This document shows positions 1-31,640 of a DNA stretch of 31,640 bases, piece after piece. Origin of the DNA: a virus; the IMG/VR virus record IMGVR_UViG_3300028571_000074, positions 1-31,640 of that record; one strand, given 5' to 3'. Both the position numbers and the translations under genes were made by a program. The notes beneath the pieces are model-generated. The model made no database searches. It was not told the DNA's origin and saw nothing but the letters and a program-made list of their open reading frames with translations. The number at the start of each line of letters is the position of its first letter. Position 1 is the first letter of the stretch.

Positions 1-1
1 C

Positions 2-1477
2 CAACTAACCAGAGAAGCACTCGCGCAAGGCTACAAGAAGGTTCTCTTTTTCTTGGCAACTGGCGGTGGTAAAAGCGTTATATTTCTTGTGATCGCCTCA
101 GGACTTTTTAAAAATAAAAAGAAAGTCTGTTTTGTTGTAAGAAGAAAACAACTTGTACTTCAAGCAAGGAATCACTTTTTAAGGGCAGGGATTGACTCTT
201 CGCTTATGCTCAATACTCAAAAAGGATTTGACAAAAACAAGCATTTTCAGATTTGCTCAATTGATACAGTAACGAGAAGAGATACTGATTTTTTACGAGA
301 CTATGACTACGTTATTATAGATGAAGCGCATGATTCAGTTTCTCCAACTTACAAAGAATTTCTTTCTATCTTCTCGGAGAAAACAATCTTCATCGGTTTG
401 ACTGCTACTCCTTTTCCTATCGGAAAAAAAGTTCATTCATTCTTTGATTGTGTCGTAAAGCCAATAGAGGTGCATGAGTTAAGAGATCAAAATTATCTCA
501 CAAATGCGGAAGTCTATATCCCAAGTGATATTGATTTGTCGGACATTAAAAACGATATGTCGGGTGACTACGGCAAAACTCAACTTTCATCAAAAATGCA
601 GGAGATGGAGATTGTGGGCGACGTTGTGGGAAACTACAAAAAATATGGATTCAACAAGCCTGCAATCTGTTTTTGCGTGGATAAAAACCATTCTGTTTTA
701 ATGGCAGAGTCTTTTAAAAGACATGGAATCCCTGCTATCCATTGCGACGAATCCACTAAGCAAGAAGACCGAGACAATGCAATAAAAGCACTAAAGAATG
801 GAACGATAAAGGTACTCTGTAACGTGAATATCTTCTCTACTGGAGTCGATATTCCAGAGGCAGAAATAGGACTCATGGCCAGACCAACAAAAAGTGAGAT
901 CCTATACATTCAACAAGTCGGGAGGCTACTAAGACCTTACCGAAAGTGCGGCAAGTGTAAAAGCCAATATGACAATTCTAGCGCGTGTCCTACTTGCGGA
1001 TTCACCAAACCAGAATACATAAAAGAAAAAGCAATTATTATCGACTTTGGGAACAATTCTTCAAGGCATGGGCTTCCTTTTGACGTCCGTTTTGCATACA
1101 TCAAGGATAAGGATCTCGAAGATGAAAAGCCTAAAAACTTAGTAAAGACTTGCAAAAAATGTTTTGCGGTTTATCCAGTTTATCTTCCTTGTTGTCCTCA
1201 TTGCTCAGGTTACGAAACAAAAGAAAAAATTTATAAAACAAAGGCAGGAGAGTTCGTTCTTTATGATGAGTATGAAACAATAAAGAAAAGCTTCTCTTAT
1301 CTTTGCCGAATGGAACTTGAACAAAGGAGAAAACCAAACTGGAAATTTTTTAGGCTTTACGATCAGTACAAAGAAGGGGCGATGAAATACAAAACGGAAT
1401 TTGGAATCCCATCGTTTATCCCATCTATCTACAAAAAAAACATGGAGGAAAAACACAGTGGAAAAGTCTTTGATTAG
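2..1477 (+). CDS. Superfamily 2 DEAD/DEAH-type helicase with C-terminal zinc ribbons, 5' partial
   Basis: The reading frame is open to the left edge, so the N-terminus lies outside the window; 491 residues are visible. Counting from the first whole codon, the motifs are Walker A ATGGGKS (19-25), DEAH box IIDEAHD (D107-H110), motif III GLTATPFP, and motif VI QQVGRLLRP (304-312). This is the layout of RecA-fold ATP-dependent SF2 helicases such as UvsW/RadD-like phage enzymes. Two Cys-rich segments follow: CGKC...CPTC from about residue 316 and CKKC...CPHC from about 384. Each looks like a four-cysteine zinc ribbon that could bind DNA or a partner. Family knowledge predicts ATP-driven unwinding or branch migration in replication or recombination; the exact substrate is not visible. 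A VRR-NUC-like nuclease and a primase-helicase follow on the same strand, which supports a replication/recombination module. Confidence 0.9.
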   Translation, partial: QLTREALAQGYKKVLFFLATGGGKSVIFLVIASGLFKNKKKVCFVVRRKQLVLQARNHFLRAGIDSSLMLNTQKGFDKNKHFQICSIDTVTRRDTDFLRDYDYVIIDEAHDSVSPTYKEFLSIFSEKTIFIGLTATPFPIGKKVHSFFDCVVKPIEVHELRDQNYLTNAEVYIPSDIDLSDIKNDMSGDYGKTQLSSKMQEMEIVGDVVGNYKKYGFNKPAICFCVDKNHSVLMAESFKRHGIPAIHCDESTKQEDRDNAIKALKNGTIKVLCNVNIFSTGVDIPEAEIGLMARPTKSEILYIQQVGRLLRPYRKCGKCKSQYDNSSACPTCGFTKPEYIKEKAIIIDFGNNSSRHGLPFDVRFAYIKDKDLEDEKPKNLVKTCKKCFAVYPVYLPCCPHCSGYETKEKIYKTKAGEFVLYDEYETIKKSFSYLCRMELEQRRKPNWKFFRLYDQYKEGAMKYKTEFGIPSFIPSIYKKNMEEKHSGKVFD

Positions 1478-1655
1478 ATACGAAAAACTATTAAAAAAAG
1501 CAAAACAACTCGAAAATTTTAACTCAAGTTTCTTGGAGGCAATGATTAAAATTTTACAACAAGGAAAACAGCTATCACAAAAACAAGTAATAGCTATGGT
1601 AAAAATAGAAAACTTTATCAATACCAGATATGAAATTGAGAACAGAAATTTATGA
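1458..1655 (+). CDS. Small hypothetical protein, coiled and lysine-rich
   Basis: This is a 65-residue product starting at GTG 1458. That start is preferred because GGAGG at 1444-1448 lies nine bases upstream. A more upstream ATG in the same frame (1401) lies deep inside the helicase gene and has no such site. The gene overlaps the helicase end by 20 bases, and its stop overlaps the next start as ATGA, so the three genes are probably translationally coupled. The sequence is largely helical with heptad-like spacing of Leu and Ile and many Lys residues. I recognise no family. Its position suggests an accessory role to the helicase or nuclease, but this is only context. Confidence 0.6.
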   Translation: MEKSLIRYEKLLKKAKQLENFNSSFLEAMIKILQQGKQLSQKQVIAMVKIENFINTRYEIENRNL

Positions 1656-1999
1656 ATTCATATCATCAGCACCAACACTTGATCCAAAAATTTAAGCTTA
1701 TCTGCACAACCGAGATCCCCAATTTATATTTATTTGATCGTCACGTTGGATTATTTTTTACAAAGAACGGAACACCATTAAAAATTGGAATGAACGGGCA
1801 GGCTGACGTTTGGGGGTTATATTCTACTCCCTATGCTTTATATAGTGTTGAGATCGAATTTAAGACTGGAAATTCTAAACAATCAGAAGATCAGAAAAAC
1901 TGGCAAAAGTTCATTGAGTCTAAAAATGGACTCTATTTTTTAGTAAGACATGAGGACGATCATAAAAGAATTAAAAAACTTTTAGATTTTCTTTTTTGA
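1652..1999 (+). CDS. VRR-NUC-like PD-(D/E)XK nuclease
   Basis: The product has 115 residues, a usual size for stand-alone phage VRR-NUC proteins. The core pattern is visible: GMNGQADVWG with candidate catalytic D52, then VEIEFK with E69 and K71, and a downstream SEDQKNW with Q81. Family members are Mg2+-dependent nucleases related to Holliday-junction resolvases and often sit beside SF2 helicases in phage replication modules, as here. The start overlaps the previous stop (ATGA). I infer a branched-DNA or flap nuclease working with the upstream helicase. Substrate preference cannot be read from the sequence. Confidence 0.8.
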   Translation: MNSYHQHQHLIQKFKLICTTEIPNLYLFDRHVGLFFTKNGTPLKIGMNGQADVWGLYSTPYALYSVEIEFKTGNSKQSEDQKNWQKFIESKNGLYFLVRHEDDHKRIKKLLDFLF

Positions 2000-2016
2000 A
2001 TGTCACGAATAATTAT

Positions 2017-2057
2017 TTGACAAAAATCTGGCATAGCGTTTAAGCTATACCAGATTT
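2017..2057 (+). promoter_or_regulatory. Possible sigma70-type promoter overlapping an inverted repeat
   Basis: TTGACA (2017-2022) is followed after 16 bases by TTTAAG (2039-2044, four of six consensus bases). A long inverted repeat covers the same bases: 2024-2037 (AAATCTGGCATAGC) pairs with 2044-2057 (GCTATACCAGATTT) with one mismatch and a six-base loop. No T-run follows, so a terminator is less likely. It reads best as a promoter with an operator-like palindrome, driving the primase gene. Promoter activity is inferred only. Confidence 0.35.
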
Positions 2058-2096
2058 CTAACCAAGAAGTGCCTACTAAAACACTCAGGAAGACAT

Positions 2097-4505
2097 GTGG
2101 AAATAATTTCAAAATTTCAAGTAATCGTCAACTCTCAAATTTCGCCTATTTTTGATGGAAAAATTCATCGTTTTGGAAAAAAAGATGAGGGATGGTATGT
2201 CGGGCATCAGTGGGATTATAAAGGAAACAATTACCAGATAATAAGAATGGGTAGTTGGAACGGATCTATCCCAGAAACTAAATTAAAATCTTGGGATTAT
2301 AAAGAAGAAACTACCGCGTTTAAAAAGAAGCTGGCCGATACGACAAGAGAAGCTCAGGCCAAATTAAAAATAGAAAAATCTGAGAATCAAAAAGCTTGTG
2401 TGGAGAAATGGTTCCCAATCTTTAAACAGGCAAAACAGGCCATATCGCACGACTATTTAACTCATAAGGGAATTGATCCTTTTTTAGCCAGAATTGATTA
2501 TAATGGCGTTCTATTGATTCCTTCCTATAACCAAAACGGATTCACTGGAGTACAGAGGATTTATAAAGATCCTGAGGCAGGAAACTTTATGAAAAAGTTT
2601 TCCTTTGGAATTGAAATTGAAGGATCTTTTTGTCCGTTATCAAAATTTAAAACTGCTGAGTATTGCTACGTTTCAGAGGGATACGCAACATCAGCATCAA
2701 TCCAGATGGCCTTTCCTGACGTGCCATCAATTTGTGTTTTCAATGCAGGGAATATTGAGCGCGCGATAGCTACTATTCGTTTTTTGCATCCAAAAATTAA
2801 AATAATAATAGCCGCAGATCGCGACTTCAAATCAAAAACAGGGGAGAGATATGCTCGTCAAGCTTGCACTAAATTTTCAGACGTTATATTTAAAATGCCT
2901 GATTTATCTTCTGATGATTGGTCTGATTTTAATGATCTTCATCAGTTTAACTCTCTCCAAGCTGTCAAAGATCAGCTTAAATTTGACGAATCTGATTTTA
3001 CATCAATTACTTGCCTTGGGTATAACGAGAATAATTACTACTATACCAGTACAACTTTTAAACAGATTCTTTCGATCCCTGCTTCTGCTCACAGCAAATC
3101 GAATTTTTTCTCACTTGCAGAACAAAAATACTGGGCAAAGCGATACGGATTTGAAGACGAAAACGGACGTACTATAGTTTCTTATGATTCTATATCGTCG
3201 GATCTCATGGCAAAATGTAGAGAAGTTGGAGTCTTCAATCCAGAAAACATACGAGGAGTAGGGATCTGGAAAGATGACGGACAGTACGTTATTAATGATG
3301 GAGAAAAGATTTTTCCATTCAAAAAAACTCAATATCATTATCAAGTTTCTCCTCCAATTAATTATGATGTTTCTCAAGAAATGACAGACGAAGATGCTCA
3401 AAAAGTCGTGTCTTCTTTTTCGGCCCTGAAATATAAGAATCCAAAAGATGCAATTTTATTAACCGCTTTTATTGCCCAAGCTCAAGTGTTTTCAATTCTT
3501 CCTTGGCGTTTTCATGTTTGGTTATCTGGCGAAAAAGGGACAGGAAAATCAAAAATTTTAGAGTGGACATCAGGAATGATTATTAATCCTAATATGGTTA
3601 TTAATACAACCGTATCAGGGATTATCCAAAATCTAAGAAATGATGCCAAAGTAACTGTTTACGAAGAGGCAGAGGCAGAATCAGGGAAGATGACACAAGT
3701 TATAGAGCTTGCTAGGCAAATGTCCACGCTAGGAGAGTTTAAAGTATTAAGAGGATCTGCCTCTGGAAAGGTTATAACAAATAACACAAATACCATTTTT
3801 CTATTTGGATCAATCCAAGTAACCAAGCTAAACGCCGCAGACAGATCAAGAATTTTCTTAATTGAAATGGATAAAATCGTGAATCAATCACAAGAAACTT
3901 ACGACACTCTTTGCGATAATTTTAGAGAATTATCACTTAATAAAAACCTTCTCTTTGCACGATGCTTTAATAATATAAATGTTATTATTAAAAACTTTGA
4001 GAACATATCTAAGTTTCTAAAAAAGAAGATTGAACCAAGGATGGCAGACCAAATCGGAATGGCACTTTCCTGCTATTCGATAATGCACACAAAAGAGATC
4101 CTAGACGAAGAGAAGATCATATCTCTTATAAATTATGCCGACATAGGAAAGTCAGCATACAAGGAACAAAATGAAGGTAACGAAAATGCTGATTGCTTGG
4201 GTGCTATGTTTGATGTGGTTATTGATAGCGATAAAAACACCATCGGAGGGATAATCGAGAAGATTAAAAGCTTAACGAATGAGCCGCTTGATACTCTCCA
4301 TCAATACTTAAATTCCTACGGTTTAAAATTTGATAGATCAAAAAACAATCTTTTTGTTTGCCTAAATGCCTCAATGGAAAAGGCACTCCCAAAGCATCCT
4401 GATTATTTAAGGATTTTGAGAAGATCCGAAAAGATGATTAATGGAGCAAAAACAGAAAGAATTAACGGAACAGTAAAGAAAGGAATCGTCCTTAATATCG
4501 AATAA
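2097..4505 (+). CDS. TOPRIM primase fused to a DUF927-like P-loop ATPase/helicase
   Basis: The 802-residue protein starts at GTG 2097 with AGGA at 2087-2090; the ATG at 2095 is out of frame. The N-terminal half ends in a TOPRIM domain: CYVSEGYATSAS with catalytic-type E194, then IIAADRDFK with the D241-x-D243 pair, then DDWSDFNDLH. This pattern matches TraC/phage P4-type primases. The C-terminal half has a Walker A LSGEKGTGKSK (G478-S485) and a Walker B-like VTVYEEAEAE (E523/E524), resembling DUF927/D5-type superfamily 3 helicase cores. The likely role is RNA primer synthesis coupled to ATP-driven unwinding at the phage replication fork. No N-terminal CHC2 zinc finger is visible. About 95 bases of non-coding DNA with a candidate promoter precede it. 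Confidence 0.87.
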   Translation: MEIISKFQVIVNSQISPIFDGKIHRFGKKDEGWYVGHQWDYKGNNYQIIRMGSWNGSIPETKLKSWDYKEETTAFKKKLADTTREAQAKLKIEKSENQKACVEKWFPIFKQAKQAISHDYLTHKGIDPFLARIDYNGVLLIPSYNQNGFTGVQRIYKDPEAGNFMKKFSFGIEIEGSFCPLSKFKTAEYCYVSEGYATSASIQMAFPDVPSICVFNAGNIERAIATIRFLHPKIKIIIAADRDFKSKTGERYARQACTKFSDVIFKMPDLSSDDWSDFNDLHQFNSLQAVKDQLKFDESDFTSITCLGYNENNYYYTSTTFKQILSIPASAHSKSNFFSLAEQKYWAKRYGFEDENGRTIVSYDSISSDLMAKCREVGVFNPENIRGVGIWKDDGQYVINDGEKIFPFKKTQYHYQVSPPINYDVSQEMTDEDAQKVVSSFSALKYKNPKDAILLTAFIAQAQVFSILPWRFHVWLSGEKGTGKSKILEWTSGMIINPNMVINTTVSGIIQNLRNDAKVTVYEEAEAESGKMTQVIELARQMSTLGEFKVLRGSASGKVITNNTNTIFLFGSIQVTKLNAADRSRIFLIEMDKIVNQSQETYDTLCDNFRELSLNKNLLFARCFNNINVIIKNFENISKFLKKKIEPRMADQIGMALSCYSIMHTKEILDEEKIISLINYADIGKSAYKEQNEGNENADCLGAMFDVVIDSDKNTIGGIIEKIKSLTNEPLDTLHQYLNSYGLKFDRSKNNLFVCLNASMEKALPKHPDYLRILRRSEKMINGAKTERINGTVKKGIVLNIE

Positions 4506-4516
4506 CAGGAGTTTTT

Positions 4517-4718
4517 ATGATTACCATCAGTCTAATTAGCGGATTAAAATTATTCATCCACAAAAAAAAGAGTTCATTTTGAATTCGATGATAAAAGTGA
4601 TCTTGTTGGAGTTATAATAGATAACGATCAAAGAAACCCAAGAACTATGCACAAGACTGATTTTGATGAATTACTTACCGAGATCGGGCTAGATGATGAC
4701 AAGACATATATAGTTTGA
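4517..4718 (+). CDS. Small hypothetical protein, apparently needing a +1 frameshift (or frameshifted pseudogene)
   Basis: ATG 4517 has a strong AGGAG at 4507-4511 and opens a 21-codon frame that stops at TGA 4580-4582. The +1 frame is open from 4548 to TGA 4716-4718 and encodes a normal-looking acidic sequence (EFDDKSDLVGVIIDND, then FDELLTEIGLDDDK), but has no usable start. Joining them gives about 66 residues. The stop context is AAGAGT-TCA-TTT-TGA-A. A peptidyl-tRNA on UUU could re-pair with UUU one base on and continue at GAA, as in the prfB-type +1 shift. Alternatively one extra A in the run of eight A (4562-4569) has broken the gene, or it is a sequencing error. No family is recognised. 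Confidence 0.45.
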
Positions 4719-4743
4719 CTATAAATGACGTTCACGATAAAAA
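4715..4743 (+). promoter_or_regulatory. Possible promoter for the Cys-rich small genes
   Basis: TTGACT (4715-4720) and TAAAAA (4738-4743) are separated by 17 bases. They match the sigma70 -35 and -10 boxes at five and four of six positions. Transcription would begin near 4750, inside the following hairpin, so a transcript from here would lack most of the left arm. This is inferred from spacing only. Confidence 0.3.
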
Positions 4744-4775
4744 AATCTCCTTATTAAAACAAAGGAGATTTTTTT
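4739..4775 (+). terminator. Terminator-like hairpin whose right arm contains the next gene's ribosome binding site
   Basis: A perfect 14-bp inverted repeat pairs 4739-4752 (AAAAAAATCTCCTT) with 4762-4775 (AAGGAGATTTTTTT), with a nine-base loop and seven T at the end. It has the shape of a Rho-independent terminator, although the paired part is AT-rich apart from TCTCC/GGAGA. The AAGGAG at 4762-4767 is also the only Shine-Dalgarno for the ATG at 4776, so read-through transcripts would hide it. Confidence 0.6.
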
Positions 4776-4988
4776 ATGACGGCTAATGGAAAATGTTCAT
4801 CATGCGATGAAATAACTGGATTCTACTGTAATATAGACAAGAAATGGTATTGCTCAAACCATCAGCAATTTTCAACGACACTTTTAAAACAATCATCAGA
4901 GAAAGAATCATACTTTCACAAAGAGAATAATTTTAAGCCAAAAAAAAGAAATTCACCTTTTGGAAAAAACTATTTTAAAAAACATTAG
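4776..4988 (+). CDS. Cys-rich mini-protein, putative zinc binder
   Basis: The product has 70 residues and starts eight bases after AAGGAG. C7, C10, C18, C26 and H29 form a CxxC-x7-C-x7-CxxH pattern like a small zinc finger or B-box-like knuckle. The rest is a basic, Lys- and Asn-rich tail ending in FKKH. The protein is probably cytoplasmic and could contact nucleic acid or a host protein. I do not recognise a named family. The terminator-like hairpin over its ribosome site suggests control at transcription or translation. Confidence 0.65.
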   Translation: MTANGKCSSCDEITGFYCNIDKKWYCSNHQQFSTTLLKQSSEKESYFHKENNFKPKKRNSPFGKNYFKKH

Positions 4989-4996
4989 AGAAAACT

Positions 4997-5314
4997 ATGC
5001 CTAAATGTAATTCATGCTCAAATCAAAAAAAATGTACTAGCGAACTAAAGAACACACTCTATCATAATTGCTCAATATTTTCTTTTGACGATTCCCATGT
5101 GAGATGGATAATTGATAATTTAACCAAGGAGAATAACCAATTAGCAAGGCAAGTTTTCAATATTCAATCGCATTATGATTTGCTGAAACAATCTTATGAT
5201 AATGTTTTTGATTTTATCGCTGAGAAAAACAAAACAAACCGATTTATTGAGCTAACTAATTTCATGGAATGGGTTCCAACATTTAAGAGGGAGGGAGAAA
5301 ATGAGATTCAATGA
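4997..5314 (+). CDS. Small Cys-rich protein with coiled-coil body
   Basis: The product has 105 residues. The N-terminus carries C4, C7, C13 and C25 (PKCNSCSNQKKC...HNC), compatible with one zinc site. Residues about 40-80 form a heptad-like helix (TKENNQLARQVFNIQSHYDL). The start is eight bases after the previous stop with only a weak AGAG site upstream, so it probably depends on translation of the preceding gene. The end overlaps the next gene by 14 bases. The function is unknown. Together with the gene before it, it makes a pair of short metal-binding-type proteins typical of phage early regions. Confidence 0.65.
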   Translation: MPKCNSCSNQKKCTSELKNTLYHNCSIFSFDDSHVRWIIDNLTKENNQLARQVFNIQSHYDLLKQSYDNVFDFIAEKNKTNRFIELTNFMEWVPTFKREGENEIQ

Positions 5315-5651
5315 TTTAGTTAATTTGGAAGAGTACGTTTTGGCGAATACTAGATTTAGAGGTATGCCAGTATTTAAAAATGGTTGTGATTTATATAATT
5401 CGATTACAAAAAAAGTGGCTTATTTTTTTGATGATCCAGAAATAGAATCACTAGAGTTTGAAGAAGTTGAAAAAAAACAGATTGTTAATTTAGTTGAACA
5501 AGATTTTAAAAAAAGAATAGATCGTGCCAGAGAAATGCAAAAGTTTCACGCTAAATCAACAGAGCTTTCGGATAGTTATTTTGTAGGAATGTATAATGGA
5601 ATGGAGTATTCACTTTCTATAATTGAAAATAGATCTCCAGATTTTAAATGA
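5301..5651 (+). CDS. Hypothetical acidic phage protein
   Basis: The product has 116 residues, and a strong GGGAGGGAG site lies just before ATG 5301. The predicted fold is mixed alpha/beta: FDDPEIESLEFEEVEKKQ is strongly acidic and is followed by a basic helical stretch (DFKKRIDRAREMQKF). I see no known motif. The stop TGA 5649-5651 overlaps a potential ATG at 5648 (ATGA). The frame then continues open for 40 more codons beyond the stop, which is discussed in the next entry. Confidence 0.65.
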   Translation: MRFNDLVNLEEYVLANTRFRGMPVFKNGCDLYNSITKKVAYFFDDPEIESLEFEEVEKKQIVNLVEQDFKKRIDRAREMQKFHAKSTELSDSYFVGMYNGMEYSLSIIENRSPDFK

Positions 5652-5774
5652 GGAGTAAAATTTGAAGATAGAAAGATAAATGTTGTTAATATTGGAAACG
5701 GAGGTCATCTCGTGTTTGAAAGTAAGGCATCTTTTACAAGATATTGCTTAGAAAATAATATTAATATTAATTGA
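5648..5774 (+). pseudogene. Short coding-like frame without a normal start; +1 frameshift candidate or gene remnant
   Basis: After the previous stop, 40 codons in the same frame (5652-5771) encode a plausible sequence including INVVNIGNGGHLVFESKASF and RYCLENNININ, ending at TGA 5772-5774. No ATG opens it. ATG 5648 overlaps the preceding stop and starts a five-codon frame ending in AGGAGT-AAA-ATT-TGA-A. A +1 slip of AUU to UUU would place ribosomes on GAA in the coding-like frame. Other readings are a GTG start at 5712 (GGAGG at 5700-5704) giving 20 residues, a TTG at 5662, or a decayed gene. Even the existence of a product is uncertain. Confidence 0.3.
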
Positions 5775-5804
5775 AACCATCTCATTAAATTAACCAGATC
5801 ACAT

Positions 5805-5828
5805 AAGGCCCTTTTTTAGGGCCTTTTT
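5805..5828 (+). terminator. Rho-independent terminator ending the left gene group
   Basis: AAGGCCC (5805-5811) pairs with GGGCCTT (5819-5825) around a seven-base TTTTTTA loop. The plus strand ends in TTTTT (5824-5828). On the minus strand the same hairpin lies directly at the end of the regulator gene, whose stop TAA is in the loop (5816-5818), so it may serve both converging transcripts. The minus-strand T-run is poor. Confidence 0.8.
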
Positions 5829-6022
5829 AATACCACGCTCTTTTGATATTTTATTTTTAATACTGGTTCCTCAAATTTGTCTTCGATACATTCAAGGTTT
5901 AGATGGAATCCAGACTCCTTCATAACAAGCCTAAGACCGTCACTCATGTTGCCATTTCCTTTTTCTGACAAAAAATCTCTCTCTTTATCCGTTAATATGA
6001 AGATGCTTTTATTTGTAACCAT
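5816..6022 (-). CDS. Putative ribbon-helix-helix (CopG/Arc-like) transcriptional regulator
   Basis: This is the only minus-strand gene in the window. From ATG 6022 it has 68 residues. An in-frame ATG at 6064 would add 14, but the inner start is preferred because AAAAAGG lies eight bases before it and no ribosome site precedes the outer one. Also, the DNA between the two ATGs carries two copies of the TGTAAC repeat. The region KSIFILTDKERDFLSEKG followed by GNMSDGLRLVMKES has the strand-helix-helix pattern and the G-N-x-S-x-G-x-R turn seen in many phage and plasmid RHH proteins. These bind tandem operators as dimers. It faces a repeat-filled intergenic region and the late operon, so I infer a repressor that acts there. 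Confidence 0.6.
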   Translation of the reverse strand: MVTNKSIFILTDKERDFLSEKGNGNMSDGLRLVMKESGFHLNLECIEDKFEEPVLKIKYQKSVVLKRP

Positions 6023-6267
6023 TTTAGAAACCTTTTTGTAACCTACAAAACCCAATGATTTCATATATGTAACCGTGTAACCGTGTAACTAGAAGCTCAA
6101 GAAGTAAACATATATAAAAATAGGTATTCTATATATATACTTTCTCTCTCTATATATATATCTATTATTAAATAAATAGGTTACAAGGTTACAAGCGGCA
6201 GTTTCCATAATGATTTCAAGTAGTTACGTTGTAACTTTTTTGTAACTGATGTTGTAACCGTGGTTAC
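6014..6267. repeat. Array of ten TGTAAC/GTTACA hexamers: operator array or origin iterons
   Basis: TGTAAC lies at 6014, 6037, 6068, 6076, 6084, 6230, 6241 and 6253; GTTACA lies at 6180 and 6188. Three form head-to-tail octamers TGTAACCG (6068-6091, the last ending in TA). Two form tandem GGTTACAA (6179-6194). Two palindromes are present: GTTAC-gtt-GTAAC (6223-6235) and GTAACC-GT-GGTTAC (6254-6267). Such density cannot be chance for a hexamer. The array spans the gap between the divergent regulator and terminase genes and reaches into the outer part of the regulator reading frame. Confidence 0.85.
6100..6178. other. Extremely AT-rich spacer with alternating TA and CT tracts
   Basis: Between the two halves of the repeat array lies a stretch almost without G or C. 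It holds two alternating TA tracts (about 6130-6139 and 6151-6160) around a TTTCTCTCTC tract, then AATAAATAGG. Such DNA melts easily. Next to direct repeats it looks like the unwinding element of an iteron origin, but it could equally be a promoter region for the divergent genes. The rest of the 6065-6333 gap holds no gene that I can support apart from the start of the leader peptide. Confidence 0.5.
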
Positions 6268-6310
6268 TCCATTGATATTACTACAATTAAGTGCAAAAAT
6301 AGATTTCTAT

Positions 6311-6322
6311 AAACGATATGAT
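6311..6322 (+). promoter_or_regulatory. AAACGATAYGAT element, copy 1
   Basis: AAACGATATGAT lies 23 bases before the leader ATG (6334), the same distance as the copy before the tail chaperone gene (23749). Twenty of 26 bases through the ATG are identical in the two. It may be part of a phage promoter or a translation/mRNA-processing signal. A -10 box role is doubtful because the second copy lies too close to its ribosome site. Confidence 0.4.
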
Positions 6323-6333
6323 AGGATGAAGAT

Positions 6334-6363
6334 ATGAAAACAATAATTGTGATTCTCACATGA
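6334..6363 (+). CDS. Nine-codon leader peptide coupled to the small terminase
   Basis: The ATG at 6334 has AGGATGAAG upstream and encodes MKTIIVILT. Its TGA (6361-6363) overlaps the terminase ATG (6360) as ATGA. The terminase start itself has no Shine-Dalgarno (TTGTGATTCTCAC precedes it), so its translation probably depends on ribosomes that finish this leader. The peptide is hydrophobic and may have no function of its own. Confidence 0.45.
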   Translation: MKTIIVILT

Positions 6364-6902
6364 AGTCACTCACACCAAAGCAAATGCGGTTTTGTGAGCT
6401 TTATGTCCAAACTGGAAATGCTACTCAGTCCTATATTGAATCTGGACATAAAGTTAAGAGTGATCGTGTGGCAAGCGTACAGGCAACTAAGCTTTTAGCA
6501 AGGGCTAGCGTTTTGTCCTACGTTCAACAGCTCAAAAATAAAATTACAGAAAAACATGAAATTTCAACGGACAGGGTAATCAAAGAATTGGTGAAGTCAG
6601 CTTTTGGGGACCTAGACGAGGTGATATCAATTGATGATGATGGAAAATTTGTTATTAAAAAAGATGCAAATATAAAAATGCTTGAATCGGTTTCACAAAG
6701 CGAATCTGAATCATCATCGTCTGATGGATACTCATCATCAAAAAGTTTCTCGGTAAAAAGATCAGATAAAATTAAAGCACTCGATATGCTTTGCAAACTA
6801 ACGGGGCTATATGAGCGAAGAGATGCAGACAGCGAACTTGGTAAATCAATTAACTCAAGACGAATTCTGGACGCTCTGTCACGATTTAGAGAAAAGAAAT
6901 GA
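6360..6902 (+). CDS. terS: Terminase small subunit
   Basis: The product has 180 residues, normal for this family. The N-terminus LTPKQMRFCELYVQTGNATQ followed by SYIESGHKV is the helix-turn-helix DNA-binding domain of the terminase_2-type small subunits (residues about 4-60). A Ser/Asp-rich linker and a helical C-terminal part follow. TerS assembles as a ring, recognises the packaging site in phage DNA and hands it to the large subunit. The gene overlaps terL by 92 bases, which is long; the end of TerS or the chosen start of TerL may need revision. Confidence 0.9.
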   Translation: MKSLTPKQMRFCELYVQTGNATQSYIESGHKVKSDRVASVQATKLLARASVLSYVQQLKNKITEKHEISTDRVIKELVKSAFGDLDEVISIDDDGKFVIKKDANIKMLESVSQSESESSSSDGYSSSKSFSVKRSDKIKALDMLCKLTGLYERRDADSELGKSINSRRILDALSRFREKK

Positions 6903-8466
6903 CCACGATACTTTACATGAGCTTATTCGTGTTCGATGCGCTGAGGACGTTGAGACTTTCGCTAAAATATTTTTTCCGCACTACTGCGAATTTCCTTTTA
7001 ATCAATTTCATAGAGATTCATTCAAAGGCTATAAGCTTGGGGAACGTAATTATCGACGAGCAAAAGCTGCGCCTAGGGGTTACGCAAAGTCAACTACTGC
7101 GGCCCTATTCAAGCCTATACACGATCTTTGTTATCGCTTGGAATCGTTCATCGTTATTATTTCCAATACTGAATCTCAAGCGGTTCAAAAGCTCAAAGAC
7201 ATTCAAGCAGAACTTATTGATAACGATCTTCTTATTGATGTTTATGGTAGATTTCTTAAAAGCAAAAAAGTTGGTTCAACTGATTTTATCGCTTTCTGTG
7301 GATCTCATGCGCTCCGTTTTGTGGCACTTGGTTCAGGAACGGAAATGCGAGGAATCAGGTTTGGTAATGTACGCCCCTCGAAAATCATACTTGATGACGT
7401 TGAGCACTCTGAGAAAGTTGAATCCGAAGAGCTACGCGATAAAATGCAAAGATGGTATCAAGACGTTGTTTCAAAAATTGGTGATGGAAAAACAAACATT
7501 GAAGTAATCGGAACTATCCTTCACAGAAAATCTTTGCTCAAATATCTTTTAAAAAATGCGCGGTATGAATCAAAAGAATATAAGGCGATAACTTCTTGGT
7601 CTTCGCGAAAAGATCTCTGGAAACAATGGGCAGACATTTACAACAACATTGATGATGAGCTTCGAGATATTCATGCGGAAGAATTTTTCGGATTAAATCA
7701 AATCGAGATGATGAAAGACGTATCAGTTTTATGGCCTGAAAAAGAATCATATTATTCGCTCCAAATCGAGATCCTTGAATCTGGTTTAAGATCGTTCATG
7801 AAAGAAAAACAGAACGATCCTCTCTCAGACGAAGAGAAAGTTTTCGATATAAACGATGTCTGGTGGTATCAGGAAACTAAAGACGGGCTTCTTATCGAAA
7901 AAACAAACAAAATCGTTCCTTGGTGCGATCTTGTCCCTTTTGGAGCGATAGATCCTGCTACTGGACAAACAAAAGTGTCGGGAAATAAGAAAGTTGACTA
8001 TTCTGCTTTGATTAACGCATACAGCGATAGCAAAAAGAGAGTTTTTATTCACGAAGATTGGCTAAGAAGATGCTCTCCGTCAATTTTCATCAGACAAATT
8101 TTAGAATTTATGCAAAAATATAATCACAACAAGTTTGGGGTAGAAACTAACCTTTATCGCGAACTTCTTCTTGACAATATAAGAGACGAAAGAAACAGAT
8201 TTGAAAGTGAAATAGGGCGTAGAATGGAGACTCGGTTTTACGACATTTATCTAACGGAAAATAAGGAAAAGAGAATCTATACTCTTGAGCCAAAAGTTAA
8301 AAATGGGCATCTCCTTTTCAATAGAAAATTGTCTAATTTACTCATGGATCAATTCTGGGACTTTCCAAAGGGCGAGCATGACGATGGCCCTGACGCTGTT
8401 GAAATGGTCTTTAGTTTAGTGAATAATAGGTATAAAGTTTCTGCTGTCGAAGGATTAAACAGATGA
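6811..8466 (+). CDS. terL: Terminase large subunit (packaging ATPase-nuclease)
   Basis: The product has 551 residues. The ATPase domain shows Walker A AAPRGYAKST (A86-T95) and Walker B IILDDVE (D195, D196, E198). The RNase H-like nuclease domain shows AIDPATGQ with D381 and a C-terminal EHDDGPDAVE with D524, D525 and D528 as candidate metal ligands. It drives ATP-dependent DNA translocation into the prohead through the portal and cuts the concatemer. ATG 6811 is the first in-frame start and lies inside terS; ATG 6823 is an alternative and neither has a good ribosome site. The downstream gene starts in a four-base overlap (ATGA). Confidence 0.95.
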   Translation: MSEEMQTANLVNQLTQDEFWTLCHDLEKRNDHDTLHELIRVRCAEDVETFAKIFFPHYCEFPFNQFHRDSFKGYKLGERNYRRAKAAPRGYAKSTTAALFKPIHDLCYRLESFIVIISNTESQAVQKLKDIQAELIDNDLLIDVYGRFLKSKKVGSTDFIAFCGSHALRFVALGSGTEMRGIRFGNVRPSKIILDDVEHSEKVESEELRDKMQRWYQDVVSKIGDGKTNIEVIGTILHRKSLLKYLLKNARYESKEYKAITSWSSRKDLWKQWADIYNNIDDELRDIHAEEFFGLNQIEMMKDVSVLWPEKESYYSLQIEILESGLRSFMKEKQNDPLSDEEKVFDINDVWWYQETKDGLLIEKTNKIVPWCDLVPFGAIDPATGQTKVSGNKKVDYSALINAYSDSKKRVFIHEDWLRRCSPSIFIRQILEFMQKYNHNKFGVETNLYRELLLDNIRDERNRFESEIGRRMETRFYDIYLTENKEKRIYTLEPKVKNGHLLFNRKLSNLLMDQFWDFPKGEHDDGPDAVEMVFSLVNNRYKVSAVEGLNR

Positions 8467-8672
8467 TTAGAACAAAAAATATAAAGCTTTGTGCGTACTT
8501 GAAATTCAAAAACATTAATCCTGTAAAGGTTTCTAAAGTCGCATACGGAAGGGCAGAATACTTTTATGAAATGTCAGAAGAAGATTTTAACAAACATCAA
8601 ATTGATTTTAATAAATCCGATTTTGTCGAATATGCAAATCATTTAGAATCAATTAAAGATCTGGCCTACTAA
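8463..8672 (+). CDS. Small hypothetical protein, DUF5659-like
   Basis: The product has 69 residues. The order is a helix (LCAYLKFKNI), then strands (VSKVAYGRAEYFYEM), then an acidic helical end (FVEYANHLESIKDLAY). This resembles the DUF5659 pattern of small phage proteins that sit in head gene clusters, a comparison from memory that I cannot test here. The function is unknown. It overlaps terL by four bases and is followed one base after its stop by the metalloprotease-like gene, so it belongs to the late head operon. Confidence 0.6.
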   Translation: MIRTKNIKLCAYLKFKNINPVKVSKVAYGRAEYFYEMSEEDFNKHQIDFNKSDFVEYANHLESIKDLAY

Positions 8673-8673
8673 T

Positions 8674-9579
8674 ATGCAGAACAAGAAAGAAGAACGAAAA
8701 ACAGTATTTAGAAGAATAGGCGGAAAAATAGTTCCTATTGTCGTCGGCGGTGGGGCTGTTTATGGATCGTCAAAGATAAATTCTCAAGCTGTTACCAATG
8801 AAATATTTTCTTCAAAAGTATTCAAAGAGAAAGAAGTCAAAACAGAAGAAATGTTTAAAAAGTTTAAAATAATAAAAAAGAAATATGCAAAAGAAATTCT
8901 AGCAGAAGTTGGAGAAGAAATTCATATACCAAATTCAATATTCAAATCAAATCCAATAGAGTTTAGGCCTTGGTCAAAGCAAAATGGATTCACTTACGGA
9001 TCAAGCGAAAGGTTTACAAAAGATAAGCCAAGTGGTTTTTCTGATTTTTCAAAAAACGATTATGATAGATGGAATGAGCAAAGGCCTAGAGTAGTTTTAG
9101 GATCTCCAAGGGAGGCAGCACTTGTTCACGAATTAGGACACGCCCAACAGTACAGATTAAAAACTAATCTTCATAAGGCAATGACATCTTACGATAGAGG
9201 TGTTGTTAATAATAAAATATATAAAACTCTCCATCGTGTTTATGATAAAACTGGTGCAACTGCATTTATGTCTAAGGATTGGTGGAGTAAAAAGCCATCG
9301 AAATTAACTACTGTTTTAAAATCATTGTCTGAAAAAACTCTTTCTTTTGACAGAAGATTAAATGGATACATGCACGACATAAAAAAAGTCGCCTATGAAT
9401 CTGATGCTTGGAGAAGAGGACTTGGAATGACAAAGAAAGGAAGAAAGTTAAAAATAATAAAGCAGGGTATAATTCCATTTTCTTCTTATCTTGTTCGCCC
9501 AACTATTCGAACAGGAAAAGCATTGCTTGCACTATCTGGAATTTCAGCAATCACTTACGGTTTTCTAAAAAGGGATTAA
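8674..9579 (+). CDS. Zinc-metalloprotease-like head-cluster protein with FRRIGGKIVPI N-terminal tag
   Basis: The product has 301 residues. Near the N-terminus, VFRRIGGKIVPI (11-22) is a divergent copy of a motif found in four genes further down; a glycine-rich hydrophobic segment (VVGGGAVYG) follows. In the middle, AALVHELGHAQQ gives HExxH at 152-156, the zinc-binding signature of metallopeptidases. E242 in YESDAWRRG is a candidate third ligand, at a spacing usual for gluzincins. The C-terminus has a hydrophobic stretch (ALLALSGISAITYGFL) that may be a membrane segment. It sits between terL and portal. It could be a prohead protease, an injected enzyme or a cell-wall-active protein. The protease fold is a motif-level assignment and the substrate is unknown. 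Confidence 0.65.
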   Translation: MQNKKEERKTVFRRIGGKIVPIVVGGGAVYGSSKINSQAVTNEIFSSKVFKEKEVKTEEMFKKFKIIKKKYAKEILAEVGEEIHIPNSIFKSNPIEFRPWSKQNGFTYGSSERFTKDKPSGFSDFSKNDYDRWNEQRPRVVLGSPREAALVHELGHAQQYRLKTNLHKAMTSYDRGVVNNKIYKTLHRVYDKTGATAFMSKDWWSKKPSKLTTVLKSLSEKTLSFDRRLNGYMHDIKKVAYESDAWRRGLGMTKKGRKLKIIKQGIIPFSSYLVRPTIRTGKALLALSGISAITYGFLKRD

Positions 9580-9582
9580 AAT

Positions 9583-11076
9583 ATGAACGGCAAAGGACAA
9601 ACATATAAATCGGGCGGTAGATTCTGGAAAGGTAGTTCGAGATCTGAAAAGATGGCATCGAATAACTTAGGAATTATTTCATCTGATAATCAAACGACTA
9701 AATGCCGTTCCCAAAAGCTCAAGGAAGTTGAGGGATATGTAAACGGAACGATTTATAATGGGCTTACCGAATGGGAAGATGCGAGATGCTCAGAAAATTA
9801 TATCCCTACAAGAAAAAGAAAACCTAAAATCATTTATCCTTTTGCGGAAGTTTTTGGCGAGCGAATAAGCAGTAAGGTGGCAGGATATTCAACATTCCCA
9901 AAAATAAAAATAGAAGATGATGAAGAAGCAAATTATCTTTTACAATTGATTGTCGATGGTGGATTTTTGAAGCCACGCCTATTATCTGCCGCAAAACTTT
10001 TAGCTATTTATAATTCAGTTTTCGTACGATTTTACTTTGCAGAAGGTATGCTAAAAGTAGAATCATATAACTCAAATTATTGCTATCCTGTTTTTTCTGA
10101 TGGTGGCACTCTCCAAGAAATTGAGATCAAATATGTTTATGATTCTGGAGAGACAGACGATCAAGGAAAACCGATTTTTAAATGGTATCGCCTACTTTTA
10201 TCTGAATCAGCTGATATTGAATTTGATAATCCTGTTTTTGATTCTTCTTCTCAAGGAGAGCCAGAATTTACGGAAGTTTCAAGAAACGATCATCAACTTG
10301 GATTCGTTCAAGGGGAATGGATCTCTATAGGTGAATCATCTACTGGAGTAGATGGAGATAGAGAGCCTTTTATTTTTAAAATTAAAGGATTCATTGATTC
10401 TTTAAATTACAATCTTTCTCAGACAGATCAAGCGAACGAATACGGACTTGAGCCACAATTAAAACTTACTGGCATTGACGAAGAGGAAGTTGAAACGCTT
10501 ATTAAATCATCTGCAAAAGCTTGGGCACTTGGGCGAGAAGGAAAAGCAGAATATCTCGAAGTAGCAGGATCAGGAATTGAAACAGCTCAAAAAGTTTCAA
10601 TGGACTTTTACAAAAAGGTTCAAGACATCGCTAGAATAGTCATGCTTGATCCAGAAAAGATCGTTGGATCAGCTCAATCAGCAAAAGCGATGGAAGTATT
10701 ACACGGGCCTATGGTGGAGCTTATAAACGAAATTAGGCCTTGGTTTGAGAAAGGATATAATTCTCTTTGTGAAAAAATAATGACAGCGATCATCGTTTTA
10801 ACTCACGAAGGATTCCAAACGCAGTTTATAGTTCCTGATGGATGGATTCCACAGAGCACGACAATTAAGGCCGTATGGCCTCCGATATTTGAGCTTACCA
10901 CTCAGGATAAACAGCAACTTGTTTCTATGGGTATTCAAACATCAAATGCGAATTTAGTTTCAAGGCAAACTATAGGGCAATGGTTACAAAATATGGGCGT
11001 TGATTTTGGTATTGATGATTGGGAGCTAGAAGTTCAAAAGATTAATAGTCAGCAACAATTTAACACTTTTTTCTAG
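9583..11076 (+). CDS. Portal protein
   Basis: The product has 497 residues, in the range of SPP1 gp6-type portals. The gene lies directly behind terL and one small gene, and before MuF and scaffold, the usual portal place. The conserved C-terminal third contains IVMLDPEKIVGSAQSAKAME (ending at E371), then VLHGPMVELI, the helix region that in portals lines the tunnel. The N-terminus is Gly/Ser-rich and basic. Twelve copies form the ring at one vertex, through which DNA enters and leaves. The start is three bases after the previous stop, with weak ribosome binding (AAAAGGGATTAAAAT). Confidence 0.88.
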   Translation: MNGKGQTYKSGGRFWKGSSRSEKMASNNLGIISSDNQTTKCRSQKLKEVEGYVNGTIYNGLTEWEDARCSENYIPTRKRKPKIIYPFAEVFGERISSKVAGYSTFPKIKIEDDEEANYLLQLIVDGGFLKPRLLSAAKLLAIYNSVFVRFYFAEGMLKVESYNSNYCYPVFSDGGTLQEIEIKYVYDSGETDDQGKPIFKWYRLLLSESADIEFDNPVFDSSSQGEPEFTEVSRNDHQLGFVQGEWISIGESSTGVDGDREPFIFKIKGFIDSLNYNLSQTDQANEYGLEPQLKLTGIDEEEVETLIKSSAKAWALGREGKAEYLEVAGSGIETAQKVSMDFYKKVQDIARIVMLDPEKIVGSAQSAKAMEVLHGPMVELINEIRPWFEKGYNSLCEKIMTAIIVLTHEGFQTQFIVPDGWIPQSTTIKAVWPPIFELTTQDKQQLVSMGIQTSNANLVSRQTIGQWLQNMGVDFGIDDWELEVQKINSQQQFNTFF

Positions 11077-11085
11077 GAAAATAAT

Positions 11086-11583
11086 ATGCAAGTAAAAGAT
11101 TTTGGTGTTACGGACATTGGGATCAACGAGCAGAGAGATTTTACAAATCCTCATGTTAGGTTCATTAGAAAAAATGGAAGAATCATTCCAATAGTCAACA
11201 AAAAAAGAGTAGGCCAAGACGTAACAGTAATGGGAGAAGCGGCCATGAAAACAGGGGCGGTAATTTCTGCCGCTTCAATCTTCAAAAATAAGATAGCAAA
11301 AAGCAATCCTATTAAAAGGTTTGGAGAGTTATTCAAAAACGCAGGGGCAAACATAAAATCAAAGCCAATTGCTCCCACATCAATTTCTGGTAAACTTATA
11401 AAGCATACTTCTTTCGGTGTCCTAAAGAGCGCAAAGCACGTTTTTAAGCACTCTGGGAAGTACGGGCTAGGATTGTTAGGACTTGGGCTTACTGGCATCA
11501 TTAGCGGTGCAGATATTCAAATGAGAAGCGGTCTAGGAAAGGATCTCTTCTTCATTAAAGATCAAAATAACTTGGGGTCTTAA
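11086..11583 (+). CDS. Basic head-cluster protein with RFIRKNGRIIPI tag
   Basis: The product has 165 residues. RFIRKNGRIIPI occupies 25-36 after a short acidic leader. A small-residue hydrophobic segment follows (AAMKTGAVISAASIF), then a Lys-rich middle, and a very Gly-rich hydrophobic end (YGLGLLGLGLTGIISG) that could insert into a membrane. The protein is strongly basic. I know no characterised relative. It is the first of four consecutive genes of this kind between portal and MuF, separated by one to nine bases, so they are surely co-expressed. A virion-internal or ejected protein is the best inference. Confidence 0.7.
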   Translation: MQVKDFGVTDIGINEQRDFTNPHVRFIRKNGRIIPIVNKKRVGQDVTVMGEAAMKTGAVISAASIFKNKIAKSNPIKRFGELFKNAGANIKSKPIAPTSISGKLIKHTSFGVLKSAKHVFKHSGKYGLGLLGLGLTGIISGADIQMRSGLGKDLFFIKDQNNLGS

Positions 11584-11584
11584 T

Positions 11585-12076
11585 ATGCAAGAATCAGGGA
11601 TGAGATTTATTAGAAAGGGTGGAAGAATAATTCCTATAAAAGCGGCGAAACGAGAAGGAGCTGTTGCAAAGGAAATTGTTACGGCCAGCGCGAGACAATC
11701 AGGGATAATTGCAGGAGCAACGGTCGCATCGTTAGGATCTCTTTACGGTGCAGGACGCTTACATAAATTTGCTATGGCCACAGGAAATAAAAAGCTCAAC
11801 ACGTTAGCAAAGATTTTTAAGTTTGGATCTGTTGCAACTACTGGGCTTGTCGCAGGGGGATCTCTGGCCAGCATTGATAAAAAAGTGAATGATGAAAGAT
11901 CAAAACTTTTTAATATAGGATCTCAGGCAACAAGTGCAATAGGTATAGCGGCACAACTTGGAATAGGATACGGAGTCTATCGACTCGGCAAACGATTTGA
12001 ATATGCAGGCAAGATGGGCGTAAACTTATTTAAAAAAGAAAACTGGAAAACTCTTAAAAAACTGGATTCACTATGA
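11585..12076 (+). CDS. Basic glycine-zipper protein with RFIRKGGRIIPI tag
   Basis: The product has 163 residues. RFIRKGGRIIPI is at 7-18. At least three Gly/Ala-rich hydrophobic stretches follow: SGIIAGATVASLGSLYGAG, VATTGLVAGGSLAS and AIGIAAQLGIGYGVYRLG. Their GxxxG spacing suggests packed membrane helices or self-assembly. The charged parts are mostly Lys and Arg. It overlaps the next gene by four bases (ATGA). The sequence shares only the tag and general composition with its neighbours. The function is unknown; a channel-forming or internal virion protein would fit. Confidence 0.7.
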   Translation: MQESGMRFIRKGGRIIPIKAAKREGAVAKEIVTASARQSGIIAGATVASLGSLYGAGRLHKFAMATGNKKLNTLAKIFKFGSVATTGLVAGGSLASIDKKVNDERSKLFNIGSQATSAIGIAAQLGIGYGVYRLGKRFEYAGKMGVNLFKKENWKTLKKLDSL

Positions 12077-12756
12077 TGGAAAAGCCAAGGTTTATAAGAA
12101 GAAATGGAAGAATAATTCCTATTTTTAGCAGTAATAAAAAGAAAGATACTGCAATCAAAGGTACTGCACTTGTGACAGCAGGGGCGGCATTTACAATAGG
12201 TGGTGCCTATCATGCAGGAAAGCTTATGAAGAAAGCTACTGACTTAAGACATGGGGCAATCGTCGGAGAGGCGAACATTAAGGCGGCAAATAGCGCAGTA
12301 ATTGGATTGAAACAATTTGGACTAAGGCAGTCAGGAGAAAAGATCGTGAAGCTAGGTGGAAGGGCAAAAGCGATCTCTCCTCAACTTGATTTATTCGAGG
12401 TAGGCGCAAAAATTAAGGGAAGGGCGTTTTCTCTTGGTGAAAGAGTAAAGGCATATAAGGCGGCATATAGATCAAAAAATATTTTGAAAGGTAGTCATAA
12501 TTTTGCTCACGCCGCTGTTGGTTTGGGCGTAGATAAGCTTTTAGACGCTTCTGGCCTGGAGAAAAAGATAGGATCAGAGTACGCATCAGAGATGGCAGGA
12601 GTTATCACTTTCGGGGCCATGCACTCTTTATCTGAAAACATTTATAATAAAAATGCTCATGGGGTTCCTTTAAGACAAGGATTCATAGGGGATCTTAAAA
12701 AACTAAAAAATCCAATTAAGAAGCTTGGTAAACTTTTTATTAAGAGTAGGTTTTAA
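12073..12756 (+). CDS. Basic head-cluster protein with RFIRRNGRIIPI tag
   Basis: The product has 227 residues, the longest of the four consecutive tag proteins. RFIRRNGRIIPI is at 6-17. A hydrophobic Gly/Ala segment (ALVTAGAAFTIGGAYHAG) follows, then a long basic, helical region, another hydrophobic part near HAAVGLGVDKLL, and a basic end. It overlaps the gene before by four bases, and the next gene begins directly after its stop. I know no family. The same tag plus a variable body argues for a common destination rather than a common activity. Confidence 0.7.
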   Translation: MMEKPRFIRRNGRIIPIFSSNKKKDTAIKGTALVTAGAAFTIGGAYHAGKLMKKATDLRHGAIVGEANIKAANSAVIGLKQFGLRQSGEKIVKLGGRAKAISPQLDLFEVGAKIKGRAFSLGERVKAYKAAYRSKNILKGSHNFAHAAVGLGVDKLLDASGLEKKIGSEYASEMAGVITFGAMHSLSENIYNKNAHGVPLRQGFIGDLKKLKNPIKKLGKLFIKSRF

Positions 12757-13101
12757 ATGAAGTTCATAAGAAAAAATGGACGAGTGATTCCATTGAAGGA
12801 TAAGGAGAAAGAAGTAAACAAGTCTTTCAAAGACGGAAAACTAAAGCACAATGAATTCGATAAAAATGTTGTCTATAAAAAAATGGATGCAAAATCTACA
12901 ATAGAGCAATCATTTGCAATGTCAGCGATAGTTGGAGTAGCAGGAGCACTGGCAGGAATAGCAGGAAGATCAAAATCGTCTGTGGCAACTGGTGCGGCCA
13001 TTGGATCTACTATTGGATTTTTATCTGGACTCTCCAATAATAAAAGATATGACAACAAAGGGACAATTGAGAAGCTTCACAAAAAGGCTAAATCAAGATG
13101 A
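12757..13101 (+). CDS. Small glycine-zipper protein with KFIRKNGRVIPL tag
   Basis: The product has 114 residues. The tag is at the extreme N-terminus (2-13). A charged linker follows, then a textbook glycine-zipper hydrophobic hairpin: MSAIVGVAGALAGIAG, a short basic turn RSKSS, and TGAAIGSTIGFLSGLS. This resembles two packed transmembrane helices. The end is basic. The stop overlaps the MuF start (ATGA). A membrane-active role during DNA ejection is possible, but other glycine-zipper proteins are structural, so this remains open. Confidence 0.7.
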   Translation: MKFIRKNGRVIPLKDKEKEVNKSFKDGKLKHNEFDKNVVYKKMDAKSTIEQSFAMSAIVGVAGALAGIAGRSKSSVATGAAIGSTIGFLSGLSNNKRYDNKGTIEKLHKKAKSR

Positions 13102-13928
13102 ACTTTTTCGATACTATAGACACTGTTTCAGTTCTTGAAAGAAATGCCAACAAAGTTGAAGGAATTGAATTAAATTCTGCTCGAAAACTTTTAAAGCAAT
13201 ACAAGAAAGCGAAAAAAGAATTGTCCAGTGATATGCTTCTTGCGCACGATAACTCTTATACAGAAGCAAAAATGAAAGCGACTATCATTCAGCTTGATAG
13301 AACTATCAGACAACTTGAAGTAATGATAAAGCCTCAACTTAAAACATTCTTTGATGATATGAGTGTTTTTGGCGTTGAGGATTCAGTAAAGGAAGTATCT
13401 GCACTTGAGAAAAAATTTAATGGCGTAATCGTTCCGATGGATATTGATTCAATCGTAAGGACATCAGAGCCAGATAATTTTTTATTCAATAATTTTGAAT
13501 CATCTATCACAACTTATAATCAAACATTGAGAAACGGTTTCCAAAGACAACTTACCCAATCGCTACTACAGCAAAAAAGTTGGAGTCAAACAGTTTTCGA
13601 TATGGAACAAGTTTTCAATGAATCGGAGTTCGTCCTTGCAAGGATTGTGAGGACTGAGCTTCATTCAATTTATTCTGGATCAAAATTAAATGGATTCTTG
13701 AGTATTCAAGACCAGTATTTACCAGATCTCAAAAAGACTTTATATCATCCAATGGATTCTCGAACAGGAGAAGATTCAAAGCAAGCGTCAAGACTGCACT
13801 TGATCGTGGGCTTGAATGAGCCTTTTAAATACAAATATAACGGAAAGGAAAGGGTTTTTATGTTTCCTCCTGACAGGCCAAACGATAGATCAATTTTGAT
13901 CCCCTACCGAGAAAGTTGGAAAAAGTAG
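13098..13928 (+). CDS. MuF-like minor head protein (head morphogenesis)
   Basis: The product has 276 residues. The C-terminal MuF domain is recognisable: IVRTELHSIYSGSKLNGF with the conserved R185-T-E187, then K-T-L-Y-H-P-M-DSRTGED (D220-D226), and a final PPDRPNDRSILIPY. Relatives include Mu gpF and SPP1 gp7, which sit with the portal inside the capsid and act in head assembly or early ejection. The N-terminal half is helical. The position after portal and before scaffold is canonical. It starts by a four-base overlap with the preceding gene. Confidence 0.85.
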   Translation: MNFFDTIDTVSVLERNANKVEGIELNSARKLLKQYKKAKKELSSDMLLAHDNSYTEAKMKATIIQLDRTIRQLEVMIKPQLKTFFDDMSVFGVEDSVKEVSALEKKFNGVIVPMDIDSIVRTSEPDNFLFNNFESSITTYNQTLRNGFQRQLTQSLLQQKSWSQTVFDMEQVFNESEFVLARIVRTELHSIYSGSKLNGFLSIQDQYLPDLKKTLYHPMDSRTGEDSKQASRLHLIVGLNEPFKYKYNGKERVFMFPPDRPNDRSILIPYRESWKK

Positions 13929-13949
13929 AAAAAAGCTTTAAGATAATAG

Positions 13950-13964
13950 AAACGGATACGATAA
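13950..13964 (+). promoter_or_regulatory. AAACGATAYGAT-like element, copy 2
   Basis: AAACGGATACGATAA lies in the 55-base gap between MuF and scaffold. It differs from the other two copies by one inserted G, and the ribosome site AAAGGAG (13972-13978) is further away. It may help separate expression of the scaffold and capsid genes from the upstream head genes. Confidence 0.35.
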
Positions 13965-13983
13965 TTTAGATAAAGGAGTTTTT

Positions 13984-14715
13984 ATGTTGTTCGGTACTAA
14001 AAAGTTTATGCTTATGAATTCTGTCGGTGATGGCGGCTCTGGTGGCGGCACTCCTGACGTTAAGCCTGATTCTGGCAATCAGGGTGGAGAGGATTCTGGT
14101 AATCCTCCTAAGGATGGCAACAAGGGCGAAGGTGACGATAGCACAGGTGGCGATCAGAACTTGACTCCTGAACAAACGGCCAAACTAATTAAAGATCTCA
14201 GAGCAGAAAACGCAAAACATCGAACAGAAAAAAATAATCTATCCTCAAAATTTGAAAACATTCAAAAAAAATTAAAACAAGTTTTCGGGGAAGAAGACGA
14301 CGATGCAGAAGCTCCAGACGTTAAAATCGGTAAGCTTGAACAAGAACGAAATTCTATTGCGATCCAGAATACTGTTTTAGTGTTAGCATTAAAACATGGA
14401 ATTTCAGCAGAAAATCTCGAGTTTTTTGAATTCAAGTTTATGAAACAGTTAAACGCTCTTGAGGAAGGAGAGGAGTTCTCGGAAGAAAATTTGGAAGAGA
14501 TCCTAAAGACTATTCCAAAAACTAACGGAACGAAGCCTCCTGCAAATTCGTCAACTGGATCAGGTGGAAAGCCTCCACAGAATGACTCAGGAGATTCAGT
14601 GACTCTTGAGCAGTTTGCAAAGATGGGGCCTCTTGATAAGGATAAACTTTATCGGGAAAAACCAGATACTTATAACAAGCTTTTCACTGAGGCAAAAAAT
14701 AAACGACTTTTATAA
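13984..14715 (+). CDS. Capsid scaffolding protein
   Basis: The product has 243 residues. A low-complexity N-terminal region rich in Gly, Asp and Pro runs to about residue 58. A charged coiled-coil follows (LRAENAKHRTEKNNLSSKFE), then an acidic stretch EEDDDAEA, a helical region and a basic C-terminal end. This layout, placed just before the major capsid gene, is the usual scaffold. The protein guides coat assembly and leaves the prohead before packaging. The ribosome site is strong (AAAGGAG). No protease motif is visible in it. Confidence 0.82.
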   Translation: MLFGTKKFMLMNSVGDGGSGGGTPDVKPDSGNQGGEDSGNPPKDGNKGEGDDSTGGDQNLTPEQTAKLIKDLRAENAKHRTEKNNLSSKFENIQKKLKQVFGEEDDDAEAPDVKIGKLEQERNSIAIQNTVLVLALKHGISAENLEFFEFKFMKQLNALEEGEEFSEENLEEILKTIPKTNGTKPPANSSTGSGGKPPQNDSGDSVTLEQFAKMGPLDKDKLYREKPDTYNKLFTEAKNKRLL

Positions 14716-14734
14716 TTTTTAAGGAGAATTTTTT

Positions 14735-15628
14735 ATGGGTGCAACACACGCAGCAGATTTTGTTTTCGAACCTAAAGTATGGGCAGATCATATTCAAGCT
14801 TATTTTGATCGTTTCTTAGTATTCGGAGCTTTCGCTGTTCGTAACAATGAACTTACTGGCGAAGGAAAAGGGATGACTGTTAATTTCCCTTATTTCAAAG
14901 CAATCGGCGACGCTGAGGAGCCTGCTGAAACTGACGTTTTGACAGTAGATAAACTTGGTGATGATTCTTTTAGTTGTTCAGTTTTTGAAGTTGGTAAAGC
15001 TGTCGGCTTTACAAAAAAATCTTTCAAAAAGTCTGCCGCATCAGCAAATGCTATCATGGCAGAAGCTCAAAGACAGATCGCACGAGTTCACGCTGAAAAA
15101 GTTGATAAGAAACTTTTAACAGAAATCGAAACATCGGGAACAGATGGCTATGTTGCCGCCGCTGATGCTGATTTGATGAACATTCGCAATCTTAATATCG
15201 GTAAAGTAAAAGCTTTTGGAGATAAGCATCGTGAAGCAGTAGTTTGTTTCATGCACTCTCTCCAACTTCTTGATCTTCAAAACGATACTACCTCAGGTTT
15301 TATGAAAGCTGATGCAAACGATCCGTTCAACATGATTAACGGTTTTGCTGGGCGACTTTTGAATATGGCAATCGTTGAAAACGACAACATGACGAAGATC
15401 GCTCCTGCGGGCGCAATCACAAAAGATCGTTATCGTTCAATCATCTGTAAGCCAAACGCTTACGGGATCATCTCTAAACAAGAGATGGAAATGGACAGCG
15501 ATAAAGATATTCTTGCAAGAGAATATATTATCACTGGGAACGAGTGGTATGGTGTTAAAAACTTTGATAAAAAAGTTTCTAACCTTGATAAGAAAATTGC
15601 TTTCGTGACAACTACTTCAAGCAATTAA
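14735..15628 (+). CDS. Major capsid protein
   Basis: The product has 297 residues with an HK97-fold-like pattern. The N-terminus is ADFVFEPKVWADHIQAYFDR, followed by GMTVNFPYFKAIGDAEEP (the E-loop to P-domain part), the long spine-helix region ANAIMAEAQRQIARVHAEK, and the A-domain with FMHSLQLLDLQ. It resembles coat proteins of P22/N4-gp56-like phages. It has the best ribosome site of the window (TAAGGAG) and is followed by a terminator, as expected for the most highly made virion protein. Assignment rests on this pattern and on its position after the scaffold. Confidence 0.88.
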   Translation: MGATHAADFVFEPKVWADHIQAYFDRFLVFGAFAVRNNELTGEGKGMTVNFPYFKAIGDAEEPAETDVLTVDKLGDDSFSCSVFEVGKAVGFTKKSFKKSAASANAIMAEAQRQIARVHAEKVDKKLLTEIETSGTDGYVAAADADLMNIRNLNIGKVKAFGDKHREAVVCFMHSLQLLDLQNDTTSGFMKADANDPFNMINGFAGRLLNMAIVENDNMTKIAPAGAITKDRYRSIICKPNAYGIISKQEMEMDSDKDILAREYIITGNEWYGVKNFDKKVSNLDKKIAFVTTTSSN

Positions 15629-15639
15629 TTTTGCTTTTG

Positions 15640-15669
15640 TGCCGTAGCCTTTATCGGCTACGGCATTTT
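15640..15669 (+). terminator. Rho-independent terminator after the capsid gene
   Basis: A perfect ten-base stem, TGCCGTAGCC (15640-15649) with GGCTACGGCA (15656-15665), encloses a six-base loop and is followed by TTTTATT. It lies 12 bases after the capsid stop, where it would let capsid mRNA accumulate above that of the downstream connector genes. Confidence 0.85.
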
Positions 15670-15684
15670 ATTAAAAGGAGTTTT

Positions 15685-15924
15685 ATGATTTACAGTAGAC
15701 GATATAAGAAAAAAGAAATACCAGTCGCAGAGGAAATTCCTGTCGAAGAAATACCAGTCGCAGAGGAAATTCCTGTCGAAGAAATACCAGTCGCAGAGGA
15801 AATTCCTGTCGAAGAAATACCAGTCGCAGAGGAAATTCCTGTCGAAGAAGAAAAGATTAATACTGATAAAAACGGAATCGAATATACTACAAAAAAGCAT
15901 AACCATAAAAAAGGTAAAAAATAA
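15685..15924 (+). CDS. Small protein with four identical EIPVAEEIPVE repeats
   Basis: The product has 79 residues from ATG 15685, chosen because AAAAGGAG ends five bases before it; an upstream TTG in the frame lies inside the terminator. A basic N-terminus (MIYSRRYKKK) leads into four exact 11-residue repeats EIPVAEEIPVE and then a Lys/His-rich end (KKHNHKKGKK). The repeats are acidic and proline-containing, probably extended rather than globular. The function is unknown. The position after the capsid gene suggests a head decoration or connector linker. Confidence 0.65.
   Translation: MIYSRRYKKKEIPVAEEIPVEEIPVAEEIPVEEIPVAEEIPVEEIPVAEEIPVEEEKINTDKNGIEYTTKKHNHKKGKK
15715..15846 (+). repeat. 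Tandem repeat, 4 x 33 bp, exact
   Basis: Four 33-bp units (15715-15747, 15748-15780, 15781-15813, 15814-15846) are identical at every base and keep the reading frame. Each unit is itself built of two similar halves (EIPVAE and EIPVE). Complete identity points to recent expansion or ongoing correction by slippage or recombination. Confidence 0.97.
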
Positions 15925-16277
15925 TGCTTTCCTCAGAAGACAAACATAGGATTGTTTTTGCCCTTGGATACATGGGTGGGGTTTTAGATCCTATCAATGT
16001 AAATTACAATTCAATCGTGAATGATCGTTTAAATGGGCTTTCTCAATATACAGAGGAACGGGCCGTAAAACTTGTTACCCAAATTGAGAAGGTAAAAGAT
16101 CATCTTGAATCGTCAATGATAAAAGGTAACGTAAAGCAGATTGATGATATTACTCTCGATAATTCGCTTGGTGATTCTTTGGCAAAAAAAGAGTTAAAGC
16201 GTTTGTCTAGGGAACTATCGTTGATTTTAGATATCCCATTAATCGGTTTTTCATCATCGGTGAACGTAATATGCTGA
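15924..16277 (+). CDS. Putative head-tail connector (adaptor) protein
   Basis: The product has 117 residues and is mainly helical (LSSEDKHRIVFALGYMGG...YTEERAVKLVTQIEKVKDHL...LAKKELKRLSREL). The gene follows the capsid region and precedes another connector-like gene, where adaptor proteins such as SPP1 gp15 or HK97 gp6 are found. The size and helical content fit, but I see no diagnostic motif, so the role is from context. The start overlaps the previous stop by one base (TAATG) and the end overlaps the next gene by seven. Confidence 0.55.
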   Translation: MLSSEDKHRIVFALGYMGGVLDPINVNYNSIVNDRLNGLSQYTEERAVKLVTQIEKVKDHLESSMIKGNVKQIDDITLDNSLGDSLAKKELKRLSRELSLILDIPLIGFSSSVNVIC

Positions 16278-16666
16278 TAGATAATGTCGATTCCATTCTT
16301 GGACTTAGGGACGATATAGGCGCAGTAAAAAGCCCTGTATTTATCGTCACAAGGACATGGGGCGAACAAAAGGGAGTGGGCGTTCCAACTGACGTTAAAA
16401 CGCAGATTTTGCCTTCTCCTCGCATTGTCGAAATGTCGCATGATATGAGACTTCGAGAAGGTGGATTTGTTAAGCAAGGAGACATTATTTTAAAAATGAT
16501 CTCAAAGGAATCTTATAAGGAAACGGACATAGATCTTTCTGTACCAAGTGACAAGGTGGAAAAATACTACCTAGTTAAAAATGCACTCTATGAGATAGTT
16601 TCTGTAGTTGATAAGTATGTTGTCTTTCAAGTTCATCTAAGAAGGACGTTAAAAAAATGGCAGTAG
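16271..16666 (+). CDS. Putative head-closure/stopper connector protein
   Basis: The product has 131 residues and is rich in beta structure. The central part ILPSPRIVEMSHDMRLREGG followed by FVKQGDIILKMISKESY suggests a small beta-barrel, as in head-closure proteins (SPP1 gp16-like). It lies second after the capsid block. I do not recognise a specific family and assign it from order, size and predicted fold. It overlaps the next small gene by ten bases. Confidence 0.5.
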   Translation: MLIDNVDSILGLRDDIGAVKSPVFIVTRTWGEQKGVGVPTDVKTQILPSPRIVEMSHDMRLREGGFVKQGDIILKMISKESYKETDIDLSVPSDKVEKYYLVKNALYEIVSVVDKYVVFQVHLRRTLKKWQ

Positions 16667-16830
16667 CAAATCAAGTAAGCACAGGAAACTTTTCTTTTTC
16701 TTATATTCCATCGGACGTTCAAATAACGATAGGAAGTGGACAGCAAATGCTAGTGAATGAATCCATAAAGATTGATGGAGAAGTAATCGTTGAAGAAAGT
16801 GGAGAAATAGTATGTTTGACTTCCAATTAA
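16657..16830 (+). CDS. Small beta-rich structural protein, 57 residues
   Basis: ATG 16657 is preceded by AAGGA (16642-16646). The frame runs to TAA 16828-16830, overlapping the gene before by ten bases and the gene after by 19. The sequence alternates polar and hydrophobic residues (STGNFSFSYIPSDVQITIG, then ESIKIDGEVIVEESGEIV), as in small beta-sheet proteins found beside phage fibre genes. No catalytic motif is seen. It starts the fibre module and is probably a minor virion protein. Confidence 0.6.
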   Translation: MAVANQVSTGNFSFSYIPSDVQITIGSGQQMLVNESIKIDGEVIVEESGEIVCLTSN

Positions 16831-17936
16831 TAGATCCTGCGAACGTACCAAATCCAGTATTAGGAAGAGGAAAAACTTTCCTTGGATTAGATGGAGTTTT
16901 ACGAACTAAAAAATCTACTGGAGAAGTAGTCACTTATCAAACTGGATTATCTCCAGAGGACGTACAAGACATCGTGGGTGCCATGCTCACAAATTCTTCT
17001 ACCATTCAGCTTATTTATGATGATGGAACAAATTCATTTTCTGCGGTAGTCGTTCAATCTGGAATCACCCACAGCAATTTATCAAGCTTGAATGCAGACG
17101 ATCATCCTCAGTATTTAAACACAACAAGAGGGAATTTATTATATTATACAAAAACTTTATTGGACAACGGACAACTTGACTCAAGATATTTTACAGAAGC
17201 GGAAGTAACGAGCTTAGTAAATTCAAGAATAGCATCATCAGAGAAGGGAGCCGCTAACGGAGTACCAACACTTGATGCAACTATAAAAATACCTATAGCG
17301 CAAATTCCTGCACTTCCTTATGCGCCTACAGTTCACACACACACATCAGCATCTATCACTGATTTTTCATCAGCAGTAAAAGCTATAGGAGATTCTTTTT
17401 ATTCTCTCCTTGGTCACATTCACTCACTAGCAACAAACTTGACTGATGGCTTTATGAGCGCATCAGATAAAGCTAAACTTGATGGTATTATTTCAGACGT
17501 TATCAAGTTTACTACTACCGCATTAACAAACACATCAAACGCAACTTTTCAAACTATCACAGAGCTTGCAATTCCAGTTACAGCAGGAAAAAGATATAAA
17601 TTCAAATATGATTTAATCTTTGATTCAAATAATACGAATACTGGTATTGGAATGAGCATTGGAGGATCTGCGACTGGATCTCTTCGAGCTATAGCAGAAG
17701 CTCCAATTTCAAATACAGCAGGGACGGCAAATAAATTTTGTGGGCCATTATCAGCATTAAACGGAGTTGTCACATCATCGGCAACTGGTGCAACTGGAAC
17801 ACAATATATCGCAGAAATAGAGGGAATATTTACCGCAACGACGAGCGGAGAAATTTATCCTCAGTTCAGATCTGAAACTAACGGAACACAAGTGAGAATA
17901 AATGTAGACTCTTTTGGCGTTTACAAGGAATTTTAA
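16812..17936 (+). CDS. Tail fibre-like protein
   Basis: The product has 374 residues. Fibre-type signatures are present: NADDHPQYLNTTRGN, PTVHTHTSASITDF and GHIHSLATNLTDGFMSASDK, the His-containing turns that bind metal or stabilise trimers in phage fibres, followed by the DKAKLDGI segment known from many fibre proteins. The C-terminal 150 residues are Thr/Ser/Gly-rich beta structure and may bind the host surface. It begins within the end of the preceding small gene and ends directly before its likely partner. Its location upstream of the tail genes is unusual, since fibres commonly follow the baseplate. Confidence 0.78.
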   Translation: MFDFQLIDPANVPNPVLGRGKTFLGLDGVLRTKKSTGEVVTYQTGLSPEDVQDIVGAMLTNSSTIQLIYDDGTNSFSAVVVQSGITHSNLSSLNADDHPQYLNTTRGNLLYYTKTLLDNGQLDSRYFTEAEVTSLVNSRIASSEKGAANGVPTLDATIKIPIAQIPALPYAPTVHTHTSASITDFSSAVKAIGDSFYSLLGHIHSLATNLTDGFMSASDKAKLDGIISDVIKFTTTALTNTSNATFQTITELAIPVTAGKRYKFKYDLIFDSNNTNTGIGMSIGGSATGSLRAIAEAPISNTAGTANKFCGPLSALNGVVTSSATGATGTQYIAEIEGIFTATTSGEIYPQFRSETNGTQVRINVDSFGVYKEF

Positions 17937-18395
17937 ATGATTGGATATTTAACACAATTACACAATCCAGATAACAAAACACTTCCTGACGCTTGCCCTT
18001 GGATGTCATGGCACTATCAAGAAGGTGTTTCACTTCCAAACGATGCAATTATTGTAACAGACGAAGAATATTCGGAATTAGTGGCATATTATGCGCCAAT
18101 GATAACATCACAAAAACGTCGCGAAATGTACGAAAAAAGGGCCGCTATAAAAGACTCTCTTATCGGAATTATGAACGATAATAATGTTGCAAGGATTGAA
18201 GCAGGGATATGGACTGTTGATCTTTTAAAAGGAATTTTATCAGATCCACACATGGAAGCGGCTTCTTCTTATGTTGATAAATTAAGTTTTGAGCTGGCCA
18301 TACAAGAAATATCTTTAGCAACAAATCCACTATTAACGAATGAAATAAAGTCAGAATATATTTCACTTTTAATGTCGAACTTATTTAAGGATTAA
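17937..18395 (+). CDS. Hypothetical protein, possible fibre assembly partner
   Basis: The product has 152 residues. It starts directly after the fibre stop. The N-terminus ACPWMSWHYQEGVSLPNDAI followed by IVTDEEYSELVAYYAP resembles the opening of tail-fibre assembly proteins. The rest is helical with acidic and hydrophobic residues. Such chaperones usually follow the fibre gene, as here. The resemblance is weak and the function remains a guess. Confidence 0.5.
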   Translation: MIGYLTQLHNPDNKTLPDACPWMSWHYQEGVSLPNDAIIVTDEEYSELVAYYAPMITSQKRREMYEKRAAIKDSLIGIMNDNNVARIEAGIWTVDLLKGILSDPHMEAASSYVDKLSFELAIQEISLATNPLLTNEIKSEYISLLMSNLFKD

Positions 18396-18397
18396 CT

Positions 18398-18754
18398 TTG
18401 AAGCTTTATCGAAGTACAGACAGAAAATTTTTGACATTGAAGCTTTTTGATCAAAGCTCCAGTAAGTTTATTAGGGCAACTATATTCGATCATAATATGA
18501 GTTTTCTATATGCTGTTTCTCTTGCCCATATTTTTGAAGGATTTTATTCTTTTGAGGTAGCATTGCCAGTAGGGTCATACAGCATAGTTTATCAAGTATT
18601 TAAAAATGCACTTTTTACGGAAAGAGATAAAGGTTATGCTGATTCAGAGGAACAAGTTGTGATTAGCGAATTAGATGGACTTATTTCTAATGCCGTTAAT
18701 TCAATTTCTGATAAGATAGACGATAACGATGGAATGATTGGACTTTCTTGTTAA
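18398..18754 (+). CDS. Small beta-sandwich virion protein
   Basis: The product has 118 residues from TTG 18398, with AAGGA at 18387-18391. The body looks like one Ig- or fibronectin-like sandwich: KFLTLKLFDQSSSKFIRATI, then FYSFEVALPVGSYSIVYQVF. A helical tail follows (ISNAVNSISDKIDD). Similar sandwich patterns recur at the start of the next two proteins, so the three appear to be diverged modules. It is probably part of the tail-surface fibre assembly, with no enzymatic role visible. Confidence 0.55.
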   Translation: MKLYRSTDRKFLTLKLFDQSSSKFIRATIFDHNMSFLYAVSLAHIFEGFYSFEVALPVGSYSIVYQVFKNALFTERDKGYADSEEQVVISELDGLISNAVNSISDKIDDNDGMIGLSC

Positions 18755-18777
18755 AAATTTAAAAAAAGAGGAGATCT

Positions 18778-19977
18778 ATGAGCATCACAAGGAACGAAAA
18801 ATTTAAGTACGTCTCGCGAAACGCCGAGACTGGATTAACAAACGTAGTCGCTAAAGTAAGACGTAATGGAATTTACGTTTTAGGAACAGACACGACTCCA
18901 CTACCATTGACAGAAATTGATAACGGCCAGTATGAATTAACTTTGACCGCATCACAGTTAAACCTTGCAGGCGGTGCAGGCTACTACGATCTTTACATTA
19001 ACTCAGCTACAAGAAACGCTCCTGCGATCTCTTCTCGTTATGTCACAGAAAAAGATAACGATGAACTTTTTACAAAGATTGATGGAGTAGAAACAAAGAT
19101 TGATTCAGTTCAAGCAGACACAAATGCGATTCAGTCAGATCTTACATCGGTAAAGGCAACTGTTGAAGATACAAATACAGAAGTAAAATCCCCTATTCAT
19201 GGATTGGGCCAATTAAAAACTTTAGTTGATATGATTCAGTCTACTGTTTCAAATATCTCTAACGTGGCACGATTCGCGGCTTTCATGCCATCAAATATGA
19301 TTCGCCCATCAGCAGGGAATCGCCGTTATAGAGTTGAAATGAGACTTTTCGATACTAACGGAAATATGGAAGATCCAGATGGAAACATTACTGTTGGAGT
19401 AAAAGACGAAGCAGGGAACAGCAGAAATGCTTACCTCGTCGGATCTGTTGCAGGCGCGGCGGTAGCGGCGGCAAGAGCTTCATTAGGTGTTTTTAGCGTT
19501 GACGTTGATCTTCCAAGCACAGCAGACCTTGAGCAACTTATCTTCAATTTTGACTATGCCGAAAATGCGATTCCTTTCAGTCAAGTTGGAACAACGCAAG
19601 TTATCGAAGAGATACAAGCATCAGGCCTCGCGCTTGAAGCAACTTCGCAAGAGATCCTTTTAGATACATCAGACGTTCAGCCTAGAGTTGTCGATATTCA
19701 AGCAAAGGTAAATGATGCAAATATCGGTTTAGGTGCTTTAAAAGCCCTAATGCTCACAATTGAGAACTATGTAAACACAAACAACGATATTCTAAGTAAT
19801 GCTACTTATGGTCTTAGTGCCCTTCAAGTTGAGCTTGCAACAAAAGCATCACAAGCTTCGATAACAGCATTGAGCACAAGAATGACAAACGAGATCCTTG
19901 GTGTAGGACATGATCCTGCGGTTGACAGTCAAAAAGCTATTTCAGATAGAACTTTCTTCGGTGGGGCGGTTTGCTAA
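18778..19977 (+). CDS. Fibre-like structural protein with beta-sandwich and coiled-coil parts
   Basis: The product has 399 residues; the ribosome site AGAGGAG is strong. The order is an N-terminal sandwich (about 1-90, ending SSRYVTEKD), a coiled-coil (LFTKIDGVETKIDSVQADTN and IQSDLTSVKATVED, about 95-150), a second sandwich (about 175-275: RRYRVEMRLFDTNGN...GVFSVDVDLPST) and a second coil (about 285-380). Alternating coils and sandwiches are typical of trimeric fibres or whiskers. The C-terminus is short and not receptor-like, so it may be a shaft or connector. The stop overlaps the following start (TAATG). Confidence 0.62.
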   Translation: MSITRNEKFKYVSRNAETGLTNVVAKVRRNGIYVLGTDTTPLPLTEIDNGQYELTLTASQLNLAGGAGYYDLYINSATRNAPAISSRYVTEKDNDELFTKIDGVETKIDSVQADTNAIQSDLTSVKATVEDTNTEVKSPIHGLGQLKTLVDMIQSTVSNISNVARFAAFMPSNMIRPSAGNRRYRVEMRLFDTNGNMEDPDGNITVGVKDEAGNSRNAYLVGSVAGAAVAAARASLGVFSVDVDLPSTADLEQLIFNFDYAENAIPFSQVGTTQVIEEIQASGLALEATSQEILLDTSDVQPRVVDIQAKVNDANIGLGALKALMLTIENYVNTNNDILSNATYGLSALQVELATKASQASITALSTRMTNEILGVGHDPAVDSQKAISDRTFFGGAVC

Positions 19978-20474
19978 TGATTGGAATTCTAGGAAGGAAT
20001 TATAAATTTACTTATGGGGCCAGAAATTTTGTTTCTGGCCTCTCAATTACTGCATCGGTAATTAAGCCAGATGGATCTCTTTTAGGAAACTATAGTTTGA
20101 CTGAATTTTCTTATGCAAGCATGAAGGGAATCTACTTCTTTGATATGGTGACAAGCGATTCAATGGAAGAAGGAGAGTATTCTGTTGTCGTTGTCGAAGG
20201 TACTTATAAGAATCATTCAAAAGTAACAATGAGATTATCTTTCGGCGGTAGCGGAAATATAATTCAAGATGAAAAAGTTTTAGGGATAATTTCAGCATCA
20301 TCTATTGTCGGAGTCGTTGAAAACGTAAGACAAATTTTAGTAAGTATCCCAAACGTAAATTTAATTGGAAAAATAAATCTTCAAGAATCCCTTATAGGGA
20401 AAATCAAAGATGAGAAAATAACAGCAATACTTAATTACAAAAGTTTAACAGGGGTAATCTCATGCTCAAAATAG
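19977..20474 (+). CDS. Beta-sandwich virion protein
   Basis: The product has 165 residues from ATG 19977; a TTG two codons upstream lies inside the previous gene. The N-terminal domain (about 1-90) reads GRNYKFTYGARNFVSGLSIT and GEYSVVVVEGTYKNHSKVTM, the same sandwich type as its two upstream neighbours. Residues 100-165 are Ile/Val-rich with repeating short strands (GIISASSIVGVV, LIGKINLQESLIGKI). A strong hairpin lies in its early codons (20018-20040). The function is structural by context only. Confidence 0.55.
   Translation: MIGILGRNYKFTYGARNFVSGLSITASVIKPDGSLLGNYSLTEFSYASMKGIYFFDMVTSDSMEEGEYSVVVVEGTYKNHSKVTMRLSFGGSGNIIQDEKVLGIISASSIVGVVENVRQILVSIPNVNLIGKINLQESLIGKIKDEKITAILNYKSLTGVISCSK
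20018..20040 (+). other. Strong hairpin inside early codons of a beta-sandwich gene
   Basis: GGCCAGAAA (20018-20026) and TTTCTGGCC (20032-20040) form a perfect nine-base stem with a TTTTG loop, about 40 bases after the start codon at 19977. It could slow translation or end transcription weakly; no T-run follows. Confidence 0.5.
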
Positions 20475-20794
20475 TTGTTGGTGAGGATAAAAAAATTCCA
20501 GTGCATCTTCAATTTGAAGATGGAAAAGTAAAGAACTTAACAAACGTAACAGAGATCAGCGCGATCTTTATTAAGACTGATGGATCAAAACTCACGAAAA
20601 CAAAAACAGGTGGGGCCATAACGATTGAAGACGACATACCACAAAACGGAAATATAATTATTGCCCTTGGTGATGTAGACACCACACTTTTAAAAGTAAA
20701 TGCTAAAGCATCTTTTGAAATTGAAATTGACGAAGGTACAGATAAAACAATCGTTCAAATAATTGAGCAACTTGAAATCGTTAAGAGGATCTAA
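20462..20794 (+). CDS. Small beta-sandwich protein, BppU-like
   Basis: The product has 110 residues. The pattern MLKIVVGEDKKIPVHLQFED...AIFIKTDGSKL...IEDDIPQNGNIIIALG...ASFEIEIDEG resembles the N-terminal domain of BppU-type baseplate upper proteins, which attach fibres to a tail. It overlaps the previous gene by 13 bases and the next by one. It is the last gene of the fibre module and could be the adaptor that anchors fibres. The match is pattern-based. Confidence 0.5.
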   Translation: MLKIVVGEDKKIPVHLQFEDGKVKNLTNVTEISAIFIKTDGSKLTKTKTGGAITIEDDIPQNGNIIIALGDVDTTLLKVNAKASFEIEIDEGTDKTIVQIIEQLEIVKRI

Positions 20795-21243
20795 TGTCCA
20801 TAGTAGTGAGCCTCGAAAAATTTTCAAAAGAACTTGATAAGCTTTCAAAAGAGAGTATAGATAAATTTAAAATATCTGTAGTCGATACTCTTTATGAATA
20901 CCTCCCAAGACTCGTTGAAAAATCTCCTGTTGATACAGGCCTCTATGCTCAGTCATGGAGAGTCGAAGTCACAGAAAAAACGGCTTCACTTGGAAACCTT
21001 GCTCCTTACGCTCCAATAATTGAATTCGGGGCCAGACCTTTTACGCCTCCTTTACGGCCTCTTTTGGAATGGGCGAGAAGAGTATTAAAAAAATCAACTA
21101 TTGATGATGAATGTTATGCTTTAGCGCGAGGGATTCAAAGAAAGTTTGCGGCACATGGAATGGAACCAAAACATATTTTAACAAATTCAATTCCAGAAAT
21201 TATCGAATCAATTACAAAGAAGATGAGGGGCAACTTAAAATGA
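20794..21243 (+). CDS. Tail completion/neck protein, HK97 gp10-like
   Basis: The product has 149 residues. The family pattern is clear: PRLVEKSPVDTGLYAQSWRV, then NLAPYAPIIEFGARPFTPPL. Relatives (HK97 gp10, lambda gpZ) join the tail to the head connector. The C-terminal part is basic and helical. It overlaps the gene before by one base and the tail terminator-like gene by four (ATGA). The position just before terminator and sheath is canonical for contractile phages. Confidence 0.82.
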   Translation: MSIVVSLEKFSKELDKLSKESIDKFKISVVDTLYEYLPRLVEKSPVDTGLYAQSWRVEVTEKTASLGNLAPYAPIIEFGARPFTPPLRPLLEWARRVLKKSTIDDECYALARGIQRKFAAHGMEPKHILTNSIPEIIESITKKMRGNLK

Positions 21244-21827
21244 AAAATTTATTAAAGGCCCTTGGAGAAGACATTCTCATAAAGATACCAGAAATTAAGA
21301 AATTTCATAACCAATGGCCATCAGGACAAGAGGCCCTTGATATGCCTTGCATCTCATTGGTGACTGTTGGAAAGCCCATTATTACAAAGAGATTCCCTAC
21401 ACGAATAAGCGAAACTGCTCTTGAAGGTAACAAGGTAGTTTCTCGATATATCACAGGACAATGGGAGCATAATATTCAATTGGATCTCTGGTGCGAATAT
21501 AAAGAAACGAGAGAAAAGTTATTGATGCAGATAGTCGATTATTTTGATTCTCAATTCAAAGAGTCTGCAGGGCCTCAGGGTTTAAGACTCGTAATACCCG
21601 AATACTTTGATTCAATTGCAAGCTATATCCTTACGGGTTACACTAATCTTGATAGCGAGGATTCATCGAAATTGTCAGAATTTAGAGTAAAGTTTGACAT
21701 TATTGCAGATAGTCCGAAAATAACAGAGAGAGAAGAATATCTGATGAAGCAATTCATAGTAAAAAACAGAGTAGATGAATTCGTTGATATTGATAACGAT
21801 GTAACAAATGAAGAAAAAATTTTTTAA
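21240..21827 (+). CDS. Putative tail terminator protein
   Basis: The product has 195 residues from ATG 21240, chosen because it overlaps the previous stop as ATGA and has GAGGGG upstream; an earlier in-frame ATG at 21111 lies deep in the neck gene. The segment GQWEHNIQLDLWCEYKETRE and the two following helices resemble tail terminator proteins, which cap the tail tube and sheath end. The assignment leans on its place between the neck and sheath genes. A strongly acidic C-terminus (DEFVDIDNDVTNEEKIF) is unusual. Confidence 0.65.
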   Translation: MKNLLKALGEDILIKIPEIKKFHNQWPSGQEALDMPCISLVTVGKPIITKRFPTRISETALEGNKVVSRYITGQWEHNIQLDLWCEYKETREKLLMQIVDYFDSQFKESAGPQGLRLVIPEYFDSIASYILTGYTNLDSEDSSKLSEFRVKFDIIADSPKITEREEYLMKQFIVKNRVDEFVDIDNDVTNEEKIF

Positions 21828-21839
21828 GGGAGATTTAAA

Positions 21840-23279
21840 ATGAGTAGTCCTTATCGAACAAACAACCCTCTTGAGTATGCCGAAGTAGATGGAATCGTAA
21901 TTGATGAAAGATCTCCTTCGCCAAATATGAGAGGGGTAGGAACAGGAACAGCTTGCTTGGTAGGTATGTTTCAGCGTGGCGTTCACTCTATGGAACAAGT
22001 AGTGAGCACAAAAGATTTTCATAAGAAATATGGGAAATCTAATTTTTTAGGAAACATTCAACTAAAAAATAAAAACTTTTCTAACCTAAAAATTATCCGA
22101 GTTGAAGCAACTGGAGCCGCAAAAGCAACATTGACTTGTGATGCAAAAATCAAGTTCACAGCGAAAACAAAAGGTGCTTACGGTAATAAAATTTCTGTGA
22201 CAATCGAAGCAGGATCAACCTCTGGAAAAAAATACACCATCAAAGACACTAACGAAGGTGCAAACGAAATTTTTCCTGATGAAATTTTTGATAACGTAGC
22301 GATCACAGATATTACTCCATTTTTAAAATCTGTTTTAGTTGACGTAGAAACTCTTTCAACTGCCGCAGAGCCTGCCGCACAAGTGGCGACAATGCTTGCC
22401 GCAGGATCGGAAGGTACTGTTGCCGATACTGATTATGAATCAGCTATCGCCAAGGCCGCAGTAGAAAACTCATGTAACATTCTTTTTCTTGACGAGTATA
22501 GCGCATCAAGAAACCAACTTATGAAACTCCACGCAGGGGAAACAAACGATAAGATCGTGATTTGTTCTCATGGAATGGATGACACTGTTGCAGAAATCGT
22601 CACTGATTTAAAACTCACACGAAATGCAGACGGACGAATCGTTTATGCAATCAACTGGATTCCTACAACGATTAATGCTGTTGAAGTAGTGACAAGCCCT
22701 GCCGCTTGGTTAGCTTCTATTCTTTCTCAGACAAGCCCAACAATTGATCCTGCGAGAGCTTCAAACACAACTTTCATGTGGGGAGCTAATGGAGTTTATA
22801 TGAAAGAGCTTACACGCTCAGATTATAAAACTTTCATGGCAGAAGGTGGATCAGCTTTTGAATACGATCAAGACTTAGCAGGGACAGGCGTAAAGCCACG
22901 TTCAGGGATCGTAAATCAAATTGCAGACACTTCAAAGCTTACTGTTGTTCGTCGAAGAATGACTGATTATCTTATCAATTCTTTTGGTCGCTTTTTGAAA
23001 CTTTATCAAAACGATGTAAATCGTAAAGAAAAGAGAAACGAGATCAAGGGAGCTTATCTTGTTTGGGATAACGGACAAGTAAAAGATGGAATCCTTCCAT
23101 CAGATAACGAAGTATCTGGAGGAAAAGCACTTCTTCTTGATATGGAATCAGAAAACGATAATGACAGCCTCGCAGAAGGAAAAGTTTATATTCTCTACAA
23201 GAGAAGAATTTTTTCAAGTATGCGTTTTATTATCTTAAAAGCAGAAATCGGTGAATCTGTAATCGTAAAGGAGCAATAA
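21840..23279 (+). CDS. Contractile tail sheath protein
   Basis: The product has 479 residues, the usual size. The N-terminus SSPYRTNNPLEYAEVDGIVI and MRGVGTGTACLVGMFQRG is the usual sheath opening (protein inserted beside a tail tube, passing through a G-x-G-x-x loop). The middle domain KIKFTAKTKGAYGNKISVTI is the Ig-like insertion found in many sheaths. The C-terminal segment from about residue 340 (SGIVNQIADTSKLTVVRRRM and LINSFGRFLKLYQND) forms the conserved core. Rings of this protein contract to drive the tube through the cell envelope. The ribosome site is AAGGGAG. Confidence 0.9.
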   Translation: MSSPYRTNNPLEYAEVDGIVIDERSPSPNMRGVGTGTACLVGMFQRGVHSMEQVVSTKDFHKKYGKSNFLGNIQLKNKNFSNLKIIRVEATGAAKATLTCDAKIKFTAKTKGAYGNKISVTIEAGSTSGKKYTIKDTNEGANEIFPDEIFDNVAITDITPFLKSVLVDVETLSTAAEPAAQVATMLAAGSEGTVADTDYESAIAKAAVENSCNILFLDEYSASRNQLMKLHAGETNDKIVICSHGMDDTVAEIVTDLKLTRNADGRIVYAINWIPTTINAVEVVTSPAAWLASILSQTSPTIDPARASNTTFMWGANGVYMKELTRSDYKTFMAEGGSAFEYDQDLAGTGVKPRSGIVNQIADTSKLTVVRRRMTDYLINSFGRFLKLYQNDVNRKEKRNEIKGAYLVWDNGQVKDGILPSDNEVSGGKALLLDMESENDNDSLAEGKVYILYKRRIFSSMRFIILKAEIGESVIVKEQ

Positions 23280-23283
23280 GAAT

Positions 23284-23709
23284 ATGAGTACACCTACAAT
23301 CAGAGGCCATCAGACTTACATTAAGTTTTTCCAAGATGGAAAAGAGCAATCCATTGATTCAATCACTGACTTTTCTGTTGATTTAGAATCAACTTTCATG
23401 CGATCAAAATTCGTAGGAAAGCCAATTCCAGAAGGAGATCAGTCGATTGATGGATGGTCTGGATCTTTCAACATGGAAGTTCGAGATTCAAAAATTGAAA
23501 GCTTCATTGATGCAATCGTTGAATCAAATTTAAACGGCATCGGAGTAACAGAGCAATATATCATCGACACAGAAAATTATCCTAATGGAGAAACTGTTTC
23601 TTATGTGTATTATGACGTTCAGTTTTCAATTGGAAAACAAGCTAAAGGGTTAGACGCTAAAGTCACAAAGAGCGTAAAATTCCAAGCTTCAGGAAGAAAC
23701 AAAATCTAG
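23284..23709 (+). CDS. Tail tube protein
   Basis: The product has 141 residues. It follows the sheath immediately, as in P2 and PBSX type phages. The sequence is beta-rich with the tube-family pattern SITDFSVDLESTFMRSKFVG, DGWSGSFNMEVRDSKIESFI and YYDVQFSIGKQAKGLDAKVT. Stacked hexamers form the inner tube that DNA passes through. A terminator follows the gene, which fits a protein needed in high copy. Confidence 0.85.
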   Translation: MSTPTIRGHQTYIKFFQDGKEQSIDSITDFSVDLESTFMRSKFVGKPIPEGDQSIDGWSGSFNMEVRDSKIESFIDAIVESNLNGIGVTEQYIIDTENYPNGETVSYVYYDVQFSIGKQAKGLDAKVTKSVKFQASGRNKI

Positions 23710-23714
23710 TAACA

Positions 23715-23748
23715 ATGGGGAGATGAAAAACTCTCCCCATATTTTTTT
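23715..23748 (+). terminator. Rho-independent terminator after the tail tube gene
   Basis: ATGGGGAGA (23715-23723) pairs perfectly with TCTCCCCAT (23732-23740) around an eight-base loop, and ATTTTTTT follows (23741-23748). It would lower expression of the chaperone and tape measure genes relative to the sheath and tube genes. Confidence 0.88.
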
Positions 23749-23760
23749 AAACGATACGAT
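23749..23760 (+). promoter_or_regulatory. AAACGATAYGAT element, copy 3
   Basis: AAACGATACGAT lies between the terminator and the chaperone ATG (23772), 23 bases before the start, the same spacing as the copy at 6311. The ribosome site CGGAG (23762-23766) follows at once, so a -10 box here would start RNA too late for it. An activator site, 5' RNA end or translation signal fits better. Confidence 0.4.
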
Positions 23761-23771
23761 ACGGAGAACTT

Positions 23772-24116
23772 ATGAACGAAATCAATGTTTCAAAATTTAC
23801 GTTAAAGTCAGGTAAAGAAATCTATTTTAGAGAGCCATCAATCGGAGATACCGAAGAAGCGGCAAAGATAGTAGGGAAAAAAGCATCTCCTGATAATCAG
23901 ATTCACACTGGAATTTTACTTCAAAAAGAAATGCTTAAAAGACTTCTTGTAAAAATAGCAGATCACGAATTATCAATGATAGAAAAAGAAACATTAGATA
24001 ACTTTCTTACGTTCAAAGAATACAATCAAGCTCTAAAAGCTGTTAGATTAGTTCTAGGTGAAGACGAGGGAAACGAAACAATGACTCCAGAGTTCGTGAC
24101 TATTGGAGGCAAATAG
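23772..24116 (+). CDS. Tail assembly chaperone, short form (gpG-like)
   Basis: The product has 114 residues ending at TAG 24114-24116. It opens with ISVSKFTL-type beta strands (NEINVSKFTLKSGKEIYFRE), and the body is helical and charged (HTGILLQKEMLKRLL, ALKAVRLVLGEDEG). The gene lies between the tube and the tape measure, where contractile and siphovirus phages keep the chaperone pair made by frameshifting. The short form is expected in excess over the fusion. A slip site near its end is described in the next entry. Confidence 0.8.
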   Translation: MNEINVSKFTLKSGKEIYFREPSIGDTEEAAKIVGKKASPDNQIHTGILLQKEMLKRLLVKIADHELSMIEKETLDNFLTFKEYNQALKAVRLVLGEDEGNETMTPEFVTIGGK

Positions 24117-24241
24117 CTTGGTGTAAAAGATATTCGAATATTTCACTTGAAGAGATTAGGTCAATGACCGTTTATCAATTTCAAGTTTACTGTGAAAGAT
24201 TGAATGAAATTTTAGGCGAAGAATCTGGTGGTCAAAAATGA
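23772..24241 (+). CDS. Tail assembly chaperone, -1 frameshift fusion (gpGT-like)
   Basis: The -1 frame is open from 24062 to TGA 24239-24241 and encodes a good protein tail: RDYWRQIAWCKRYSNISLEE, then IRSMTVYQFQVYCERLNEIL. It has no ribosome site or suitable start of its own. In the overlap the zero frame reads GAG-GGA-AAC, giving the slippery heptamer G GGA AAC at 24068-24074. This is a canonical -1 site, differing only in the last base from lambda's G GGA AAG. A slip joins 101 residues to 55, giving about 156. The stop overlaps the tape measure start. In lambda the G/GT pair wraps the tape measure during tail assembly; the same role is likely here. Confidence 0.85.
24068..24074 (+). promoter_or_regulatory. 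Programmed -1 ribosomal frameshift site GGGAAAC
   Basis: The heptamer sits in the correct phase (G GGA AAC with GGA and AAC as zero-frame codons), 40 bases before the zero-frame stop. The only -1 open frame begins just upstream at 24062. I see no clear stem or pseudoknot directly after it. Confidence 0.8.
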
Positions 24242-26181
24242 ATGTTTATACTGTTGTCTCTGAGTTTAGATTTGATGTTGCAGGGGCCATCCTTGGAACA
24301 GAGAAATTAAAAGATAAAGTCGAAGGACTTTCGCAATCAGTAGACGGAGCAATGCAGTCATTAAAGGCCACTGGAATTAACATGATCCTTTCAATGACAG
24401 GAGCGCAGGCAGGGATCATGGGGCTTATTCAAAGCTCAATAGGCGCATCTAGTAAGTATACAAACGCACAATTAAGCTTTGTTCAGATCATAGATGCAAA
24501 CGCTTCTCATCTTACTGGCACAATCGAAACGATGAACGATAAGATGATGACATCAGCAAAGATCCTTCAAGACATTGCATCAGACGCTAGGACATACGGC
24601 ATTTCAACTGATGAACTTTATAACACAACTAAAAATATGGCCGCTATGCTTGTACCAGAAGGACTTGCAGGAACAAACTTTGAAATGGCAAGAACTTTAG
24701 GAAGAAACCTTTTAAAATCATCTTCCATCCTTGGAGTTGATCCATCAGAAGTGCAAGGCCAGCTAACACGTTCAATCGGTGGTCAAGCCTCTATGGGTGA
24801 CACTCTCTTTAGAAGATTAATTTCAGAAGCTCCAGAGATATTTAAAAAGAACGGAGTCACAGACACTTCATCTTCAAAGCAATTTAATGCAATGGACGCG
24901 GCGAAAAGATTAACTATCTTAAACGAGTCTATGGGTAAGTTTACGAAAAATATTAATATCCTTGAGTTGAGAGCGAAGACTATGGACGGAATGTTCCAGA
25001 TCCTAAAAGATACTTTCGTCGGCATAAACTCAGTTTTAAGGCCATTGGGCGACATTCTAATGCCAATCATTCAAAAGATATTTGTCTCAGGGATAACTTG
25101 GATCAATACGAAGGGAAGAGATATTGTAAAAATATTTTCGGCCTATCTTAATAAATTTTTTATTGATGAACCTGAGAAAATGTTTGTAGATGCTATGCAG
25201 GCAAAAAACCTATCTAGAGACGTTTCAAGATCCGCTAGTATAGTTTCCATGACTGTTGCTTTATTTCACTTGCAGGACATTTTAAAATCTCTTGCAGGGG
25301 TTCCAATTATAGGAAGCATTGCAAGGCCATTACTTGCACTATATGAAGGGATTTTCAGATTCCCTCTTATTGGGAAAATGATAAAGGGATTTATTGGGAT
25401 ATTTGACCTTACTGCTTTTGGTGCTGTCGATACTTTTGGAAAGTTGATGAAAGTCACTTTTTTGACACTGGGAAGAATGGCAGGACTTTTCGCAATTCTG
25501 TTGATTCCTCTTCAAGGATTTACGAGAGCAGTAGCAAGGGCACAAGTTGAGCTTTTTCAATGGGCCGCAGAAAATGCAGTCACATTCGCGAAGATAGGAA
25601 CAAAGCTCGCTGATGGAATTTATGTTTTATTCACTCCTATTCAAGACTTGATAAAAGGGTTTGAAGAATTATTTTTTCATGGAATTTTAGGCGGAACAGA
25701 CGCACTTGATTCTAGTGTAAGCTTGCTTGGAAGTTTCGCTGATGCTTTTAAATTCTTTGCAGACTCTATGCTTTATGGATGGAGTATTTTAAGAGGATTA
25801 GTAAACGCTATATCTGGATTCTTTTATTCAATCGTAGAAAGCATAAGCATACTTTTTGAAGGACTTAAAAGCGGTAATTTTAAATCGGCAATGGGTGCCT
25901 TAGAGAATCCTTTCGGCGAAGCTATGAAAGAATTTGATTATGAATTTATGAAATCATTTTCAAGAGCGCAGACACCATTAACAGAAGGTGGACTTGAGAA
26001 TCAAAAAGTTTCATCACAAGTTAATAACTACGATGTAAAAATGCAGAATAACTTTAAAGAAGTTCTACAGCCTGATAGGATCGCTTTCACGATAAAAGAT
26101 CAACTTGAAAAATCATCCATGAATAGAACAAAGGCAAGATCAAATTCTGTGGCAGGGATGAATGCAAAGGCGGTTACATAA
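24238..26181 (+). CDS. Tape measure protein
   Basis: The product has 647 residues, short for a contractile tail if the usual length ratio (about 1.5 angstrom per residue) holds, which gives a tail near 100 nm. The N-terminus is helical and Gly/Ala/Met-rich. Hydrophobic stretches likely to cross a membrane during ejection lie around 330-440 (SIVSMTVALFHLQDILKSLA, FAILLIPLQGF). The C-terminus NNYDVKMQNNFKEVLQPDRI is a common tape measure ending. No lysozyme or peptidase domain is visible. It starts four bases inside the frameshift fusion's end (ATGA). Confidence 0.88.
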   Translation: MNVYTVVSEFRFDVAGAILGTEKLKDKVEGLSQSVDGAMQSLKATGINMILSMTGAQAGIMGLIQSSIGASSKYTNAQLSFVQIIDANASHLTGTIETMNDKMMTSAKILQDIASDARTYGISTDELYNTTKNMAAMLVPEGLAGTNFEMARTLGRNLLKSSSILGVDPSEVQGQLTRSIGGQASMGDTLFRRLISEAPEIFKKNGVTDTSSSKQFNAMDAAKRLTILNESMGKFTKNINILELRAKTMDGMFQILKDTFVGINSVLRPLGDILMPIIQKIFVSGITWINTKGRDIVKIFSAYLNKFFIDEPEKMFVDAMQAKNLSRDVSRSASIVSMTVALFHLQDILKSLAGVPIIGSIARPLLALYEGIFRFPLIGKMIKGFIGIFDLTAFGAVDTFGKLMKVTFLTLGRMAGLFAILLIPLQGFTRAVARAQVELFQWAAENAVTFAKIGTKLADGIYVLFTPIQDLIKGFEELFFHGILGGTDALDSSVSLLGSFADAFKFFADSMLYGWSILRGLVNAISGFFYSIVESISILFEGLKSGNFKSAMGALENPFGEAMKEFDYEFMKSFSRAQTPLTEGGLENQKVSSQVNNYDVKMQNNFKEVLQPDRIAFTIKDQLEKSSMNRTKARSNSVAGMNAKAVT

Positions 26182-26182
26182 T

Positions 26183-27307
26183 ATGGGAATGTTAGACTCT
26201 GTTTCAAACATTCAAAATGAGATTAAAAATCCTTCCTTCCTAAAGAAGAAAGTCTATATCCCTTTTATTGAAAATGATTTTCCAGAAGGTTTTTTAATTA
26301 CTGAGATTTTATCAGCAGATGGAAAAGTTGGTAAAAAAATAACTCTATCTGGAAATATGACTCCAGAGATCCCCTTCACTACTGGAGGAGGACATAGAAT
26401 AAAAAAAGATTATTATGCAGGATCAAATGAGCCTGTTGTTCATGTACTAGGATCAGAAGAAGACGATATTGTAATTAAGGGAAAGCTAAAATCAAAAAAA
26501 TATAAAACTCAAGAATATAGGGCCGTTCCTGATATTATTCGAGAGGAAATCGAAAACATCAGAGAAAGAGGAAATATCGTTAAGATCCAACTTGGCGAAT
26601 ATGTCCGTTATTGCCTTTTGTTTAAAACAAAATTTGATTTGAATACAATGCCAGATATTACTTACAACTTAACCTTCATTGTTATTGGAAGAAAATATCC
26701 TCAAAATGCAAGATTTATAAACGACACTAAAGAACTTCCTAAGAAGATTAACCAAGATTTAATCAATAAAGCTTTTGAGTTCAACACAAAGAAATCAAAT
26801 TATCCTGATAGTGTTTCGAGATCTATCGGAGAAACATTAAACGCACTTACTGGAGCAGTAGCAGGGGCATTGAATACAGTCACTGGTTTTGTTGATACAA
26901 TCATCTCAACTTATAACGACGTTCAGAAAAGCGTAACAAGGGCCAAGGGATTAATTAACCACGCCCAACAAAAACTAAGGGCCTATTCTGATTTTATTGG
27001 TTCTATAGATCCATTTAATAGTGGACAGGCACTTAGTGGAAAATACACAAATGCAAAGTATTATAATTCAGAGATAAGAAATTCAGCTTTGACAATTGCA
27101 AGCCTTGAAACGCTTAGAAAACAATTAACAAAGCTTACACCCAATGCTCCTGCATCAAGGCACATTGTAAAACAAGGCGATACTTTACAGAAAATATCTA
27201 TCAAGTTTTATGGCACTCAAGATAGTTGGAAAAAGATTTATGACTACAACAAACTAACAAGCACAGATCTTAAATCTGGATCTCTTTTGGAGATCCCAAA
27301 ACTATGA
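26183..27307 (+). CDS. LysM-domain baseplate hub/tail protein
   Basis: The product has 374 residues from ATG 26183, one base after the tape measure stop; a longer in-frame start at 26162 lies within that gene. The N-terminal 170 residues are beta-rich (KKVYIPFIENDFPEGFLITE) and resemble the DNA-circularisation-N/PBSX XkdP-like hub part. The middle is helical. The C-terminus HIVKQGDTLQKISIKFYGTQ (from residue 327) is a clear LysM domain, which binds glycan or baseplate partners. In contractile tails such proteins link tube to hub. It overlaps the next gene by four bases. Confidence 0.82.
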   Translation: MGMLDSVSNIQNEIKNPSFLKKKVYIPFIENDFPEGFLITEILSADGKVGKKITLSGNMTPEIPFTTGGGHRIKKDYYAGSNEPVVHVLGSEEDDIVIKGKLKSKKYKTQEYRAVPDIIREEIENIRERGNIVKIQLGEYVRYCLLFKTKFDLNTMPDITYNLTFIVIGRKYPQNARFINDTKELPKKINQDLINKAFEFNTKKSNYPDSVSRSIGETLNALTGAVAGALNTVTGFVDTIISTYNDVQKSVTRAKGLINHAQQKLRAYSDFIGSIDPFNSGQALSGKYTNAKYYNSEIRNSALTIASLETLRKQLTKLTPNAPASRHIVKQGDTLQKISIKFYGTQDSWKKIYDYNKLTSTDLKSGSLLEIPKL

Positions 27308-28692
27308 GCATTTATTATCCTCAGGCATCTGTTAAATTAAATGTCAGATGGGAAAACTTCGGACAAAAAAATGAAGTTCTTGATAAAGAATCAATAGTTG
27401 ATATTCATTGTAAAAACGTAATAGTTGAGATGAACGATTATTCAGAAGCCGATACAGTGAAGCTTTCAATAGATCATTCATCATTCCCTTTTGATCCAAG
27501 GTGTATAAGGGCCTGTGGGATAACCGTTTTTATGGAGAACGTAAAGAAAGAATCTAAGGAAGGAACGGACAGGCAGAAGATAATCCCATCAGAGCAAAAT
27601 ACTGTATTCATCGGTTTTGCTGATGAATCAAGTATTAAGTTTGATACAGATTCAAACACTGTTTCTATTGAAGGAAGGGATTACACTTCTCTTTTTATTG
27701 ACCAAAAAAGGCCTGATAGATCCCCTATATCTCTTTCAAAGCCAATTGATTTAATCATTCAAGATTTAATCAACGAGCAAGAGGCAACAAAGAGAATAAA
27801 AATCGTTAATCGTACAGGAGAGGATCTTCCTACATTATCTAAAATAGCTCCAGATTTTAACGAATCAACAAATGTAAAGAATCCAAAGAGAAAAGAGACT
27901 TATTGGGATATAATGCAAGAGATCCTTAATCGTGTGGCACTACTTGGGTTCATTGAGCTTGATAAATTTGTAATTACAAAGCCACAAAACATTTATGAAA
28001 AAAAAGACATAAAGCAATTCGTTTGGGGAAAGAATGTTAAGGACATTGAGTTTAAAAGAAAGCTTGGAAGATCAAAAGATTTTAACGTAAAAGTTATATC
28101 GTTTAATCAAATAGAAAAGAGAGTTGAGGTTGCACTTATCCCAGAGGAAGCGATTGATGCTAATATAAAAGCTCCACGCGTGACGGTTCCTCAATTCGAT
28201 AAAGATGGAAAAAAAGTTGAGCCTCCAAAAGATGCAGACTTTGTTACATTTAATGTAAAGGACATTACAAGCAAAGAGCAACTTATCAAGATAGGCGAAT
28301 CAATATACTCAGAAATGAGCAGGCAACAAATTGAAGGATCTCTCACAACTTTTGAAATGGAAGTACCAGAGGAAAGATTTAAAAGCTCAGACGAGATTAA
28401 TTATGTTCCTGTGAAATTCAATGCGATAAGAAACGGTACGGCCATTAGAATATTTTTCTCTACTCAAGAGGCCATACATTTAAACCAAAAATCTAACAGA
28501 TCAGAAAAGAAAGCATTTTTGCTTAAACGTGGATACCCTGAGAATGTGGCCAACGCTTTTGCAGAGTCGCTTGATAGAATTAATACGGCCTTTTATACTA
28601 GATCAGTTTCTTTCGAGCTAGATCAAGATAACGGGTTTAGCATGAAGATAGATTTTATTAACTTTATTGACCTTGATTCGAGCCTACAATGA
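27304..28692 (+). CDS. Baseplate hub protein, gp27/gpD-like (late control D)
   Basis: The product has 462 residues. It has the beta-rich barrels of the P2 gpD/Mu gp44/PBSX XkdQ group: VIVEMNDYSEADTVKLSIDH, GFADESSIKFDTDSNTVSIE, GRDYTSLFIDQKRPDRSPIS. A later stretch KDIEFKRKLGRSKDFNVKVI resembles the second hub barrel. Trimers form the central hub between tube and spike. The order LysM protein, hub, spike, wedge agrees with other contractile tails. It overlaps the spike gene by four bases. Confidence 0.82.
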   Translation: MSIYYPQASVKLNVRWENFGQKNEVLDKESIVDIHCKNVIVEMNDYSEADTVKLSIDHSSFPFDPRCIRACGITVFMENVKKESKEGTDRQKIIPSEQNTVFIGFADESSIKFDTDSNTVSIEGRDYTSLFIDQKRPDRSPISLSKPIDLIIQDLINEQEATKRIKIVNRTGEDLPTLSKIAPDFNESTNVKNPKRKETYWDIMQEILNRVALLGFIELDKFVITKPQNIYEKKDIKQFVWGKNVKDIEFKRKLGRSKDFNVKVISFNQIEKRVEVALIPEEAIDANIKAPRVTVPQFDKDGKKVEPPKDADFVTFNVKDITSKEQLIKIGESIYSEMSRQQIEGSLTTFEMEVPEERFKSSDEINYVPVKFNAIRNGTAIRIFFSTQEAIHLNQKSNRSEKKAFLLKRGYPENVANAFAESLDRINTAFYTRSVSFELDQDNGFSMKIDFINFIDLDSSLQ

Positions 28693-29324
28693 TTGAAGAC
28701 ATTAAAAAAATCCTCAAGGATGATTCAGTTCATATCTGCGTAGGAAAAGTTTTAAAACTTTATGTGGCAGAAGATCGTTCATATTTAAAAATTCTTGCCT
28801 CCATCTTTCCAGAGGAAAGGCAGATCGTCGCAACTATGTCATGGGAAGCTGTTGGCCCTGAGGCAGGGGAGTTTACCTTTCCAGTTCAAGAAGACATGGT
28901 TTTAATAGCGCAAGTTGAAGGTGACGACGATCAGGCTTATGTTATAAAAAGACTCACGAGCAGGGCAGATAAGATCCCTCAGGCGGCATTAAACGGCGAT
29001 ACCGTCAAAAAAACTATTGCAGGAAAAAAATATTGGAATATATCGGATACCCGAATAAATTTATCAAGAGGTGATGTCGAACCAACTGAGAATGTCGTCT
29101 TAGGCCAGATATTCAAGAAGTTCTGCGAGGATCTCATTGAAATTCACAAAAACCATGCTCAAAACGATTCAGAGCATTTACACATGGGAAACCTAGGCTA
29201 TCTTGTCGGAGAGTCTACAAAGAAGGATGATTTGTTGAACAGAAAAACAGAGTACGATACACTAAAGCAAAGCCCTATATCAGATTCTAAAATACTTTCT
29301 GATTTAAGCTTTACGGAAAAATAA
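28689..29324 (+). CDS. Baseplate spike/OB-fold protein, gpV/gp5-like
   Basis: The product has 211 residues. The segment VGPEAGEFTFPVQEDMVLIA followed by QVEGDDDQAYVIKRL is the OB-fold region of gpV, Mu gp45 and related spike proteins. A short beta part with INLSRGDVEP and a tail HLHMGNLGYLV follow. No lysozyme domain and no HxH iron-binding tip pattern are seen. It likely sits under the hub as the puncturing device or its collar, with another protein serving as tip. Confidence 0.75.
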   Translation: MIEDIKKILKDDSVHICVGKVLKLYVAEDRSYLKILASIFPEERQIVATMSWEAVGPEAGEFTFPVQEDMVLIAQVEGDDDQAYVIKRLTSRADKIPQAALNGDTVKKTIAGKKYWNISDTRINLSRGDVEPTENVVLGQIFKKFCEDLIEIHKNHAQNDSEHLHMGNLGYLVGESTKKDDLLNRKTEYDTLKQSPISDSKILSDLSFTEK

Positions 29325-29326
29325 AA

Positions 29327-29548
29327 ATGGGAATAACAAAAGCCTCTTTATCTGGAAAAATTAAGGCCAACATAGAATCACTCTATGGGTCCGCAGATAA
29401 TCAGGCAATGCTTGTAAAATTTTGTGATGCTGTCGCGCAGGCTGTTGTTGATGAGATCCATGAAAACGCAACTGTTGCATCTACAGGGACAGTCACAGCA
29501 GGCATTGCAATTGGTAGCCCTGTTTCTACTACTGGAACGGTGACATGA
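29327..29548 (+). CDS. Small baseplate-region protein
   Basis: The product has 73 residues. The N-terminal helix region NIESLYGSADNQAMLVKFCD and AVAQAVVDEIHENATV is followed by a Thr/Gly/Val-rich tail with repeated TGTVT (residues about 50-73). Similar small proteins lie between spike and wedge genes in other contractile phages, but I know no function. It may be a minor baseplate component. It overlaps the gp25 gene by four bases. Confidence 0.6.
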   Translation: MGITKASLSGKIKANIESLYGSADNQAMLVKFCDAVAQAVVDEIHENATVASTGTVTAGIAIGSPVSTTGTVT

Positions 29549-29940
29549 GCACAGATACAAGATTTTACATTGATATTGAATTTGGCGTGAAAGCTTCTCC
29601 ATCTGGAGATCTCGAACTTATCTCAGGTATTGCTAATTTAAAGCAACGTCTTTTCGCGCGACTTATGACTGCAAAAGGATCTCTTTGCCATCGTCCGAAT
29701 TTTGGAGTTGGCATAGCAACTTATCAAGGCGAGATCTCAAGCATAGATACGAAAAGAAAAATTGCATCAGACATCAAAGAACAGTTTGAACTTGATCCTC
29801 AAGTTGAAAAAGTCACATCAGTTTTAATTGAAAAGAATCAAGAAAATGATTCTCAGTTTGAAATAACTTATAAGGTTGATGCCATTGGATTAGGCGAAGT
29901 AGTTTCAACGGTTGATCCATTCCAAGGGAATTTTACATGA
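29545..29940 (+). CDS. Baseplate wedge protein, gp25/gpW-like
   Basis: The product has 131 residues. The family pattern is clear: IANLKQRLFARLMTAKGSLC, HRPNFGVGIATYQGEI and the C-terminal strands KVTSVLIEKNQ and FEITYKVDAIG. The T4 gp25/P2 gpW family forms the wedge core and starts sheath assembly. It lies just before baseplate J, as in P2. The conserved E of the helical part is present (REFGSxE-type region replaced by GVGIATYQGE). Confidence 0.88.
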   Translation: MSTDTRFYIDIEFGVKASPSGDLELISGIANLKQRLFARLMTAKGSLCHRPNFGVGIATYQGEISSIDTKRKIASDIKEQFELDPQVEKVTSVLIEKNQENDSQFEITYKVDAIGLGEVVSTVDPFQGNFT

Positions 29941-31109
29941 GCACAGAAGTTCTAACACAATCTCAATTTTATGATATTTATAAAGCAGAAGTACAATCCC
30001 AAGCAGGGGAGTTTTCAGATTTCAATGAAGGATCAATGCACGATATTCTAGCAGGGGCAATCTCTACTTGTATGAATGAATTGTCAGAGCTTATCGTCGA
30101 AGAATTTATGAAGACTTATTTTGACCTTGCCGAAGGTGACGATCTCGACAAGCTGGCCGTAGATCATTTTGGGGAAACATTCTCCAGGCCAGAAGCCAGT
30201 TTTGCTACTGGATCAGGTATTTTCAGTAGGTTGACTACTGAAAAAGGGAACGTCACGATTCCATCAGGCACGATTGTTAAGACCAAAAAGAATTCAAGCG
30301 GTATTGAAATTCGATACAAAACTGATGCAGAAGTAATTATGACAGGCCTATCAATTTCCGCAAATATCACGGCCGTAGAAGCAGGAAAAAGCGGAGTCGT
30401 AAACGCAGGAACAATTACAGTAATCGAATCATCATTAACAGATTCAAGCATATCATTTTCAAACTCTGCGAATACAGCAGGGGGAGAAGATAAAATGGAA
30501 GATGCAGATTATAGAGAATTTTTAAAGCAAAAGATTCTTTCTCTTGTTGGGGCAACGCTTGCATCTATTCAGTCAACTGCACTTGCTGTTGCAGGGGTAT
30601 TCTATGCGGTTCCAATAATCGAAAAGAAAATTGTTATTGAATACGACATAGCAAATAGTCAGATTCTAGCAGGGGCCAAGTATTTTACGATACCTTATCC
30701 AGTTCTTTATGTTGCTGATGAAGATGGGAATAGCTCGACTCAATTAATTAACGCCGTAAAAGAGGCCATTGCTCTTGTAAAGGCCTGTGGAGTTGAGATC
30801 ATAGTAAAGGGTGCAATCTCTGCGCCGATTGATTGGACTGCAAGCTTGACGCTTAATCCATCAGGCCCTAATTATTCAGTTCTTCAATCTGATTTAAGTA
30901 TGATTAAAGAGCAAATGGCAATTTACATTAACGACAAAATAGCTATTGGATCAGGCTTTAACAAGCCAACGGCAAACGCCTATATCCTTTCTATTTTTGG
31001 GCCTAGTGGAACAGACGACATTACGACTTTCTCAACAAGCGTTCCATCTGGAAACGTAGCAGGGGCAATCGGAACAAAATTGATCGCAGGAACAGTGAGT
31101 TTACAATAA
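29937..31109 (+). CDS. Baseplate J-like wedge protein
   Basis: The product has 390 residues. Family hallmarks are GDDLDKLAVDHFGETFSRPE near residue 70, the beta region KGNVTIPSGTIVKTKKNSSG, ITAVEAGKSGVVNAGTITVI and the NTAGGEDKMEDADYREFLKQ loop. It belongs to the gpJ (P2)/gp6 (T4) family, which dimerises to form the baseplate ring around the hub. It overlaps the wedge gene before by four bases and the next start by one. Confidence 0.9.
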   Translation: MSTEVLTQSQFYDIYKAEVQSQAGEFSDFNEGSMHDILAGAISTCMNELSELIVEEFMKTYFDLAEGDDLDKLAVDHFGETFSRPEASFATGSGIFSRLTTEKGNVTIPSGTIVKTKKNSSGIEIRYKTDAEVIMTGLSISANITAVEAGKSGVVNAGTITVIESSLTDSSISFSNSANTAGGEDKMEDADYREFLKQKILSLVGATLASIQSTALAVAGVFYAVPIIEKKIVIEYDIANSQILAGAKYFTIPYPVLYVADEDGNSSTQLINAVKEAIALVKACGVEIIVKGAISAPIDWTASLTLNPSGPNYSVLQSDLSMIKEQMAIYINDKIAIGSGFNKPTANAYILSIFGPSGTDDITTFSTSVPSGNVAGAIGTKLIAGTVSLQ

Positions 31110-31640
31110 TGGCACTTTCTAAAGAACAGTGGTTTGCAAAAATAAAAGGACTTGTCCCAAAGTGGGTAAGTAATGATAGTGGCGTTTCTGTTATCATGGA
31201 TTCTGTCGCTCTCGTTATGTCGAAGCAACAAGAAAAACTTGAACTAAAAAAATCGGACACTTTTATTGATACGGCACAAGAAGAATATGTTGCACTTCAT
31301 GGGGAAGAAAGAAGCATTGATAGATTAAGCAATGAAAATCTTTCAAGCTACAGGGCCAGAGTAAAAATCATAAATAACAAGTCTAATAAAGAAGCATTAA
31401 AAAGATTAGTAGACGCTCTCCTTATTCGTGGAGAGTCTACGATAATCGAAAATTATACGATCTCAAATTTTCTTAATAGATCATCATTCGTAAATAGAAA
31501 CATTATTGACTATGAAACTTTATACAATGCTTTTACCATATTGATTGATTATCAGGTTCCAGAGCCTACGAGTTTTTATAATAGGGGATCATTCCTTGAT
31601 CGTGAATTCTTGCAAGGGTCAAATAGTTCGAGTGAGACTG
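31109..31640 (+). CDS. Baseplate protein gpI/YmfQ-like, 3' partial
   Basis: ATG 31109 overlaps the previous stop (TAATG), and the frame stays open to the right edge; 177 residues are visible. The segment HGEERSIDRLSNENLSSYRA followed by NNKSNKEALKRLVDALL matches the start of the gpI/DUF2313 proteins that follow J in P2-type baseplates. A later part with FLNRSSFVNRN and FYNRGSFLDREF may begin a separate domain. It probably joins the baseplate ring to fibres. The C-terminus is outside the window. Confidence 0.7.
   Translation, partial: MALSKEQWFAKIKGLVPKWVSNDSGVSVIMDSVALVMSKQQEKLELKKSDTFIDTAQEEYVALHGEERSIDRLSNENLSSYRARVKIINNKSNKEALKRLVDALLIRGESTIIENYTISNFLNRSSFVNRNIIDYETLYNAFTILIDYQVPEPTSFYNRGSFLDREFLQGSNSSSET

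Follow-up and report, generated by a model that had tools for sequence, protein, structure and literature searches.

What might a short, nearly identical sequence be doing close to the N-terminus of five otherwise dissimilar phage proteins, all encoded among the head genes? The question is raised by a linear IMG/VR virus record of 31.6 kb, the whole of which was analysed and is here called the window (31,640 nucleotides). It encodes the small (TerS) and large (TerL) terminase subunits, a portal, a MuF-like protein, a scaffold, a major capsid protein (MCP) and a contractile tail with sheath and baseplate. A sequence-only reading of this DNA had reported the shared motif, hereafter the tag, in five genes, and when the open reading frames (ORFs) and motifs were re-read all were found at the same positions. 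The head region is arranged as follows.

6360..6902, plus strand: terminase small subunit (PF03592)
6811..8466, plus strand: terminase large subunit, TerL (phrog_38)
8674..9579, plus strand: tagged gene 1, 301 aa, HELGH metallopeptidase-like, between TerL and portal
8704..8739, plus strand: tag VFRRIGGKIVPI, residues 11-22 of gene 1
9583..11076, plus strand: portal, SPP1 gp6-like (PF05133, phrog_64), candidate tag receptor
11086..11583, plus strand: tagged gene 2, 165 aa, basic; its homologues in L032 and L055 are tagged
11158..11193, plus strand: tag RFIRKNGRIIPI, residues 25-36 of gene 2
11585..12076, plus strand: tagged gene 3, 163 aa, with a helical, membrane-like body, from a 7-member tagged family (FAM4)
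11603..11638, plus strand: tag RFIRKGGRIIPI, residues 7-18 of gene 3
12073..12756, plus strand: tagged gene 4, 227 aa, basic; its start overlaps the gene 3 stop
12088..12123, plus strand: tag RFIRRNGRIIPI, residues 6-17 of gene 4
12757..13101, plus strand: tagged gene 5, 114 aa, with a glycine-zipper/TM-like body; overlaps the start of the MuF-like gene
12760..12795, plus strand: tag KFIRKNGRVIPL, residues 2-13 of gene 5
13098..13928, plus strand: MuF-like minor head protein (phrog_115), of a nearly cysteine-free family; candidate receptor or partner
13984..14715, plus strand: scaffold-like protein (phrog_8952/phrog_233), candidate tag receptor
14735..15628, plus strand: major capsid protein, MCP (phrog_544, PF25209)

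The portal gene (9583-11076) separates the first tagged gene from the second. Since the gene pairs 11585/12073 and 12757/13098 each overlap by four bases, the tagged genes and the MuF-like gene form a tight block. None of the five tagged bodies gave a convincing Pfam or PHROG family.

The tag comprises 12 residues, x-F-[I/R/V]-R-x-x-G-[R/K]-[I/V]-[I/V]-P-I. Degenerate DNA patterns of the motif were scanned over IMG/VR (58, 48 and 19 stretches), and a 15-position scoring matrix was built from 201 seeds, in which F, R, G and P are invariant because the seed search required them. Around these fixed residues the matrix shows R/K, I/V, I/V and P-I, K replacing R in 17 of 201 tags. Scored with this matrix, no match in shuffled ORFs reached 8 bits, and 293 matches in real ORFs exceeded 12 bits; exactly five ORFs of the window reach 12 bits. 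Across IMG/VR there are 284 tagged ORFs (264 distinct) at 96 loci. One of these loci (L069) is an evident chance match, and two pattern matches (L024 and L106) contain no in-frame tag. When 145 body representatives were aligned, each of the residues F, R, G, R and P was kept in at least 90% of them.

AT-hooks and QGR/RGR hooks bind the minor groove of DNA, and the x-G-R turn of the tag could be likened to them: it would hold basic proteins on the packaged genome so that both leave the head together, as the invariant G-[R/K] and the basic bodies might suggest. However, an invariant F and P, together with hydrophobic residues at alternating positions, point to contact with a protein, the replacement of R by K speaks against such a hook, and entry into the head before packaging is left unexplained. 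We find this reading distinctly improbable.

Within one phage, codons for the same tag residue agree in 40.5% of cases, compared with 36.2% expected from codon usage, indicating that the tags of one phage are not recent DNA copies of each other. Tag similarity is 0.646 within phages and 0.627 between them, which is inside the permutation range, and the comparison gave no clear signal of phage-specific tags. The hydrophobic and basic composition of the tag and its presence in neighbouring genes could point to a membrane-binding or antimicrobial-like segment, or to a functionless relic of gene duplication. Against this, five residues are nearly invariant although the codons are nearly saturated, and the tag is found at either end of unrelated bodies and can be replaced by a second tag (see below). 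Membrane binding, listed as an option in the sequence-only reading, leaves the near-invariant F, R, G, [R/K], P pattern unaccounted for, and we give these possibilities hardly any credence.

To what kind of genome does the tag belong? In 257 Gb of GTDB genomes the main pattern gave 11 matches, of which a single one is real (L063). It lies in a phage module, on a contig carrying portal, TerL and MCP from the same families as other tagged loci. A tblastn search of INPHARED with a 22-aa tag peptide, which as a short query has little power, gave no matches, and no description of the motif was found in the open-access literature. In the roughly 40 modules mapped, the gene order is TerL – (tag) – portal – [1-6 tagged genes] – MuF-like – scaffold – MCP, and a further group of tagged genes may follow the head-completion genes; the portal, TerL and MCP families are present in 40, 36 and 42 of 49 records, respectively. 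The tagged genes are confined to one head module.

In order to remove selection bias, contigs were picked by MuF homology, blind to the tag, although many overlap the earlier set. Among those with enough upstream sequence, 65/71 carry the tag (tag 1), 3/71 a second, unrelated tag (tag 2) and 3/71 neither. Picking by MCP in a similar way gave 11 contigs outside the earlier set with over 3.5 kb of upstream sequence, and tags were present in 7/11. In two tag-less contigs (L179 and L325) basic cysteine-free proteins are missing from the site as well, and L206 has such proteins there with no recognised tag. The Streptomyces phage Ididsumtinwong, an MCP relative, keeps the TerL-portal-MuF-scaffold-MCP order with nothing between portal and MuF; neither it nor the portal relative phiKX1, both cultured, carries the tag. 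The window portal found nothing in INPHARED by tblastn, nor did a related-locus search with this portal alone.

The tag is N-terminal in 219 proteins (∼83%), with F at median residue 9, on the C-terminal side in 35 (∼13%; 29 extreme C-terminal and 6 near-C-terminal) and at both ends in 9. N-terminal placement, as first described, therefore holds for the five window genes and not in general. When the tags were masked, the bodies fell into 158 BLAST families, 119 of them singletons (median length of the tagged proteins, 176 aa), which bears out the earlier remark that bodies diverge behind a shared tag. The tag is portable within a family as well: GNAT-like FAM3 has five N-tagged members (L021 and L049 among them) and two C-tagged ones (L062 and L107). 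In FAM4, to which window gene 11585 belongs, the tag drifts from FIRK to FRRI among members whose bodies remain homologous.

A terminal position would also be expected of a processing site, at which a phage protease cleaves in the course of maturation; the capsid targeting sequence (CTS) peptides of T4 are cut in this way, and T4 and SPN3US provide precedents. However, no prohead protease family was recognised among the window proteins, which argues against a T4-like processed propeptide, and most C-terminal copies stop only a few residues short of the stop codon, some lying near the C-terminus but inside it. Processing, which the sequence-only reading had mentioned as a further option, is thus very unlikely.

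The proteins that bear the tag share an unusual chemistry. We compared 232 complete tagged proteins of 80-350 aa with 542 untagged proteins matched to them in size, contigs and strand. Tagged proteins contain 0.1 cysteines per 1000 residues versus 6.7 in untagged ones, and 98.7% versus 46% are cysteine-free. Their median net charge per residue is +0.149, never below +0.05, as against -0.017. Several proteins known to be ejected likewise have no cysteine, namely N4 vRNAP (3342 aa covered), T7 gp15 and gp16, and T4 IPI, IPII and IPIII; T7 gp14, also ejected, has one. Absence of cysteine would suit transit through tail and envelope, and the strong basic charge fits packing against DNA; lysines of T4 internal proteins are reported to contact the packaged DNA (PMC3012670).

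Most tagged bodies have no recognised function, and a few match enzymes. L100:3536 is an ART-PolyVal ADP-ribosyltransferase (E 2.6e-14), and L100:4863 and L021:5898 are GNAT acetyltransferases (E 2.9e-6 and 3.9e-5), all above the Pfam cut-off. HE[LIM]GH occurs in three tagged families, the window gene at 8674 included, where shuffling expects 0.16 families with HExxH. In gene 8674, HELGH lies at residues 152-156 and is kept in the sole homologue found (L096:356-1195, 41% identity), which is also tagged; the earlier label of metalloprotease-like is based on this conserved motif. One body gave a weak ATP-grasp/RimK-like match, and others are glycine-zipper or membrane-like. Two bodies (L078 and L159) appeared kinase-like by eye only, and a PDB search with L078 gave no confirmation; PDB sequence searches with L078, window gene 8674, L015 and MuF returned nothing useful. 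Judging by sequence, some bodies look like effectors (ADP-ribosyltransferase, GNAT, metallopeptidase); proteins for which packaging and injection are predicted typically contain domains such as ART and metallopeptidase (PMC5512222).

Could the shared address be mutual rather than directed at the capsid? Tag hairpins of different ejected proteins might associate among themselves, or all bind one hub (the MuF-like protein, for instance), and so assemble into one complex or conduit for ejection. In favour of this, a phage has several tagged proteins encoded next to MuF, beta-hairpins can join onto one another, many of the bodies resemble membrane or glycine-zipper proteins, and the MuF-like protein is likewise cysteine-free. 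However, some phages (e.g. L114, L126 and L137) show only one tagged gene in this block, and soluble enzymes are tagged too. We consider such co-assembly unlikely.

The second tag, GSRGG[HK]II[GR]xx[KR]xGxP[IV]Y, is found on basic cysteine-free proteins beside the portal or MuF gene in L188, L191 and L316, which are clade members without tag 1. The tag 2 metallopeptidase of L191 is homologous to tag 1 metallopeptidases of L006, L007 and L077 (41.7% over 108 residues, E 3e-18), and membrane bodies of L188 and L191 gave weaker matches to tag 1 families. If the tag is an address label, one body should indeed be able to carry either of two unrelated tags in equivalent modules, and this natural swap lends indirect support to the idea that a tag may suffice to package a foreign protein. 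Tag 2 is also common in unrelated, often larger phages, where it is often internal or repeated within a protein, and may have wider roles.

AlphaFold models placed the tag of gene 8674 in a beta-hairpin (E9-15/E18-24) and that of gene 11585 in another (E8-11/E14-17), both at low confidence (pLDDT about 30-60); the model of the gene 8674 metallopeptidase itself was too poor to use (pLDDT 38). An x-G turn flanked by two hydrophobic strands also suggests a hairpin. TerL, portal, MuF, scaffold and MCP contain no tag-like stretches. In the tag 2 phages L188 and L191 the core proteins are ordinary for the clade, with no outlier, so no obvious receptor has changed along with the tag. Nor was any co-variation of receptor and tag found, the tags of one phage being scarcely closer to each other than to those of other phages. 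Taken together, the untagged core, the ordinary core of tag 2 phages and the lack of phage-specific tags suggest a docking surface that is conserved in the clade or lies outside the proteins examined.

The best-supported explanation is that the tag is an address label for capsid cargo ejected with the DNA, to which we assign a probability of roughly three in four. Its 12 residues would probably fold into a beta-hairpin, with F-I-R-x and R-I-I-P-I as strands and x-G as the turn between them, close to a free end (N- or C-terminal) of small late proteins. As the head assembles, the hairpin would dock on a conserved head component, possibly the scaffold, the portal vertex/MuF or the capsid inner face, so that tagged proteins become enclosed in the procapsid and DNA is packaged around them. 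At infection the contractile tail would be their way out, together with the DNA; cargo of the membrane or glycine-zipper kind may help to form or line the entry route, and enzyme cargo (ADP-ribosyltransferase, GNAT, metallopeptidase) may act on the host. A targeting tag for injected proteins of the virion interior was the main idea of the sequence-only reading, and it is the one best supported by confinement to the head module, the 158 bodies, the basic cysteine-free bearers, the effector-like enzymes and the tag swap; its restriction to the N-terminus had to be given up. We also lean towards a broader view, in which injected proteins throughout an uncultured myophage clade are labelled by a transferable, end-independent cargo tag that exists in two or more interchangeable types, making each phage's injected set readable from sequence. 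Injected proteins are known for few model phages, and virion proteomics is normally required to find them. If the tag is a cargo address, it labels the injected proteins of an uncultured clade, exposes ∼158 mostly unannotated candidate families and provides a short peptide with which proteins of choice could be loaded into phage heads.

How does such a tag compare with known systems? SPP1 gp7 is a MuF protein that binds the portal (PMC5576092). Here too a MuF gene lies near the portal, but the MuF-like protein is untagged and the tagged genes are inserted between the two. MuF polymorphic toxins and polyvalent proteins are effectors encoded just downstream of the portal and predicted to be injected (PMC5576092, PMC5512222), and an ART-PolyVal domain does occur among the tagged bodies. 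However, those effectors are MuF-fused or multi-domain, whereas the present ones are separate small proteins with a 12-residue tag. No tagged protein matched a MuF family, the MuF-like protein being a separate, untagged gene, and tagged proteins scanned singly had at most one recognised domain, compared with the 2-15 domains per polypeptide of polyvalent proteins. The tagged proteins are neither MuF toxins nor polyvalent proteins.

The T4 CTS of IPI-III and Alt is a parallel in design, a short sequence shared by diverse injected proteins, much as the tag is shared by 158 unrelated bodies of putative internal head proteins. T4 internal proteins have been called a highly diverse set in which only the CTS is conserved (PMC3012670), and they are cysteine-free and mildly basic. 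However, the T4 sequence is unrelated (ipII and ipIII start with MKTYQEFIAEA, ipI with MKTFKEF), is N-terminal and is removed by proteolysis, whereas the present tag is N- or C-terminal in a module with no recognised prohead protease, in phages with SPP1-like portal, MuF-like and scaffold proteins. By sequence and by its lack of a strict N-terminal position, the tag is not a member of the T4 CTS family. In P1, the N-terminal 30 residues of DarB suffice to send a reporter to the capsid (PMC9024508), and the tag would likewise direct a protein there. DarB is one large protein, however, and no tag family across many unrelated cargoes at either end has been described for it (PMC9024508). Use at either terminus, unlike the N-terminal signals of T4 and P1, would be mechanistically informative.

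Proteins of family FAM0, which were grouped by BLAST with the tags masked and match no known family, are ∼175 residues long and usually encoded directly 3' of the portal gene. The 12-residue tag (tag 1) is located at their N-terminus and/or near their C-terminus, and the C-terminal end is often PF, with an acidic residue before it. Members on the database contigs are:

L049:4720-5223, FAM0 gene
L053:1235-1753, FAM0 gene
L080:3340-3885, FAM0 gene
13 other members

Untagged small genes also occur 3' of the portal gene:

L116:1852-2166, untagged gene
L123:4944-5249, untagged gene

Their products have an N-terminal RGHTIxQLRxLR stretch in common and perhaps represent another family.

A second motif (tag 2), GEGSRGG[KH]IIGHTKSGKPIY, is very conserved; the phages that encode it are diverse, and their contigs measure about 6-160 kb. 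The motif is N-terminal, internal or repeated, and its letters are near-identical between carrier proteins that are otherwise unrelated:

L188:4270-4974, carrier
L191:1767-2555, carrier
L191:4111-4689, carrier
many of L221-L259, carriers

Upstream of the MuF-like gene, L206:1-602 encodes cysteine-free basic proteins (net +0.19 to +0.26) on which neither tag 1 nor tag 2 was recognised; these possibly bear a third tag or are cargo without a tag.

Downstream of the major capsid protein gene, five contigs (L117, L120, L146, L148 and L149) carry head-completion genes followed by a second group of tagged genes. In the window, a small ORF 3' of the capsid gene (15631-15924) contains a tandem EIPVEEIPVAE repeat.
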